From Planctomycetia bacterium (lineage in GTDB: Bacteria; Planctomycetota; Phycisphaerae; UBA1845; UTPLA1): a DNA stretch of 64,000 nt. Where the stretch lies: positions 992,001 through 1,056,000 of the forward strand of contig JABTTW010000001.1 of NCBI GenBank assembly GCA_015075745.1, given 5' to 3'. Of the stretch, positions 1 to 64,000 are shown piece after piece (the stretch's first letter is position 1; each line of letters opens with the position of its first letter). Position numbers and translations under genes: made by a program. The notes under the pieces were generated by a model, which ran no database searches, was not told the origin of the DNA, and worked only from the letters and a program-made list of their open reading frames with translations.

Positions 1-494
1 TTGCCGTGGATCGGATCGTCGGTCGCGTCGAAGTCGAGGATCAATTCCTCCGGCGGCGATTCATAGGACGCGATGAACTGCTCCACCAGCACACGCGACA
101 TTCGTGCCAGGTCGCCGCGCGTGACGCGGTTCTCCAGCCGGCACAAGGTCGGACTGCTGGCCAGCGGCTCATCCGCGCTCGGCGGCCGCCCGGTCAGGAC
201 CGCCAGCACGGGATCGCTCCGCAGGGCTTGATGGTCGTTGAGATCTTCGTAGCCCATCGCAATGGCAAAGATGCGCTGGGCCAGCATGACCCGCTGGTCA
301 TGTTGAATTCGGGCCGGATCACGCGGGTCGTTGATGACCCCGGCCAGTTGATCGACCAGGCCCAGACGCCGCTCGACCTCCCGAAGCAGCAGACCCCCGG
401 CGTCTGAGGTGAGCGTTCCGCCTGTGAAATCGGCCACGATTTTCTTGCGGCCGAGACTGGAAAAGAACATCGGTTTGCTGTTACAGTCTGTCAC
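1..494 (-). mobile_element. IS1380-family transposase, N-terminal part, cut by window edge
   Basis: Reading the minus strand from a GTG at 494 gives about 164 residues of a transposase that runs off the left edge. The start is supported by AGGGAGG seven bases upstream and by the N-terminus MTDCNSKPMFF, which resembles IS1380 transposases. Further on are LGRKKIVADFTGGTLTSDAG, a LLLREVERR segment, and DFDATDDPIHG, which carries the first catalytic aspartate of the DDE-type active site. IS1380 transposases are usually about 400-450 residues, so most of the gene lies outside. The element should end between about 500 and 650; I could not identify its terminal inverted repeat. The plus-strand reading frame across this stretch is only a shadow. 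Confidence 0.88.
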
Positions 495-657
495 GAAAAA
501 GCCTCCCTGCCTATGGACCGGAATGTTCTTACGAAACCCCAGTCTACAAGGCTTCGAGGCTTTTTCTATTCCTATTCAACGCCGACCTGATGAAATATTC
601 GGGATAAGCGGGTCCGCACTGGCGAAAAGGCAGGTGGGCGGGTACGTTCTGGCCTTC

Positions 658-1698
658 ATGGCCATATCACTTAAGGAAGCGTTCAAGGCGTTCGGCTTTA
701 CGCTTAGTCTGCCGGAGCGCCTGGTACGGTCCGCGGCTGTGGCGATTGGCGGAACGTCGAAGCTGCTCACCGACACGCTGATCCCCGAGCCTCTGCGAAA
801 GACGACGGCTTACATCGCCATGGTCGGCAACAGCCAGCGATTCTTCATCGAAAAGATCGCCGAGGTGCAGGGCGCCTACGAGGTCTCACCGGATGGTGCG
901 GGTTCTTTGCCGGAAAACTACATTCCACGGGCCATGGCGGGAAACGTCATCAATGCGGCCGGACTCTTCGCCGTTCACCTCTCGCCGTTGTGGGTCTTCG
1001 CGTTTGTGAGCGACATCGCCCACGGATCGAAGGCCTACCTCAATAAGCTCGTCGCCGAGTTGAAAGAGAACGGTGTTATCGACAAGGATGCACACATCAA
1101 GGAAGTGGACGAGCTTCTTGAGGCGCTCGGCAAGGCCGGCAAGGACACGGCGCAGGTGTTCGACCTGCCGCCGGTCGACGTCGCCTCGCTGGCGAAGTTG
1201 CGCGACGACCTGACGCGCGGATATTCCGGCGTCTTCAAGGAGGCCACCGACCTTCTGCCGCGCATCGATAATCTCTGGGCCAGGATGCAGTCGCTCGCCA
1301 GCCGGGACGGCGTGGCGATGGAGTCTGTCGTCGGGCTCATGACACTCGACCTGGAAGCCACCGCGGGCAAGGCGGTCGGCGCGGCCTTCGCGGTGGGCAA
1401 CGCAACGGCGGATGTCCTCTCCGAGACGATCTTCCAGTCTTACGGCGAGACGATCTATCGCATTCAGGAGCGCGGCGCGGTGACGTGTCTTGAGGAGGCG
1501 GGCAAGCCGTTCTTCGACGCGATCACGGCGCACTTGTCTTCGAACAAGCAGAGTTGGACCGAATGGGCACTGGGGAAGATCATGAGCCCGTTCGTGGGCG
1601 ATGAGGCCTCGGCACTTCCAACCTGTTCACCATCGCTTGCGACGCCCACGGAAGCGCCGAAGCCGAATGATCCTCCAGCAACCCCACCCATAAAGTGA
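658..1698 (+). CDS. hypothetical protein next to the IS element, possibly 5'-truncated
   Basis: About 346 residues from the ATG at 658. I do not recognise the family. The frame is open upstream to about 409, but that part runs antisense through the IS1380 transposase, so it cannot be native. The protein is alpha-helical looking, with hydrophobic Ala/Val-rich stretches around residues 85-115 and 230-260, acidic-basic helices between (such as AYLNKLVAELKENGVIDKD), and a low-complexity Pro/Thr tail (APKPNDPPATPPIK). No signal peptide is obvious. No good ribosome binding site precedes 658, and the IS insertion may have removed the original 5' end or promoter. Codon use looks normal for the window, so I consider it a real gene of uncertain start. 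Confidence 0.6.
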   Translation: MAISLKEAFKAFGFTLSLPERLVRSAAVAIGGTSKLLTDTLIPEPLRKTTAYIAMVGNSQRFFIEKIAEVQGAYEVSPDGAGSLPENYIPRAMAGNVINAAGLFAVHLSPLWVFAFVSDIAHGSKAYLNKLVAELKENGVIDKDAHIKEVDELLEALGKAGKDTAQVFDLPPVDVASLAKLRDDLTRGYSGVFKEATDLLPRIDNLWARMQSLASRDGVAMESVVGLMTLDLEATAGKAVGAAFAVGNATADVLSETIFQSYGETIYRIQERGAVTCLEEAGKPFFDAITAHLSSNKQSWTEWALGKIMSPFVGDEASALPTCSPSLATPTEAPKPNDPPATPPIK

Positions 1699-1790
1699 GC
1701 GGAACACTTCGCTAATCTGAGGATCGACGCAGCTTTACATCATTTTCTACTATTCGATGGCTCGCGTAAGGTACAAATTGAAAATCGTCA

Positions 1791-1816
1791 TTGACACAGC
1801 GGGGGGGGGATACAAT
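1791..1816 (+). promoter_or_regulatory. promoter-like element with a nine-G tract in the spacer
   Basis: A perfect -35 box TTGACA at 1791-1796 and a -10-like TACAAT at 1811-1816 are separated by 14 bases, of which nine are consecutive G (1801-1809). The spacing is 3 bases short of the usual 17. It lies 77 bases upstream of the ATG at 1893. Changes in the length of the G run would change the spacing, as in known phase-variable promoters; here that is inference only. Confidence 0.45.
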
Positions 1817-1892
1817 ACCTGCAAATTGTACGTTTGCTGTCGCTTGGAAGCGAGTACAATCGGGCAGTTCATTTTCTATTAGAGAGGACATC

Positions 1893-2765
1893 ATGAAACG
1901 CTGTTTGTCGGGCCTAATTCTTTTACTATCAGTTAGTGCTGGTGGTATGGCGCAGCCCGTGTACGCTGAACCAGAATCGACGGTCCTGATCTATTTGGAT
2001 CAAAGCCCAGGAGCAGTTCCTTGGGCACATCTCTGGCAATCAATCGCTGCAAGGGAGCAAAGAAGTGTGGTCTACGCCACAAACTCAGCCAGCTTCTCGC
2101 TTCGCTTAGCAGAAGGGACTTGGGCACGCGTCATAGTGTTGTCAAGGTATGTTTCGGGCGAACCGGCGTACGCCGGACCTCTTCGAGAGTACGCGCAGTT
2201 GCATCCTCAGGATGAGGTTCAGATTTTTACTTGGCACGACCACGGTGAAACAACAACTCCGGGAACCGCGGTTGTCGGCACAACTGCGATAACTGGGTGG
2301 CGAGGAAACTCAACGACTACACTTTACGCACTAACATCCAGTACACCGTTTCAAACGCCACGCCCTGCCACTGAATCTGGTCTAGTTCTTCCGACGTTTT
2401 CTGGCATTCAGGTTCGTTCGCTAGCAACTGTCGGTCCATACTCGGAGACAATGGATTCGGGAAATCTACGGGCCATCGGGATTCAAATAGAACCGTGTGA
2501 AGACAATTGTTTCAATACATGGGTTAGTAAGACGCTGGCGTGCTTAACAGAACGCACCACCCAAGAACAACACTGTAACGTCGCACATGGTCCTACCTCG
2601 CCCAATCCGGATCAACAGCGGTGGACGACATGCATGCAGGAGGCGGCTGAAGATTATTCGAATTGCATTGGCGCTGCATTCCACCAATATAAAAGATGTA
2701 TTGATTTTTGCAAAGCCCTGACGGTGCCGGCGACTACGCAGCCCGCCCCGGATCCAGGCGGCTGA
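1893..2765 (+). CDS. secreted Cys-rich hypothetical protein (intact member of a tandem pair)
   Basis: A 290-residue protein starting at the ATG at 1893, preceded by AGAGAGGA. Residues 1-26 form a signal peptide (MKRCLSGLILLLSVSAGGMA, then a VYA-like cleavage site). The body (about 30-130) carries a compact alpha/beta-looking segment with VLIYLDQSPG, LAEGTWARVIVL and EVQIFTWHDH. A Thr/Ser-rich linker follows, then a cysteine-rich tail with about nine Cys (CEDNCF, HCN, TCMQEAAEDYSNC, CIDFCK) and a Pro-rich end. I do not know the family. The body and tail are repeated in the damaged copy downstream (2800-3541), so this is one half of a tandem duplication. A sampled 120 bases (1981-2100) are about 53% GC, lower than neighbouring genes, which suggests acquired DNA. 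Confidence 0.78.
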   Translation: MKRCLSGLILLLSVSAGGMAQPVYAEPESTVLIYLDQSPGAVPWAHLWQSIAAREQRSVVYATNSASFSLRLAEGTWARVIVLSRYVSGEPAYAGPLREYAQLHPQDEVQIFTWHDHGETTTPGTAVVGTTAITGWRGNSTTTLYALTSSTPFQTPRPATESGLVLPTFSGIQVRSLATVGPYSETMDSGNLRAIGIQIEPCEDNCFNTWVSKTLACLTERTTQEQHCNVAHGPTSPNPDQQRWTTCMQEAAEDYSNCIGAAFHQYKRCIDFCKALTVPATTQPAPDPGG

Positions 2766-2799
2766 TCCGACTTCGCTGACTTCAGAGAGTTGGCTTGCC

Positions 2800-3541
2800 A
2801 TGATCCGATTAGTGCTGTTGATCTGTGCGTTTGCATTCTCTGATGTAGGTCCGGAGGAAGTCAAACTGACTCCGCCAAGGCTCTGATCCTCTGCGACGGT
2901 TCCGCTGGGTCGGTCGAGGATGCTGAAGTCTGGACGCAGGTGCTGGCGGCGGAAAATCCGCGCGTCGTAACTCTCTCCGGCGAAACGGACTTGAGAGCCT
3001 TCGATCTGCCCGACGGCGAGTGGCCGGTCGTGTTTCTGTTTGCTGAGCATCGCGGGGAAGGAACGGTTTGGCTCCAGGCGCTGCGGTCCTTTGCTCGAAC
3101 GCATCCCACTTCCCGCGTTCATCTTTTCCTCTGGAAGGCGACCGGATACCTCGGTGAGGACAGGTCATCGGTCATTGCATCGACCATCATTGCAGCCTGG
3201 CGAAACGGAAAGAAAGGGAGGAAAAGATAGTGCCAAAAGGGTCAAGTCGAAAGAAAACCCCCTTAACTGACTGCAAGACCAAGTACGTGGTTAAGTATCG
3301 CGACCGGAGTCTACGCTGTGTCAAGGAAAACAAGGAGCGTCAACAAGACTGCATCGAACTCTACGCTCCACAGGGAAACGATCCCGGAGACTTCGATGCT
3401 CTCGGTCGATGTATCCAAGATGCAGTGGAGGACCTGACCAACAGCTTAGCCGCTGCCGGGAGAGATTCACGTCGAGGCATGGCACTTTGTGAGAAGCGCC
3501 ATGGAGGCGCTCCCGCCCCAATCGATCCGAGCCCAAAATAA
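2800..3541 (+). pseudogene. decayed tandem paralogue of the preceding secreted Cys-rich gene
   Basis: Three pieces match the gene at 1893. First, an ATG at 2800 gives a signal-peptide start (MIRLVLLICAFAFSD) but meets a stop at 2884-2886. Second, in a different frame, about 2870-3230 reads ALILCDGSAGSVEDAEVW, LPDGEWPVVFLFAEH and RVHLFLWK, aligning with VLIYLDQSPG, LAEGTWARVIVL and VQIFTWHD of the upstream copy. Third, from a GTG at 3230 (sharing one base with the TAG at 3228-3230) comes a Cys-containing tail with CIQDAVEDLTNS and PAPIDPSPK, like the upstream tail. A net one-base deletion (or two-base insertion) near 2855-2886 would explain the first break; the Thr/Ser-rich linker is missing. 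The 103-residue tail piece could still be translated by coupling, so partial function is not excluded. Confidence 0.6.
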
Positions 3542-3589
3542 CCTCACCCCTCGCAATTCTTCCCCAATCGTGAAGATTTCGCATTTTCG

Positions 3590-3618
3590 TTGACAGAACG
3601 AGGGTCGCTCCCCATACT
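3590..3618 (+). promoter_or_regulatory. sigma-70 type promoter for the glycogen genes
   Basis: A perfect TTGACA at 3590-3595, a 17-base spacer and CATACT at 3613-3618 (4 of 6 matches to TATAAT). It would start transcription near 3625 and leave a leader of about 240 bases before the ATG at 3866, a leader that contains the palindrome at 3740-3756. Confidence 0.4.
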
Positions 3619-3739
3619 TGCCGGGCTTCAGGCAGGCCCCGGCCGCTCTCGCTTTTCGCCGAAGTTCATGGCGGCGCCTGGGCGGGAAAGCACCGCGCGC
3701 CCGCGGCCCAAGACGCCCCGGTACTTTTCTACCTGAGAA

Positions 3740-3756
3740 CCGCGAATCATTCGCGG
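3740..3756. promoter_or_regulatory. 17-bp palindrome in the leader of the glycogen genes
   Basis: CCGCGAAT-C-ATTCGCGG is a perfect inverted repeat with 8-base arms and a single central base, in non-coding sequence 110 bases upstream of the glycosyltransferase start. With a one-base centre it is more likely a protein-binding site than an RNA hairpin. The cognate regulator is unknown. The rest of 3542-3865 shows no gene. Confidence 0.35.
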
Positions 3757-3865
3757 CGCGTTGAGGTCTGCCCCGCTGCGAGGGCGGTGCGATGCGCGCT
3801 ATGCTCCTCTCAAGAAAGACGGCCTGCGGCGAGTTCAACACGGCCGCTCGTCAAGCTGGAGAACG

Positions 3866-5218
3866 ATGAACGTCTTCATGTTAGGTTGGGAGTTTCCGCC
3901 GTTTATCTCCGGCGGCCTGGGCACGGCCTGTTACGGTCTGACCAAGGCGATGTCGGAGCTCGGCCACCACGTCATTTTCGTTTTGCCACAGCCGATCGCC
4001 GGAACTTTCTCGACACATGTGACCCTGAAGACACCCTCAGTCGAATTGGCCGAGGCGGCCTATCGCGCCTACACGCTGCGCGAGTTCGACAATGTCGAGT
4101 TTCGCGCCATTCCGTCCACGCTTCAGCCCTATACGTCGCCGGAAACCCGCTTTGACGAGATTCACAACACCACTCAATCCATCACCTCACAGGACGTGGT
4201 GGCGGGCGGCGGGGCAAAATCGATCGCCAATACTCCGACTTCCATCCTTGGGATGCGCAGCAGCAGTGCCGCGGCCGGCCATTACGGCGGAGACATGTTC
4301 GCCGAGACACAGCGATTCGCCGAGATCGCCGTGATACTGGCGCGGACCGAGCAGTTCGACGTGGTTCATGCCCACGACTGGATGACCTACCCGGCGGGGA
4401 TCGCGGTGGCCCGGGCGATGGGCAAGCCGCTCGTTGTGCACGTTCACTCGACCGAGTTCGATCGCAGCGGCGAACACGTCAACCAGCGGATATACGACAT
4501 CGAGCGCGAAGGTGTCCACGTGGCCGACAAGGCGATTGCCGTCAGCCATTTCACGCGAAACCTTTTGCTCTCCCGATATGCGGCGCCGGCCGACCGCGTT
4601 GAAGTGGTCTATAACGCGATTGACAACAACGGCAGCGATTACGAATTGCCGCCGGCCATTGGCAATGAGGAGAAGCTCGTTCTCTTCCTCGGTCGCATCA
4701 CCATGCAAAAAGGCCCTGAGTATTTTCTCGGGGCGGCCAAGAAGGTGCTGGAGTTCGAGAAAAATGTGCGCTTCGTCATGGCTGGAACCGGCGACATGAC
4801 CAAGCGGATGATCGAGCTGGCCGCGGAACTGGGCATCGGGCACAAGGTGGTGTTCACGGGTTTTCTGCGCGGCAACGACGTTGCGCGCATCTTCAAAATG
4901 GCGGACCTATACGTTATGCCGTCGGTGAGCGAGCCGTTCGGCATCGCCCCATTGGAGGCGTTGTCGCACGACGTGCCGGTGTTGATTTCCAAGCAGTCCG
5001 GCGTCTCGGAAATCCTGAGCCACGTCTTAAAGGTGGACTTCTGGGATGTCGACGAGATGGCGAACAAGATCGTCGCCGTGTTGCGGCACCCGCCGCTGCA
5101 AGCTACTCTGCGAGAGCACGGCAACTTTGAGATCCAGAAACTCACCTGGCGTGACTCGGCCGAGGCCTGCGTGGGGGTTTATGGTCAGGCGATTGCCGCT
5201 CGGCGGAAGGCAAGGTAG
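3866..5218 (+). CDS. glycogen synthase-like glycosyltransferase (GT4/GT5 type)
   Basis: A 450-residue GT-B fold glycosyltransferase. The start ATG at 3866 is chosen because GWEFPPFISGGLGTACYGL, the N-terminal sugar-nucleotide loop typical of glycogen synthase-like enzymes, follows directly, and GGAG precedes it. Residues near 170 show VVHAHDWMTYPAG. The C-terminal domain has the phosphate-binding GRITMQKGPEYFL region, and SEPFGIAPLEAL carries the E-x7-E catalytic motif. It probably adds glucose from a nucleotide sugar to a glucan in the cytoplasm. The stop is two bases before the GH57 gene, so the two are co-transcribed and probably work on the same alpha-glucan. The exact donor (ADP- or UDP-glucose) cannot be read from the sequence. 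Confidence 0.88.
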   Translation: MNVFMLGWEFPPFISGGLGTACYGLTKAMSELGHHVIFVLPQPIAGTFSTHVTLKTPSVELAEAAYRAYTLREFDNVEFRAIPSTLQPYTSPETRFDEIHNTTQSITSQDVVAGGGAKSIANTPTSILGMRSSSAAAGHYGGDMFAETQRFAEIAVILARTEQFDVVHAHDWMTYPAGIAVARAMGKPLVVHVHSTEFDRSGEHVNQRIYDIEREGVHVADKAIAVSHFTRNLLLSRYAAPADRVEVVYNAIDNNGSDYELPPAIGNEEKLVLFLGRITMQKGPEYFLGAAKKVLEFEKNVRFVMAGTGDMTKRMIELAAELGIGHKVVFTGFLRGNDVARIFKMADLYVMPSVSEPFGIAPLEALSHDVPVLISKQSGVSEILSHVLKVDFWDVDEMANKIVAVLRHPPLQATLREHGNFEIQKLTWRDSAEACVGVYGQAIAARRKAR

Positions 5219-5220
5219 CC

Positions 5221-6429
5221 ATGGCTTCGGTTTGCTTTTATTTTCAGGTTCACCAGCCTTTCCGACTGCGTCGTTACTCGATTTTCGACGCCGATCATAA
5301 TTATTTCGACGATTACAAGAACGCGGAAATCTGTCGCAAGGTGGCGACGAAATGCTACCTGCCCGCGAATCAGTGCATCCTCGACATGATTCGTGTCCAT
5401 GAGGGGCGCTTTCGCTGTTCGTATTCGCTGACCGGCGTCGTGCTGGACCAATTCGAGGCGTACTGCCCGGAAGTCATCGAGAGCTTCAAACGCCTGGCCG
5501 ATACGGGCTGCGTCGAGTTTCTGGCAGAGACGTATTACCACAGCCTCGCGTTCCTGTTTTCTCGCGCCGAGTTCGAGGAACAAGTCGCCTTGCAGCAGGA
5601 GCGGATCGGCCGGCTTTTTGGCCAGAAGAGCACCGTATTTCGTAACACCGAACTCATCTACAACAACGATGTCGCCGCCGCGGCCCACAAGTTGGGCTAC
5701 AAGGCGATCATCGCGGAAGGCGCCGATCACCTGCTGGGATACCGCTCGCCGAATTTTGTCTATAAGGCTCCTTCCGCGCCGATCACGGTACTGCTGAAGA
5801 ACTATCGCCTGTCCGACGACATAGCATTTCGCTTTGGCAACAGAAGCTGGGCCGAGTGGCCGCTGACGGCGGAGAAGTTCGCTAAATGGGTCAACCAGGT
5901 CAACGGCAATGGATACGCGGTCAACCTGTTCATGGATTACGAAACTTTCGGCGAGCATCAGTGGACCGAGACGGGCATATTTGAGTTCCTGTACCACATG
6001 CCCGGCGAGGTCATGAAGATCAGCGGGGACAACAATTTCATGAAGCCGTCGGAAATCGTGAGCGCGTATGAACCGTCCGGTGAGTACGACTGCCCTCATT
6101 TGATCAGTTGGGCCGATACCGAGCGCGACCTGTCGGCCTGGCTGGGCAACGCGATGCAGTCAAACGCCTTGCAGGAGGCGTTCGCGTTGGAGGGTGCGGT
6201 CAAGGCGAAGGGCGATGCGGAGTTGCTTTCGGATTGGCGCCGGCTGCTGACCTCCGACCACTTTTATTACATGTGTACCAAATACTTCGCCGACGGCGAC
6301 GTTCACAAGTATTTCAATCCCTATGAGTCGCCGTACGACAGCTACATCAACTATATGAACGTTCTCGACAACGTCGCAGCCCGGTCCAGACAATCTCTCA
6401 CGGCGCCGCTTAATCGGCCTGCCAGGTAG
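5221..6429 (+). CDS. glycoside hydrolase family 57 alpha-amylase-type enzyme
   Basis: A 402-residue protein with the conserved regions of GH57: an HQP at residues 11-13, the nucleophile region RNTE with Glu144, and MDYETFGEHQ, where Asp239 is the likely acid/base. The length suits the short alpha-amylase/4-alpha-glucanotransferase branch. It starts two bases after the stop of the glycosyltransferase, so translation is likely coupled. GH57 enzymes paired with glycogen synthase-like transferases take part in glycogen synthesis or turnover; whether this one hydrolyses, debranches or branches cannot be decided here. No signal peptide, so cytoplasmic. Confidence 0.9.
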   Translation: MASVCFYFQVHQPFRLRRYSIFDADHNYFDDYKNAEICRKVATKCYLPANQCILDMIRVHEGRFRCSYSLTGVVLDQFEAYCPEVIESFKRLADTGCVEFLAETYYHSLAFLFSRAEFEEQVALQQERIGRLFGQKSTVFRNTELIYNNDVAAAAHKLGYKAIIAEGADHLLGYRSPNFVYKAPSAPITVLLKNYRLSDDIAFRFGNRSWAEWPLTAEKFAKWVNQVNGNGYAVNLFMDYETFGEHQWTETGIFEFLYHMPGEVMKISGDNNFMKPSEIVSAYEPSGEYDCPHLISWADTERDLSAWLGNAMQSNALQEAFALEGAVKAKGDAELLSDWRRLLTSDHFYYMCTKYFADGDVHKYFNPYESPYDSYINYMNVLDNVAARSRQSLTAPLNRPAR

Positions 6430-6458
6430 TCGACCCCGCAAACCCGAGGCCCTTCCTC

Positions 6459-7268
6459 ATGTCGCATCAAACGATGGAGGCCCACTATCAGCCGAACTGG
6501 AACCTGACGCAGGCGCACGGGCTGCTGGGTTACAACTGCGGCTATGCAGAGTCATCGGGCTGCGCTTCTTTCGATCAGCATCAGCAGGCACTCGTCTGGC
6601 GGCTACTGGGTGACACGGTGATCGGTAGCGATTCAACCGTGCTGGACGTCGGATGTGGAATCGGCGGGCCGTCAACGTGGATCGCCCGACGGTTTTCACC
6701 AAAGCAAATTCTCAGCATCGAATACTGCTGGTCGAGCGTCTTGGCGGCCGGTCGAAGACCGAGCAATGATTCGGTGCGCCCCCGATTTCTCCAGGGAGAC
6801 GCCCACAGTTTGCCGGTGGCGGACAAGACGATTGACGTCATCTTCAATCTCGAATCGGCGCTTCATTATTCTGACAAGCGGCGATTCATTGCGGAGTGCC
6901 ATCGTGCATTGCGGCCGGGCGGCACACTGTGCCTCGGCGACATCACCACGACACACAAGCTGCTGTTCGCCCCCGTGTCGCTCTTGAACAGCTTGCCGAG
7001 CCAATTCAATTCCAACGTCACGCTCTGGTCGGCCGACGACTACCAAGCCGCCTTCGAAGGAGCCGGTCTCGAACTTCGGCACCATGAGGAAGCGTCTCAG
7101 GGCGTCGCGAGCTCACTTCGTGACGGGCTTTCCGAGGTGAGAAAACGCGGCTGGTCGGGTTCCCGCGGCTTTCGCGGACGGATCCTCTTTCTGGCTGCTT
7201 TGGAAAGATTGTTCCGTGCCGGCCTCCTTCGGTACGACCTCTTTCGCGTGACTCGAAAAGCCGCCTAG
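6459..7268 (+). CDS. class I SAM-dependent methyltransferase
   Basis: A 269-residue protein with the Rossmann-type methyltransferase core: motif I LDVGCGIGGPS near residue 67, an acidic residue after strand 2 (SIEYCW), FLQGDAHSLPVADKTIDVIF for motifs II-III, and ECHRALRPGGTLCLGDI for the post-motif helix and strand. This pattern fits the Methyltransf_11 group, which methylates small molecules or lipids. The substrate is unknown. It follows the GH57 gene by 29 bases in the same direction and may be in its transcript, but nothing links it to glycogen. The C-terminal 60 residues are basic and may contact lipid or partner protein. Confidence 0.85.
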   Translation: MSHQTMEAHYQPNWNLTQAHGLLGYNCGYAESSGCASFDQHQQALVWRLLGDTVIGSDSTVLDVGCGIGGPSTWIARRFSPKQILSIEYCWSSVLAAGRRPSNDSVRPRFLQGDAHSLPVADKTIDVIFNLESALHYSDKRRFIAECHRALRPGGTLCLGDITTTHKLLFAPVSLLNSLPSQFNSNVTLWSADDYQAAFEGAGLELRHHEEASQGVASSLRDGLSEVRKRGWSGSRGFRGRILFLAALERLFRAGLLRYDLFRVTRKAA

Positions 7269-7412
7269 CAGCAAGTTGCGGCGTCCATGCCGCCTGCCCG
7301 TCGATCACACGACGACTTATCGGGGCATTGCCAAGTGGGCCGAATCCTACGATGAAAATCAATACCGGTCTTAATCCTTGCCGGGGCCGTGGGTCAATCG
7401 CATCTTAAGGAG

Positions 7413-7428
7413 GGTCCCTCTCGGGACC
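7413..7428. repeat. short inverted repeat upstream of the HEAT gene
   Basis: GGTCCC-TCTC-GGGACC is a perfect hairpin with 6-base arms, about 45 bases before the ATG at 7472. No T run follows, so it is not a clear terminator. It could structure the leader of the HEAT-repeat mRNA. The rest of 7269-7471 shows nothing I recognise. Confidence 0.3.
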
Positions 7429-7471
7429 GATTTCCAAAGGGGGGTATGCCCCAGAACCAGGGCAAAAAGGC

Positions 7472-9424
7472 ATGACTGCGCGCATCAAGCTCATCGACTT
7501 TTTTCGTAATGCGGATGACTCCGCCGCAGACGATGCGCTCCTCAAGGCCCTGGATCATGTTCCGCCCGACGCACACCTGTATCTCATAGATCTCATCCTG
7601 GATCGCGACTCACCCACGGGCCTGACGGGTATCGTGGAGCAATTCGATCAACTGGAATCCTCGGCGCGCTCGCGCATCGTGGCCGCTACATCGAAGCTCT
7701 TCTCCGCGCTTCGCACGAGTTTTCGAAGCTCGCGGAGCCAGACTCGGCTTAATGCATTGCAGATCATTCGCCGAAGTGAAAACCCCCGGCTTGCTTACCT
7801 GGCGGCGCTGGCCATCCACGACGGCGCCGTGCAGATTCGCGCGGAAGCCGCCGTCACACTTCGAGAGATGAGCCTAAGACACCTGTCGAATCTTGCGTCG
7901 ACGACCGCCATTTTGCGCGATGCCGAGGACGACGGCGGCACACTGGCCGCGACCATCGTCGCAACCGTTCGCATGATCATTGAAGAGCAGCAGTTCCTCC
8001 TGAGCGCGATGGAGGATGCCCTGGCGAGCTTCGAAAGCCACCACCGGGCAGAAGTCCTTGAGGCGGCGATGCTGTTCGCCGCCCAAATCGAGGGCCAGCT
8101 CTTCACCAAGAACACAATCACGCGCGGCAAGCTGACGCAGGCAATGCTCGAAATCATCGGCGAAAACCTTTCAAAGCGATTCGTCCCGTTCCTTTACGTC
8201 TCATTGAAATACCCGGAACTTCGCAGGCAGATTTGCGAATTGCTCGCCGCCTGCAAGGATACGGATTTTTTCGCCGAGTTCATTCGGGAGCACTGGCTGA
8301 CGCGCGATCCGGAAATCCGAAAGGGCATGCTCCAGATTCGTTCGCTTGAGTGGCTGGGAGACGGGTTTGAACCTTCCTTCACCTTGCCCGCCGATGTCGC
8401 TGCGGCCACGCCCAATTGGGTGCTGGCTTTGGGGATTCCGCTCGAACAGAAGGTCGCCGTGCTGCTCAACTTTCTGCTCATCGACAATACCGAGGCAAAC
8501 AGGGCCGCGGTATGGGCCCTGTGCCAGCTCGATTCCGCAAGGGCGACGCTTGCGTTGCAGGGCGCGATCGACCACGAAGACACGGTGGTTCGAGAAATCG
8601 CCGCCCAGGAGATTCAGTTTCGAAAGGAACGAGAAGGCGCCGTCCGGCAGCAGGTCATGGGAAATCGCCCGACCGAGTGGTCCTCCCTGCTGGAGTCGGC
8701 GGGTATTAGCGAAGAGTTTGACGACCTGTGGCGCAATTTCGAAAAGGTCTCGCCGTCGATGGCCCGCGCAGCCGGAAAAAGGGCCCTCGACTACGTGCCA
8801 GGCCTGTCCGTGCAACTGCAGAATAAGCTCACGGGGAATCAGGCGATCGACCGGATTCGGGCTCTTCGACTTATTCTGGCGCTGGAGTTGGCGGAGCACT
8901 TTAAGCGCGAGATATTCAGCATTACCAACGACCCGACCCCGGAAGTGCGCGCGACCGCGATCCGGGCCCTGGGCAGAATTGGAGACCTGACGAGTCATCG
9001 CATCCTGGAGCGAGCTCTGGCCCAGGACACGCCGCTTGTTCAGACTCAAGCCCTCGAAGCCCTTGAACAGATGGGCGGCATCAAGGAAACCAGCCTTTTC
9101 ATTCCGCTGCTGAAGAGCCCCGACGCCAATGTCCGCGCCGCGGCAGTGCGCATTCTACTGAAGATGCGGGTTCCCGAGGCCGCCTCCTCGCTGGTTGCGA
9201 TGATGCAAGACGCACGCATCGAGCATCGCTGTATGGCCCTATGGGTCGTCGACCAGTATCGGCTGGCCGCGATTGCGCCCCGCTTGCGCGATATGGTCAA
9301 GAATGATCCCGATCCCAGAATCGCACGAACCGCCCAGCAAGTCCTCAGGCGGATCGAACGAGGAAACGTCGAAGTCTCATCGGCCTCGGGCATCCATTCG
9401 CAGGCAAGAGGGGTCGAATCATGA
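7472..9424 (+). CDS. HEAT-repeat protein
   Basis: A 650-residue soluble, largely helical protein. HEAT-type repeats are clear in the C-terminal third, about residues 485-640 (TPEVRATAIRALGRIGD, TQALEALEQMGG, ANVRAAAVRILLKMR), and weaker repeats appear at about 85-130 (AYLAALAIHDGAVQIRAEA) and 330-380. There is no signal peptide and no catalytic motif. HEAT solenoids act as protein-binding scaffolds. The stop overlaps the start of the next gene (ATGA at 9421-9424), so it is probably made with that single-span membrane protein, which might anchor it. The partner and role are unknown. Confidence 0.82.
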   Translation: MTARIKLIDFFRNADDSAADDALLKALDHVPPDAHLYLIDLILDRDSPTGLTGIVEQFDQLESSARSRIVAATSKLFSALRTSFRSSRSQTRLNALQIIRRSENPRLAYLAALAIHDGAVQIRAEAAVTLREMSLRHLSNLASTTAILRDAEDDGGTLAATIVATVRMIIEEQQFLLSAMEDALASFESHHRAEVLEAAMLFAAQIEGQLFTKNTITRGKLTQAMLEIIGENLSKRFVPFLYVSLKYPELRRQICELLAACKDTDFFAEFIREHWLTRDPEIRKGMLQIRSLEWLGDGFEPSFTLPADVAAATPNWVLALGIPLEQKVAVLLNFLLIDNTEANRAAVWALCQLDSARATLALQGAIDHEDTVVREIAAQEIQFRKEREGAVRQQVMGNRPTEWSSLLESAGISEEFDDLWRNFEKVSPSMARAAGKRALDYVPGLSVQLQNKLTGNQAIDRIRALRLILALELAEHFKREIFSITNDPTPEVRATAIRALGRIGDLTSHRILERALAQDTPLVQTQALEALEQMGGIKETSLFIPLLKSPDANVRAAAVRILLKMRVPEAASSLVAMMQDARIEHRCMALWVVDQYRLAAIAPRLRDMVKNDPDPRIARTAQQVLRRIERGNVEVSSASGIHSQARGVES

Positions 9425-9894
9425 TGCTTAACATTCTCCTGGCACAAAACCCTACGGCCGAGAGGTTCAAGAGCATTCGCGGCGGCTTCAATTCCCGCGA
9501 GACTATTGGGGCCGATCTGAGCTTCTTCCTTTGGCTCATGGTCTTGGCGGCGGCATTCATCGCATTCCTATTTATCGTCGCTCGGCAGCGGCAAAAGCGA
9601 GGCCTGAATCTCAGCACCGCCCATCCCAGCCGATTCTTCGGGCGGGCAATTCGACATCTCGGAGTTGGCTTCGTGGATCAAAAGGTCATCGAGTATCTGG
9701 CCCGACGGGCAGGCATCGTTCATCCGGCGGCCATGCTGATTCACCATGATGTGTTCAAGGCGTACGCCGGTCGAATTTCTGGATCCATTCATATGCAACC
9801 GCTGCGGAGGTATGCGAACGGTCGCCTGGCAATGATTCATGCCCGCCTGTTCGAAGAAGATTCCGGCGCACAGAGTTCCGACAGCCAGCCATAA
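9421..9894 (+). CDS. single-span membrane protein coupled to the HEAT-repeat gene
   Basis: A 157-residue protein beginning inside the stop of the HEAT gene. One transmembrane segment is seen near residues 34-53 (LSFFLWLMVLAAAFIAFLFI), followed by a basic stretch RQRQKRG, which suggests the C-terminal 100 residues face the cytoplasm. That domain (FVDQKVIEYLARRAGI, HHDVFKAYAGRI) is not one I recognise. The overlap implies co-expression with the HEAT protein, and the two may form a membrane-associated complex; this is inference. Confidence 0.75.
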   Translation: MMLNILLAQNPTAERFKSIRGGFNSRETIGADLSFFLWLMVLAAAFIAFLFIVARQRQKRGLNLSTAHPSRFFGRAIRHLGVGFVDQKVIEYLARRAGIVHPAAMLIHHDVFKAYAGRISGSIHMQPLRRYANGRLAMIHARLFEEDSGAQSSDSQP

Positions 9895-10031
9895 CCTCTC
9901 TCGATTTTTTTGAAATTCTTCGTTCTTACTGCTCTCGCCACGGCCCCATTCGGGGATACAATTCGACCGATGCCCGGGGACGGCGCGGCCCGGTCCCACT
10001 TATGATGCCCTTTTCTTGTCACGGGTGATGC

Positions 10032-11423
10032 GTGCTCGGAGAATTGCTGCTTCCTGAGCTTGAAGAACTGATCGACGCGCGAAATTTCGGCGCGCTGCGC
10101 GAGGCTTTGTCTGAGCTGCCGGCCGCCGAGGTAGCGGACGTATTTTCCGACCTTCCACCAGAGCGCGTAGCGATCATCTTCCGGATTCTTCCGCGTGAGA
10201 AGGCGACGGACGTTTTTGAGTATCTCCCTGTCGAATTGCAGGAACAAGTGCTCCGTGCCCTCGGGCAAGAGCAAGTCGCCGGCGTCCTGAATGAAATGGA
10301 CCCCGACGACCGCACGGCCCTCCTTGAGGAAATGCCGAGCGAAGCTGCGCAGCGGCTGATCGGCCTGCTCTCCCCCGAGGAGCGACGAATCGCGGTCAGG
10401 CTTCTCGGCTATCCGGAAGAGTCCATCGGCCGGCGGATGACGCCGGACTACGTGTCGATTCGCAAGGATTGGACCATCTCTCACGTATTCTCGCACCTCC
10501 GCCAGGTCGGCGGAAACAAGGAGACGTTGAACATCGTTTTTGTCACCGATGAGAAGGGCCATCTGATCGACGACCTGCGACTGAAGGACATTGTTCTGGC
10601 CGATCCAAACGATACCGTCGCCGACATCATGGACGGTCACTATGCCTTCCTCAATGCCCACGACGACCAGGAAGAGGCCGTTCGCGCGTTTAAGAAATAT
10701 GACCGCACTGCCCTGCCGGTCGTGGATTCAAGCAACGTGCTGGTCGGCATCGTCACGGTGGACGACGTCCTGGACGTGGCTGAAAAAGAGGAAACCGAGG
10801 ACGTGCATAAAATGGCGGCCGTCCGGGTTTTAGACGAGCCGTACCTCGAAGCGACCGCGATGACGATGGTGCGCAAGCGTGCGCCCTGGCTTTTTCTGCT
10901 GTTCTGCGGAGAAATGCTGACGGTCACGGCGATGCAGAGATTTGAATCGACCCTGCAGAGGGTCGTCATCCTGGCGGCGTTCATTCCTCTTATCATCAGC
11001 ACCGGCGGAAACTCTGGATCGCAGGCCGCTACTCTGGTCATCCGCGCCCTGGCAATTAGCGAGCTATCGCTTTCCGACTGGTGGCGGGTCATGCGGCGGG
11101 AGCTGATTTCGGGGCTGATGTTCGGCTCCATCCTCGGCGTATCCGCCTTTGTGGTCGCCTACATCTATGGTACCTACCAGGCGTCACATGGCGCCATGAA
11201 CAAAGTACATGTCAGCGCCGTGGCCTTCGTCGTCGGAACGGCCCTCGTCGGGGTCGTCATGTTCGGTACCCTGACAGGCTCCATGTTGCCGCTGATTCTC
11301 AAACGACTCGGGTTCGATCCGGCCGTTTCATCGACACCTTTCGTCGCTACGCTGGTGGACGTAACCGGAATTCTCATTTACTTCACGACCGCCGTGATCT
11401 TGTTGCGTGGAACCATGCTCTAA
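10032..11423 (+). CDS. mgtE: magnesium transporter MgtE
   Basis: A 463-residue protein with the full MgtE layout: an N-terminal helical domain (about 20-130, LPPERVAIIFRILPREKATD), two CBS domains (about 130-255, including TALPVVDSSNVLVGIVTVDD) and a C-terminal pore of about five membrane helices. The pore signature PLIISTGGNSGSQAATL is intact. It imports Mg2+ across the cytoplasmic membrane and the N and CBS domains gate the pore by sensing cytosolic Mg2+. The GTG at 10032 is the first possible start after an in-frame stop at 10026, so the start is well fixed even though the ribosome site is weak. It stands alone between oppositely directed genes. Confidence 0.95.
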   Translation: MLGELLLPELEELIDARNFGALREALSELPAAEVADVFSDLPPERVAIIFRILPREKATDVFEYLPVELQEQVLRALGQEQVAGVLNEMDPDDRTALLEEMPSEAAQRLIGLLSPEERRIAVRLLGYPEESIGRRMTPDYVSIRKDWTISHVFSHLRQVGGNKETLNIVFVTDEKGHLIDDLRLKDIVLADPNDTVADIMDGHYAFLNAHDDQEEAVRAFKKYDRTALPVVDSSNVLVGIVTVDDVLDVAEKEETEDVHKMAAVRVLDEPYLEATAMTMVRKRAPWLFLLFCGEMLTVTAMQRFESTLQRVVILAAFIPLIISTGGNSGSQAATLVIRALAISELSLSDWWRVMRRELISGLMFGSILGVSAFVVAYIYGTYQASHGAMNKVHVSAVAFVVGTALVGVVMFGTLTGSMLPLILKRLGFDPAVSSTPFVATLVDVTGILIYFTTAVILLRGTML

Positions 11424-11511
11424 GGCTGTTTCGAGTTCTTGCACGACGCCAGAGGACGTGTGCTCACCTGGTCGGCAACGGCCGGCAGGACTCACCCGTT
11501 TGCGAGTCGAT

Positions 11512-12723
11512 CTATATCGCTGCCTCGGCGGAAATCGACGAATCGGGCGCATCAACATCTTCCCGCGGCCTGGCGAAGCCCAGCCAGGGCACGACCACGC
11601 CCGGCAGCGACCAGATGATTTGCACCAGCCGAAGTCCCAGCGTCAGCGCCAGCATTTGCGAAGACGTGGACCAGCCCCCCTCGACCAGCACCTTGAAGAA
11701 GACCGCCTCCATCAATCCGAAGCCCTGGATGCTGATTGGAATCGCGGCCAGCAGAAATCCCACGACCGATGCCAGCAGGATGGCCCAATACAGGTTTATA
11801 TCCGCGTGGTAGGCGGACGTGTGAATCCCCAGGGCCAGCGCCGTGAAGTAAATCGAGGTGATAATGAGAAAGTGGCTCACGATCGTACTGACAAGCGAAG
11901 AAGTCGCCTGCTTCGGGTGGTACCGAAATCGAAATGCCGTCTCATCCACGCGCTTGAGCTTGTCCGCCAGCGGCAGGCGCTTGAGCAGCGACTCGTATCC
12001 GATAAGCCGCCGCATCCGACGTGAAAAGAACAGGCCGCTCAAGACGAAGAACCCAACCGTCAAATACCCGACCCATCGTCCGTAGAATCCGATCATGTCG
12101 GTCCGCCAGAACGCCAGGATCGTGATCGCCGCGATCAGCAGGAAACTGACCAACCCCATCACCCGGTCAAGGATGATGACCGTGATGCCCTCGGTCCGCC
12201 GATCCGTCATCCGCGCAACGTGGTACGCTTTGTAAAGGTCTCCGCCCGTCGTGCCCGGCATCGAAAAGTTGAAGAAGTTGCCGGCCAGTGTAAGCAGCAA
12301 TGAGTTTCTGAAGCTGACCTTGATATCCTGCATGGCCAGCAGACATTGAAGCCGCCAAGCCAGGATAAAGACCACCGGGCCATAGGCGATAAACGCCCAC
12401 GAGGCCCATCGCCAGTCGGCGTGAGTTGCGATGGACTTCAGGCCATATTCGATTGGCCGCTGCCCCTTCCTAAGCTGGTCCGGTGAGGCCAGCTCACCTC
12501 GCGAAATCGAGCGCGTCGTGTTTTGCCCGGGATCGAACACCCGTAGCGTCTCGCCCTCCTCGGCCAATAACCGAAGCCGATGCGAAGGGTTTTCGCTGAG
12601 ACGAACCGAGTCGTTTAGTGCGACCTTGTCGCTCAAGTATGCCAGCGCACCGCCGCAAACCGCGAGCTTTAAGATCAGCGAGAGGAGTCTTCGCAGGCGG
12701 TTTGGTTTGTAGGTTGATTCCAT
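11512..12723 (-). CDS. flippase-like membrane protein (lysylphosphatidylglycerol synthase TM family)
   Basis: A 403-residue protein with seven or eight predicted membrane segments, including LILKLAVCGGALAYL near the N-terminus. SMPGTTGGDLYKAYHV and a later AIPISIQGFGLMEAVFF match the two conserved regions of the LPG synthase transmembrane family (PF03706), which includes flippase-like proteins. An insert after the first helix (about residues 35-90) with LRLLAEEGETLRVFDPG probably lies outside the membrane. No catalytic aminoacyl-transfer domain is present, so lipid flipping or glycolipid export is more likely than lysinylation. It converges with mgtE and has its own start at 12723. Confidence 0.85.
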   Translation of the reverse strand: MESTYKPNRLRRLLSLILKLAVCGGALAYLSDKVALNDSVRLSENPSHRLRLLAEEGETLRVFDPGQNTTRSISRGELASPDQLRKGQRPIEYGLKSIATHADWRWASWAFIAYGPVVFILAWRLQCLLAMQDIKVSFRNSLLLTLAGNFFNFSMPGTTGGDLYKAYHVARMTDRRTEGITVIILDRVMGLVSFLLIAAITILAFWRTDMIGFYGRWVGYLTVGFFVLSGLFFSRRMRRLIGYESLLKRLPLADKLKRVDETAFRFRYHPKQATSSLVSTIVSHFLIITSIYFTALALGIHTSAYHADINLYWAILLASVVGFLLAAIPISIQGFGLMEAVFFKVLVEGGWSTSSQMLALTLGLRLVQIIWSLPGVVVPWLGFARPREDVDAPDSSISAEAAI

Positions 12724-12885
12724 AGCTCAACGGGCCGCTAGCCTAGCACAGATATCCGGCGCGGTCGAAAGCGCGCCCGGCAAGAGTCCTGGAAATCCCC
12801 GCTACTGCTTTTTTTTGCCGCCGCGGTAAAATTCGGCTCGCTTTGCTCTGGATACGATGAGGCGCATCACACCGGAGGATCGGCC

Positions 12886-13323
12886 ATGGATGAGTTTCTG
12901 AAGGCGGCCATTGACGAAGCCCGCAAAGGGCTCGACGAAGGCGGAATACCGATTGGTTCCGTACTGGTCCTCGACGGCAAGATCATCGGCCGAGGCCATA
13001 ATCGTCGCGTCCAGAGGGGCAGCGCCATTCTCCATGCCGAAATGGACGCCCTGGAAAACGCCGGACGACGCACCGCCCGAGATTATCAACGTGCCGTTCT
13101 TTATTCCACCCTCTCGCCCTGCGACATGTGCAGCGGAACGGCCCTGCTCTACAAGATTCCGAAGATCGTCATCGGTGAGAATCAGACCTTCCGGGGCCCT
13201 GAGGACTACGTGCGATCCCGAGGCGTCACCCTGGAAATCGTGCACAACGAAGAATGCGTAAAACTGATGAACGACTTCATTGCCGCGCACCCCGACTTGT
13301 GGAACGAAGACATCGGAACCTGA
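12886..13323 (+). CDS. cytosine deaminase, yeast FCY1-like zinc enzyme
   Basis: A 145-residue member of the cytidine/deoxycytidylate deaminase fold. The zinc and proton-shuttle motif HAE lies in ILHAEMDALENAGR, and the second zinc motif is SPCDMCSG. The overall pattern, including GGIPIGSVLV, IIGRGHNRRVQRGSA, IVIGENQTFRG and the ending WNEDIGT, matches the fungal cytosine deaminase rather than bacterial CodA or tRNA deaminase TadA. It should convert cytosine to uracil for pyrimidine salvage. GGAGG stands upstream of the ATG at 12886. There is no obvious transport or salvage partner nearby. Fungal-type deaminases are also known in bacteria, so transfer is possible but not shown. Confidence 0.88.
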   Translation: MDEFLKAAIDEARKGLDEGGIPIGSVLVLDGKIIGRGHNRRVQRGSAILHAEMDALENAGRRTARDYQRAVLYSTLSPCDMCSGTALLYKIPKIVIGENQTFRGPEDYVRSRGVTLEIVHNEECVKLMNDFIAAHPDLWNEDIGT

Positions 13324-13604
13324 GGGCCATCATCGCACGGCTTTCCTTACTGACGGCTTGTGCCTCAGGTTATCGCCACGTCCAGAGAATTATCGCCCCC
13401 ATATTGCGCCTCTTGCCTGCCAGGAACTCGTTTACACCGACTCTGTGCCTAAAGAAGCCCCCCCGGTCATCCGATAGGGCATGTGCCATTTCTCGCGGAT
13501 CGCCTCTAGGTCGGCACGCGCGATAATGGCCATTCGTCTCTCGGCCGCCGCGACGAGTCAAAATGAACTCGCGTCTGCCAAGACGACCATCCAGGGGATG
13601 CATT

Positions 13605-14057
13605 ATGAAAGTCATGCGAACAGGGCGAGCATTTACACTCGTCGAACTCCTCATCGTGGTCATCATCCTTGGCATCCTTGCCGCCGTCGTGATCCCCCAG
13701 TTCAACGACACCACGACGGAAGCTCGGGTGAATTCTTTGATGACCAATCTGGCAACCATTCGCGGCCAGATCGACCTTTATAAACTGCAGCACAACGGCA
13801 ACTATCCCGGTCAGGCGACCTTCAGCAGCCAGATGACCCAGAAGACCGATGCATCCGGAACCGTCAGCCCTACCGGCAAATACGGTCCTTACCTTCAGAG
13901 AATTCCGACCAATCCGTTTACCGTCGGCGGCACCGGCAACGACGTTACGAACACGGCTGCGGCCGCTTCCAAGGCGTGGTTCTATGAGGCCACGACCGGC
14001 GAGTTCAAGGCCAATGACGGCGGTACGACCAATGGTATCGCGCACGATGCACTGTAA
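13605..14057 (+). CDS. GspG-like major pseudopilin, copy 1
   Basis: A 150-residue prepilin with the N-terminus MKVMRTGRAFTLVELLIVVI. The hydrophobic helix follows directly (LGILAAVVIPQF), and Glu5 of the mature protein is present. The residue before the cleavage site is Ala instead of the usual Gly. The C-terminal half (SPTGKYGPYLQRIPTNPF, VGGTGNDVTNT) is nearly identical to that of copy 2 next door. It would be processed by a prepilin peptidase and polymerise into the pseudopilus of a type II secretion or type IV pilus-like machine. The start at 13605 has AGGGGA upstream. The non-coding 13324-13604 shows no clear promoter. Confidence 0.9.
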   Translation: MKVMRTGRAFTLVELLIVVIILGILAAVVIPQFNDTTTEARVNSLMTNLATIRGQIDLYKLQHNGNYPGQATFSSQMTQKTDASGTVSPTGKYGPYLQRIPTNPFTVGGTGNDVTNTAAAASKAWFYEATTGEFKANDGGTTNGIAHDAL

Positions 14058-14128
14058 TTGAGCAGAGGGGGCAACGGCGCCCTTAGAGTGAATTTCGACC
14101 ACCCATTTTTATTGACAAGGGGACAACG

Positions 14129-14572
14129 ATGAAGGCCAAACGCGGGTTTACGCTGGTTGAACTTTTGATCGTCGTGATCATTCTCGGCATTCTTGCCGCC
14201 GTAGTCATTCCGCAGTTTACGGACGCGAGCACCGACGCCCGATCGAGCTCGCTCACCTTTAACCTGCGCGAGGTGCGAAAGCAGATCGACCTTTATAAGC
14301 ACCAGCACAACGGCAACCCGCCGCCGCTTGCGGACTTCGTTAACCAGATGACAAAGAAGACCGATGCCGCCGGCACCGTCAGCCCCACCGGCAAGTTCGG
14401 CCCTTACCTCCAGCGAATCCCGACCAATCCGTTCACCGTCGGCGGCACCGGCAATGATGTCACCAACACCGCCGCCGCGGCCGCGAAGGCTTGGTACTAT
14501 GATGACACCACCGTAACCTTCAAGGCGAACGATGGCGGCACGACCAACGGCGTCGCCCACGATACGCTCTAA
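14129..14572 (+). CDS. GspG-like major pseudopilin, copy 2
   Basis: A 147-residue prepilin with the canonical leader MKAKRG and mature start FTLVELLIVVIILGILAA. Unlike copy 1 it has Gly at -1. Both copies share the mid-region QIDLYK.QHNGN and a nearly identical C-terminus, which shows a tandem duplication. AAGGGG lies before the ATG. It is followed by a strong hairpin (14650-14692), so the two pilins form a unit that can be expressed more highly than the minor pseudopilins downstream. Confidence 0.92.
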   Translation: MKAKRGFTLVELLIVVIILGILAAVVIPQFTDASTDARSSSLTFNLREVRKQIDLYKHQHNGNPPPLADFVNQMTKKTDAAGTVSPTGKFGPYLQRIPTNPFTVGGTGNDVTNTAAAAAKAWYYDDTTVTFKANDGGTTNGVAHDTL

Positions 14573-14649
14573 GCGAGTCGACTCGTGGCTTGGCCGCGCG
14601 AGCCTCGCCCGTCGGCAAGCGCGCCGAGCGACTGATAACACCAAGCTAC

Positions 14650-14692
14650 GGGACCGGAGCGTTCGGCGACACCGCCGAACGTTTCCGGTCCC
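14650..14692 (+). terminator. terminator or attenuator hairpin after the two major pseudopilins
   Basis: A long inverted repeat: GGGACCGG (14650-14657) pairs with CCGGTCCC (14685-14692), and an inner arm CGTTCGGC pairs with GCCGAACG around a six-base loop. The sequence after it (TTCGGTTTTGATTT) has only a broken T run, so it may terminate partially and let minor pseudopilin transcription continue at a lower level. Confidence 0.6.
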
Positions 14693-14805
14693 TTCGGTTT
14701 TGATTTGGCAGTGTTTGCGTCCGATACCGGCGGGCAATCTTGCGATGGCGGTTGATTGAATCGTATGGTTCTAGCACCCAGCCCGAATCGTCAAGGAGGC
14801 AGGTG

Positions 14806-15336
14806 ATGTCCGAATCAAACACGAATGGGTTTCTTTGCCGCGCTCGATGCTCGGCCGGCGGTTTTACACTCGCCGAGGCCCTGTTGGCCGCCACCGTTCT
14901 GGCCATCGTTGCCGCTTCAGCCACGCTGCCGTTCAGCGCAGGCGTTCAGCAGGTCAATGAGGCCGGAAAGCTCGATGAGGCCGCCGCGCTGGGCGAGGCC
15001 ATGATGGAGGAAATCCTCGCACGTCCGTTCTTCGACCCGGCGGACCGAACTGCGTCACCGGGACCGGAGGGCGGACTCACGCGCGCCACTTATGATAACG
15101 TCGACGACTTCCACGGCTACAGCGAGTCCGCCGGGAATCTCAAGGACTTCAAGAATCAGAACAAGACCGCGGGAACGAGCAGCAGCCTGTGGCGAAGCGC
15201 CACCGTCGAGTACATCACTTTTCCCGGCCAGCAGGCGAACGATACCAACAGCTTTGTCCGCGTGACCGTGAACGTTTATGACGGCGCGACCGCGAAGGTG
15301 GCCCGATTCGTCCGCATCGTCGCGAGGGAGGATTGA
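14806..15336 (+). CDS. minor pseudopilin, GspI/PilV-like
   Basis: A 176-residue protein with prepilin signal SAGG then FTLAEALLAATVLAIVAAS, Gly at -1 and Glu5 present. The start at 14806 is set by an excellent AAGGAGG at 14793-14799. The body carries MMEEILARPFFDP, which is typical of GspI/PilV-type proteins. Minor pseudopilins of this kind sit at the pseudopilus tip with GspJ and GspK. Its stop is one base before the next start, so it is translationally linked to the GspJ-like gene. Confidence 0.82.
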   Translation: MSESNTNGFLCRARCSAGGFTLAEALLAATVLAIVAASATLPFSAGVQQVNEAGKLDEAAALGEAMMEEILARPFFDPADRTASPGPEGGLTRATYDNVDDFHGYSESAGNLKDFKNQNKTAGTSSSLWRSATVEYITFPGQQANDTNSFVRVTVNVYDGATAKVARFVRIVARED

Positions 15337-15337
15337 C

Positions 15338-16066
15338 ATGCGTCGCCGACACGCGATTTCAATTTGTGCCTCGAACAAATGTCGATCCCCCCGCCGCTTG
15401 CCGGCTTTCACGCTTGTCGAGCTTCTGCTCGCCGCCGTGACCGCCGCCATGGTGACGGGCGCTGCGGCGGCGCTGACGTCGGCCGTTGCCAACGCGGCGA
15501 GCCAGACGCGCGACATCCGCAAGACGAAGACGGCCGGCTACTATGCGCTCAATCGCATCGGCCAGGCCATCCGCGAGGCACGCTGCATCGGTCAGGTCAC
15601 GGTCAGCGCCGTCTCCTTGTGGGTCGAAGACTACAACGGCGACGAAGATGTCAATCTCTACGAGACCGGTGTCATTCGTTACGATGCCGCCAAGAAGCAG
15701 ATTATTTACGAGTATCCCGAGTCTTCCGGCGCCATGCCGGGGACGACGGTGACGACCACCAATTTCAAGAACTCGGCGACCCTGCTTTCCCTTTACCCAT
15801 CGTCCGATCTGAAGTCGATCGTATGGGCCGAAGGGGTGGAGAGCTTTGGCTTCGTTGGGTACCCCGACTACACCGATACGAAGGTGGTCGAGGCGAATTT
15901 CGTTCTGGGCACGGACGGCGACGCGGTTGGATTCACCACCTGTGCGAGCCCGCGGGCATCCGCCGATTACCTTTTCGTGCCCGCAGCCAACGGTCCGCCG
16001 TTGCCGGGCTCGAACAAGAAGCAACGAAAAAAGGTCTCCAAGTGGACGGGCGTGGCAACCAGCTAA
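15338..16066 (+). CDS. minor pseudopilin, GspJ/PilW-like
   Basis: A 242-residue protein with a 24-residue basic leader and the mature start FTLVELLLAAVTAAMVTG; the residue before it is Ala, as in major copy 1. GYYALNRIGQAIREARCIG resembles the post-helix region of GspJ proteins. The ATG at 15338 follows the previous stop by one base and is preceded by GGGAGGA. It probably caps the pseudopilus together with the GspI- and GspK-like proteins. Confidence 0.8.
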   Translation: MRRRHAISICASNKCRSPRRLPAFTLVELLLAAVTAAMVTGAAAALTSAVANAASQTRDIRKTKTAGYYALNRIGQAIREARCIGQVTVSAVSLWVEDYNGDEDVNLYETGVIRYDAAKKQIIYEYPESSGAMPGTTVTTTNFKNSATLLSLYPSSDLKSIVWAEGVESFGFVGYPDYTDTKVVEANFVLGTDGDAVGFTTCASPRASADYLFVPAANGPPLPGSNKKQRKKVSKWTGVATS

Positions 16067-16118
16067 GCCGCCCATGCGAGTGACGCCGCGGTGAAGACAC
16101 ATTGATTCAAAAGGCTCC

Positions 16119-17312
16119 ATGATGCATCGACGCAAAGGCTACATCCTCCTTGCCGTGCTCGGCATCGCGGTCATTGTGACGGCGCTGGGTCTCTCATTTG
16201 TCGAGAGCCACTCCACCGCCATGCCCGAGTCGGTCAATCGATACGGCGCGATGCGGGCGCTGTACCTGGCTGAGTCCGGCGTCGCCATCGGCACTCACTT
16301 CCTCATGTATCCGCCGACGACCGTGGCCTACGGCTCCTACTACACTGGCGCGAGCAACGTCGCTGTCGACGCGACCAGCGATTACACGAACATTTCGGTC
16401 CTTCGATCGGACGCCTGGACGCCTGCGAAGACCGATCTGAACCTTTATCGCATCACGGCGACGGGCGTCGCTCTCGACCCTGACGGAAGCGTTCGCGGCA
16501 AGCGGCAGGTCACGGCCGAGGTAATCGTGCCCGAAGCCAACAAGTGGGTGGTTCCGTATGCGCTATTCGATACGACGTCGTCAACGATTCCGCTTGGAGT
16601 GAGTATCTTCGGCGATTTTCACGCCAATGGAGACATCACCGGTAATTTGTTCTCCTTTTGCAATGGAACGATATCCGCCACCGGCGACATCGATTGGCGC
16701 GGTATCCGAACCAAGCCGCTGCCCCCGTCATCCGAACCTTATGTCGGTCCGACTGCGGCGACGAACAAGTACGAGTCATACACGATCCGCGGACAGACCT
16801 ACACCGCACTTGTGATCACTGACAACAATATTTCATCCGCCGACGCGGCCGCCCTCAATGCCACCACGCTGACTGCCGCCAACCCCGGACGCATCATGGT
16901 GTACAAAGGCGGCAATTTAATAATCAACTCGAACGCAAACCTACTCGGAACGCTTGTCGTCACCGCGGGAAATCTGGAGTTTGAAAACGGAGGTCCCATT
17001 CAGATTACAGCCGTTGAGGGGTTCCCTGCAGCCGTGGTCGCGGGCGCCACAAACTTCGTCATGGTGCGTTCACACGACACTGATGTGACGATCAACGGTT
17101 CGATCATCAGCGCCGGCGGATGGGACATAAAGAACAAGAAAAATTCAACGATCAGGGTAGTCGGTTCAGTTATCAAGTCGAAACCGATCACGGGACTTGG
17201 CTCCGGTACGTCCGTACGCTTCACCTGGGATTCAACTCGATCATGGTTCTGGGATGTTGAGAACGCTCCGCCTTCCCAGCCCTATACGCTGCTGAACTGG
17301 AAAGAGGATTAA
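16119..17312 (+). CDS. GspK/PilX-like minor pseudopilin
   Basis: A 397-residue protein. The N-terminus MMHRRKG then YILLAVLGIAVIVTALGLSF is a prepilin-like leader and helix with Gly at -1 but no Glu at position 5, which is the known pattern of GspK tip pseudopilins. LYLAESGVAIGTHFL is typical of PilX/GspK proteins. The rest is beta-rich with many Asn, Gly and Thr (SIFGDFHANGDITGNLF), resembling exported beta-helical or adhesin-like domains. It is longer than most GspK proteins (about 320). It sits between the GspJ-like gene and a small membrane protein in one direction. Confidence 0.72.
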   Translation: MMHRRKGYILLAVLGIAVIVTALGLSFVESHSTAMPESVNRYGAMRALYLAESGVAIGTHFLMYPPTTVAYGSYYTGASNVAVDATSDYTNISVLRSDAWTPAKTDLNLYRITATGVALDPDGSVRGKRQVTAEVIVPEANKWVVPYALFDTTSSTIPLGVSIFGDFHANGDITGNLFSFCNGTISATGDIDWRGIRTKPLPPSSEPYVGPTAATNKYESYTIRGQTYTALVITDNNISSADAAALNATTLTAANPGRIMVYKGGNLIINSNANLLGTLVVTAGNLEFENGGPIQITAVEGFPAAVVAGATNFVMVRSHDTDVTINGSIISAGGWDIKNKKNSTIRVVGSVIKSKPITGLGSGTSVRFTWDSTRSWFWDVENAPPSQPYTLLNWKED

Positions 17313-17313
17313 G

Positions 17314-17622
17314 ATGTCCGAGCAGACAACGACCACGATCACCCTTGACCGATTTACACGGGGCATTCTTTGCGCGCTGACGGTCCTGCTGACCATCATC
17401 GCCATCGAGCTATGGGTCGGCCGGCCGGACGGCGTTCCGACCGCGCGGGCGCAGATCCCGGACACGGCCTTGCAACGACGCGAGATCGTCGAAGAAACTC
17501 GCCGCACGAATGTGCTGCTGGGGCAGATACTCGAACACCTGAAGACCAAGCCGGTGCAGGTCACGATCAAGGCCGACGAACGAAAGCCCGCTACCAGGCC
17601 GGGGCCGCGCGTCGGCAAGTGA
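17314..17622 (+). CDS. small single-span membrane protein of the pseudopilin cassette
   Basis: A 102-residue protein beginning one base after the previous stop. One membrane segment lies near residues 17-34 (ILCALTVLLTIIAIELWV). The segment after it contains a predicted helix (ALQRREIVEETRRTNVLLGQI) and a basic tail (KADERKPATRPGPRVGK). There is no prepilin motif. Given tight spacing it probably belongs to the pseudopilus apparatus, perhaps as an inner-membrane assembly component, but I do not recognise a family. Confidence 0.75.
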   Translation: MSEQTTTTITLDRFTRGILCALTVLLTIIAIELWVGRPDGVPTARAQIPDTALQRREIVEETRRTNVLLGQILEHLKTKPVQVTIKADERKPATRPGPRVGK

Positions 17623-17651
17623 GATAGCTCGTTAAGCATGGGGGAAGAAAC

Positions 17652-18200
17652 ATGCATCGAAACGCATACACGATCGTGGAACTGCTTATCGTGGTCGTCG
17701 TCGTGGGCATCGTCGCCGCCGTGGCCTGGCCCGACGCCGAGGCCGGGCTGCGCGAGCAGGCGCGACTTGCGGCCGAGCGCTTCGAGAATGACGTTGAATA
17801 CGCGAAGAGTCTTTCGCTGCGCGATCCGGCCGATCCTGCGGCGATCAAGATCGAGCCGGATAACAACCGCTACTTCATCTCGAAGAAATCGGCCCCCGAT
17901 ACGCCGATTACTCATCCCGTGACGAAGAAGCCGTACATCGTTCAGTACGGACCCGGAGGCACTCCGGGGCTCGATCAGGTGAAGATCGACGGCGCTGAAC
18001 TCGGGGGCGATGCCGTGGTGGTCCTCGAATCGACGGGCAATCTCGACCAATCGACGTCCGCCGTCCTGCAACTCAGTGCGGCGGGTGCGGAGGCCGAAGT
18101 GATCGTCGCGCCGGCCGGCGGCGGTACGAAGGTGGGCGGCACGTTTACCAAGACGGTCTCGCTGAAGCCCACGGTGATTGAGGACGAGGACGAGGGTTGA
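17652..18200 (+). CDS. GspH/FimT-like minor pseudopilin
   Basis: A 182-residue protein with the short leader MHRNA and mature start YTIVELLIVVVVVGIVAAVA. Glu5 is present, but position +1 is Tyr instead of Phe and -1 is Ala instead of Gly. REQARLAAERFENDVEYAK is typical of GspH/FimT-type pseudopilins, where this helix precedes a beta domain. The acidic tail (VIEDEDEG) is unusual. It closes the cassette. No GspE ATPase, GspF platform, GspD secretin or prepilin peptidase is in the window, so the machinery must be encoded elsewhere. Confidence 0.8.
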   Translation: MHRNAYTIVELLIVVVVVGIVAAVAWPDAEAGLREQARLAAERFENDVEYAKSLSLRDPADPAAIKIEPDNNRYFISKKSAPDTPITHPVTKKPYIVQYGPGGTPGLDQVKIDGAELGGDAVVVLESTGNLDQSTSAVLQLSAAGAEAEVIVAPAGGGTKVGGTFTKTVSLKPTVIEDEDEG

Positions 18201-18286
18201 GGCAAAGTGGTTGTCGGGGGAATGGGCAAGTAGCGATCGATGCGCGGCGTGATTGCGCGCGGCCCCCCCACTTTTGAAGTACAAGA

Positions 18287-19087
18287 CTAAGCCCCTCCCA
18301 ATAGCTCGCGCACCATTGCGCCGATGTCGTCGGCGCGCATGAGCGTCTCACCGACGAGGATCGCGCAGGCCCCCGCCACTGAAAGGGCCTGAACGTCTGC
18401 ACGCGATTGAATACCGCTTTCCGCCACGAATCGGACGCCTTGCGGCAATTGCCTCGCCAGCGAAAACGAGGTCATCAAGGTTGTCCGCTGGGCGTGCAGG
18501 TCGCGATTGTTGATGCCCAGGAGCGCACGATCCTGCGGGGAAATCAACGGCAGGACGCGCGGGAGATTCGCCGGGTCGTGCAGCTCGATCAGGGTCGCCA
18601 TGCCCAGTTGTCGCGACAATTCGGCGAGGGATCGCAGCCTGTCGCTGCTCAGGATCTCGGCGATGAGCAGGATTGCATCGGCCCCGGCCGCGCGGCTCTC
18701 GAACACCTGATACTCTTCAAGAATGAAATCCTTTCGCAGGACCGGCAACGACGACTTTCGTTTGACGGCCTCGATGAAGCTGAGATCGCCGGCGAAGTAA
18801 GAGCGATCGGTCAGGACGCTCAGGGCCGCCGCGCCGTTTGTTTCATAGATCTGTGCGATGGCGACGGGGTCGAAGGGCTCGCGGATGAGTCCGGCCGAGG
18901 GGGACTTCTTTTTTATCTCCGCAATCAACGCGGTCCTGCCGGGAAGCGTCACTGAATCGTAGAAATTCCGGGCGGGCTCCGCCTTACCGGCCGCGGTCTC
19001 CTGAGAGGCGAACGAGACCGAGGCCTTCGCCGCCGCGATTTCGCGTCGTTTGGTCTCGACTATCTGTTCCAATATAGTGCCCGTCAT
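18287..19087 (-). CDS. trpC: indole-3-glycerol phosphate synthase
   Basis: A 266-residue TIM-barrel enzyme that converts carboxyphenylamino-deoxyribulose phosphate to indole-3-glycerol phosphate in tryptophan synthesis. Seen are the N-terminal ILEQIVETKRREIAAAK, the catalytic-loop ALIAEIKKKSPSAG, LPVLRKDFILEEYQV, LLGINNRDL and FVAESGI. All hallmark residues (the Lys of EIKKKSPS, the Lys of RKDF, the Glu of VAESGI) are present and the length is normal. It stands alone; other trp genes are not in the window. It is divergent from the CPBP protease gene with a 54-base gap. Confidence 0.96.
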   Translation of the reverse strand: MTGTILEQIVETKRREIAAAKASVSFASQETAAGKAEPARNFYDSVTLPGRTALIAEIKKKSPSAGLIREPFDPVAIAQIYETNGAAALSVLTDRSYFAGDLSFIEAVKRKSSLPVLRKDFILEEYQVFESRAAGADAILLIAEILSSDRLRSLAELSRQLGMATLIELHDPANLPRVLPLISPQDRALLGINNRDLHAQRTTLMTSFSLARQLPQGVRFVAESGIQSRADVQALSVAGACAILVGETLMRADDIGAMVRELLGGA

Positions 19088-19141
19088 GCGTCGCTCCCGT
19101 GTGCCACTTTAGAATTGCCCCCGCCAGGATGCAACCACACG

Positions 19142-20014
19142 ATGCCGTCGAACTGGACCCGGCTGGAAGTTGCTGAACTGATCGTCTTGTGCTGCGGCGC
19201 GGGGCTGCTTGTCGTTGGAGCCGTATGGTTGACGGTGCGCAAGCGTTGGGCCGATGTCCTGCGGCTTCCGGAGTTGCCGCGAAACGACGTTGAGCCGATT
19301 GATCTGCTTATCGCATTGGCGGCGATGTGGCTGCTGCCGGGCATCTTTGGAATCCTCCTTGCGGGCCCGACGAACGGGGATACGACGACGCAGCCGACGA
19401 CTGCCCCAGCGGTTGCGTCCACGACGACCGCCGTGGCCGTGATTGTGGCCCAGCTCCTGACGGTCATTATTCTTCTGCTGATCGGGCGAGCCAGGACACG
19501 GGGGGGGCTTGTCGATTGGGGGCTGGGCTTTCGCCGTGTGGGGACTCGCGTTTTGCAGGCGGCGGTCGCCTATGTCGCGGTCTGGCCGCTTTGCACGATC
19601 GCCTTGCATCTGACTGTGTTCGGGATCGAACTGGTTTGGCCTGATTACAAGCCGGTCGAGCACAATACAATCAAGACGCTGCTTTCCGGAGAGGCGGACC
19701 GGCTCACGATTGTGCTGACGGTGGCGGGGGCGACCTTGATGGCCCCGATGGTTGAGGAGATGTTTTTTCGCGGGTTGTTTCTGCCGCTGATTGCCAGGGC
19801 GGCGCGAAGCCGATGGGCGGCGGTGCTTTTGTCGGGGATGGCGTTCGGGCTGTTTCACGTTCCTCTTTACCATGCGATCCCTGCGCTGGCGGTGTTCGGC
19901 ATCTTGCTCGGGTATCTCTACGTTCGCACGGGATCGCTGACGCTGGTGATTTTTGTTCACGGTATTTTTAATGGTAAGACCCTCCTTTGGGTGGCGCTGG
20001 GGGCGACGCCGTAG
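19142..20014 (+). CDS. CPBP-family intramembrane glutamic protease
   Basis: A 290-residue protein with about eight membrane segments. The catalytic motif EEMFFRG (Glu205, Glu206, Arg210) and the second motif FGLFHVPLYH near residue 239 identify the CPBP (Abi, type II CAAX protease-like) family. The family cuts or processes membrane substrates, but the target here is unknown. I start at the ATG at 19142; a TTG at 19115 is a weaker alternative. A run of eight G near 19500 lies in the coding sequence and could be prone to slippage. Confidence 0.87.
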   Translation: MPSNWTRLEVAELIVLCCGAGLLVVGAVWLTVRKRWADVLRLPELPRNDVEPIDLLIALAAMWLLPGIFGILLAGPTNGDTTTQPTTAPAVASTTTAVAVIVAQLLTVIILLLIGRARTRGGLVDWGLGFRRVGTRVLQAAVAYVAVWPLCTIALHLTVFGIELVWPDYKPVEHNTIKTLLSGEADRLTIVLTVAGATLMAPMVEEMFFRGLFLPLIARAARSRWAAVLLSGMAFGLFHVPLYHAIPALAVFGILLGYLYVRTGSLTLVIFVHGIFNGKTLLWVALGATP

Positions 20015-20602
20015 CGGCTCGAAATCCAAGGTGACACATGGCGATGTCGGGGGTTGCTGGTCAGCCGTCGCCAAACGGCAAGCCGCTTCGTTGGTCGCGC
20101 GCAAGTCGAGCAAAATCGAAGGTGACATAAGGTGACACAGCCGAATTTTCTCGATTGCAACTCTTGTGGCGGGCGTGTGTTGGGGCGATGCGCTTTTTGG
20201 GTGGTTTTTTGTGAAGAACGGCAAAGTGAAGCAGGACCAGTGTATGCCCGAACAGGCGCGGAAAACCTCGGGAAAGTTCGTTTGTAAGTCTTTGAAAAAC
20301 GAGTCGGGAAAGTGAAACATAGGGGACGAGGATCCGAGGGTTGGGTTGACGTGCGCTTTGTTCATCGCGTGCATCTTTGTTGAGCGTTTGGGCGTTGGGG
20401 CTCTATTTGTGAATACTTGCTCCAAGTGCGCGCGGAAATGGGAAATGAGGCAGTGTTGGTGGGTGGAGAGAAGCCGCCGGCTTTTGGCCCGGGGGCGATA
20501 TGCGAGGATGTTTGCGATTGGGGCGGGGATGTTTAGAATCCGCGCAGCGGCCGCATTGGCGCGGCGAGAGATCGAGACTGATACATCATCGAGGCCAGAA
20601 CC
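20015..20602. other. long non-coding stretch with AAGGTGACA direct repeats
   Basis: Nearly 590 bases with no convincing gene on either strand. AAGGTGACA followed by C or T and A occurs three times, at 20028-20038 and twice back to back in 20119-20139. I see no DnaA-box consensus, no T-tailed hairpin and no clear promoter. An 86-residue frame at 20346-20606 overlaps the next start and lacks coding character. It lies close to the GC-skew switch described under findings. Confidence 0.5.
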
Positions 20603-21670
20603 ATGAAGCGATCCGCCCTGCCGGCCTGCCTCCTCTTGTTCGCCGTTGTCACTTTCGCGACGGCTGCCGATCCGCCGGAGACATTTCAGGAGCGGCTGGA
20701 GTACGACGCCGAAAGCGGGGAGTGGATTGAGACGGCTGCGCCGATTCCCGGCACGGAGGAAGGCGACCTGGCACTGGCGCGATCTCTTGTGGCGCGGGAG
20801 GAATTCAAGGCTGCGCGGAAGGCGATGGCGGCGTGGTTCAAGACGTGGCCGGAGTCGGCTCACTGGCCGGAGGCGCTTTTTTATGCGGCGGAGAATGAGG
20901 TGTCGGCGGAGGATGCGAAGCCGAAGTCGGGCGATTTGATCAAGGCTTATGGATGGCTGGAGGAATTGCTGGACGGGTGGCCGGGGACGGAGTTGTCTGA
21001 CCGGGCGATCCGGAAGGAACTGATCATCGCGGAGATGCTGCTTTTCAAGGAGCGGAAGCAGAAGGTGTGGAAGGGCGTGCTGTGGCTTTCGGGCGAGGAG
21101 GAGGCGCTGACGATGCTCGACCGGATCATTGACGATCGGGCGCGCGACACGCCGGTGGCGGAGCAGGCACTTAGGCTGAAGGCGGACTATCACTATGTGA
21201 ACGGCGACTTTGAGGAGGCGGAGGAGGCGTATGCGAGATTGATGCGCGACTTTGCGCGGGGGCGGTATTCGAAGTTTGCGCTGCTGCGGGCGGGCGAGTC
21301 TGCCCTGGCGCGGTTTCCTGGGGTGGATTTTGACGATGCGGATCTTCTGGAGGCGGAGGTCTATCTGAAGGACTACCGGCAGAAGTATCCGGAGGAGGCG
21401 GGCGAATATATGGTGCCGCAGCTTCTTTCGCGGATTGAGGAGAGCCGGGCGGAGAAAGACTTTCGCGTCGCGCAGTATTATCGACGGGTGGGTCAGATTG
21501 ACGCGGCGGTCTATTACTATCGAATGATCGAGCGGGACTGGTCGGCGACGACGTGGGGCGGACTGGCGCATCAGCAGTTGATCGAATTGGGGGCGATCGA
21601 GCCGGAGGTTTCTGCTGACGCAGTTTCAGTGGTTGACGAGGCGCCGGCGGCGGAGTCGCAGGACGACTAG
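20603..21670 (+). CDS. exported TPR protein, BamD/YbgF-like
   Basis: A 355-residue protein with a signal peptide (MKRSALPACLLLFAVVTFA, cleavage near ATAADPP). TPR-like helical pairs follow: LALARSLVAREEFKAARKAM, ALRLKADYHYVNGDFEEAEE, and later VAQYYRRVGQIDAAVYYYRM, the last very like the C-terminal repeats of BamD. No lipobox cysteine is present at a suitable place, unlike true BamD. It is probably periplasmic and scaffolds envelope complexes. Downstream in the same direction is the VKOR-DsbA fusion, another envelope protein. Confidence 0.78.
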   Translation: MKRSALPACLLLFAVVTFATAADPPETFQERLEYDAESGEWIETAAPIPGTEEGDLALARSLVAREEFKAARKAMAAWFKTWPESAHWPEALFYAAENEVSAEDAKPKSGDLIKAYGWLEELLDGWPGTELSDRAIRKELIIAEMLLFKERKQKVWKGVLWLSGEEEALTMLDRIIDDRARDTPVAEQALRLKADYHYVNGDFEEAEEAYARLMRDFARGRYSKFALLRAGESALARFPGVDFDDADLLEAEVYLKDYRQKYPEEAGEYMVPQLLSRIEESRAEKDFRVAQYYRRVGQIDAAVYYYRMIERDWSATTWGGLAHQQLIELGAIEPEVSADAVSVVDEAPAAESQDD

Positions 21671-21738
21671 AGCGCGAAGGTGCGGCGAGCATTCTGCCAT
21701 CAGGCCACGGCAGTCATGAGAGACAGCGCAGCAGCCAA

Positions 21739-23025
21739 ATGAGATCAAACCAATCGCTTGGACGATGGGCGGTCGTCGCGCTGGCCGCGGTGGGCTGCTA
21801 TATCTGCGTGACGCTCGTGAACATGAGCGTGGGAGATTCGACGACGGGGGCGTCGGGACTGGGGGCTTCGCTTTGCACACCGAGCGAGGCGGTGAACTGC
21901 GACTATGTGCTGGCCAGTAAGTGGGCGAAGATCGGGCCGGCGCCGGTGGCGGCGCTGGGGGTGATGTACTTTGCGGTCATTGGGGCGTGGTTTGTTGCGG
22001 TCGGGATTCCCAACATGGCGGGTCGGCGGTGGCACGGCGTGCCGGCGGGATTGTGCGCGGCCGGACTGATCGGCTCGGCTTTTTTTGTTTATGTGATGGC
22101 GGCGAGGCTGCCGGTCTGGTGCACGTGGTGCGTGGCGGCGCATGGGGTGAACCTTGTTGTCGCGATGATCGTTTTTCTGACTTGGCCGCGAAGGCGGGCG
22201 ACGGAAGAGACGTCGCCGGCTTATCCATCGATGGGCAGGGCGCTGGGCACGATCATCGGATGCGGCGGCGCGATGGTGATTATCTTTTTGGCTGTGTTCG
22301 CGTATCAGCTTCAGATTGCCACGCGGCGGATGCAGTTGGAACTGATGGCGGCGACTAATAACGCGGCGTATGTCTCGTGGAAGCTGGGGGCGCAGGCGCC
22401 GCGGGCGATGCGGATTCGGCAGGGGGCGGCGTCGATTGGGCCGGAAGGCGCGGCGCACACGCTGGTGGCGTTCACGGATTTTGAGTGCCGGCACTGCGCG
22501 TGGTTTCACGATTATGCGGATCGGCTGGGGCAGCTTTTTCCGAAGGAGCTGCGGATTGTCTTTTTGCATGCGCCGATGTGCCGGGCGTGTAATCCGTCGG
22601 TGACGAAGACGTTTCACTACTTTGCGTGCGAGGCTGCGCGTGCGGCGGAGGCGGCGCAGCTTTCGACGACGGCGGAGAAGGCGAAGGCGTACCGGACGCT
22701 GTTGTATCGAAGCGCGGACGACTTTGCCTCGCGGCCTTATGCGGCGCTGGCGCGGACGGCGGGGATCGACGCGGGTGAGTTTCAGAAGATGTTTGAGAGT
22801 GAGGCGAGCGAGGCAGGCGTTAAGGCGGATGTGGCGCTGGCGAACGAACTGGGTGTGGAGGGGACGCCTTCGATCTGGCTGGATGGGCGCAAGCTGCCTA
22901 CGTGGCATATTCTGAGCGATGAGCCGAATCCGAAGATCAGCGTGGCGAAGACTGATGCAATGTGGGGGGAACTGCTGCGCGCTGATGCGGCGAGGCGCGG
23001 GGCGGCGCAAGAAACGGGCGATTAG
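21739..23025 (+). CDS. VKOR-DsbA fusion, self-contained disulfide-forming enzyme
   Basis: A 428-residue protein. The N-terminal part (about 1-205) is a vitamin K epoxide reductase domain with several membrane helices, loop cysteines Cys46 and Cys54 and the quinone-side active site CTWC (128-131). The C-terminal part is a DsbA-like thioredoxin domain with the active site CRHC (250-253) in FTDFECRHC and a cis-proline in GVEGTPSIW. The fusion can oxidise periplasmic cysteines and hand electrons to quinone within one chain. The domain order and length fit known bacterial fusions. An extra cysteine pair (MCRACN) lies downstream of the active site. Its stop overlaps the end of the convergent AlkP gene. 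Confidence 0.92.
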   Translation: MRSNQSLGRWAVVALAAVGCYICVTLVNMSVGDSTTGASGLGASLCTPSEAVNCDYVLASKWAKIGPAPVAALGVMYFAVIGAWFVAVGIPNMAGRRWHGVPAGLCAAGLIGSAFFVYVMAARLPVWCTWCVAAHGVNLVVAMIVFLTWPRRRATEETSPAYPSMGRALGTIIGCGGAMVIIFLAVFAYQLQIATRRMQLELMAATNNAAYVSWKLGAQAPRAMRIRQGAASIGPEGAAHTLVAFTDFECRHCAWFHDYADRLGQLFPKELRIVFLHAPMCRACNPSVTKTFHYFACEAARAAEAAQLSTTAEKAKAYRTLLYRSADDFASRPYAALARTAGIDAGEFQKMFESEASEAGVKADVALANELGVEGTPSIWLDGRKLPTWHILSDEPNPKISVAKTDAMWGELLRADAARRGAAQETGD

Positions 23026-24683
23026 TCGAGGTAGCCGAGGGCACCGAGGCGGTCGGCAACCTCTTCCATCTGGCGCTGGGTCATTGCGGCCGTGTCGTGC
23101 TCGTCGATCTTGCGCTCGACCGGCGGCTCGTAATGGACTTCGACGGGCTCGTCGAAGATGGCGCTGAGGACGTTTCCGTCCATGTCCTTGGGGACGCGCT
23201 CGCCGAGACCGGCGAGGACGGTCGGGGCGATGTCTTCGATGTGGGCATGAATCTTCTTGCCGGCGGCGATGCCGGGACCCTGGGCGATAAAGATGCCTTC
23301 GAGGCGATGGGTGCCTTCGAGGCGATCGAGAGGGACCCAGCGGACGGGGGAGCTGCCGCGAATTTTCTTGACGACGGCGAGGCCATCGGCGGGAGCCAAC
23401 AACAGATCGGGCATCCAGGGGTAGTCCTTGCGGCGGCAGCCGTAGAGGTCTTCGGTGTTGTAGACCTCAGGGAAGATTTTCATCTCGTTGCCGTCGCGAT
23501 CTCGACAGGTGGCGGCGAGAAGGCGCTTGCGAATCTCATCGCGCAGGGAGTCGTAGCGCGACTCGTCGACGATGCCGTGCTTTTGGCGACCTTTCAGGTT
23601 GATGTAGAGGTAGCCGTAGATGCCAGCGTGGAGGACGCAGGCCTGGGTCTTGCTCCAGTCGAAGGCGAGATCGTGATCGAGCTCGCCGACGGAGGCGGCG
23701 GGCTGGCCATTCTTGGAGCGCGTCAAGCGGCGCCACCAGACGGCGCCGCGGGTCTGGGCGCGGGCGAGGTTGCTGCGAAGGCTGAGGTAGCCCCAATTGG
23801 CCAGGAGGAGATTGGGCTGGGCCTTGGCGTCGAGGCTACCGTGGCCGTGATCGGACATGATGAGGATGGTTGCCTTATTGTCCTCGGCGAGGGCACGGAG
23901 CCTGCCGATGGCGCCGTCGAGGCGGGCGAAGCATTCGACGGTCATGCGGTGTCGATCGGGGTCCATGTCGCGGGTGCGCGGGTCGAGGTATCGCCAGGCT
24001 TTGTGCTGGAGGTTGTCGACAAGCTTGAAGAGGACCATCATGACATCCCAGCCGTATTTTTCGCCGCAGAAGTTGGCGAGCTCGACACCGCGGTCGAAGC
24101 TCTGGCTGATGTAGCGGAGGTTGTCGGCGAAGAGCTTGTCGCCACCGAGGGCCTTGCGCTCCCACTTTTTCTCGTGGGTGTAGTCGGGGTAGCGCGAGAG
24201 GATTTCCGACTGGAGCTCCTTGGGCCAGGTGAAGTCCTTGCCGGTGGGCGTGTCGAAGCCGCTGATCATGAAGCCGTTGACCTGCTCGGGGGGGTAGGTC
24301 ATAGGGACATTGATCGAGCCGACGCGGTAACGCTTCTCGCTGAGGATCTGCCAGATGGTCGGGGTTTTCTGGTTGATCTTTTGATTGTTGTTGAAGACGA
24401 GGCGGTTGCTTTCCGGGTCGTAGCGGAGAAAGTCAATGATGCCGTGCTTGCCGGGCCCCTTGCCGGTCATGAAGGTGGTCCAGGCGGCGGGAGTGATGGG
24501 GGGACGGGTGGACTCGAGAACGCCGGAGGTGCCGTCCTCAGTTAAGGCGGCGAGGTTGGGCATGAGGCCCTGCTGCATGAGGGGGCGGAGGACGTCGAAG
24601 GTCGCGCCGTCGAGGCCGATCATCAGCACGCGAGAGAAGCGTGCTTCCAATCCGTCGGGCTTCTTACCGAATCGCGATGTCAC
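23022..24683 (-). CDS. AlkP-superfamily phosphodiesterase/nucleotide pyrophosphatase
   Basis: A 553-residue protein of the type I phosphodiesterase group. MIGLDGATFDVL near the N-terminus holds the first metal Asp and the nucleophile Thr; SDHGHGSLDAK holds the second metal Asp and His; GTHRLEGIFIAQGPGI and IEDIAPTVLAGLG match the C-terminal metal-binding region. No signal peptide is seen, so it is probably cytoplasmic or exported by another route. Start is a GTG at 24683 with TTGAGGATC upstream. Substrate unknown. The gene has a good promoter and an adjacent 18-bp palindrome, which suggests specific regulation. Its end overlaps the VKOR-DsbA gene tail to tail. Confidence 0.88.
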   Translation of the reverse strand: MTSRFGKKPDGLEARFSRVLMIGLDGATFDVLRPLMQQGLMPNLAALTEDGTSGVLESTRPPITPAAWTTFMTGKGPGKHGIIDFLRYDPESNRLVFNNNQKINQKTPTIWQILSEKRYRVGSINVPMTYPPEQVNGFMISGFDTPTGKDFTWPKELQSEILSRYPDYTHEKKWERKALGGDKLFADNLRYISQSFDRGVELANFCGEKYGWDVMMVLFKLVDNLQHKAWRYLDPRTRDMDPDRHRMTVECFARLDGAIGRLRALAEDNKATILIMSDHGHGSLDAKAQPNLLLANWGYLSLRSNLARAQTRGAVWWRRLTRSKNGQPAASVGELDHDLAFDWSKTQACVLHAGIYGYLYINLKGRQKHGIVDESRYDSLRDEIRKRLLAATCRDRDGNEMKIFPEVYNTEDLYGCRRKDYPWMPDLLLAPADGLAVVKKIRGSSPVRWVPLDRLEGTHRLEGIFIAQGPGIAAGKKIHAHIEDIAPTVLAGLGERVPKDMDGNVLSAIFDEPVEVHYEPPVERKIDEHDTAAMTQRQMEEVADRLGALGYLD

Positions 24684-24759
24684 AAAAGATCCTCAAGGCC
24701 GGGACTCGCACGGCCGCGCACCGATCAGCGAATCCGACATCACCCACGTGAGATCGGGA

Positions 24760-24788
24760 ATCATACTGTTCTCGTGACGTGGTGGCAA
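24760..24788 (-). promoter_or_regulatory. sigma-70 promoter for the AlkP gene
   Basis: On the minus strand, TTGCCA (24788-24783), a 17-base spacer and TATGAT (24765-24760). Each box is one mismatch from consensus and the spacing is ideal. Transcription would begin near 24753, leaving a leader of about 70 bases before the GTG at 24683. Confidence 0.65.
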
Positions 24789-24792
24789 GCAG

Positions 24793-24810
24793 ATGTAGCC
24801 ATGGCTACAT
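24793..24810. promoter_or_regulatory. 18-bp perfect palindrome beside the AlkP promoter (operator candidate)
   Basis: ATGTAGCCATGGCTACAT reads the same on both strands and lies four bases upstream of the -35 box of the AlkP promoter, in the place where an activator usually binds. It is also about 30 bases beyond the stop of the GT-C gene. The regulator is unknown. Confidence 0.5.
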
Positions 24811-24840
24811 TTGAATCCGGGGTGGTCCTGAATGGGCGGA

Positions 24841-26466
24841 TCAGGGGCCGGGGGCGGGCTGCTTCAGGAAGACGTGCATGTAGGGAAAACGGTCACTGGG
24901 GAGCGGGGGTGATTCCAGGATCAGCCGCCATCGCGGATCGGCGGCAAACTCGGCCAGCGGCAGATTGTGGTCGGCAGACTCGGCGAACTGGCGCTCCCAG
25001 GCGAAGAGCGTGCCTGGCGGCGCGGCATCCAGTTCCTGCCGGAGGGTTGGGCGCCAGGGTGGGAAGCTGCGGACGGTGACGTAATCCATCCAGACGCAGG
25101 CGGAGATGATGGGCTGGTCGGCATGACCCATGGAGCGAAGCTGGCGGCGAACGTCGGCGATGATCGCGGCCTCGGGCGGCGGGCGCAACGGGCCGCACAG
25201 TACCGATGCCGCGAGGGCCATCATGATTGCGAGGGTGGTGGGAATCGCCGCTACTGAGAATCGCCCGGCACCAGACGATCGCTCCTTCAGGATGACGGAA
25301 AGTGTCACCAGTATGACAGCGATGGTGGCGCAACGAATCGCCTTTACGGCTACGTCGACTCTCGGCAGCTCCGCCGTAACCACATCGGTTGCGCCATGGA
25401 GGATGAGTTGCCGCTCCATCGAAAGCCAGAGGAGTGCCATGGCGATGGCGACGAGGATGGCGCTTCTTCGGCGGGCCTGAGGCTCGCTTTCAAACAGGCG
25501 GTTCCAACCTGCGAGGGCTGAGATGGCGATGAGTGGACTGATGCCGACGAGGAAACGGGCGTAGCCGCCGGTGTCGTAGAGGCCCAACGCGCGGACGGCC
25601 GTTTGGGCGATGAAATAGATGGCGATAGACGCGGCGACCAGGCCGCCGCCGATGCGGGTTAGGGGCGCGATACCGATCATTGCCAGGATGCCGATTCCCG
25701 GGCCGAAGGCTTCCATGCTTCGGCTGAAAAACGTCAGCCATCCGCCGCTACCGTATTGTCCTGTGCCGGTGGGATTGAGGAATTGTTCGATAGCGGGCTT
25801 GGAGCCGGCGGCCCAGGCGAGCAGATTCACGGCGAGCGGGGCCCAGAGGAGCGGCCAGAGTTTGCGAATGGCGCGTTTTTCCTGGGCGGCACAGTAGAGC
25901 CAGATCGGGAGGAATACGATGGCTTCATGCCGGGTGACGAGGGCCAGCGAGAGAACGACGGAAGAGATTGTCCATTGCTTCGACAGGGCGCATCGCGTCG
26001 CGAGGATCAGGTAAAAGGCCAGGGCGGTTTCGGTGAGGGTGGTCTGCGAGAGCTGGAAGAAGAGGGGCTGGGCGAACGCGAAAATGACTGCGCCCCAAGC
26101 GCTTCGCATCCTGAGTCGGGCTGAGATGCTCCATGCCAAGTAGGCAGACGCGGCGGTCAAGGCAGCGGAGAAGATTCGACAGGCCCCCCAGCCAAGCGAG
26201 GCGGGCAAGGCGTAGAGCGCGGTGAAACCGGGTCGGCCCCAGTCGTTGACGAGGTAGGCGGGCCAGGTCCATGCCCATTTGGCGTAGAGGAAATGGGTCA
26301 GGTCGTCGAAGTGGAGGATGCCGCCTTTGTGGATCATGCCGCAGGCGGCGCTGATGACGAAGCCGGCCATGCAGAGAACGATTGCGGCGCGGCGGTCGAG
26401 CGGCGCAGGAAAGATCGGCGGAGAGGTCGCAATCGTGTGGGGACCGAATAGCATGTCGGGCATCAT
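24841..26466 (-). CDS. GT-C fold glycosyltransferase, GT39/ArnT-like membrane protein
   Basis: About 541 residues from the ATG at 26466 with some 11-12 membrane segments. The first periplasmic loop has ILHFDDLTHFLYAKWAW, whose Asp-Asp pair matches the catalytic acidic motif of GT-C enzymes such as ArnT and PMT. The C-terminal 100 residues are soluble. These enzymes move sugar from a polyprenyl-phosphate donor to lipid or protein outside the membrane. The acceptor cannot be read. The frame is open further upstream but that stretch is Pro/Arg-rich shadow of the divergent gene, so it was excluded. Confidence 0.8.
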   Translation of the reverse strand: MMPDMLFGPHTIATSPPIFPAPLDRRAAIVLCMAGFVISAACGMIHKGGILHFDDLTHFLYAKWAWTWPAYLVNDWGRPGFTALYALPASLGWGACRIFSAALTAASAYLAWSISARLRMRSAWGAVIFAFAQPLFFQLSQTTLTETALAFYLILATRCALSKQWTISSVVLSLALVTRHEAIVFLPIWLYCAAQEKRAIRKLWPLLWAPLAVNLLAWAAGSKPAIEQFLNPTGTGQYGSGGWLTFFSRSMEAFGPGIGILAMIGIAPLTRIGGGLVAASIAIYFIAQTAVRALGLYDTGGYARFLVGISPLIAISALAGWNRLFESEPQARRRSAILVAIAMALLWLSMERQLILHGATDVVTAELPRVDVAVKAIRCATIAVILVTLSVILKERSSGAGRFSVAAIPTTLAIMMALAASVLCGPLRPPPEAAIIADVRRQLRSMGHADQPIISACVWMDYVTVRSFPPWRPTLRQELDAAPPGTLFAWERQFAESADHNLPLAEFAADPRWRLILESPPLPSDRFPYMHVFLKQPAPGP

Positions 26467-26510
26467 CGCCGCACGGTGCGGTGTCGCAAGCCTGACGAGA
26501 ATGTTCGCCG

Positions 26511-27512
26511 ATGACGCCCCACTGCCCCATCGTGACCGTTGATATCGGATCGGCCTTTGTGTCGTTGTGCCGATTCGACGGGAGGACTTTGCATGTTGAG
26601 CGGCAGGCGATTGGGTTGCCGGGCGAGGAGTGGCCGAGGTGGATGGGCCTTGTCGCGCCGGCGGGAACGTATCAGGTGATTTGCCGATTGGGCGGCGAGG
26701 CGGAGGCGAATCGGCGAGAGATTGAGACGGCGGCGATCGGGCATGGGGCGAAGTTGATTCGATTTGTATCCGACGAGCCGGCGTGCGATCCGGCGATGGC
26801 GATTGTCCGGCAGTTGGGCAATCGACTGGGCGAGCGGAACGTTTGTTTTTTGGAGGTCGGGGCGTCGCGATGGCACTGCGGGGTTGTCGATCCGAGCGGG
26901 AGAGTTGCGGGGCGAGCGGACGGGCGGATCGAGTCGGGCTCGGCGATTGTGGGCACGATCGCGGCAGCATTGGGCGAGCAGATCCGATCGGCGGCGGCGG
27001 AGGCTGCGCTATTGATTGCTTACGGGGGCGCGGGGCCATTACATGCCGAGGCGATTGCGGCGGAGTGCGGGCTGGCGCGGGTGTTGATTCCGCCGCATGC
27101 CGCGGCCCTACCGGCGATTGGGATGCTGATTGCCGACATCGTGCTGGACTATCGGCAGGTGATTGAACCGGGGCCGATTGATGTTTCGTTGCTGCGGCGG
27201 ACCTTTGCGAGGCTGATGGATGAGGCGAATGACGCGGTGACGCGCGAGGGGTACGACGTGGACAACACGATCTGCACGCGGTGTGCGGAGATGGGATTTG
27301 CGGGCGATGCGGAGACGGTCGTGGTGAGCTGCGAATTCATGGGTGATGCGGCGGGACTGGCGGACGCGTTTCGGAGGGAGATTGCGAAGACGCCGGGCAG
27401 GATTGGGTCAGATGCGCCGATTGAGGTTCGGGCGGCGTGTATTCGGGTGATCATTGATACGCCGAAGATTGAACTGCCGCTGGGGCCGATTCGGGCAGTT
27501 GAAGTGTCATAG
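26511..27512 (+). CDS. half-length hydantoinase A/oxoprolinase-like protein
   Basis: A 333-residue ASKHA-fold protein. VTVDIGSAFVSLCRFDG corresponds to phosphate loop 1, VCFLEVGASRWHCGVVDPSG to phosphate loop 2, and LLIAYGGAGPLHAEAIAAEC with PAIGMLIADIVLDYR to the very characteristic end of the HyuA core. Normal HyuA or N-methylhydantoinase A subunits are near 680 residues; here the large first domain is missing. Several Gly/Thr of the nucleotide loops are replaced (GSAFVS in place of GGTFTD), so ATP use is doubtful. No HyuB partner is adjacent. A similar reduced form occurs in tetrahydromethanopterin-linked gene sets of some bacteria, but that assignment is not secure here. Confidence 0.62.
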   Translation: MTPHCPIVTVDIGSAFVSLCRFDGRTLHVERQAIGLPGEEWPRWMGLVAPAGTYQVICRLGGEAEANRREIETAAIGHGAKLIRFVSDEPACDPAMAIVRQLGNRLGERNVCFLEVGASRWHCGVVDPSGRVAGRADGRIESGSAIVGTIAAALGEQIRSAAAEAALLIAYGGAGPLHAEAIAAECGLARVLIPPHAAALPAIGMLIADIVLDYRQVIEPGPIDVSLLRRTFARLMDEANDAVTREGYDVDNTICTRCAEMGFAGDAETVVVSCEFMGDAAGLADAFRREIAKTPGRIGSDAPIEVRAACIRVIIDTPKIELPLGPIRAVEVS

Positions 27513-27562
27513 GTCAGAATCAGTCACGGATGAGGCGCAGCGAAGAGATGCCGGGGGCAGGG

Positions 27563-29158
27563 CTAACTGGGAACGATGTTAGAGAATTGGGCGGAGACGC
27601 GGTCGCGGAGGGCGCGGAGGCGGGGGATGGGATGGAGGGCGTAGAACCACTCACGCCCACCGGCGATGCGGTCGTGCTCAAGGCGACGGATCAGCGCTTG
27701 AGCGGATTCTTTTGAGGCGAGATACAGGTCGCCTTGCGTGTGAAGGATATCGTGATTGGCCTGGCGGATGCGGCGCCAGGCGTCGCGGCGCGCGGGACGG
27801 TCGCCGGGAGACTCCGTGCGGAGGCGGACTGAGTCTTCGATGGCGGCGGTTCGGCGGGCGGCGAGCTGGGCGAGCGGGTCTTCGGGGTTTTCGACGGTGA
27901 CGTAGCGCTGGGGATTGAACATGACATCGCGGGCCTGCCGGGCGTGGGCGCGGACGTCTTCGGGACTGACGCCGTAGAGATCGAGCGGCAGACGGAGGGT
28001 CGCGGAGACGCAGGCGAAGGCGGGCGGGTCGATGTTGTAGAAGCGCTGGATAAGATCGTCGGTGATCTGATCGTATTTTGCGCCGCCGACGCCGTGGATG
28101 AAGAGGTCGCAGCAAACGAGGCGGACAAAGAGGGTCTGGGCCAGGGCGCGAGGGCGCAGGCCGAGCGGAGCAATGACGGCGGGCAGCGACGCGGCGGGGT
28201 CCAGCCGGAGGGATGCAGCTTCGATCTCGCCGATTTGGTCGGTTTCCGAGAAGAGAACCACCGAGCGATCCTGGGCCTCGACGAAGAGGCGGCGGCGCGG
28301 GCGATCGGGATGGACGACCCAGAAGGGAAGCTCGACGCGGGGGCCGTGCACTTCAAGATCGGGGATGGGGTGGCGCGTGCCGCGAATGTCGCGGCGGTCG
28401 CGGTAAGCCTGGAGGGCGGCGTTGTAGGCGGCGGCAGATTCGCGGGCGGCGAGGATGATCGCGGCGGTGAAGGTCATGGCGGCGGCACCGCTGTCAGGCC
28501 CCCTGCCGGAGAAGACATCGCTGATACGAAGGAAACTCGGCGTCGATACTCCGATTTCCCTGTCGAGTTCGCTGACGGCGGCGCACCAGCGGTCGACGTA
28601 GCCTGCGGCGTGGCCGTCGACCTGAGTGGGAACACTTTGGAAGCCGGTCTGGAAGGCGGCGAGGCCTGAATCGGGATCGGTGGGAATGGCGGCGAAGGCG
28701 TCGTTCCAGTCGTCAGGTGAGCTTGAAGCGAGGTGCTCGTAGGCGCGACCGGCGGCGGCGCGCGGGGCGGGGGCGTAGGCGCGGCGCATGGGGTCGGCGG
28801 AGCGATCGGGATAAGGAATGTTGAGGCCGGCGGGGACGTCGCTGTCGACGATGAGGAAGACCGCCCTACCGCCGAGCCGCGCGGCGAGTTCGGCGGCGGC
28901 GACGTTCTTGATCCAGACGCCGGGGTGCATCCACTCGGGCTGGTGGCCGGTCATGACGACGGGACTATCGCCCACCCAGGCGTCGCGCAAAGACTTGAGG
29001 GGACGGTCGAGGATGCGGAGCGGAGAGGCGGAGAGTGCCGCGCGGTTTGCACGGGTCCATGCGGCGAAGGCAGCGGGGTCAGGATGAATGAGGCAGTCGC
29101 CGTCGTCGCCGGGCGCGGCGAGGCGATCGATGTCGGTTTGGGAAGCGAGCCGGCTCAT
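27563..29158 (-). CDS. unrecognised 531-residue protein with TGHQPEW motif (remotely BshC-like)
   Basis: A soluble 531-residue protein whose family I cannot name with confidence. Around residue 67 it reads SPVVMTGHQPEWMHPGVWI followed by GGRAVFLIVDSDVP, and later LFIHGVGGAKYDQITDDLI. The TGHQP segment resembles the TGQQ motif of the bacillithiol enzyme BshC, and the order of a Rossmann-like core then a helical C-terminus would fit, but the rest does not clearly match. A C-terminal coiled segment (about 430-500) is likely. It is convergent with the hydantoinase-like gene and is followed on the other side by the GT2 gene in the same direction. Confidence 0.6.
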   Translation of the reverse strand: MSRLASQTDIDRLAAPGDDGDCLIHPDPAAFAAWTRANRAALSASPLRILDRPLKSLRDAWVGDSPVVMTGHQPEWMHPGVWIKNVAAAELAARLGGRAVFLIVDSDVPAGLNIPYPDRSADPMRRAYAPAPRAAAGRAYEHLASSSPDDWNDAFAAIPTDPDSGLAAFQTGFQSVPTQVDGHAAGYVDRWCAAVSELDREIGVSTPSFLRISDVFSGRGPDSGAAAMTFTAAIILAARESAAAYNAALQAYRDRRDIRGTRHPIPDLEVHGPRVELPFWVVHPDRPRRRLFVEAQDRSVVLFSETDQIGEIEAASLRLDPAASLPAVIAPLGLRPRALAQTLFVRLVCCDLFIHGVGGAKYDQITDDLIQRFYNIDPPAFACVSATLRLPLDLYGVSPEDVRAHARQARDVMFNPQRYVTVENPEDPLAQLAARRTAAIEDSVRLRTESPGDRPARRDAWRRIRQANHDILHTQGDLYLASKESAQALIRRLEHDRIAGGREWFYALHPIPRLRALRDRVSAQFSNIVPS

Positions 29159-29236
29159 TGATTCGGTATGTTAGGCGCAGATCGCGGGCGCGGCAGGGGC
29201 GCGGCGGGGATCAGGGCGACGCGGGGGACTTGTGAG

Positions 29237-29986
29237 TTACTTGCAGGTCGTGCCGCAGCGCTGGACGGCGGAGCGAGACTTGGCGGGCTGGTTGAATTCG
29301 GCATGGAAGACGTCCATGTAGTGATCGAGCCGGGAGTTGGGATCGTCGAGGATGCCGCCGAAGTGGCGAGTGGGGTCGTTGTAAATCAGGGGGACGGGCA
29401 GCTCGACGATGCGAAGGCAATGCCGGACGGCCTGCACCCAGAACTGCATGGGGAAGGCGTAGCCGGGGACGGTGAGGGGCAACTCGGCGACGCTGGAGAC
29501 GCGGTAGGCCTTAAAACCGCAGAAGGCATCGGTGAGGGAGAGGCCGAGCTTCTCATTGAGGAAGCGGGTGATTCGCATGTTGATGCGGCGACGGTCTTCG
29601 GGGGCCTGGGTACTGACGGGGAAGTCGAGGAGGTAACGCGAACCGGAGATGATGTCGGCGTCGTCCTCGGCGGCGCGGGCGATGAACTCGGGGATGCGGT
29701 CGGGTTCGTGCTGGTCGTCGCAGTCGAGGGTGATGATCCAGTCGTAGCCGCCGCGCTTGGCGAAGGCGAAAGCATCGATGAGGCTCTGACCGTAGCCGCG
29801 ATTCTCGGGGTGGGTGATGAGGTGGATATTGCCGATGTCGCGCAGAATTCGCGGGGTGTCGTCGGTGGAGCCGTCATCAATGATGAGCACGTCGGAGAGA
29901 CACTCTTTAACGTCGGAGACAACGCGTGCGACGTAGCGGGCCTCGTTGAAAACGGGGATGGCGGCGAGAGTTCTCATGGGGGGCAT
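29237..29986 (-). CDS. GT2 family glycosyltransferase, dolichol-phosphate mannosyltransferase-like
   Basis: A 249-residue GT-A enzyme. AAIPVFNEARYVARVV begins the fold, LIIDDGSTDDTPRIL binds the nucleotide sugar, and TLDCDDQHEPDRIPEFI carries the metal-binding acidic motif. TDAFCGFKAYR is typical of polyprenyl-phosphate sugar synthases. No C-terminal membrane helices are present, so it is a compact cytoplasmic enzyme. It may charge the lipid carrier used by the GT-C enzyme three genes away, which is inference. Start ATG at 29986 or 29977. Confidence 0.88.
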   Translation of the reverse strand: MPPMRTLAAIPVFNEARYVARVVSDVKECLSDVLIIDDGSTDDTPRILRDIGNIHLITHPENRGYGQSLIDAFAFAKRGGYDWIITLDCDDQHEPDRIPEFIARAAEDDADIISGSRYLLDFPVSTQAPEDRRRINMRITRFLNEKLGLSLTDAFCGFKAYRVSSVAELPLTVPGYAFPMQFWVQAVRHCLRIVELPVPLIYNDPTRHFGGILDDPNSRLDHYMDVFHAEFNQPAKSRSAVQRCGTTCK

Positions 29987-30048
29987 CCGTTATTCGAAGG
30001 ATTCTGTCGGTCGCGGCCATCCCTGCCGGCCGGTCGCCTGCTTTGAAT

Positions 30049-30076
30049 ATGATAAGTGCGCGGGGGGCAAAGTCAA
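30049..30076 (-). promoter_or_regulatory. promoter for the GT2 gene
   Basis: On the minus strand TTGACT (30076-30071), a 16-base spacer and TATCAT (30054-30049). Both boxes have one mismatch. It would give a leader of about 55 bases before the ATG at 29986. Confidence 0.5.
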
Positions 30077-30182
30077 AGCATTGGCAGCGTAAGTTCGGGT
30101 ATGGGTTGTACTTGCGAAGGCGCTGGATGAGGCTGGCCGATATAAGAGTTGGGCAGTCGGATGAAGGGCCGCGGTGGTAGGG

Positions 30183-31061
30183 ATGCCAACTCGCAAAAAG
30201 CCATGCGCATCAGGAAACGGGCGGAAGATTCGCGCGATGACAATGATGCTTGTCGTGGGCGCGGTGGGATGCCGGCATGGGGCATCGGGGCCGTTTGACG
30301 CGGCGTATGAACAACTTGCGGCGCGGGCGACGACAGAGGGGAACGAACTCGCCGCGGCGGAGGACTTCGCGGGCGCAGCACAGGCATACGACAAGGCGCT
30401 TCGATATTGGCCGGGCTGCGCGACGGCGCACATGGGGGCGGGCCGGGCGGCCGAGGCGCTGGGGGACGCGGACAAGGCAATCGGACATTATGGCGAGGCG
30501 GTGAAGCATGCGCCGTCGGAAAGTGTCTATGCTGTGGCACTTGGGGACGCGCTGCGGCGGAAGGCGGTCACGTCGATGGACCGTGAGGCGCTGGTGGACG
30601 CGGCGCTTCGGGCTTATCGGCATGCGCTTTCGATCGACTCAAAGAGTCGGCGAGCGGCGCAGGGGATCGGGCTTTGTCACCGCATCAACGGGCGAACGGA
30701 TCAGGCGATCGAGGCGTTTTGTCATGCGGCGCGGATGGACGACGGATCGGCGGAGCCCTTTTTACTTTTGGCGGGATTGTACGAATCTCTATCGCGGTAT
30801 TCCGAATCCATGCGGGCGTATCGCACGGCGCTGAAGCTGGCGCCGGAGGACGCGCGGATCCACAATGCCTGCGCGGCGATGAACGCACGGCTGTCGGACG
30901 TGGGCGGACCGAGCCGGCGGTTGGCGCGGCAGCGGGCGATTGCGCACTATCGGCGGTCGCTGGAGATACTGCCGGATCAGCCGAAGATCGTCGCGGAGAT
31001 GGAAAGACTGGGCCGGACCGCGCCGAGGTGGCTCGCCGGGGGCGTTGACACCGGCGAGTAG
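30183..31061 (+). CDS. TPR lipoprotein
   Basis: About 292 residues. The N-terminus has a basic region, then MTMMLVVGAVGC, a lipobox-type signal with the lipid-attachment cysteine near residue 30. TPR repeats follow: ELAAAEDFAGAAQAYDKAL, AHMGAGRAAEALGDADKAI, GIGLCHRINGRTDQAIEAF, LAGLYESLSRYSESMRAY. Predicted to be anchored in a membrane facing the periplasm. A GTG at 30174 and an ATG at 30237 are other possible starts. The binding partner is unknown. Confidence 0.78.
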   Translation: MPTRKKPCASGNGRKIRAMTMMLVVGAVGCRHGASGPFDAAYEQLAARATTEGNELAAAEDFAGAAQAYDKALRYWPGCATAHMGAGRAAEALGDADKAIGHYGEAVKHAPSESVYAVALGDALRRKAVTSMDREALVDAALRAYRHALSIDSKSRRAAQGIGLCHRINGRTDQAIEAFCHAARMDDGSAEPFLLLAGLYESLSRYSESMRAYRTALKLAPEDARIHNACAAMNARLSDVGGPSRRLARQRAIAHYRRSLEILPDQPKIVAEMERLGRTAPRWLAGGVDTGE

Positions 31062-31130
31062 CATGGGCGAACGCTCAGGCGAGTCGGCGGCGCATCACCA
31101 TCGCAAAAAGGTATCGGGGAGACGGCGGGA

Positions 31131-31454
31131 CTATTCCTGTTGCTGCCTGGAATTGTCATCATTGCCAAGCCACTGGGCGGCGTGGGTGGAGACGTGATCG
31201 TAGAGGGTCGCGAGGAAACCGACGATCGGGAAGTTGCCGCGCGGGAAGGGCAAGGGGCCGAGCTTTTTGAGGACGGGGGTTGCGTCGGACTGCGGGAATG
31301 GCGGGAATTCGGCGAGGTCGGTTTTGCCGTTCCAGAATGTCGTGGGATCGGGGGGGAGGTTGTGCGATGGCGTTGGGGGATCAGTTTGCGGGCCGATGCG
31401 AGGGGATGCGTTTAGAGCGGGCCGGGGCGGTTGTTTCTTTGAGTTCTGCGGCAT
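31131..31454 (-). CDS. small hypothetical protein downstream of the SNF2 helicase
   Basis: A 107-residue protein. The N-terminal half is Pro-rich and probably disordered; the C-terminal half has a compact hydrophobic segment (FPRGNFPIVGFLATLYDHV). The gene lies in the same direction as the SNF2 gene, 65 bases after its stop, and could be in the same transcript. No good ribosome site is seen. I believe this is a real small gene because the C-terminal segment looks constrained, but the evidence is limited. Confidence 0.5.
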   Translation of the reverse strand: MPQNSKKQPPRPALNASPRIGPQTDPPTPSHNLPPDPTTFWNGKTDLAEFPPFPQSDATPVLKKLGPLPFPRGNFPIVGFLATLYDHVSTHAAQWLGNDDNSRQQQE

Positions 31455-31519
31455 AGGAGAGGTGTGATCTTACCACGGATCGCCGTGCATGTGGAGGGGT
31501 CGGCACCGGGCCTGGCTGA

Positions 31520-34500
31520 TCAGGATTCGGAGACGGCTTCGTTGGACAGGGCGAGGTAGTCGCGGAGTTCGACGGTGGACATACCGGTGAGCCACTCATC
31601 ACCACTGCCGACGATTCGATCGGCGAGGGCGGCTTTTTCGGCGAGGAGGCGGTCGATGCGCTCTTCGACGGTTCCGATGCAGACGAACTTGTGAATCTGG
31701 ACGCGGCGGAGCTGGCCGATGCGATGGACGCGGTCGGCGGCCTGTTCCTCGACGGCGGGATTCCACCAGCGGTCGAAATGGAATACGTGATTGGCCTTGG
31801 TCAGGTTGAGGCCGAATCCGCCGGCCTTGAGGGATAAGAGGAATACGCGCCATTTGCCGCCCTCTTGCTGAAAGGCTTCGACCATGTCGCGGCGCTTCTT
31901 CATGGGGGTGCCGCCATGCAGGAAGGGGACTTCGATCTTCAGGCGATCCTGCATGAGCCGCTGCAGCAACGTGCCCATCTGCTTGAACTGGGTGAAGACG
32001 AGGGCTTCGTCCCCTTCGTCGAGGACTTCCTCGAGCATTTCGATGAGCCGTTCGCACTTGCCGCTTCGATCGTCCAGGGCCGACTGATCGGCGAGGAAGT
32101 GGGCGGGATGGTTGCATATCTGTTTGAGCTTGGTGAGGGTGGCGAGGATGAGGCCGCGACGGCGGATGCCGGTGGCGGTTTCGATTTCGCCGAGGGTCTG
32201 GGTGACGGTGCGTTCGTAGAGGGCGGCCTGCTCGGGGGTGAGATTGCAGAAGACGCGCATCTCCATTTTTTCGGGGAGGTCGCGGGAGATGATGGGGTCG
32301 GACTTCAGACGGCGCAGGACGAAGGGACGAATGAGTCGGCGAAGCTGATCGGAGCGATTCTGGTCGCCCATCTTTTCGATGGGCAGTGCGAAACGGGCGC
32401 GGAAGGCGGTGGCAGAGCCGAGAAGACCGGGGTTGAGCACTTCCATGATCGACCAGAGCTCGGAGAGGTGGTTTTCGATGGGCGTGCCGGTGAGGGCGAT
32501 GCGGTGCGCGGCGATCAGGGTGCGCAGGGCGACGGTCTGGCGCGCGGTGGGGTTTTTGATCTTCTGGGCTTCGTCCATGGCGATGCGATGCCACTGGACG
32601 CGGGAGAAGCCGGGGGCTTCGCGGTCGGCGAGGCCGTAGGTGGTGAGGATGACATCGTGCTGCTCTGCGGCTTCGACGAAGGCGTCGCCCGAGAGGCGCA
32701 GCGGGCCGTGGTGGACGAGGACGCGAAGGGTCGGCGCGAAGCGCTGGATTTCGCGTTCCCAGTTTCCGACGACGGACATGGGAGAGAACAGGAGGGTCGG
32801 TCCGACTTTTTTTCCGTCGCGGCGCTCGTGGAGCAGGAGGGCGATGAGCTGGATGGTCTTGCCAAGGCCCATGTCGTCGGCGAGGCATGCGCCGATTCCG
32901 ATTTGATCGAGGAAGGACAGCCAGTGGAGGCCGCGGAGTTGATAGGGGCGAAGCTCGCCGTGAAACTCGCTCGGGGGATCGAAGGCCTCGATTTTCAGTT
33001 CGGGTGTCTGGCTGAGAAAGCCTTCGATCCAATCGGCGCCGGACAGGCCGAGGATGGGGAGACCGCTGTCGATTTCTTCCGCCCCACCGGCGAGGCGCAC
33101 GGCCTGCATGAGTGTGATCGGCCCCTTTGGGCGGCTTTCGAGGAAGGCGAGTGCACGGGCGGCGGTTTCGTGGTCGATGCCGATCCACTTTCCGCGCAGC
33201 CTGACGAGCGGGGCCTTCTGGGCGGCGATCTTTTGAAACTCGTCCATGGTGAGTTGCTCGCCGCCGATGGCGACGCGCCAGTTGAAGTCCAGCAGGGACG
33301 AGAGGCCCAAGGGGCTTAGGCCGAAATCGCGATCGCCTGTGCCGTGTGTGGCGCGCGGCTCGACGACGAGCTCGAGGCCGAGCTGCTGGTCGGAGATGGC
33401 GGCCCACTCGGGAAGGACGATTTCGTAGCCGTCGGCGGCGAGGAGCGGTGCGCGTTCGCGCAGGAAGGCGTGGGCCTCGGCCGTGGTCAATCGGACGGCG
33501 CTACCGCGAGCGCGGGAGAGTGCCCTGCGAAGTTCCGGGCAGACTTCGGCGGCGCGCGTCAACTGCGAGACGAGTTGCACGCGACGCGAGAGCAAATGTG
33601 ATCCGAGGACGGTCGGGGCGTCGTTTCGCTCGGCCCAGACCTGGGTGAGGTCGAGGGGCTCGCCGGTTTCCGGTAGGCGCATTTCGAAGGCGAGACGCCA
33701 GGCTGCCTCGGAGGGCTTGGCGCCTTCGGCCGGCTCCACAAGGATGAAGCGAAGCTTGGGCGATGGGCCGGTGTCTTCCTCGGCCTGGCCGATCCAGTTG
33801 CGAATGTTGACCGCGCCGGCGTCGTTGTCATCGGCTTCGGCGTGGACGCGTGTGTCGGCTGCGACGAGGGAGGCGAGCCACTTGAGTTCCCAGGCGGAGG
33901 ACTCGCGCGCTTTGCGGGTGATCTGCTGGAAGAAGTCGTCGCCGGCGAGGACGCGGCGGATGACGGCGTCGGTGGTGAGCGAGAGAAAACCTTCGACGGC
34001 GTCATTGGCGTCAAGCGGCTCGTCGGTGACGGCGGCGCGGCACACCGGCGGCATGACGGCGACGTAACGCTCGAGCCAGAGCAGCTCGGCGGGATCATGG
34101 GTCAGGAGCCGCCATCGGCCGAGCAACTCGCCGGGACCGGCCTCGATGACGTCGGGGCAGAACTTTCGACGGGCGATGAGCGAGACGGCGAATCGCGCGA
34201 GGGTCGCCCAGTAGCGGAGCGAGCGGCCGTGGGCCTGAAGCGCCGAATCATCGAGCCCCATGAGGAGGTCCATGACGTCGGCGGGCCCGAAGCGGAGGGC
34301 GGGGAGCTTGTAGGCGGAGAGGTCTGCCGGGCGCTCGGGCGGATCGGAATTGGCGATTTCCTGGTGGGGAACCGGAGACTCACCGCGAACGGGGAGCCAG
34401 ACGCGGACGGCGTCTTCGGCGGCGGAGGAGGCCAAGAGGCCGTCGGGGGTGATTTTTCCAAGTGCCTCGTGGAGCGCGGCGGCGGTCATGGCCCATGCGG

Positions 34501-34642
34501 GCGGGCGGCCGTTTCGGCTGGTCGACGACGCGACGGCGGCGATCGGCGCGGCGGATTCACCGAAGACGCAAAGGGCGTCGCCGGTCCATACGGCGTGCAT
34601 GATTGAGGCGATTGCGGGTGACTCGGTCGGCGCTGTCGACAT
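31520..34642 (-). CDS. SNF2-family ATPase/helicase-like protein
   Basis: About 1040 residues from the ATG at 34642. The N-terminal 500 residues belong to the bacterial SNF2 helicase-associated region. The motor follows: Walker A in LADDMGLGKTIQLIALLL, DEAQ box in DEAQKIKN, motif III LTGTPIENHLSELW, then the second RecA lobe with LKAGGFGLNLTKANHV and ADRVHRIGQ (motif VI). All ATPase motifs are intact. These proteins move along double-stranded DNA using ATP and often act in transcription recycling or repair. Substrate unknown. The small gene at 31131 follows it. Confidence 0.93.
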   Translation of the reverse strand: MSTAPTESPAIASIMHAVWTGDALCVFGESAAPIAAVASSTSRNGRPPAWAMTAAALHEALGKITPDGLLASSAAEDAVRVWLPVRGESPVPHQEIANSDPPERPADLSAYKLPALRFGPADVMDLLMGLDDSALQAHGRSLRYWATLARFAVSLIARRKFCPDVIEAGPGELLGRWRLLTHDPAELLWLERYVAVMPPVCRAAVTDEPLDANDAVEGFLSLTTDAVIRRVLAGDDFFQQITRKARESSAWELKWLASLVAADTRVHAEADDNDAGAVNIRNWIGQAEEDTGPSPKLRFILVEPAEGAKPSEAAWRLAFEMRLPETGEPLDLTQVWAERNDAPTVLGSHLLSRRVQLVSQLTRAAEVCPELRRALSRARGSAVRLTTAEAHAFLRERAPLLAADGYEIVLPEWAAISDQQLGLELVVEPRATHGTGDRDFGLSPLGLSSLLDFNWRVAIGGEQLTMDEFQKIAAQKAPLVRLRGKWIGIDHETAARALAFLESRPKGPITLMQAVRLAGGAEEIDSGLPILGLSGADWIEGFLSQTPELKIEAFDPPSEFHGELRPYQLRGLHWLSFLDQIGIGACLADDMGLGKTIQLIALLLHERRDGKKVGPTLLFSPMSVVGNWEREIQRFAPTLRVLVHHGPLRLSGDAFVEAAEQHDVILTTYGLADREAPGFSRVQWHRIAMDEAQKIKNPTARQTVALRTLIAAHRIALTGTPIENHLSELWSIMEVLNPGLLGSATAFRARFALPIEKMGDQNRSDQLRRLIRPFVLRRLKSDPIISRDLPEKMEMRVFCNLTPEQAALYERTVTQTLGEIETATGIRRRGLILATLTKLKQICNHPAHFLADQSALDDRSGKCERLIEMLEEVLDEGDEALVFTQFKQMGTLLQRLMQDRLKIEVPFLHGGTPMKKRRDMVEAFQQEGGKWRVFLLSLKAGGFGLNLTKANHVFHFDRWWNPAVEEQAADRVHRIGQLRRVQIHKFVCIGTVEERIDRLLAEKAALADRIVGSGDEWLTGMSTVELRDYLALSNEAVSES

Positions 34643-34963
34643 CCCCGTAAGGATAGCAGGTTTTTGAGGAGGATGCCTTCCCTGTGAGCGGGAGATCATG
34701 GTCAGCACGATCGGAGGCGTCTACAATGAATGCCAGGCGGTGAATGGCCATCCAAGGAGCGTTTGCCGATTCGCGGGCGATTCTTGAGGATTGTCGCCCA
34801 GCGGGGCGTCGGGCAAACAGGTTCGTTTCTGCCGGTTCCGCGAACCCGCCCGGGCCAGAGGCAGGAATTCCCTGGCCGGCCGGGGTTCACCGGCGCAACG
34901 GACGGATTTGTTTCTACACAGATACTTAATCGCGTTGACGCAGTTTCGCGGGAGTAACAGGCG
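34643..34963. other. intergenic stretch between the SNF2 gene and the SDR gene
   Basis: About 320 bases between two divergent genes. Short frames exist on both strands but none has coding character. I see no strong hairpin with a T run and no good promoter pair; the regulatory elements of the two genes probably lie here but cannot be fixed by eye. Confidence 0.4.
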
Positions 34964-35764
34964 ATGGACGTACAAAAACTTTACGGATTGGCCGGGAGGC
35001 GGGCGATTGCCTGCGGCAGCACGCAGGGAATCGGCAGGGCATGTGCGATGCAGTTTGCCCGACTGGGGGCGGAGGTGACGCTGATCGCGCGGGATGAGGG
35101 GTCGCTGGAGCGTGTGCGAAAGGAACTGCCGACCGGCGAGGGCCAGCAGCACCGGTATGTATGTGTTGATTTCGATGATGCGGACGCCTTGAAGGAACGG
35201 GTGGGACGATGGCTGGCGGACAGCGGACCGATTCATATTCTTCTTAACAACAGCGGAGGTCCGCCGCACGGACCGATCACCGAGGCGAAACCGGAAGAGT
35301 TCGCGAAGGCGATTGCGCGGCATGTGTTGTGCAATCAGATTCTTGTGCAGGCGGTGTTGCCGGGGATGAAGTCGGAGGCGTACGGCCGAATCATCAACAT
35401 CATTTCGACGAGCGTGAAGGAGCCGATCCCGGGGCTGGGTGTTTCGAACACGACGCGGTGGGCGGTGGCGGCTTGGGCGAAGACGACGGCGGGCGAACTG
35501 GCGAAGTTCGGGATCACGGTGAACAACATTCTGCCGGGGTACACGGATACGGCGCGGCTGGGGGAATTGATCCAGGCCAAGGCGAAGGCGGGCGGGACGA
35601 GTGAAGACGCGGTGAAGGCTGAGATCGTCGGGCGTATTCCGATGGGCCGCATGGCTGATCCAGAGGAGATCGCGGCGGCGGCGGGGTTTCTGGCGTCGGC
35701 GGCGGCGAGTTATGTGACGGGGATTAATCTGCCGGTGGACGGCGGGCGGACGGGGAGTCTGTGA
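34964..35764 (+). CDS. SDR-family oxidoreductase lacking the YxxxK catalytic pair
   Basis: A 266-residue Rossmann protein of the short-chain dehydrogenase family. The coenzyme loop is GSTQGIGRACA, LLNNSGGPPHG is the NNAG-like motif, and IINIISTSV keeps the catalytic Ser. Where YxxxK should follow it reads GVSNTTRWAVAAW, so Tyr and Lys are both replaced. VNNILPGYTDT and NLPVDGG are normal. An SDR subgroup with SNxxRxxV at this place exists, so it is probably a true subgroup rather than an error, but normal proton relay chemistry is doubtful. It is in the same direction as the aldehyde dehydrogenase. Confidence 0.88.
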   Translation: MDVQKLYGLAGRRAIACGSTQGIGRACAMQFARLGAEVTLIARDEGSLERVRKELPTGEGQQHRYVCVDFDDADALKERVGRWLADSGPIHILLNNSGGPPHGPITEAKPEEFAKAIARHVLCNQILVQAVLPGMKSEAYGRIINIISTSVKEPIPGLGVSNTTRWAVAAWAKTTAGELAKFGITVNNILPGYTDTARLGELIQAKAKAGGTSEDAVKAEIVGRIPMGRMADPEEIAAAAGFLASAAASYVTGINLPVDGGRTGSL

Positions 35765-35780
35765 GCTGAAATCAGATCAT

Positions 35781-36077
35781 TTGCGTGCATCCGAATACCT
35801 CTCGAACCTGGAAACTAGTATTGGCGGAGGAAAGAGAATCAATAAGTGCGAGAGACTCAAGAGAGAAATAGCTGAAGCACTCAATCAACTCGATGAGAAG
35901 GGACTTTCACGCGCCTTGGAAATTGTGTGCTCGTTGAGCGGAGGGTTGCCGAAGGGCATGTCCGGCAAAGACTTTGTAAAGATCGCCGGTTCGATTCCTC
36001 CCGAAGATATTGAGGAAATGGCAAAGGCGATTGAGGAAGCATTCAAATGCCCTCCACTGCATGAGGATTTGAAATGA
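35781..36077 (+). CDS. small helical hypothetical protein
   Basis: A 98-residue frame between the SDR and aldehyde dehydrogenase genes. The sequence is charged and helical (CERLKREIAEALNQL, IPPEDIEEMAKAIEEAF) with a SGGLPKGMSGKD loop. It is clearly more AT-rich than both neighbours. The start is uncertain: TTG at 35781 is the most upstream choice and no good ribosome site is visible. Nothing in it suggests a function. Confidence 0.55.
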   Translation: MRASEYLSNLETSIGGGKRINKCERLKREIAEALNQLDEKGLSRALEIVCSLSGGLPKGMSGKDFVKIAGSIPPEDIEEMAKAIEEAFKCPPLHEDLK

Positions 36078-36111
36078 AGTCCTTGTTTACTTTGATTGGA
36101 GATCGATCAAC

Positions 36112-37557
36112 GTGGTAAGCATTCGGCACTACATCAACGGCGAACTGGTGGAGCCGATTTCCGGCTCGTATCTCGATAACTACGAACCGGCGACGGGCAA
36201 GGTTTATTCGCAGGTGGCGGATGGGGATGAGCGCGATGTTGCCAAGGCCGTCGCGGCGGCGGAGGCGGCCTTTCCGATCTGGTCGAAGACGCCGGCGGCC
36301 CAGCGATGCCGGGTGATGATGAAGATCGCCGATCTGATCGAGGCGCGGAGCGAGGAACTTGCCAGGGCGGAGGCGATTGACAACGGCAAGCCGCTAACGG
36401 TGGCGCGGACGGTGGATATTCCCCGGGCTTCGTCGAGTATCCGGCACTTCGCGACGGCGATCCTGCACGCCCACAGCGAATCGCACGTGACCGACGGCGT
36501 GGCACTGAACTACACCTTGCGCCAGCCGCGCGGCATCTGCGGACTGATTTCGCCGTGGAACCTGCCGCTGTATCTGCTGACGTGGAAGGTCGCGCCGTGC
36601 ATCGCGGTGGGGAATACGGCGGTGGCCAAGCCGTCGGAGATCACGCCGATGACGGCGTATCTGTTCTCGCAGATTTGCATGGAGGCGGGGCTGCCGCCGG
36701 GGGTGCTGAACATCGTGCACGGGCTGGGTGCGAAGGTCGGCAGCGCGATCACGGCGCATCCGAAGATCGGGACGATCTCATTTACCGGCGGGACGGTGAC
36801 GGGCCGCGAGGTGGCGAAGACGTGCGCCCCCATGTTCAAGAAGGTGTCGCTGGAACTGGGCGGGAAGAATCCGACGATCGTGTTCGCCGACGCGGACATG
36901 GAGCAGACGGTGCCTGGGGCGGTGCGGGCGGCGTATGCCAACCAGGGGCAGGTGTGTCTGTGCGGCTCGCGCATCTTTGTGGAGCAATCGGCCTATGAGC
37001 CGTTCGTGGCGAAGTTTGTCGAGGCGACCCGGAAGCTGCGCGTCGGGGATCCGCTGGAGGCGACGAGCGATCAAGGAGCGATGGTGTCGAAGGCGCAGCT
37101 CGAGAAGTCGATGTTTTATGTCGATCTGGCGAAGCAGGAAGGCGGCAAGATTTTGTGCGGCGGCGAGCGGCCGAAGGACCTCGGGGAGCGCTGCCGCGAG
37201 GGGTACTTTTTCCAGCCGACGGTGATTACTGGGCTCGGTGTCGGGTGCCGGGTGAATCGCGAGGAGATCTTCGGGCCGGTGGCGGCGATTATTCCGTTCA
37301 AGGATGAGTCGGAGGTTGTCGAGTATGCGAACAGCACGGACTACGGGCTGGCATCGAGCGTGTGGACGCAGAATATCTCGCGCGCGCACCGGCTGGCGGA
37401 GAAGATCAACAGCGGGACGGTGTGGGTGAACTGCTGGATGGTGCGCGACCTGCGGGTGCCGTTCGGGGGGATGAAGCAGAGCGGGGTCGGGCGCGAGGGC
37501 GGCGAGGAGGCGCTGCGGTTTTTTACGGAGCCGAAGAATGTTTGTATCAAAACATAG
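36112..37557 (+). CDS. aldehyde dehydrogenase, 2-aminomuconate/2-hydroxymuconate semialdehyde type
   Basis: A 481-residue NAD-dependent aldehyde dehydrogenase. GLISPWNLPLYLLTWK is the coenzyme region, SLELGGKNP has the general-base Glu, and ANQGQVCLCGSRIFV has the catalytic Cys. The C-terminal WMVRDLRVPFGGMKQSG is a hallmark of the muconate-semialdehyde group (ALDH8/DmpC/NbaE). It should oxidise a semialdehyde formed after ring opening of an aromatic compound. A 2-aminomuconate deaminase-type RidA and a kynurenine formamidase are a few genes away, which favours the kynurenine route over the catechol meta route. Start is a GTG at 36112 with GGAG upstream. Confidence 0.9.
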   Translation: MVSIRHYINGELVEPISGSYLDNYEPATGKVYSQVADGDERDVAKAVAAAEAAFPIWSKTPAAQRCRVMMKIADLIEARSEELARAEAIDNGKPLTVARTVDIPRASSSIRHFATAILHAHSESHVTDGVALNYTLRQPRGICGLISPWNLPLYLLTWKVAPCIAVGNTAVAKPSEITPMTAYLFSQICMEAGLPPGVLNIVHGLGAKVGSAITAHPKIGTISFTGGTVTGREVAKTCAPMFKKVSLELGGKNPTIVFADADMEQTVPGAVRAAYANQGQVCLCGSRIFVEQSAYEPFVAKFVEATRKLRVGDPLEATSDQGAMVSKAQLEKSMFYVDLAKQEGGKILCGGERPKDLGERCREGYFFQPTVITGLGVGCRVNREEIFGPVAAIIPFKDESEVVEYANSTDYGLASSVWTQNISRAHRLAEKINSGTVWVNCWMVRDLRVPFGGMKQSGVGREGGEEALRFFTEPKNVCIKT

Positions 37558-37581
37558 GCCGCTCGACACGGGGAGTGTCAG

Positions 37582-38628
37582 GTGGAAGGGAGCCGCGCCG
37601 AGTACGTGAGCAAGCCGAAACAACACCATACTGTACCTGCCAGTTTCTTGAGAGCGTTTACCGCAGAAGACGCGAAAGACGGAACCCTATACGTCTGGGA
37701 ACTTCAGAAAGAACGAAGCTTCACAACATCTCCGAGCAAAGCGGCTCGTCAGAGGGACTTTTACAGAATTGACGATGCTGCGGATGAAGACGAAGCACTG
37801 ATTATCGAGGAACGGTTTCTAGCTAATCTCGAGGGAGAGTTCGTCTCGGCGCGACGCCGAGTGATCGATGAGCCAACGATCTTGATTCGGAATGCCGACA
37901 TTGAGGCAATATTTCAATTCATCGCGTTGCAATATGTACGGACTCAGCGATTACGAAGTACTGTCGAAGCCTTTGATCGGGAGATCAGGCGATTGATGCT
38001 TGCCGAGTACACTGCGACTAAGGATCGTTTTGAAGTCCTGAGAAGCCATGCTGCTAAAGCGGGATTGGTGAACATGCCGTCGCTCGAAGAGTTCCAAGAG
38101 TTCGCTCGCACTGGATATGTTTCCTCTGGCATGTCTCAGAACATGAAGCTCGTCGTTATGCTCGATGCTTTCGAGACTGCCCTGATTCTCTTGCGGCATC
38201 GGCTCTGGTGCTTGGTCAAGACTGTCAGTTCACCGGATCGCTTCATCGTATCGGACAATCCAGTTAACTTTGCTTGGAGGGAAACTCAAATGGGCGGTTT
38301 ATTTAGCCCCGGATTTGGAACTCCGAATTCTCAACTGATTTTCCCGATGGCGCCCCAATTGGCTTGGGTGTCGATTCATGAAGACGAGGTCACAAATGGG
38401 ATGGCGTCGAGTGTCATTGATGCAAAGTGGCGCACGGTCGCGCAACATAATGGCGTGCAGCTTCGTTCGGCCGACCGATTTGTTTATTCATCAACCCCGG
38501 AGTTCGACTGGATGGATGACGACGGTACAATCCTAGGATCGGATGTGCTTTTTGAAAATCGTGGCATCCTGTGTTCCCGGAAACAGGCGGGCGACCCGAA
38601 AAGCTCCTGGAGCTGGACCGATGATTAG
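37582..38628 (+). CDS. DUF4238-domain protein
   Basis: A 348-residue protein. The start region KPKQHHTVPASFLRAFT is the signature of DUF4238, in which conserved His and Pro residues follow the N-terminus; the middle shows ALQYVRTQRLRSTVEAF and the end IVSDNPVNF, also typical. DUF4238 genes are scattered in accessory DNA and their function is not established; a role in defence or mobile DNA has been suspected by context only. The first 120 bases of the gene sample about 48% GC against about 77% at the end of the upstream aldehyde dehydrogenase gene, which supports acquisition. GTG start at 37582 with GGGAG upstream; GTG at 37606 is possible. Confidence 0.85.
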   Translation: MEGSRAEYVSKPKQHHTVPASFLRAFTAEDAKDGTLYVWELQKERSFTTSPSKAARQRDFYRIDDAADEDEALIIEERFLANLEGEFVSARRRVIDEPTILIRNADIEAIFQFIALQYVRTQRLRSTVEAFDREIRRLMLAEYTATKDRFEVLRSHAAKAGLVNMPSLEEFQEFARTGYVSSGMSQNMKLVVMLDAFETALILLRHRLWCLVKTVSSPDRFIVSDNPVNFAWRETQMGGLFSPGFGTPNSQLIFPMAPQLAWVSIHEDEVTNGMASSVIDAKWRTVAQHNGVQLRSADRFVYSSTPEFDWMDDDGTILGSDVLFENRGILCSRKQAGDPKSSWSWTDD

Positions 38629-38842
38629 AGATGCCCGTGAGAATGAGGCGAGACTCGGTGAGTCGGTCGTTGACGAAGTCCGCGAGATTCGAGAGACGAT
38701 TGATCGAGAGGTCGATCACGATGTGCGCCGGCTTGCGCAAACGGCTCGCGAGGTGAGTGCCCAAGTCTCGGCGCAATTCGGCCTCAGGCAGGCCCTCCCG
38801 TCTGACGCGATTTCTCAGCGGGCGGATCACCGCACCCCATAG
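38621..38842 (+). CDS. small charged helical protein overlapping the DUF4238 gene
   Basis: A 73-residue frame starting at an ATG that overlaps the DUF4238 stop by eight bases, with CTGGAG upstream. The protein is almost a single charged helix (GESVVDEVREIRETIDREVD, then VRRLAQTAREVSAQVSAQF), which could form a coiled coil. The overlap implies translation with DUF4238. It is unclear whether it is a partner or a remnant of a longer gene. Confidence 0.5.
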   Translation: MIRDARENEARLGESVVDEVREIRETIDREVDHDVRRLAQTAREVSAQVSAQFGLRQALPSDAISQRADHRTP

Positions 38843-38923
38843 CCGCCGCCAATTCACATCTCGCAAATACATCGAAGCGCATGTCACGGCTGACGGTACA
38901 GTCTGCGATCAACGGCGGGACCG

Positions 38924-40213
38924 ATGGTTGAGTTTCTTCGATTCCTGATCGGCCTGTCTTTGTTCGCCGCCTTTGTGGAGACGGCGCTCTATCTTGCATT
39001 CAGCCGCTGGTATTACGCGCATGGGCCGAGGCTGCGGCGCGAGGAGTGGCAGAGCACGGCGAGCGTCGCGGACGCGCAGGCGTTTGTCGAGCAGGCGGCG
39101 TGGGAGGGGTCGCTGGCCGGGCGACTTCGGGGCGATCTTGTTTGTCTGCGACTGCGCGAGTGGGCGTGGGGGCTGCTGCCGCGCGTCAGTCTGCGCTTTG
39201 AGCCGAGCGATAATGGGGCTGTCTTCATCTGCGAGACGCGGCCGTTTCTTGGAGTGATCTGGCTGTTTGCGGCGGCGGTGAGCATCATCGCCGCGGACAT
39301 TCATCTCATCGTCGGCGGCGTGGTGCTTGTTGGGCTGGGCATTTATTCCCACGCACTTTGGAAGAGCGAGGCCCGGCGCGTCTCGCGGCTTGCCCCGCTT
39401 CGCGGCGCGCTGGCGGATATCGGCGTCAGGATTTGTCTTAACTGCGGGTATGACCTGCACGGGCTGAGTGGGCATCGGCCGTGCCCCGAGTGCGGGCACG
39501 CGGCGGGGCATGGCATCGGTCCGATCGGGATGGAGACGATTCTCCGACGACTTGATGAGCGTGCGGAGTTGCGGCGGCGGACGGATGCGATGCAGATGGT
39601 GCTTGGCGTTCCGCTTTGCTTTGTCGGGCCGGTGGTGATTGGGACGATGCTTTGGGCGGCGGGCTCGATGCTGCTTTATTCGTGGCTGCCGTGGTGGTTG
39701 TTTGTCGCATTGCTTTCGATCGTGATGATTCCACTGCTGATTCGACTTGAGCGTCAGACAGGCGGGCAGTACCTCAGCGAGTCGGTTCAGACAATCGGCG
39801 AGCGTTTTCCGGATGCACGACCATTGATTTTCGGCGGCCATGTCGGCGCGGGGGGAATGACAGGCCGGGCACTGGCGATGGTGCTGATGAACCCCGAGGG
39901 CATCGCGTCGATGTTTGTGGAGGTGTTTCTCACGGGACCGCGCATGGTGCTGCGGAGCCGATCACACCGAAAGCTGGCGACGGCACTGGAGCGCGTGGAC
40001 CGAGCGCGGACGGCGGAGGTGGTTTCGAAGATGCTGTCGCGCGTCGGCGGGATGCCGCCGGGGGAATTGCTGAAGGACGGCGAGCCGATGAGCAACGTGC
40101 TGCCGAGCGTGACGTGGCTGAGTTTTTACGGATGGATCGGGGTGACGGCGAAGGTTGATCGGGTGTTTTTGTTTACGGAGTCGCGCGAGGCGCTGCGGGC
40201 AGAAGACGATTGA
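38924..40213 (+). CDS. membrane protein with paired zinc ribbon (CxxCGYDL)
   Basis: A 429-residue protein with a membrane helix at residues 4-24, a pair near 105-145, and another pair near 225-270. Between them stands CLNCGYDLHGLSGHRPCPEC, a paired-CxxC zinc ribbon of the kind very common in planctomycete proteins. The C-terminal part is soluble. The motif binds zinc or partner protein; no enzyme motif is seen. Its stop is adjacent to the S23 protein gene. Confidence 0.75.
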   Translation: MVEFLRFLIGLSLFAAFVETALYLAFSRWYYAHGPRLRREEWQSTASVADAQAFVEQAAWEGSLAGRLRGDLVCLRLREWAWGLLPRVSLRFEPSDNGAVFICETRPFLGVIWLFAAAVSIIAADIHLIVGGVVLVGLGIYSHALWKSEARRVSRLAPLRGALADIGVRICLNCGYDLHGLSGHRPCPECGHAAGHGIGPIGMETILRRLDERAELRRRTDAMQMVLGVPLCFVGPVVIGTMLWAAGSMLLYSWLPWWLFVALLSIVMIPLLIRLERQTGGQYLSESVQTIGERFPDARPLIFGGHVGAGGMTGRALAMVLMNPEGIASMFVEVFLTGPRMVLRSRSHRKLATALERVDRARTAEVVSKMLSRVGGMPPGELLKDGEPMSNVLPSVTWLSFYGWIGVTAKVDRVFLFTESREALRAEDD

Positions 40214-40257
40214 AACCGCTTGCGAGCTGGGTGGACGACGCAGAGAATCATGAAATC

Positions 40258-40866
40258 GTGAAATACGAACGATTTGAGGACTTGCCGGTCTGGAAGGCGG
40301 CCATCGAGTTGGCGATTGCGACATATGCGCTGACGGAGAATCGGGCGTTGGCCGGTCCGGGCGACCTTCGGGATCAACTTCGACGATCGGCACTTTCGGT
40401 GTCGAACAATATCGCGGAGGGATTCGAGCGGGGTTCGACGGCTGAGCTGCTTATGTTCCTGTATATCGCACGCGGGTCGGCAGGGGAAGTACGGTCCATG
40501 CTGCATTTTTGCGAGCGATGGTTGCAGACGCGTTCTGTAGGGCCACAAGATTCGGCGGAGCGATCGGAAACGTCGAATCTCAAATCTCAAATCTCAAATT
40601 TGAAATCTCAGATAACCAACATCAGGACGCTTGCTGAATCGTGCTCGCGGCAGATTCGAGGCTGGGCGGACTCGCTTCAGAATTCGGATATTTCCGGACA
40701 ACGGCACTTAAATGAGAAATCTCGCAGGGTGTACGATCAACAGCGCCGCAGTTCGGCGTTTATGAATCAGATCGAGGAGACCGTGCGAAAACAGGTGGAG
40801 GCCTGGTCGCGGGCGAATGCAGAGAGCTGCGAGATGAGGGAAGCGGCGGACGGCGCATCGGAATGA
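40258..40866 (+). CDS. four-helix bundle protein (S23 ribosomal intervening-sequence type)
   Basis: About 202 residues. The conserved start YERFEDLPVWKAAIELAI, the loop LRDQLRRSALSVSNNIAEGF and ELLMFLYIARGSAGEVRSML define the S23/four-helix bundle family. Members are about 120 residues; here an 80-residue helical tail with NLKSQISNLKSQI repeats is added. The repeats come from a simple TCTCAAA repeat (40576-40613). I place the start at the GTG at 40258, since VKYERFEDL fits the family; a TTG at 40210 is possible. The function of free-standing S23 proteins is unknown. Confidence 0.82.
   Translation: MKYERFEDLPVWKAAIELAIATYALTENRALAGPGDLRDQLRRSALSVSNNIAEGFERGSTAELLMFLYIARGSAGEVRSMLHFCERWLQTRSVGPQDSAERSETSNLKSQISNLKSQITNIRTLAESCSRQIRGWADSLQNSDISGQRHLNEKSRRVYDQQRRSSAFMNQIEETVRKQVEAWSRANAESCEMREAADGASE
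40576..40613 (+). repeat. TCTCAAA simple repeat inside the S23 gene
   Basis: Three units of TCTCAAA in a row, a central AAATTT, then a reversed-looking GAAATCTCAGAT, forming an imperfect palindrome. The repeat is translated as NLKSQIS. This low-GC motif is unlike the surrounding sequence and looks like a dispersed element that landed in frame. Confidence 0.6.
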
Positions 40867-40912
40867 AGTAACAGAGACTTCGGCGATTATTATTCGCGCA
40901 AGGAGCGTCATC

Positions 40913-41341
40913 ATGAGTCACGACATTGAAAGTTCGCGGGCGCCGGAGCCGGTGGGGGCTTATCCGCATGCGAAGCGCGTGGGGAATCTGCTTTTTGTTT
41001 CCGGGATGGGGCCGCGGAGGCGCGGGAGCAAGGAGATACCCGGGGTGACGCTGGACGCGGCGGGGAATGTCGCGGCGTATGACATTGAGGCGCAGTGCCG
41101 GAGCGTGTTTGAGAATATTCGCGTGGTGCTTGAGGACGCGGGGTCGGGCTGGGAGCGGATCGTTGACGTGAGCGTGTTTCTGACGGACATGGGGCGGGAC
41201 TTTGCGACGTTTAACCGATTGTATGCGGAGCACTTCGCGGGGCCGGGGAAGCCGAACCCGACGCGGACGACGGTGGAGGTGACGGCGCTGCCGACGCCGA
41301 TCGCGGTGGAGCTCAAGGTGATTGCGACGGTGGGGTCGTAA
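40913..41341 (+). CDS. RidA-family 2-aminomuconate deaminase
   Basis: A 142-residue Rid-fold protein. GAYPHAKRVGNLLFVSGMG and DIEAQCRSVFENIRVVLEDA, with NPTRTTVEVTALPTPIAVEL near the end, match 2-aminomuconate deaminase (NbaF/AmnD group) rather than general RidA. The conserved Arg of PTRTT is present. It should hydrolyse 2-aminomuconate, the product of 2-aminomuconate-semialdehyde oxidation, to 4-oxalocrotonate and ammonia. That makes it the next step after the aldehyde dehydrogenase at 36112. AAGGAG lies at a good distance before the ATG. Confidence 0.86.
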   Translation: MSHDIESSRAPEPVGAYPHAKRVGNLLFVSGMGPRRRGSKEIPGVTLDAAGNVAAYDIEAQCRSVFENIRVVLEDAGSGWERIVDVSVFLTDMGRDFATFNRLYAEHFAGPGKPNPTRTTVEVTALPTPIAVELKVIATVGS

Positions 41342-41363
41342 GTCCGACGCGGGAAGCAGGGCC

Positions 41364-42203
41364 ATGAAGACGGACGGGCCGGAGCGTGAATCGCACAAGC
41401 GCGGGGCGTATTTTGTCCGGTTTCGGCCGGCGGATGGGCGCGTGGGGTTGGTGCCCGTCTCAGAGGATGCGCCGGATGAGGTGCTACTCGGTTTGAAATG
41501 GATTGCGCGCGACTGGAATGCCAAAAAACTTGGCGATAGTACGTTTGATCGATTGTGCCGACGTATCAGGGAGGGGAAACCGGCGACGGTGATCACGATT
41601 GAGCCGTACGAGAGCAAGAAGCTGCCGGTGGTGAGGCCGCTGGAGGTGGCGTTCGAGCCGGTTGTGCTCGATGAGACGAGTCCGACCTTGGCGGAACTGT
41701 CACGGGAGGCCGCAAGGGAACTTCCCAAATCCGAGACGAATGAATCGTCAAGTGACGTATCAGCAATTCGCAGATTCATGCTGCGTTCCGGAATCAGGAT
41801 TTTCTGGGGAGGCTACAGTTTGATACAAACATATCATGCTGCCGCCGTCTTTGGCATATTCTCGATTCCAACGATGATGTGGTTTGCGCTCCTGCTGTTT
41901 AGTCTACTGCTGCCGCTGACATGGCAGTTCGTCAGCAACTATAGCTGGTTCATCGTGCCGGGCGGGGTTCTTGTCAGGGGTTGGCAATGGAACAAGTGGA
42001 CCATTCAGACGAATCGATACACACCCAGCGAGACGGTGCTCGTGATTGAGCCTGTGGGCCCGGGCCACAAGGCGAGCCTCATTCGTGAGAAAAAAATCGT
42101 CGCACAAAAAACACTGACAACCATTGAGAGCATTGCGCTGCTTGGTGCGTGGCAGAGTTCGATTGCGCCGCCGGAGTTGGAGCGGTTGGTGGATTTGCGG
42201 TGA
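41364..42203 (+). CDS. hypothetical membrane protein, intact member of a tandem pair
   Basis: A 279-residue protein. The N-terminal domain begins GAYFVRFRPADGRVGLVP and continues to about 130; two membrane helices follow near 150-195 (AAVFGIFSIPTMMWFALLL), and a short C-terminal domain ends LLGAWQSSIAPPELERLVDL. I do not recognise the family. The same three parts occur in the damaged copy downstream. ATG at 41364 is chosen because the RidA stop precedes it; the same frame is open slightly upstream but overlaps ridA. Confidence 0.72.
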   Translation: MKTDGPERESHKRGAYFVRFRPADGRVGLVPVSEDAPDEVLLGLKWIARDWNAKKLGDSTFDRLCRRIREGKPATVITIEPYESKKLPVVRPLEVAFEPVVLDETSPTLAELSREAARELPKSETNESSSDVSAIRRFMLRSGIRIFWGGYSLIQTYHAAAVFGIFSIPTMMWFALLLFSLLLPLTWQFVSNYSWFIVPGGVLVRGWQWNKWTIQTNRYTPSETVLVIEPVGPGHKASLIREKKIVAQKTLTTIESIALLGAWQSSIAPPELERLVDLR

Positions 42204-42246
42204 GGATTCCGGGCAAGGGCGCCGCTGCGTTAGTTGTGAGGCCGAG

Positions 42247-43073
42247 ATGACAGATTCAGCAGCTTCGCAGTCATCGGTCCGATCGCCGGGCGCTTACTTT
42301 GTTCGATTTCGGCCGAGGAGCGGTCGGATGGGACTCTTCCCCACCTCGGACGATGCGCCGGCTGAATTGCTTGAGCGACTTGAGGATGTTGGGCGATTTT
42401 GGAAGGGTGACCGCGAGAGCAATCGGGTACTGTTCCGGCAGATCGGGCTTCAGGACAAGAGTATTGTTGTTTCGGTCGAGCATCGAAAACGATTTCAATG
42501 TCCGAGGGCAAGGCCCATCGAAGTAGCATTCGAGCCCGTCCAGCTAGATGAATCGAGCTCGACGCTGCGGGAACTGGCGGCGCTTGCGACAGAATCGGAA
42601 TGCACTGAATCGGGCACACCTCGCCCGATGCACGGGGTCATCCGGCATTGGCTTCGCCTTGGCGTCCCGGCCGGCGGCTTCATGCTATTATTGGTTCATA
42701 CGCTCCGAGTCATGGTTCAAAACGGCCCGACTTCTACAACCGCACTGATCCTTCTCGCATCTACGCTGATTTCTTTCGGCCTCCTGGCTGCGATCCCGTG
42801 GATCAGGAATTGCAACTGGTTCGTTGTGCCGGGCGGCATCGTGTTGTGCAGGCGGTCGTTGTTAAAGCGTGAGGGATCGGTGGCGCTCTTACGCCGAGGG
42901 AAACGCTGCTGATTCTCCGGCCCCAGGCAATCGCAATTCATGCCAGTCTAATTCAGGGAGAAGAGATCGTTGAGTCAACTCGGTTAACGAAGGCTGAGTG
43001 CGTGGCGCTTCTCGGCGCGTGGCAGAGTTCGAAGGCACCGCCGGAGTTGGACTGGTTGGTGGATTTGCGGTGA
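42247..43073 (+). pseudogene. frameshifted second copy of the membrane-protein pair
   Basis: From the ATG at 42247 the frame gives GAYFVRFRPRSGRMGLFP, two membrane helices and WFVVPGGIVLCRR, all matching the gene at 41364, then stops at 42910-42912. In another frame from about 42885 the missing end is present: TPRETLLILRP, IVESTRLTKAECVALLGAW and PPELDWLVDLR, stopping at 43071-43073. A one-base deletion (or two-base insertion) near 42880-42900 would restore one continuous gene. It is either a recent pseudogene or a sequencing error. Confidence 0.75.
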
Positions 43074-43086
43074 TGATTGGCGGTTC

Positions 43087-43371
43087 CTACGAGTTTTTTC
43101 CTCTTCGCAAATGGCCCGTCAATAGAGCAAGGAATACCACGACACACGTGGCCTTCCATGCGAGGAGCCACCAGGGCCGCCACCAGGCGCCGGTGGTTGT
43201 TTCGACGATGTCGGAGGCGCCGAAGACGATGAACGTGGCACCCGCGAGTAGTGATGTACGACGCTTCTGACCGACGGCCAGCAATGCATGAAGGAGGAGG
43301 CCGAGACCGATGCAGGCCCAGAGCGCGGCTTCGATGTAGTTCGACGTCGTGAAGAAGCTGTCGTCGTGCAT
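43087..43371 (-). CDS. small three-helix membrane protein
   Basis: A 94-residue protein with three membrane helices (AALWACIGLGLLLHALLAV, TSLLAGATFIVFGASDIV, LAWKATCVVVFLALLTG) and a basic C-terminus. It follows kynB on the minus strand with an 18-base gap, so it is probably co-transcribed with it. I do not recognise a family or link it to tryptophan metabolism. Confidence 0.68.
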   Translation of the reverse strand: MHDDSFFTTSNYIEAALWACIGLGLLLHALLAVGQKRRTSLLAGATFIVFGASDIVETTTGAWWRPWWLLAWKATCVVVFLALLTGHLRRGKNS

Positions 43372-43389
43372 GGGATCGGCCCCGTTTGC

Positions 43390-44013
43390 CTACACTTCGC
43401 GAAGGACGGCGCGGACGGGGCTGGCGTCGAAGTTGACGAGGGGGAGCGGGAGGGCGATGAGTTCGTAGCGGCCTTCGGGGACGTTTTTGAGCACGAGGCC
43501 TTCGAGGATGGCCATGTCGTGTTTGAGAATCGCGTGGTGGGACGGGAGGTCTTTGGAGGAGAACAAGTCAACACTGGGGGTGTCGATGCCGACGGTGATG
43601 ACGCCTTTGGCTGCGAGCATGTCGATGAGCTGCGGGGATAGGGCGGCGAAGTCTTCGTTCCAAATGGTCGGGTCGGGATAGGCGCCGGTGGCGAAGAGGA
43701 TGCGCGGGGCGGCGATTTTCGCCTTCACCTGATCGGGCATGATGCGCGTGCCGCGCGGGACATCGACGCGGATGAGCTGACAGGGGCCGAGGTAGTAGTC
43801 CAACGAGCGCTCGTGGATGGCGGGGGCATTCTTGCCGTAGTGATTCGGGCCGTCGGCGTGGGCGCCGAGATGGACGGTGGCGCGGAGTGTGGAGAGGGTG
43901 ATGTTGTGGCCGCGGTCGATGTCGAGGAGGACTTCTCGCGAGGGCGGTGTGTCGCCAGGCCAGACGGCGAGGTTCGGCGTGATGGGCGGAGTGATGTCGT
44001 AGAGCTTTGACAT
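43390..44013 (-). CDS. kynB: kynurenine formamidase
   Basis: A 207-residue metal-dependent cyclase-family hydrolase. The zinc motif HLGAHADGPNH (His48, His52, Asp54, His58) is complete, and the start ITPNLAVWPGDTPPSREVLL and the later GIDTPSVDLFSSKDLP closely match bacterial KynB. It converts N-formylkynurenine to kynurenine, the second step of tryptophan breakdown. No tryptophan 2,3-dioxygenase (KynA) or kynureninase is in the window. It is divergent from asd. Confidence 0.94.
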   Translation of the reverse strand: MSKLYDITPPITPNLAVWPGDTPPSREVLLDIDRGHNITLSTLRATVHLGAHADGPNHYGKNAPAIHERSLDYYLGPCQLIRVDVPRGTRIMPDQVKAKIAAPRILFATGAYPDPTIWNEDFAALSPQLIDMLAAKGVITVGIDTPSVDLFSSKDLPSHHAILKHDMAILEGLVLKNVPEGRYELIALPLPLVNFDASPVRAVLREV

Positions 44014-44042
44014 TGAGTGGACCTGTATAAAAGGTTCGGCGT

Positions 44043-44071
44043 TTGGCCGATATTTTCGAGGCGACTATACT
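44043..44071 (+). promoter_or_regulatory. promoter for asd
   Basis: TTGGCC (44043-44048), a 17-base spacer, then TATACT (44066-44071), five of six matches to the -10 consensus. The start point would be near 44078, about 30 bases before the ATG at 44108. Confidence 0.5.
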
Positions 44072-44107
44072 CGCAGCGAACAACAGGGGCCATGAGAAAG
44101 TGAGACG

Positions 44108-45112
44108 ATGAAACCCAACATTGCCATACTCGGGGCGACCGGGGCGGTCGGTCAGGAATTTCTGCAAATCCTCGGTGAGCGCGACTTTCCCGTTGGGACG
44201 CTGCGGCTGTTGGCCTCGTCTCGGTCGGCGGGGACGAAGGTGCCTTTTCGCGGGCAGACGCTGACGGTCGAGGAGGTCGGGCCGAAGAGCTTCGACGGGA
44301 TCGACATTGCGCTTTTCTCGGCCGGGGCATCATCGAGTCGCGAGTGGGCGCCGGTTGCGACGAAGGCCGGGGCGCGGGTGGTGGATAACAGCTCGGCGTT
44401 TCGGATGGACGCGGGGGTGCCGCTGGTCGTGCCGGAGGTGAACCCGACGGCGATCGGGGATGCGAAGGTGATCGCCAACCCGAATTGCTCGACGATCATC
44501 ATGAACGTGGCGGTGTGGCCGCTGCACCAGACGAATAAGGTGAAGCGAGCTGTGATCGCGACTTATCAGGCGGCGAGCGGGGCGGGCTATCAGGCGATGA
44601 TGGAACTCGAGAACCAGTCGCGGGACATCCTCGCGGGCAAGCCGGCGCAGCCGAAGGTGCTGCCGCATCAGGTGGCGTTCAACGTGTTTTCGCACAACAG
44701 CGCCGTGGGCGAGGATGGCTACAACATTGAAGAGACGAAGATGATCCACGAGACGCATAAGATTTTCGGCGACTCGTCCATCGCGATCACGGTGACTTGT
44801 GTGCGCGTGCCGGTAATGCGGGCGCACAGCGAGGCGATCAATCTGACGTTTGAGCGGCCGATGAAGGCTGACGAGGTGCGACGGATTCTATCGGGCGCGC
44901 CGGGGGTGAAGATCGTCGATGACCGGGAGAAGAATTATTTCCCGATGCCGATTGACGCGTCCGGTAAGGATGACGTGCTGGTGGGCCGGATTCGGCAGGA
45001 CGTGAGCCAGCCGGACGGCCGGGGGATTGAGCTGTTCGTGAGCGGGGATCAGCTTCGCAAGGGGGCGGCGCTGAACGCGGTGCAGATTGCGGAACTATTG
45101 GTAAGAAACTAG
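44108..45112 (+). CDS. asd: aspartate-semialdehyde dehydrogenase
   Basis: A 334-residue enzyme that makes aspartate semialdehyde for lysine, methionine, threonine and diaminopimelate synthesis. GATGAVGQEF is the NADP loop, IANPNCSTI contains the catalytic Cys127, and CVRVPVMRAHSEAI contains the catalytic His. Length and all key residues are normal. The accessory 45124 gene follows after 11 bases, so asd may drive transcription of the PIN module. Confidence 0.97.
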   Translation: MKPNIAILGATGAVGQEFLQILGERDFPVGTLRLLASSRSAGTKVPFRGQTLTVEEVGPKSFDGIDIALFSAGASSSREWAPVATKAGARVVDNSSAFRMDAGVPLVVPEVNPTAIGDAKVIANPNCSTIIMNVAVWPLHQTNKVKRAVIATYQAASGAGYQAMMELENQSRDILAGKPAQPKVLPHQVAFNVFSHNSAVGEDGYNIEETKMIHETHKIFGDSSIAITVTCVRVPVMRAHSEAINLTFERPMKADEVRRILSGAPGVKIVDDREKNYFPMPIDASGKDDVLVGRIRQDVSQPDGRGIELFVSGDQLRKGAALNAVQIAELLVRN

Positions 45113-45123
45113 AATGTACACAA

Positions 45124-45696
45124 ATGGTATTGGCACTCGACAACTTCTCAACGTGGCTTGATGCGGATAATCCAGCTGCATTCAGGTTGCGCGCTGAGGA
45201 ATTTGCGCGTCCTGGGAATGGCCACGCCCCAGAGGAGGCAGCCTGTCTTGGAGATGCGGTATCGACCATTCGCACTGCGTTAAGAGAATACGCAGATATT
45301 CTCCGCATTGCGGGTGAGTTTCGAGAAAAGAATAAGAGTGACCCTGTCCTCACCGGATTTGACTCGCTCTCCGACAAACAGCTCCTTACTCAGATGGATA
45401 AGCTTGCTGCCGTCTCGCTTATTCACTCGGCGCACCTGAGCGACATCTCTGCAGGCATGGAATTCCTCATGGATTGGCGTCGCGACTTTAAGACATGGAC
45501 CGATGATTCTGAGTCGTTGTTGAGGGAGCTGCGTCAACACGAAGAGAATCTGAAGTGGGTTACTGAAGTCACGCTTCAGTGGTCCGAGGACTTGGGAAGT
45601 GAGTACGATCGGCGACACCCGGACGTGGCAGATCTTCCCATTACTCTCGTTGATCTTGGGCCATCCAATAGCGCAAATCTTCCGTCAGTGCTATGA
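45124..45696 (+). CDS. unrecognised protein upstream of a PIN-domain gene
   Basis: A 190-residue acidic, largely helical protein with no motif I recognise (AAFRLRAEEFARPG, LMDWRRDFKTW, LLRELRQHEENL). It is followed after 15 bases by a PIN nuclease gene, the place normally taken by a small DNA-binding antitoxin. It is about twice the length of usual VapB proteins and shows no ribbon-helix-helix, AbrB or HTH motif. It may be a new type of partner or an unrelated gene. Confidence 0.65.
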   Translation: MVLALDNFSTWLDADNPAAFRLRAEEFARPGNGHAPEEAACLGDAVSTIRTALREYADILRIAGEFREKNKSDPVLTGFDSLSDKQLLTQMDKLAAVSLIHSAHLSDISAGMEFLMDWRRDFKTWTDDSESLLRELRQHEENLKWVTEVTLQWSEDLGSEYDRRHPDVADLPITLVDLGPSNSANLPSVL

Positions 45697-45711
45697 GGAT
45701 CGAGGGCGCTC

Positions 45712-46161
45712 GTGATTCTCATAGACACGTCAGCCTTGTATGCAATCATAAATCCGCGGGATCAGTTTCATAAACGTGCAAGCCGACATTTGCGCGAACT
45801 TAGGAACAACGAGGATGTCTCGATTCCGCAGGTCGCGATGTTCGAGATGATGGGGCATCTGACACGACTTCAAGGAAACCGAGAGCATTGTCATCGTCAG
45901 CGTCTAGCCGGCCTGAAATCCCTTTATGAATTTGGCTGGCCTGTTACTTTCCATGAGCAAATTGACTATGAGAACGCCGAACGGTGGTGGCAGGAGTATG
46001 CAGACTGGCCCATTGATTTTCCAGACGCGATTATCGTAGCAAGTGCGCGTCGAGTCGGGGCGTCCCGCATTTGGACTCACGACCTTGATTTTCCACGCCT
46101 GCTGTCCAAAGTCGCGCCTGAGATTGAGGCAATCGGTTCGGGATTTAGCGATTGGAATTGA
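45712..46161 (+). CDS. PIN-domain ribonuclease (VapC-like)
   Basis: A 149-residue protein starting at a GTG (45712). The four acidic PIN residues are recognisable: Asp5 in MILIDTSA, Glu45 in MFEMMGH, Asp105 in FPDAIIVAS and Asp124 in WTHDLDF. VapC toxins of this fold cut RNA, often tRNA. A sampled stretch at 45721-45840 is about 49% GC, well below asd and the HD gene on either side, so the module was probably inserted there. Its stop is one base from the HD gene start. Confidence 0.85.
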   Translation: MILIDTSALYAIINPRDQFHKRASRHLRELRNNEDVSIPQVAMFEMMGHLTRLQGNREHCHRQRLAGLKSLYEFGWPVTFHEQIDYENAERWWQEYADWPIDFPDAIIVASARRVGASRIWTHDLDFPRLLSKVAPEIEAIGSGFSDWN

Positions 46162-46162
46162 A

Positions 46163-46729
46163 ATGACCCGCGACGAGGCGTGGAAGATTCTTTGCGAGCA
46201 CGTGCAGTCGGATTCGCTGCGCAAGCATATGCTCGCGGTGGAGGCGGCGATGCGGCACTATGCCGGGCTGCTGGGGGGCGACGTCGAGCAATGGGGAATG
46301 GCCGGGCTGCTGCACGATTTTGACTACGAGAAATGGACCGAGGCGCCGGAGCACACGCGCGAGGGGGCGAAGATCCTTCGTGAGCGCGGCGTCGATGAGG
46401 AGATCGTCGGGGCGATGCTCTCGCACGCCGAGTGGAACCTGGACGAGTACCCACGGGATCGGCCGATTCGCAAGGCGCTCTTCGCGGTGGACGAGCTTTG
46501 CGGGTTCATCATGGCGGCGGCGCTGGTGAGGCCGACGCGGCTGGAGGGCATGGAGCCCGCAGGAATCAAGAAGAAGATGAAGACGCCTTCATTCGCTGCG
46601 GCGGTGAAGCGTGAGGACATCACATCGGGGGCGGAGAGCCTGGGCATTTCGCTGGAAGAGCACATCCACAACTGCATCGACGCGATGAAATCGGTGGCCG
46701 GACCGTTGGGCCTGACAACGGCGGGCTGA
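46163..46729 (+). CDS. HD-domain hydrolase
   Basis: A 188-residue protein. SLRKHMLAVEAAMRHYA and GLLHDFDYEKW contain the His and His-Asp of an HD metal site, followed by HTREGAKILRERGVDE and a later SHAEWN, as in HDIG-type phosphohydrolases. It is likely a metal-dependent phosphatase acting on nucleotides. Starts one base after the PIN gene stop. Similar stand-alone HD proteins are common, but the substrate is not known. Confidence 0.85.
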   Translation: MTRDEAWKILCEHVQSDSLRKHMLAVEAAMRHYAGLLGGDVEQWGMAGLLHDFDYEKWTEAPEHTREGAKILRERGVDEEIVGAMLSHAEWNLDEYPRDRPIRKALFAVDELCGFIMAAALVRPTRLEGMEPAGIKKKMKTPSFAAAVKREDITSGAESLGISLEEHIHNCIDAMKSVAGPLGLTTAG

Positions 46730-46790
46730 TACACTATCGGCTGGTTTGAGCTATCCTGATTTTCAATCCAGGATTCCGGAGAAACTTTGC

Positions 46791-49382
46791 ATGACGCGCA
46801 TTGGTGTCTGTCGTTCGATCGTCGTTTTCGTTTTTTGTTTATCCGCCGGCGTTCATTCCTCCGTGGGCCAGGAGCGGAAGCTGCACTTCGCCGCCGATCG
46901 GCCGGTGGACATGAAGCACATTCGCCTCGACCTGCGGGTGAACCTGGAGAAAGAGCACGTGGACGCGCGGGCGACGCTGGACATGGCGGCGCTGCGCGAT
47001 GTGTCACACATCAAGCTCGACGCGGTGGGCTTTGAGACGAAGGGCGTGACCGTTTCCATTGAAGGCGGACAGCCGCAGAAATGCGACTTTGACAATGATG
47101 GCCAGAAGATCACGCTGAATCTGCCGGAACCGCTGCCGCGCGGTCGCAGCGTGCAGGCGACGATCGACTACGCATTGCAAAGTCCCGAGTCGGGCCTGCA
47201 CTTCTACGGCCCCACGGAGGGCGACCCCGACGCGCCGCGGATTGTCTGGTCGCAGGGCGAGAGCATCACCAATCGCTATTGGGTGCCCTGCTTCGATCAT
47301 CCCAATGAGATGCAGACGACGGAGATCGTCGCCACGGTGGACGACCCGAACATTGCCATCAGCAACGGGAAGTTGCTTGAGGAAAAGAAGAACGCCGACG
47401 GCAGCAAGACATTCCACTGGTTGCAGGACAAGCCGCACGTTGTATACCTGATGACGCTGGTCGTGGGAGAGTTTTACAGCGAGACCGAGACGTGGCGCGG
47501 CAAGCCGGTCAGCTATCACGTGCGGCCGAAGTTCAAGGACAAGATCAAGAACTCCTTCGGTAATACGACGAAGATGCTCGACTTTTTCTCCGACAGGATC
47601 GGCGTCGAGTATCCGTGGGATAAGTATGCGCAGGTTTGCTGCTATAACTTCGGCGGCGGCATGGAGAACACCAGCGCGACGACGCTGATGGAGGGCACGC
47701 TGCATGACGATCGCGCGCACCTCGACGGAGACAGCGACGGACTTGTGGCGCACGAACTTGCGCATCAATGGTGGGGTGACCTGCTGACCTGCCGCGACTG
47801 GGCGCACATCTGGCTGAACGAGGGATTCGCCACCTACTTCGAAGCGCTTTGGGACGAGCACCACAACGGGCCGGATGAGTTCGCAATCAACATGCATCGC
47901 AAGGCGGGCGGGGCGATCGGCGGAGGCCGGGACAAGCCGATCGTCTGGCCGGGATACAAGGACCCGGACGAGCAATTCGACAGTCGCGCGTATCCCAAGG
48001 GTGCGTGGGTCGTGCACATGATTCGGCGGCGGCTGGGCGACGAGATGTTCTGGAAGGCGATCAACCTTTACACCACGCGCAACCGGCATCAAAACGTGGA
48101 GACGATCGATCTGCGCAGGGCGATTGAGGACGCGAGCGGTGAGTCGTTCGGACGATTCTTTTATGACTGGACGGAGCGGCCGGGGTGCCCGGATGTGAAG
48201 GTCAGTTACCGGTGGCAGGCGGAGGATGGGCTTGCGGCGATCACGATCGAGCAGCGGCAGAAGGACGAAGCGTTCATATTTCCGATGAAGCTGGAGTTTC
48301 GCTTCGCGGAGACGGATGAGCCGTATGTCTTCACGCAGGAGGTGACGGAGAAGCGGCAGCAATTCTATTTGCCGCTCAAGTATCGACCGACCCTGATGCG
48401 GGTGGACCCGGACATGGCTGTGCTGATGGAACTGACCGAGGAGAAGCCGCGGGACCTTTGGGTCGGTCAACTTTGTGACGATCCGAATCCTGTCCGGCGG
48501 ATTCAGGCGGCGGAGCATTTTGGCAAGGGCGACCGGGAGCGGGACGTGCGGCTGCTGGCGACGCAGCTCTTGCAGGAGAAGTTCTGGGCGGTGCAGGAGG
48601 CGATTGCCCGGGCGCTGGGCAAGAGCGAGGACGACGAGGCCCGCGACGCGCTATTGGCCGGCTTGACGATCGAGCATCCGAAGGCGCGGCGCGCGGTGGT
48701 TGAGGCACTGGGTAATTTCCGCGATGAGACGAAGGTCGAGGCGGCGCTACTCAAGCTGGTGCAGGACGGCGATGCGAGTTATCGCGTGGAGGCGGCGGCC
48801 ATCAGCTCGTGGGCGGATGTCTGCCAGGACGAGCCTTCGGAGATGCTGGAGACGCTGCTTACGCGGGAGTCGGATGGCGAAATCATCCGGAGTGCCGTTA
48901 TCGAGGCACTGGGAAGGCACGGCGAGCCGGGGGTGATCGATCTGCTGACAGAATGGGCCGAGCCGGATAAGGACAATCGTTGCCGGGCCGCGGCGGTTCG
49001 TGCGATTGCCGAGGCGGCGACGCGGATTGGGGTCGATGAGGAGGCGCAGGAGTTTGCCGTGGAGACGATTCTGACGTGCCTGCATCGGGGATCGCGGCGG
49101 CTGCAAGTGTCGGCGCTGGAGGCGCTGGGGAGCATGGGCTCGGCGGCGAAGGCTGCGCTTCCGGAGCTGGACCGGTATGCGGAGATCGGCCAGCCGCGGG
49201 TGCGCACTCGGGCGGCGGAGATGGCGAAGAAGATTCGCGCCGGTGATTCGACGGGCAAGGGGACGGGTGAGCTGCGCGACGAGGTGGCGAAGCTGAAAAA
49301 GGAAAACCGGCGGCTCCTGGATCGTCTGGAAAAGATCGAGGCGAAGTTGGAAGGGCATCCGGAGCCGATGGGCACGCGGTAG
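46791..49382 (+). CDS. exported M1 aminopeptidase with HEAT repeats
   Basis: An 863-residue protein. Signal peptide at 1-25 (IVVFVFCLSAGVHSSVGQ). The catalytic domain has the exopeptidase motif GGMEN near residue 290, the zinc motif HELAHQWW (His321, Glu322, His325) and the third zinc ligand Glu344 in WLNEGFATYF. After about residue 560 there are HEAT repeats (AIARALGKSEDDEARDALL, VVEALGNFRDETKV, VIEALGRHGE) and a coiled coil at the end (VAKLKKENRRLLDRLEKIEA). It should cleave N-terminal residues from peptides outside the cytoplasm. The HEAT part resembles PBS-lyase repeats found in other planctomycete proteins. Confidence 0.92.
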   Translation: MTRIGVCRSIVVFVFCLSAGVHSSVGQERKLHFAADRPVDMKHIRLDLRVNLEKEHVDARATLDMAALRDVSHIKLDAVGFETKGVTVSIEGGQPQKCDFDNDGQKITLNLPEPLPRGRSVQATIDYALQSPESGLHFYGPTEGDPDAPRIVWSQGESITNRYWVPCFDHPNEMQTTEIVATVDDPNIAISNGKLLEEKKNADGSKTFHWLQDKPHVVYLMTLVVGEFYSETETWRGKPVSYHVRPKFKDKIKNSFGNTTKMLDFFSDRIGVEYPWDKYAQVCCYNFGGGMENTSATTLMEGTLHDDRAHLDGDSDGLVAHELAHQWWGDLLTCRDWAHIWLNEGFATYFEALWDEHHNGPDEFAINMHRKAGGAIGGGRDKPIVWPGYKDPDEQFDSRAYPKGAWVVHMIRRRLGDEMFWKAINLYTTRNRHQNVETIDLRRAIEDASGESFGRFFYDWTERPGCPDVKVSYRWQAEDGLAAITIEQRQKDEAFIFPMKLEFRFAETDEPYVFTQEVTEKRQQFYLPLKYRPTLMRVDPDMAVLMELTEEKPRDLWVGQLCDDPNPVRRIQAAEHFGKGDRERDVRLLATQLLQEKFWAVQEAIARALGKSEDDEARDALLAGLTIEHPKARRAVVEALGNFRDETKVEAALLKLVQDGDASYRVEAAAISSWADVCQDEPSEMLETLLTRESDGEIIRSAVIEALGRHGEPGVIDLLTEWAEPDKDNRCRAAAVRAIAEAATRIGVDEEAQEFAVETILTCLHRGSRRLQVSALEALGSMGSAAKAALPELDRYAEIGQPRVRTRAAEMAKKIRAGDSTGKGTGELRDEVAKLKKENRRLLDRLEKIEAKLEGHPEPMGTR

Positions 49383-49402
49383 CGAACGCGGCGACGGGCC
49401 CA

Positions 49403-50005
49403 TTACACGCAAAGCGACTGCCAACGACGTTGGACGGTCTCGACGTTTCCACTGGTGACAAGGTGTTGCCACCGGCGGACAGCATCGACGATCCCGTTTG
49501 TTAATTCACTTAGATTCAATTCGCTGAAGACCGCGGCCGGCAGAAGCTGCTGAAGGCTGACCGGGGGCAGTGCGTCCGGCGGCAACGGGCGATCGGCATC
49601 GTGCGTGTTGATGCCGATGCCGGTGATGAGGGCGCGGACGCGGCCGGACTCCACCAGCGACTCAACGAGAATGCCGCCGAGCTTGCCGCCGCCTGCGATG
49701 AGGTCGTTGATGGGCTTGAGGCGGATTTCGAGGCCCGTGGCGGCGATCAGGATTTCGGCACAGGCGACGCCAGCGGCGAGGGTGTGGGTTGTGAGGTCTG
49801 GTGTCGCGGGGCCGACATCGAAGGAGACGATTGAGAAGTAAAGGCCGGCATCACGCGGGGACAGCCACGAGCGTCCCTTCGTCCCCCGCCCCACCGTCTG
49901 CTCGCGAGCGATGACGATGACGTTTTTAGTTAACGAGCCGTCCGCGATGAGGCGCTTTGCGGCGTCGTTGGTGGAGTCGACGGTTTCGAGGCGGATCAGG
50001 TGCAC
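49403..50005 (-). CDS. birA: biotin--protein ligase, catalytic type without HTH domain
   Basis: About 200 residues from the GTG at 50005. VDSTNDAAKRL, EQTVGRGTKGRSW (biotin-loop GRGxxGRxW) and NDLIAGGGKLGGILVE define the ligase core. The usual KWPNDL is KPINDL here. The N-terminal HTH repressor domain is absent, so it acts only as a ligase. It lies last in the leucine-degradation operon, where it would biotinylate the carrier protein encoded two genes upstream. The frame is open further upstream but that part overlaps the HMG-CoA lyase gene. Confidence 0.88.
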   Translation of the reverse strand: MHLIRLETVDSTNDAAKRLIADGSLTKNVIVIAREQTVGRGTKGRSWLSPRDAGLYFSIVSFDVGPATPDLTTHTLAAGVACAEILIAATGLEIRLKPINDLIAGGGKLGGILVESLVESGRVRALITGIGINTHDADRPLPPDALPPVSLQQLLPAAVFSELNLSELTNGIVDAVRRWQHLVTSGNVETVQRRWQSLCV

Positions 50006-50037
50006 GATGGGGCTTGATTGTAATGCAAGTCGTGTGG

Positions 50038-50946
50038 CTATCGGCAGGCGGCTTTCATGCGCTGCCACTGCCGGCTGGGCAGCGTGCGGCCCCACTTGTC
50101 GGCGATGATGCTGGAAGCCTCGAATACCGTTTGCAGATTGACTCCGCACTGGATGCCCATTCGATCGAGCATGTAGACGAGATCTTCGGTGGCGAGGTTG
50201 CCGGATGCGCCGGGGGCGTAGGGGCAGCCGCCGAGGCCGCCGGCGGAACTGTCGAAGGTGGTGATGCCGAGCTGCAGGCCGGCGAGGACGTTGGCCAGCG
50301 CGGTACCATAGGTGTCGTGCAGGTGCAGGGCGAACTTGCCGGGCGGGATGGACTTTAGCAGGTGGCCCACTGTCTCGAAGACGTCGGTCGGCGCGGCGGC
50401 GCCGATGGTGTCGCTGACGGCGACCTCGTCGATGCCCATGTCGAGCAGTCGGGTCGTGACGTCGAGGACGCGATCCTTGCTGATATTCCCTTCGTAGGGG
50501 CAGACAAAGCTGGTGGAGACGTATCCGCGGACGGTGAGGCCGGCGGCGAGGGCGGACTTCACGACCGGGGCGAAGGTGGCGAGCGACTCGTCCACGGTCA
50601 TGTTGATGTTTTTCTTCGTAAAGCTGTCGGAGGCGGCGGTGAAGACGGCGATGCGGCGGATGCCGGTCTCCAGGGCCCGATCGAGGCCTTTTTGATTGGG
50701 GACGAGTGCCGAGTAGGTGACACCCTCCGCGGGCGGCAGGCGACCGGCGACATCGACCGCGTCGGCCAGTTGCGGGATTGCCTTGGGGTGGACGAAGGAC
50801 GTGGCTTCAATTGCCCGCAAGCCAGAACCGGCGAGGGCGGCGATGAAGGCCAGTTTCAAATCCGTGGGAATCTGCTCGGGCTCGTTTTGCAGTCCGTCGC
50901 GCGGGCCGACTTCGACGATCTTCACTTCCTTCGGTAGCGCGCTCAA
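50038..50946 (-). CDS. mvaB: hydroxymethylglutaryl-CoA lyase
   Basis: A 302-residue TIM-barrel lyase. VGPRDGLQNEPEQIPTDLK and GLGGCPYAPGASGNLATED, which holds the catalytic Cys of the HMG-CoA lyase signature, are intact. It splits HMG-CoA into acetoacetate and acetyl-CoA, the last step of leucine breakdown. Its start overlaps the stop of the biotin carrier gene by four bases (ATGA). Confidence 0.95.
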   Translation of the reverse strand: MSALPKEVKIVEVGPRDGLQNEPEQIPTDLKLAFIAALAGSGLRAIEATSFVHPKAIPQLADAVDVAGRLPPAEGVTYSALVPNQKGLDRALETGIRRIAVFTAASDSFTKKNINMTVDESLATFAPVVKSALAAGLTVRGYVSTSFVCPYEGNISKDRVLDVTTRLLDMGIDEVAVSDTIGAAAPTDVFETVGHLLKSIPPGKFALHLHDTYGTALANVLAGLQLGITTFDSSAGGLGGCPYAPGASGNLATEDLVYMLDRMGIQCGVNLQTVFEASSIIADKWGRTLPSRQWQRMKAACR

Positions 50947-51470
50947 GCGGCGGGCTCCTCGAAACGCACGAGCATCGCGCCCATATCCACGAGTTGGCCG
51001 GGCTTGCAGGCGACTTCCCGGACTCGGCCGGCCTGCGGGGCGGAGAGCGTCATCTCCATCTTCATCGACTCCATGACGATGAGCGGTTGTTGCGCCTCGA
51101 ACGAATCACCGGGGGCGATGTTGATCTTCAGAATCGTTCCGGGCATCGGGGCTGCCAGTGTCGACTGCATGGCGGCGGCGGCGGGACCGGTGGATGTGCG
51201 GCGGGCGACGTGATCGATGAGTTCGAGACAGTAGGTGCGGCCGCCGAGCCAGACATCGATGCGCCCGGCATGGCGCAGCACGGCGAACGGGATGACGCGG
51301 CCGGCGATGCGAAGGAGGCCGGTGTCGTCGTGCCAGTCGATGAGCTCGGCATCAAGGGACTGGCCACCGACGGTGACGTGGTAGGCCGAGTCATGCTCTT
51401 CGTCGGCGCGTTCCAGGCGCACGGCGATGGGATCGGGCGACGCGGAAGTTTTGAGCAGAACTTCGCTCAT
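50943..51470 (-). CDS. biotin carboxyl carrier protein of methylcrotonyl-CoA carboxylase
   Basis: A 175-residue protein. The C-terminal biotinyl domain has LAAPMPGTILKINIAPGD, the biotin-lysine motif VMESMKMEM and GQLVDMGAMLV. The N-terminal half is the linker domain usually found between biotin carboxylase and carrier in the MCC alpha chain (ELIDWHDDTGLLRIAG). So the MCC alpha subunit is split into two genes here, this one and the biotin carboxylase 60 bases upstream. Confidence 0.9.
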   Translation of the reverse strand: MSEVLLKTSASPDPIAVRLERADEEHDSAYHVTVGGQSLDAELIDWHDDTGLLRIAGRVIPFAVLRHAGRIDVWLGGRTYCLELIDHVARRTSTGPAAAAMQSTLAAPMPGTILKINIAPGDSFEAQQPLIVMESMKMEMTLSAPQAGRVREVACKPGQLVDMGAMLVRFEEPAA

Positions 51471-51530
51471 GTCAGGCAGATTAGCATGGGGGATGAACCA
51501 GGTAAAACGGGAGGCGGGAATGGGTCGTGA

Positions 51531-53023
<1,493 letters not shown>

Positions 53024-53024
<1 letters not shown>

Positions 53025-53809
53025 TACTCGGTGATCCAGTTTGGTTTTCGCTTTTCGAGGAATGCTTTGAGGCCTTCCTGTCCCTCGGGGGAGACGCGCA
53101 GCTCGGAGATTTTTTTCGTGGTGATGTCTTCGACGCGGTCCCAGGGTACGCCGGCGACCGCGGAGAGGATGCGCTTGCAGTGGGTGAGGGCGCTTGGGCC
53201 ATTGGCGGCGAGGGAGCCTGCCAGCTTGTCGATGCAGGCGTCCATCTCTTCGATGGATTCGCAGGCCTCGTTGACAAGGCCGATGCGGCGGGCCTCGGCG
53301 CCGCTGAAGACTTCGGCGGTCAGGGCGTAGCGGCGGGCCTCGCCTGGGCCGATCTTTTCCAGGACGAACGGCGAGATCACGGCGGGCAGGATACCGAGCT
53401 TGACCTCGCTGAGACAGAAGTTCGCCTTGGTCAGTGCTACGGCCATGTCACAGGCGGCGACGAGGCCGACGCCGCCGCCGTAGGTCGCGCCGTGGACGCG
53501 GGCGATGACGGGCTTGGGGCATTCGCGGATGGTGCGGAGCATCTTGGACAGGACGCGGGAATCGGCGATGTTTTCCTCGAGGGAGTAGCCGACCATGCGC
53601 TTCATCCAGTTGATGTCGGCCCCGGCGCAGAAGCTCTTGCCCTCGGCGGCGAGGACGATGACGCGAACGGCGGGGTCCGCGCCGAGGCGCGTGAAGGCGT
53701 CGGTGAGCTCGCGCATCATGTCGTCGTTGAAAGCGTTGTGGAGGTTGGGGCGGGCCAGGTAAACTTTGGTGATCGAGCCATCGCGTAAGGTTTTTAGATA
53801 CTCTGGCAT
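53024..53809 (-). CDS. enoyl-CoA hydratase, methylglutaconyl-CoA hydratase type
   Basis: A 261-residue crotonase-fold protein. FCAGADINWMKRMVGYS forms the oxyanion-hole loop and GATYGGGVGLVAACDMAVA the second; LSEVKLGILPAVISPFV has the catalytic Glu of the hydratases. The ADINWMK and GILPAVISP segments fit the methylglutaconyl-CoA hydratase group (LiuC). It supplies HMG-CoA for the lyase downstream in the operon. Confidence 0.9.
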
Positions 53810-53893
53810 AATCCATGCTAAATGGTGAACGGAGACCGGGTTTAACTCGATTTCAATCTCCGAACTGAATTGTCAGTCGGAACGTAATTCGAC

Positions 53894-54106
53894 TCACGCA
53901 GCGTGAACCACGCTAGCAATAGATCGGGCCGGCGGCACGGGCTCGCCCGATTCTCGAAGTAGCTCAATATGGCCGGTGATCGCCTCGCGGATCGCGTCCA
54001 GGGCCTGCCCCTGCGTGTCACCGCAAGACACGCATCCGGGAAGGTCCGGCACGTAGGCGCTGTAGCTTCCGTCGTCTGCTTTTTCAATGACCACGGTGTA
54101 GTCCAC
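53894..54106 (-). CDS. hicB: HicB-family antitoxin
   Basis: A 70-residue protein from a GTG at 54106. YTVVIEKADDGSYSAYVPDLPGC is the HicB partial RNase H-like fold. It lacks the C-terminal DNA-binding domain of larger HicB proteins, so self-regulation would need a partner. It starts three bases after the HicA stop, the usual hicA-hicB order. It would neutralise HicA. Confidence 0.85.
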   Translation of the reverse strand: MDYTVVIEKADDGSYSAYVPDLPGCVSCGDTQGQALDAIREAITGHIELLRESGEPVPPARSIASVVHAA

Positions 54107-54109
54107 GGC

Positions 54110-54310
54110 TTAATTCTCCTGAATCAGACCCGCCTGTCGTAACACGGATCGGAGCGTTCCCGGCGGGATGTCTCGTCCGAGCTTTCCTCCACCTGGTATT
54201 GTAACAACGCCTTTTTTCGTGGGGTGACGAAAATGCAAGTGACTGCCCGTGGTGCGGACGTGCTGCCACCCATCCTTCTCGATCCGCTCCTTGAGCTCGC
54301 GGTACTTCAA
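54110..54310 (-). CDS. hicA: HicA-family mRNA interferase toxin
   Basis: About 66 residues from a TTG at 54310 (CGGGAG upstream). YRELKERIEKDGWQHVRTTG, then SHLHFRHPTKKGVVTIPG with the catalytic His of the double-stranded RNA-binding-like fold, and the tail IPPGTLRSVLRQAGL are typical of HicA. It cuts mRNA when free of HicB. The pair stands between mccB and the methylglutaconyl-CoA hydratase gene, in the same direction, and so inside the operon. Confidence 0.83.
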   Translation of the reverse strand: MKYRELKERIEKDGWQHVRTTGSHLHFRHPTKKGVVTIPGGGKLGRDIPPGTLRSVLRQAGLIQEN

Positions 54311-54348
54311 TTTACGGTTCTCCCGGATCGCAGAGTCCGCATTATCGA

Positions 54349-55959
54349 CTACATCCTGAACACGCCGACTCGCCGCTTGGGGAATGGGGCGTTGAGCGAG
54401 GCGGCGATGGCGAGGGCCAGGACCGTTCGCGTGTCGGCGGGGTCGATGATGCCGTCGTCCCAGAGGCGGGCGGTGCTGTAATAGGCGCTGGACTCGTGGG
54501 CGTACTTTTCCAGGGTCGGGCGCTTGAATTCCTCTTCCTCGGCGGCGCTCAAGCCCGCCTTTTTCTCGCGGGCGAGCTGGTCCTTCTTCACCGTGAGCAG
54601 GACGCCGGCGGCCTGTTCGCCGCCCATGACGCTGATGCGGGCGTTGGGCCACATCCAGAGCATGCGCGGCTGATAGGCGCGGCCGCACATGCCGTAGTTC
54701 CCTGCGCCGTAGGAGCCGCCGATGATGACGGTGAACTTGGGGACGGCGGCGTTGGAGACGGCGGCGACCATTTTCGCGCCATCCTTGGCGATGCCGCCGG
54801 ATTCGTAGGCCTTGCCGACCATGAAGCCGGTGATGTTTTGCAAAAAAACGAGCGGGATGCCGCGGACGCTGCACATCTCGATGAAGTGCGCCGCCTTTTG
54901 GGCGCTCTCGGAGAAGAGGACGCCGTTGTTGCCGACGATGCCGACGGGGTAGCCCCAGATGTGAGCGAAGCCGGTGACGACGGTCGGGCCGTAGAGCGCC
55001 TTGAATTCGTGGAAGCGGCTGCCGTCGACGATGCGGGCGATCACCTCGCGTACGTCGTAGGGCTTGCGGATGTCCTTGTTGATGACGCCGTAGATCTCGC
55101 TCGCGTCGTAGAGCGGGTCTTCGGTCGGGCGCATGGACAGTGGCGTCTTCGGCCGGGCGTTCAGATGTTCGACAATCTGCCGGGTGATCGCCAGCGCGTC
55201 TTCATCGTTCTGGGCGTAGTGATCGGTCACGCCGCTTTCGCGGCAATGGACGTCGGCGCCGCCGAGTTCTTCGGCGGTTACTTCCTCGCCGGTGGCGGCC
55301 TTCACCAAAGGCGGGCCGCCGAGAAAAATGGTGCCCTGATTGCGAACGATGACCGTTTCGTCGCTCATGGCGGGGACGTAGGCGCCGCCGGCGGTGCAGG
55401 AGCCGAGGACGACGGCGACCTGCGGGATGCCCAGCGCGCTCATGCGGGCCTGGTTGTAGAAGATGCGGCCGAAGTGGTCGCGGTCGGGAAACACTTCGGC
55501 CTGAAGCGGAAGAAACGCGCCGCCGGAATCGACGAGATAGACACACGGCAGGTGGTTCTCCTCGGCGATCTCCTGGGCGCGAAGATGCTTCTTGACGGTG
55601 ATCGGGTAATAGGTGCCGCCCTTCACCGTGGCGTCGTTGGCAACGATGACGCAGGCGCGGCCCTGGATGCGGCCGATGCCGGTGACGACACCGGCGCAGG
55701 GCGCGTCGTTGTCGTACATGTCGCACGCGGCGAGGGCGCTGAATTCGAGAAAGGGGCTGTCGGGATCGACGAGCCGCTCGATGCGGTCGCGGACGAAGAG
55801 CTTGCCGCGGTCGGTGTGCCGTTTGACCGAGGCCTCCCCCCCGCCTTGCTGGACGACGGCGACGCGATCTTTAAGTTCCGCGACGAGGCCCTGCATGTGG
55901 GCCTTGTTCTCGGTGAAGACGGGATCGGCGGCGTTGAGCTTGGTTTGAATGACGTCCAT
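54349..55959 (-). CDS. methylcrotonyl-CoA carboxylase beta subunit (carboxyltransferase)
   Basis: A 536-residue carboxyltransferase of normal length (about 535). [20 protein letters not shown] and [20 protein letters not shown] form the biotin side, and [18 protein letters not shown] with [20 protein letters not shown] the acyl-CoA side. These segments are specific for MCC beta. Together with the two alpha-chain genes it converts 3-methylcrotonyl-CoA to 3-methylglutaconyl-CoA. ATG at 55959 is chosen from the family start; the frame is open further upstream. Confidence 0.95.
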
Positions 55960-56089
55960 TGTGCGAGTCCCAGAATCAGGTACCTGCACAATGTAACGGC
56001 GATGATGTGCTCTGGGTAGCGCCCGACCGGGCGTGCCGCCATTGTGGCGCGGGACAGTAGGGCAGCCTAAATCGTCAGGGGGCAAGGAC

Positions 56090-56647
56090 TCAGTCGTGCA
56101 TTGCCGCCAGGTTCTTTTCGGCGAGATTTTCGATCGCTTTTCCGACGATATCGCAAACCTTAGGAACGCCGGGCCCTTGATTGGCCGCGCCGAGACGCTT
56201 GACCGCATTCAGAATCTTCACGGCCTTACTCGTCTCGCCCGCACTCTTGAGATTCGCGGCGCGTCCGACGAGTTGATTCGCCAGGAAGCGCAGGTCGGTA
56301 AGTCGGCGAACCAGGACATCACGTTGTCTCTGCCAATCGTCGCCCCAGTGCGCGACCCACTGCTCCTCGCTCATATCGCAAACGCGAAGTCGCTTTTCGT
56401 GCCCAGGCGGTTCGGAGAGTTGAAGGATGACACGAAGGGCGGACTCCTCAGCGACGCCGAATACCTGCAGCGCCGCCGTCATGTCGGGCAGGACTTCGTC
56501 GAAACGTTGCTCGGCTTCCAACGATGGTGATGCAGCGCTACCCTGACAAGGTTTGCACTCGACGCCCTCTTGCGTCGTGCAGGCGCTGAGCGCAGATGCG
56601 AGCAGACCGCAGACGGCAATGTTGAGTCGATGCTTTGCTTTCGTCAT
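56090..56647 (-). CDS. lipoprotein of unknown function
   Basis: A 185-residue protein with a good lipobox: LLASALSAC, Cys23 being the lipid-attachment site. GAAGGAGGA precedes the ATG. Mature sequence is helical ([38 protein letters not shown]) with a CKPC pair near the N-terminus. The family is not recognised. It is divergent from pgsA. Confidence 0.75.
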
Positions 56648-56849
56648 CGCAATCCTCCTTCAATCATCAAGACCGCCTCATCTTGAACGCGGTCATCGGC
56701 CATGTTTCACTGTTACGCGGGAGTATCAGTATTCCTTTTGCTCCTGTGCAGCACCAGTAGAAAAGGGAGCGCTTTTTATAAGGTGCACGGGTCCCGGGAT
56801 TGGACTAAGCGTGTCTTTTGGCTGGTTATTCCGGTATAGTGACCCGATC

Positions 56850-57494
56850 ATGTCTTCAGCGGTGCGGTTGGGCTGGCCGAATCGGATATCTCTGGCGCGG
56901 GTTTTCTGCGTCGCGCCGTTTGTCATTGCCCTGATGAATCTGCACGAACCGGGGCGGGGCTGGCTGAGGTGGTCGGCCCTTGGGCTATTCGCATTGATGG
57001 CGATCAGCGACGGGCTGGACGGCTGGCTGGCGCGACGGCTGAACGATCGGACGCTATTGGGGGCCTTTCTCGATCCACTGGCGGACAAGCTGCTGGTGAC
57101 GGCGGCGGTTGTGATTCTTGCGGTTCGCGGGATCGTCGATGACACCGACCCGGCGGGCCAACGGCGACTGTATCTGCCGGACTGGGCGGCGGTGGCGGCG
57201 ATCGGCAAGGACCTGCTGGTCTGCATCGGCTTCGCCATTTTGCGCATGACCACGGGCAAGATTCACATCCAGCCCCGGTGGATCGGGAAGACGTGTACGA
57301 CCGTGCAACTCCTGGTGGTAGTCAGTATGCTGTTATGGCCGGATTTGCCGGGCAGGCTGTCGCAGTTGCCGCAGTGGCTGTGGATCGCGGCTACAATTCT
57401 CGCAGTCGCGGCGGCGCTGGATTACGTTCGGCTGGGCAGTCGGATATTGGCGGCGACGACGATCGAGCCGGGGGCCCCCGGCGATGGAGAATGA
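56850..57494 (+). CDS. pgsA: CDP-alcohol phosphatidyltransferase (phosphatidylglycerophosphate synthase type)
   Basis: A 214-residue membrane enzyme. [21 protein letters not shown] is the full CDP-alcohol motif DGxxARx8Gx3Dx3D. The start ATG at 56850 puts [11 protein letters not shown] at the N-terminus as in PgsA. It makes phosphatidylglycerophosphate from CDP-diacylglycerol and glycerol-3-phosphate, but a related alcohol acceptor cannot be excluded. Its stop overlaps the start of ribBA by 11 bases. Confidence 0.88.
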
Positions 57495-58755
57495 ACTCAT
57501 GAGCGGTGCTGAGCGAGCGGCATTCTGCACGATTACCGAGGCATTGGAAGAACTGAAGGCGGGGCGCTTCATCATTCTCGTTGACGACGAGGATCGGGAG
57601 AACGAAGGCGATCTCGTCTGCGCGGCGGAGCTGGTCACGCCGGAGATGATCAACTTCATGATCCGTCAGGCGGCGGGCAAGCTGTGCCTGACGCTGACGG
57701 CGGAGGCCTGCGAGCGGCTGCACCTGTATCCTCAGACGAATGAAAACACCGCGTCGCACGGCACGGCGTTCACGATCTCGATCGATGCGGCGCCGGAGTT
57801 CGGCGTCACCAGTGGGGTCAGCGCCGCCGACCGGTGCACGACGATTCGCCGAAGCCTGTCGCCGGATGCGAAGGCGTCCGACTTTCGCCGGCCGGGGCAC
57901 ATCAGCCCGCTGAAAGCCAAGCAAGGCGGCGTCCTTGTGCGGGCGGGGCATACGGAGGCCAGTATTGATCTGGCGCAGCTCGCGGGTCTTACTCCGGCGG
58001 GCGTGATTATTGAGATCCTCAAAGAGAACGGCGAGATTGCCCGACTGGATGATTTGATTGAATTCGGCCGGCGACACGGGCTGAAGATTTGCACCATCGC
58101 TTCGCTGGTGGAGTATCGCCTGCAGCGCGAGCGATCGATCATTCGGATCGAGTCGATCCCGCTGGATAATGAGCACGGTCACTGGACGCTGCACGCGTTT
58201 GAGTCGGTACTCGATACCGAGCCGCATGTCGCCCTGTGCATGGGCGAGGCCATCGGGAAGATCGACTCGAACGGCGACATCGTCAATGTTGACCATCCGG
58301 TGCTGACGCGTGTTCACTCGCAGTGCCTGACCGGCGACGTTTTTCACTCGATGCGCTGCGACTGCGGAGACCAACTGGCCGAGGCGATGAAGGCCATCGC
58401 GGCGGCGGGCGAAGGCGTGGTCGTCTATCTGCGGCAGGAGGGCCGGGGCATCGGCCTGACCAACAAGCTGCACGCCTATAAGCTTCAGGATCAGGGGCTC
58501 GACACGGTCGAGGCCAATGAGAAACTGGGCTTCCCGGCGGACAAGCGCGACTACGGCCTCGGCGCTCAAATCCTTCGAGACCTCGGCATACGACAGCTTC
58601 GGGTGCTGACGAACAACCCCAAGAAGATCAACCGTCTGGAGATTTATGGGCTGGACGTTGTCGAGCAGCTTCCGCTCAAGATTGCCCCGAACGAGCACAA
58701 TCAGCGGTATCTGAATACCAAGCGCACGAAGTTGGGGCACTTGCTGGATGAGTGA
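57484..58755 (+). CDS. ribBA: bifunctional DHBP synthase/GTP cyclohydrolase II
   Basis: A 423-residue protein for two early steps of riboflavin synthesis. The N-terminal RibB half has [14 protein letters not shown] (metal-binding acidic motif) and [20 protein letters not shown]. The C-terminal RibA half has the zinc cysteines in [18 protein letters not shown] and the GTP site [11 protein letters not shown]. Both halves are intact, and the length is normal. It overlaps pgsA at the start and the GNAT gene at the end. Confidence 0.96.
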
Positions 58756-59413
58756 GCGAATGGAATGCCCTCACGACGATCGGGCTAATGTGGCCGTCCC
58801 GCCGCCTGTTGAGGCAAGCTGCGCTTCGGGCGCGTTCCTGTCTCAATTTACTTCGAGCTACGCAGGGACGGCGGCTTCCTGGGTTCGATCGGAATCCGAG
58901 CTTGCATGGCTGGCCCCGGGAACTTCCTGGCCTTTGACGGCGGACAAGGTGCTGGCCTGGGGCCAGGAGCGGCGCGAGCGATTTCTGCTGTGGAACGGGC
59001 GCGACGGATTTCCGATCGGTTACGCGGAACTGAATGAGATGCCCAAGACGCGGGATCAACTGTGGATCGGTCATTTCATGCTCGATCCCGCGCGGCGCGG
59101 CTGCGGCTGGGCTGTGCGGTTTGCCCAGGCGCTGATTGCACGGGCATTTGTTGAGCGGCAGGCGACGGACGTGCTGCTGGTTGTCGTTCCGGACAACGAT
59201 CGGGCGATCCGCTGTTACCAGAGGGCCGGTATGATCGATCAGGGGCAGGAGCGCAAGCACTTCAAAGCAACCCGGCGCGACTTTCTGTTCAATCGCATGG
59301 CGATCAGCCGAGGCAGATTCAGGAAACTGGCAGGGCTCGGGCAACTTCCCGATATCCCCCTTCCGATTCGCGGACGGCCCGCTGCCGAGGTTTCTTCGCA
59401 GGCGGCGGTCTAA
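58748..59413 (+). CDS. GNAT-family acetyltransferase
   Basis: A 221-residue protein whose start overlaps the ribBA stop. IGHFMLDPARRGCGWAVRF contains the acetyl-CoA pyrophosphate loop (R-R-G-x-G-like), and VLLVVVPDNDRAIRCYQRAG the typical GNAT end. The first 60 residues and the basic tail are extra. The acceptor is unknown; the overlap suggests co-expression with riboflavin synthesis but not a shared function. Confidence 0.82.
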   Translation: MSERMECPHDDRANVAVPPPVEASCASGAFLSQFTSSYAGTAASWVRSESELAWLAPGTSWPLTADKVLAWGQERRERFLLWNGRDGFPIGYAELNEMPKTRDQLWIGHFMLDPARRGCGWAVRFAQALIARAFVERQATDVLLVVVPDNDRAIRCYQRAGMIDQGQERKHFKATRRDFLFNRMAISRGRFRKLAGLGQLPDIPLPIRGRPAAEVSSQAAV

Positions 59414-62091
59414 TCAAATTTCAAGACTTGATTGCACTTCAGATCGCCGGAGATCGACTCGGTGCAGATGCGAATGGGGTGATTGCGGACCTTCGCGCCG
59501 TCATCGATTCGGAACTCTCGAAGGGTGGATTCGCCATCGCCCAGGCTGAGGATGACGCGCGTCTGGCGGCGATCTTCCTGATAGAGCAGACTCGACCGCA
59601 GATTGAGGGGATGACCGGATCGATTGGTGAGACGCTGGATGATGTGCAGGCTCCCTTCCTCGGCTCGGGCCAAGACGCTGACGTCGAGCCCCGGACAGAC
59701 CACTTCAACGGGGGCGCGAAAAACGATGTCTCCGCCTTCTCGACTCAGGCGAGCGGCAAAGGTATGGGGGCCGATGGAGTGGTTGGAGGGCAACTGGATA
59801 TAGAGATCGAACCTGGCTTCCTCGCCGGGCCCCACGTCGAGCGCGACGCTTTCCGGGGTCATTCTCCAGAAGGCCGGCGGATCGAACTTGAGGATGCCGG
59901 AGAGCCGGACGTCGTAATGGTTTTTGATTCGAAGCGTCGTTTTGTTCTTCTCAAGTTGAACACGGACGCTGGGTGGCTCAAGGGCGAAGGACGACATGGT
60001 GAGAACACGACCTGCCTCGGCGCCGGTCAGGAAGCTCGGCGTGACATCGAAACGGCAGGCACGGCCGGTCGAGCCTTGCTCGGGATTCAGCTCGTTGAGC
60101 CAGAGGTCGTAGTGTCTTGATTGCGGCACTGCGTCGGTCATGACGACGCCGGGCGCGCGGGACCGGCCGTCGGTCCAGGCCGCAAGGACGCCGTTTGTGG
60201 AATCGGAATCGCCAAAGTACCAGCCGGTAACACCATGATCCAGCCAGATCGGCGCGATGGGCCGGCGATCGCCGAGTATCCGGGCAATCGTGCTGAGGAC
60301 GATAAACGATTCGTCCGGGACGACGCCTTCCGAGGATGATTGGCTAATCAACCACGGCTGCGGCATGAAGACCATTTCCGCTCCGGCGACACGGGCAAGG
60401 ATGAGCCTTCGGGCGATCTGCGAGAGCCGGGCGATGCGATCGAATCTTACGGAATCAAGGTCGTCGAGCGTCACCCAAAGGGCAGGCTGGTCTTTACCTT
60501 GAGGCCGGGTCAACTGATCGACGAGTTGATCGGCGGTGAAGTGCGCCGGGACGTTGACGGAAAAGACGTCGGGCATGGTCGATGTACCGGACGCGTCGGA
60601 CCAGGCGACGCCGGCATCCTGCGGGATGATGATTCGCGGGGATCCGACAAGGGGTTTTAGCTCGGCCTTAAGATGCGTCAGTGCTGCATTGAGCGTGTCG
60701 GCGCCGGCCAGCGGGTCGGGCGGGGTGCGGCCGATTTGCCAGGCGTTGACTTCCTCGCCATATCGCGCGAGCAAGAAGGACAGGTAGGGCCGCCACTGGT
60801 CCGGCGAAGCTGACAACACGTCGAAAACGGAATGTCCAGGATGGCCGAATTGTTCGAGGAGGCTCGGGGGGGGACGATCCAGCGTCCCGACGGTTTGAAT
60901 GCCGGCGCGGCGGAGCGTTCGGACAAGTGCGTCGGCGGCTGGATCACCGGTGACGATATCTTCATCACGCATACCCTCGCGCCACAGCGGGATTCTCGCG
61001 GCCTGGACACCGAGGAGACGGGTCAGGCGGGCGCTGATCTTTCCGTGCGACGGCGCGGCGGGATCGGTGATCACGCCGAAGCCGGTGAGGGAATCTGACT
61101 TGTCAGTCGGCACATCGCCGAGGCGGACAAACTTCTGCAGCCGATCGAGCAGCGTTTTGCCGTCGGAGCGGACGTTGAGGCGCAGCGAGTAGAGACCGGG
61201 GGGAAGATCGTCGAAGCAGATCGTCTCTGGGCGAGCGCGCAGTTTGCCGATCTGCATTTTTCGCGAGCTGAGCATCCGGCCGTCGGCGTTCGTCAATTCG
61301 AGATCGGCCTGGAGACCGCGGCCGTCGAGATCGCTGACGCCGGCCAGGCACTCAACGGGGGTATCCGCCGGGAATACGTTGCCGACGGCCTTCATGGACA
61401 AGGTGGCCCGTGGGCGGCGGACGATTCGGATGTCGTCGAACCATGCCGTCGCGTGGATGTCCTGATAGTCGATGGGCCGGGGATGGTCGGGATCGGCGAC
61501 CGGCGCGTCGGCCTGTTCCACATGAACGGAGAGGCCGATCCATCGGGCGAGTTCGAAGCCCGCGGGAATCTCGATCGTTACCTGAGTCCAGGGCTCGTCC
61601 TTGCCTGCGCCTTGCACGTCCGCCGAGCGGCGTTCGCTGTCGTTGATCTTGTTGAGGGCGTGATCGAGGAAATAGACCTTGATGAAAGCACGGGCGCGGC
61701 GGAGCTGTGAGGGCTTGATCCACCCGGTGATTTCATAGTCGCAATCTGGATGGATGCTGATGTCGCCTGCGAGGTAGTAGCAGGCGAGGCTTCCGCCGGT
61801 GAGCGGCAGCATGAAGGACGGCGGCGCGTCGTGGCCGACGTTCATGTCGAACTTTGGCTCGAGGAATCGCGGATAACGTATGGCGTTAAGCTGTCGCCAT
61901 CCCGCGGGCATGGATTCGTAGTTGCCGATGGCGCGCTCGTCGAAGTCGAACTCCTTCGTGAGTCGGTCACGAATCTTCGACGAGACAAAGCTCTGCCCGG
62001 CTGAGTCGTCTCGCCGGGACGGGGCCGTGGCGGCGTCGGGTGCGGTCGGCCCGAGGAGAAGCAGGAATGCGGCTATGAGATACTTAATCAA
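59410..62091 (-). CDS. large exported hypothetical protein
   Basis: An 893-residue protein from a TTG at 62091, with GGAGG 11 bases upstream. Signal peptide MIKYLIAAFLLLLGPTAPDA. Residues 30-230 look like a beta-sandwich of carbohydrate-binding type (ISIHPDCDYEITGWIKPSQL, AWFDDIRIVRRP); about 310-600 look like an alpha/beta barrel of glycosidase type (LGVQAARIPLWREGM), but no catalytic pair is clear. The last 180 residues are beta-rich Ig-like (LDVGPGEEARFDLYI). I do not recognise the family. It converges with the GNAT gene, overlapping by four bases. Confidence 0.72.
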   Translation of the reverse strand: MIKYLIAAFLLLLGPTAPDAATAPSRRDDSAGQSFVSSKIRDRLTKEFDFDERAIGNYESMPAGWRQLNAIRYPRFLEPKFDMNVGHDAPPSFMLPLTGGSLACYYLAGDISIHPDCDYEITGWIKPSQLRRARAFIKVYFLDHALNKINDSERRSADVQGAGKDEPWTQVTIEIPAGFELARWIGLSVHVEQADAPVADPDHPRPIDYQDIHATAWFDDIRIVRRPRATLSMKAVGNVFPADTPVECLAGVSDLDGRGLQADLELTNADGRMLSSRKMQIGKLRARPETICFDDLPPGLYSLRLNVRSDGKTLLDRLQKFVRLGDVPTDKSDSLTGFGVITDPAAPSHGKISARLTRLLGVQAARIPLWREGMRDEDIVTGDPAADALVRTLRRAGIQTVGTLDRPPPSLLEQFGHPGHSVFDVLSASPDQWRPYLSFLLARYGEEVNAWQIGRTPPDPLAGADTLNAALTHLKAELKPLVGSPRIIIPQDAGVAWSDASGTSTMPDVFSVNVPAHFTADQLVDQLTRPQGKDQPALWVTLDDLDSVRFDRIARLSQIARRLILARVAGAEMVFMPQPWLISQSSSEGVVPDESFIVLSTIARILGDRRPIAPIWLDHGVTGWYFGDSDSTNGVLAAWTDGRSRAPGVVMTDAVPQSRHYDLWLNELNPEQGSTGRACRFDVTPSFLTGAEAGRVLTMSSFALEPPSVRVQLEKNKTTLRIKNHYDVRLSGILKFDPPAFWRMTPESVALDVGPGEEARFDLYIQLPSNHSIGPHTFAARLSREGGDIVFRAPVEVVCPGLDVSVLARAEEGSLHIIQRLTNRSGHPLNLRSSLLYQEDRRQTRVILSLGDGESTLREFRIDDGAKVRNHPIRICTESISGDLKCNQVLKFD

Positions 62092-62387
62092 GCCGGGTTG
62101 CCTCCGATGAAGTGCCAGTTGAAACGAACTGATCGCCCTGCTGTCCGGGCCCTATTTTCCACATTGGTTTTATCGTGACGATTCGGTGAGCGGTTAAGGT
62201 TCGCTGCGATCAAGCGAGTGCTGCCGCATGTCGGCAATTCCGATCGTGGAAAGGTGTCATTAGCGTCCGATATTGCACAGGTCGCGGGCATGTGGCAGGT
62301 TCCGTCATGCGTGACAATGCGCAGAGGCGATACCTACTCCGGAGGCGATTGGAAATGCTTCGCACATCGCATTCGTAAGGACGTCTT

Positions 62388-62666
62388 ATGACCTGCCGAA
62401 ACAGCCGGAAATTCAGCAATTTCAAAAGGGGGCTGCTCCTCACGTGTCTTCTCGTCTCGTCCATGGGGATGGACTGTCTCGACAGCGACATCGCCAAGCG
62501 ATTCAGGGAGGTTGCCGGCCCGGGCATTACGGAGGGATTCTCCTCGGCGGTCACGGACCCGGATAACGCGGAAGCTGGTTTTCGAGATGTCGGCGCGGCG
62601 ATCCTGGAGGGATTGGGAGGCGTTTTCAACCCACGGACTCCCTCTTCACAGGGCGATTCCCGCTGA
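62388..62666 (+). CDS. small exported protein
   Basis: A 92-residue protein with a signal-like start (FKRGLLLTCLLVSSMGMDC); the Cys could be lipidated but the sequence before it is not a good lipobox. AAGGA precedes the ATG. The mature part is short (SDIAKRFREVAGPGITEGF, AAILEGLGGVFNP). Family unknown. The upstream 62092-62387 shows no clear promoter. Confidence 0.6.
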   Translation: MTCRNSRKFSNFKRGLLLTCLLVSSMGMDCLDSDIAKRFREVAGPGITEGFSSAVTDPDNAEAGFRDVGAAILEGLGGVFNPRTPSSQGDSR

Positions 62667-63095
62667 TTTCCGGCAATTTTTGCCGATTATCCCTCTTACG
62701 GCATCAGAATTGCACATCCGAAAAAGTCGGCGTCACGTCGCGCGAGCGCGGAGCATCCAATCAATGGACGGGAGAAGCGCGCCTGGATGGCTGTGAGCCG
62801 CCGCCGAGCATTGGCGTGGAATCGCATGTTCGGGGCTTAGTGTCTGCGCGATCGTTACTTAGATACAGTGCCGTTACAAAGGAACGCGAATTGCGACCGT
62901 TCATCATGGGTAGTGATCGTGCGGTTTATTCCACCCCGACGGTCGGATAAATCGCAGAATGCTGGAGAACTATTTGCGAGAATTTCGGTATACAAGGTTA
63001 GGCATCGCGTAGTTGTAAGTACGAGCTTTTGCCCCCCAGCGTGAACCCTGTAGATCGATTGGCGCCCATACCGCCAGAAAGAGGCCAGACGAGAA
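62667..63095. other. non-coding stretch before the sigma factor, with a small hairpin
   Basis: About 430 bases without a convincing gene. At 62671-62685 CGGCAA-TTT-TTGCCG forms a short hairpin just after the small exported protein; the following ATTATCCCTCTT is only weakly T-rich, so it is a doubtful terminator. TATACA at about 62990 looks like a -10 box but no -35 box fits. Confidence 0.35.
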
Positions 63096-63929
63096 ATGCT
63101 TCGTGTAACGACCAAATTGTCAGACCGCCGCTCCCTTCAGAAGTGGATGGCTCCACCGCCATACATCATGAACGCGGAGTTGAAGCGCCGCGGGACCGAG
63201 GAACGGCTCTTCGCGGAATGGCCCGGTCCGGCTGAAGGTTCCGGTCGCGTGACCTATCCGGAGGAGACGCTTCTTTTCAAGCAGCTCCACTATTGCGGTT
63301 ACCGACTCAGCAAGATGTATCAATCCGCGCATCGCTCGCCGCGCAGCGTTTCCCCGCGCCTTTATGCGAAGTGGGTCGCGCGATATCACCAGATTCGCAC
63401 CCGACTGACCGAGGGCAACCTCGGCTTGGTCTACGATCTCATCGGGCGAAGCCGATTCGAGATTCTCGATCGTGAGGAAATGGTGAGCGAAGGCATGATG
63501 GCGATGCTTCGGGCCGTGGACACATTTGATCCGTGGCGCGGCTTCCGCTTCAGCACTTATGCATGCAACGCCATCCTGCGGGCCTTTTCGCGTGCCGCAC
63601 TTCAGGATTCCAAGCGCCGGTCAAAGATCGCCGGCCCGTGGGACCCGGAGTTCGAGGAGAGCGACTTTCCCAACAGCCGTCGCGAGGATCAGCGGGCCCT
63701 GCTGGCCGAGCGGCTGCAGCGCGTGTTCCGGCTGGACAATGCCGACCTGACCGATGTCGAGAAGACGGTCCTGGCCCGCCGGTTTCCGGTGGATTCGCGA
63801 CGCCAGCGCCAGACTCTTGAAGAAATCGGCCGTCAGATGCGGGTCAGCAAGGAGCGCGTACGGCAGATTCAGCTTTCCGCGATCGGTAAACTTCGTCATG
63901 CACTATCCGAGGACGAAGTCCTTCGATAA
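63096..63929 (+). CDS. sigma-70 family RNA polymerase sigma factor
   Basis: A 277-residue sigma factor. Region 2 is clear: LTEGNLGLVYDLIGRSRF, EMVSEGMMAMLRAVDTFDP and FRFSTYACNAILRAFSRA. Region 4 is clear too: DVEKTVLARRFP, TLEEIGRQMRVSKERVRQIQ. Region 1.1 is missing and there is a short region 3, so it belongs to the alternative (group 2/3-like) sigma factors rather than the housekeeping one. An N-terminal 90-residue extension is unusual. No anti-sigma gene is adjacent in the window. A strong terminator follows at once. A start at the ATG at 63168 is possible. Confidence 0.92.
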   Translation: MLRVTTKLSDRRSLQKWMAPPPYIMNAELKRRGTEERLFAEWPGPAEGSGRVTYPEETLLFKQLHYCGYRLSKMYQSAHRSPRSVSPRLYAKWVARYHQIRTRLTEGNLGLVYDLIGRSRFEILDREEMVSEGMMAMLRAVDTFDPWRGFRFSTYACNAILRAFSRAALQDSKRRSKIAGPWDPEFEESDFPNSRREDQRALLAERLQRVFRLDNADLTDVEKTVLARRFPVDSRRQRQTLEEIGRQMRVSKERVRQIQLSAIGKLRHALSEDEVLR

Positions 63930-63959
63930 CACCGGTACAGATGTTCCTTTCTTCTTCTG

Positions 63960-63999
63960 AGACCCGCCGCGCCACGTGCCCGGCGGGTCTTTTTTTTTT
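63960..63999 (+). terminator. strong intrinsic terminator after the sigma factor
   Basis: AGACCCGCCG (63960-63969) pairs perfectly with CGGCGGGTCT (63981-63990) across an 11-base loop, followed directly by nine further T (63991-63999). Confidence 0.95.
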
Positions 64000-64000
64000 G

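Follow-up and report, generated by a model that had tools for sequence, protein, structure and literature searches.

Phase variation through homopolymer tracts in promoters has been described mainly in host-adapted pathogens, with immune escape as the usual reason. In the 64-kb window examined in this study, that is, the whole stretch of 64,000 nucleotides that was analysed, a run of nine G residues lies between the -35 and -10 boxes upstream of a gene for an exported protein. This locus raises the question of whether such a tract may serve as a slippage-prone switch in a planctomycete, and whether other genes are preceded by the same device.

Promoter site and exported-protein gene in the window

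The features of the locus are as follows.
658..1698, plus strand: conserved upstream neighbour, which precedes the same gene in the second (G001) and third (G002) species of the genus too.
1791..1796, plus strand: -35 box TTGACA, read from the sequence; the same hexamer precedes a homopolymer in 4 of 4 non-tandem copies in the genus.
1801..1809, plus strand: G9 tract (CAGC-G9-A) within the 14-nt spacer, identified from the sequence, the tracts of relatives and the class-wide excess.
1811..1816, plus strand: -10 box TACAAT, read from the sequence; its counterparts in relatives are TACAAT, TATCAT and TACGCT.
1855..1860, plus strand: second TACAAT, a rival -10 box without a good -35 box.
1882..1888, plus strand: GAGAGGA, a ribosome-binding-site-like sequence.
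1893..2765, plus strand: gene behind the promoter, encoding an exported protein of 290 aa with a signal peptide by rule, nine Cys and homologues in 10 of the order's 114 genomes.
2800..3541, plus strand: broken tandem copy of this gene in three frames, judged from the sequence and from the open frame in G001.

The spacer was read directly as CAGCGGGGGGGGGA (1797-1810, 14 nt), and 76 nt separate the -10 box at 1811-1816 from the ATG at 1893. Here, as in the wider class described below, a homopolymer is flanked by recognisable -35 and -10 boxes, which is the arrangement of a spacer-type phase-variable promoter. The distance between the boxes lies around the 17-nt optimum, the 14 nt of the window being three slips away. 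The generic promoter scan could not list the site, since it allowed only spacers of 16-18 nt. When both strands of the window were scanned for TTGAC followed by a run of at least seven and TANNNT, this site was the single instance. G8 runs as such showed no excess in the window (5 observed, 5.33 expected), and hence the claim rests on the position of the tract between the boxes.

A transcript could also start from the second TACAAT, in which case the G tract, about 50 nt upstream, would at most set the spacing of a regulator. In keeping with this reading, G002 and G001 have a box (TACAAT and TAGAAT, respectively) at a comparable offset. However, the paralogue in the same genome has no counterpart and carries an ATG in that place; the box lacks a good -35 box and gave no hit in the generic promoter scan, and a start from it would leave the order-wide clustering of boxes around tracts unexplained. 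We regard such a start as quite improbable.

The 290-aa protein passes a crude hydrophobicity rule for signal peptides, which is not SignalP, and eight of its nine Cys fall within residues 202-273, the last third. It matched no Pfam or NCBIfam family and, with a best PDB sequence match at E 0.81, was not assigned to a described family. A direct search with the protein itself gave no named relatives; with the adjacent glycosyltransferase as query, those that came closest were mainly metagenome-assembled genomes of Phycisphaerae and other planctomycetes. A structure model of low confidence (window protein and four other rows; mean pLDDT 60.9) suggested an N-terminal part of alpha/beta type, weakly modelled, followed by a helical C-terminal part that bears the Cys residues. 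In this model the N-terminal half would weakly resemble receiver or flavodoxin folds. The best PDB fold matches were receiver domains at E 0.014 and a TM-score of about 0.43 by target length, too weak for a functional claim.

The tandem copy is distributed over frames at 2800-2886, about 2892-3230 and 3230-3541, and the equivalent second gene in G001 is one open frame. The upstream neighbour showed 71% and 69% identity by tblastn in G001 and G002, respectively; its start at 658 is our reading of where the homology begins. Next to the gene lies a transposase of DDE group 1 (Pfam DDE_Tnp_1_4; window 3-494), presumably IS1380-like; over 164 aa it is identical to a copy beside the distant paralogue (L152:577-1068).

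The initial annotation had described a perfect TTGACA and TACAAT around exactly nine G residues, with a 14-base spacer about three bases short of ideal, in front of a secreted, Cys-rich gene with a broken tandem copy. Direct reading confirmed the boxes, the tract and the shortfall of three from 17 nt; the crude rule, the nine Cys and the split over three reading frames agree with the rest.

Tract length in relatives and near-identical copies

Homologues of the gene turned up in 5 of the 61 related genomes searched with the single protein, and a profile search of the whole order (114 genomes) gave the 10 genomes mentioned above. Within the genus, all four non-tandem copies have a homopolymer between TTGACA and a -10-like box. 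Besides the window gene, these are the paralogue at C1:3282904 in the same genome (5.0 Mb, 4 contigs; G9, spacer 20), the copy in G001 (C12G4, spacer 18) and that in G002 (GGAG7, spacer 14). The boxes are kept while the spacer varies in length and even in base, and the C12 spacer of G001 disfavours a G-specific element. The initial annotation had held that a constant tract in relatives would tell against switching; here tract length differed between close relatives with flanks kept, in a comparison that spans species and paralogues with one genome per species. The G002 copy counts against slippage, since its tract is interrupted by an A and its spacer equals that of the window, as might be the case for a fixed element.

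The picture among farther relatives was mixed, which also counts against slippage. A G10 tract lies upstream of one copy in G006, and C5TC5 and C7 occupy the same place in two copies of G003. In G073, a G10 run lies about 390 nt upstream of the gene. No G or C run of at least six was present within the 420 nt examined upstream of the two copies in G068, the copy in G087 or the tandem second copy in G061. In G061, of another family, two copies (L325 on C155 and L328 on C32) have G10 outside the spacer, downstream of the likely promoter and ahead of the start codon; slippage at such a place might affect translation or transcript stability.

The same genome contains a third tract of this kind at C1:530808 (G11, spacer 20), which precedes a different secreted protein (locus G000:C1:529756-530839; L148, L313); an all-against-all BLASTP gave no match between it and the window protein. 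Of the 17 genomes in the family, two have this second protein, and both have the tract; the relative in G002 has G10 and a spacer of 16. Thus, the device appears to have been joined to different genes and kept with changed length. The genome has 14 G9+ runs in total, and the architecture was absent at C1:245574, 726562, 868152, 2419396 and 2422957, at 2826835 and at the 1519040 block. The last is a nearly pure G block of 106 nt (G000:C1:1519040-1519145; 43+21+40 with a single C between; L271), which sits beside a transposase-like frame and could be an artefact of assembly or an unusual element.

Near-identical copies of tract promoters elsewhere also differed in the tract. Two copies in G047 are 91% identical over 236 bp with a lone 5-nt gap, and this gap falls in the C tract, giving spacers of 14 and 19. 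A stretch of about 100 bp common to the two species G027 and G058 is 91% identical and contains G13 in the former and G15 in the latter. Between two copies in G258, the tract differs in length by a single G, and a T run by a single T. A pair in G378 has G12 and G15 with no further gap beside the tract. This pair may be no promoter, because its gene is without a signal peptide and its spacers are long (21 and 24), and it counts against the slippage reading. Finally, a pair in G450, 3 kb apart, is identical for at least 120 bp upstream of the -35 box and on into the tract, and diverges thereafter (G12TT and G11AG) ahead of two related secreted proteins with 40% identity. That region (G450:C12:242500-249000; L251) resembles a promoter cassette copied in tandem.

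Recurrence of the architecture in the order and the phylum

The pattern TTGACN{0,15}G9N{0,8}TANNNT was run against the full set of 114 genomes of the order. Its form was settled once the first sites had been seen, and the tests of spacer clustering and of signal peptides stand apart from that choice. The scan gave 43 matches in 27 of the 114 genomes, whereas the reversed pattern gave one, which rules out chance. The distinct matches number 41, because one tract was counted twice and two contig ends in G027 carry the same sequence. The corresponding C9 version gave nine matches against two for its reversed form. With exactly six G the counts were 159 and 59, so that the excess over the reversed control rises from 2.7-fold at six G to about 40-fold at G9+. 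An excess that grows with tract length is what would be expected if slippery length is selected.

The pattern permits spacers of about 8 to 37 nt. Nevertheless, 34 of the 43 order matches have spacers of 15-20 (expected fraction 0.33, P 6e-10), and the spacers range over 14-23. In a phylum sample of 392 genomes, 61 matches outside the genome of the window were obtained, in 39 genomes, against nine for the reversed control, and after merging of double counts 48 of 58 spacers were of 15-20. Many contigs stop soon after tract promoters (L138, L143, L246, L248, L262 and others), which might mean that the genes behind them are repeated or resist assembly.

We then took 50 sites for analysis of the genes behind the tracts: 41 of G type (all order matches minus the window site and the double count), eight of the nine of C9 type, and one C8 of the genome of the window. 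Five had less than 250 nt downstream, leaving 45 usable. A gene was called when an open frame with a ribosome-binding-site-like sequence was present within 350 nt. Genes were called at 35 sites; in 26 of them, as in the window gene, a signal peptide is predicted by the same hydrophobicity rule, a crude criterion used in place of SignalP. On visual inspection, signal peptides also stand at the start of part of the remaining nine and of part of the sites with no called gene, and these lie outside the count. As a control, 40 six-G sites with spacers of 15-20 were taken in list order, of which 39 were usable and gave 28 genes. Only seven of these have signal peptides, and the set includes genes that we take to encode a thioredoxin and a galactokinase. 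The corresponding figures were 244 of 1772 for random positions and 8 of 39 for the genes of the window. Furthermore, 20 phylum regions, picked by hand and accordingly not a random sample, contained 21 sites, 16 of them usable, with 16 genes and 11 signal peptides.

Cys exceeded 3% of the part after residue 25 in 24 of 52 class genes, that of the window included, as compared with 2 of 28 six-G genes. When 30 class proteins were tested against Pfam, 24 matched nothing at E 0.01; the other six matched FG-GAP, dockerin, DUF3466, DUF7901, a sulfatase-modifying-factor-like domain with PEP-CTERM, and M23 peptidase.

These counts bear on two other explanations of the tracts. One is that they are sequencing or assembly artefacts, or intergenic G runs drifting neutrally. 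The order does contain 2849 G9+ runs, most of the genomes are draft assemblies, and the 106-nt G block may itself be artefactual. However, in the same genomes the reversed pattern gave one match against 43, and artefact or drift gives no reason for the clustering of spacers or the bias toward signal peptides. Tracts also recur in orthologues from separately assembled species. We consider this explanation very improbable.

The other is that the homopolymer is a fixed spacer element, acting as stiff DNA or through G contacts like those of an extended -10, that sets promoter strength by a length that does not switch. Order-wide, G is strongly favoured over C on the coding strand of the spacers (43 rows versus 9), an excess for which slippage alone does not account, and in 23 of the 43 order matches the G run abuts the -10 box directly; a G adjoining the -10 box might work like an extended -10. 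The common spacer of 14 in G002 and the window, despite the interruption in G002, points the same way. By contrast, a C tract takes this place in G001 (C12) and at eight other C9 sites, the spacers scatter over 14-23 around no one value, tract length differs among near copies, and six-G spacers have a far smaller excess and no signal-peptide bias. A fixed element is unlikely on balance, if less so than an artefact or a start from the second TACAAT.

Probable slippage-tuned spacing and its meaning

Taken together, the site in the window is probably a sigma-70-type promoter in which a slippage-prone G tract in the spacer is tuned by slipped-strand change. This was the proposal of the initial annotation, and it gains support, at the level of genome comparison, from the varied tracts of relatives, the 43 matches against one, the clustered spacers and the signal-peptide genes downstream. 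Gain or loss of G at replication would alter the distance between the -35 and -10 boxes. By analogy with porA and tp0126 (below), the 14 nt at G9 is predicted to be weak or off, and about G12, near the 17-nt optimum, to be on. Daughter cells would then differ randomly in their output of the secreted Cys-bearing protein. Slippage in living cells, its on/off effect and any benefit are what we infer from this arrangement.

MutS was found in all 21 genomes searched, above the family cut-off in 20, and loss of mismatch repair was rejected as a driver. Intact MutS would restrain switching, since mismatch-repair mutations raise the rate at mononucleotide repeats according to the accessible part of PMC3639595.

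Comparable promoters are known. In Neisseria meningitidis porA, a gene for an outer-membrane protein, a poly-G tract likewise lies between -35 and -10, with 9-11 G in the strains covered; 11G goes with high expression, and 10G and 9G with less (PMC3639595). There, the changes in length and expression were measured and immune escape was shown (PMC3639595), whereas genome comparison alone is used here. The planctomycete device, unlike that of porA, recurs before many unrelated secreted proteins and in many genomes. In Treponema pallidum, tp0126, an OmpW homologue, also has poly-G between the boxes and is best transcribed when this sets them 17 nt apart, and there are several poly-G promoters per genome, including those of tpr genes (PMC7864442, in the text available). 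That organism, however, is a pathogen, its proteins are porin-like and the tpr tract lies elsewhere in the promoter, by the same text (PMC7864442), whereas the genes found here encode secreted, often Cys-rich orphans in planctomycete metagenome-assembled genomes. N. meningitidis opc likewise has a promoter tract, of poly-C, that alters transcription and may be compared with C12 in G001; according to PMC7864442, that tract extends over the -35 region and probably exerts its effect via a regulator, whereas the tracts described here lie between intact boxes.

In open-access titles and abstracts, a coverage outside which most subscription journals fall, no report was found of phase variation in planctomycetes or under Phycisphaer-; open-access titles and abstracts likewise gave no report of promoter homopolymer phase variation in metagenome-assembled genomes. 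The accessible part of PMC4060949 contains nothing on long G runs in planctomycete promoters. The class of slippery promoters is apparently widespread and previously unreported. The device is a known one, here lineage-wide and in bacteria not known as pathogens.

Because the architecture recurs before other secreted proteins, mostly orphans and often Cys-rich, it has the appearance of a set of contingency promoters that spans the lineage. We lean toward the view that Planctomycetota, Phycisphaerae included, have a lineage-wide phasome, in which a homopolymer spacer has been joined repeatedly to unrelated secreted proteins and would hedge the exported proteome. On that reading, which we hold somewhat more readily than its opposite, these proteins are lineage-specific and often Cys-rich, and host immunity is not the known driver. 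Varied exported proteins may help cells to withstand phages, predators or competitors, or to attach, and, if the reading is true, such needs could be what selects for variation in promoter tracts. In practice, TTGAC-(G/C)9+-TANNNT with 15-20 nt between the boxes would provide a marker for variably expressed exported proteins, mostly without a family, and this marker can be put to the test directly on existing metagenome reads.
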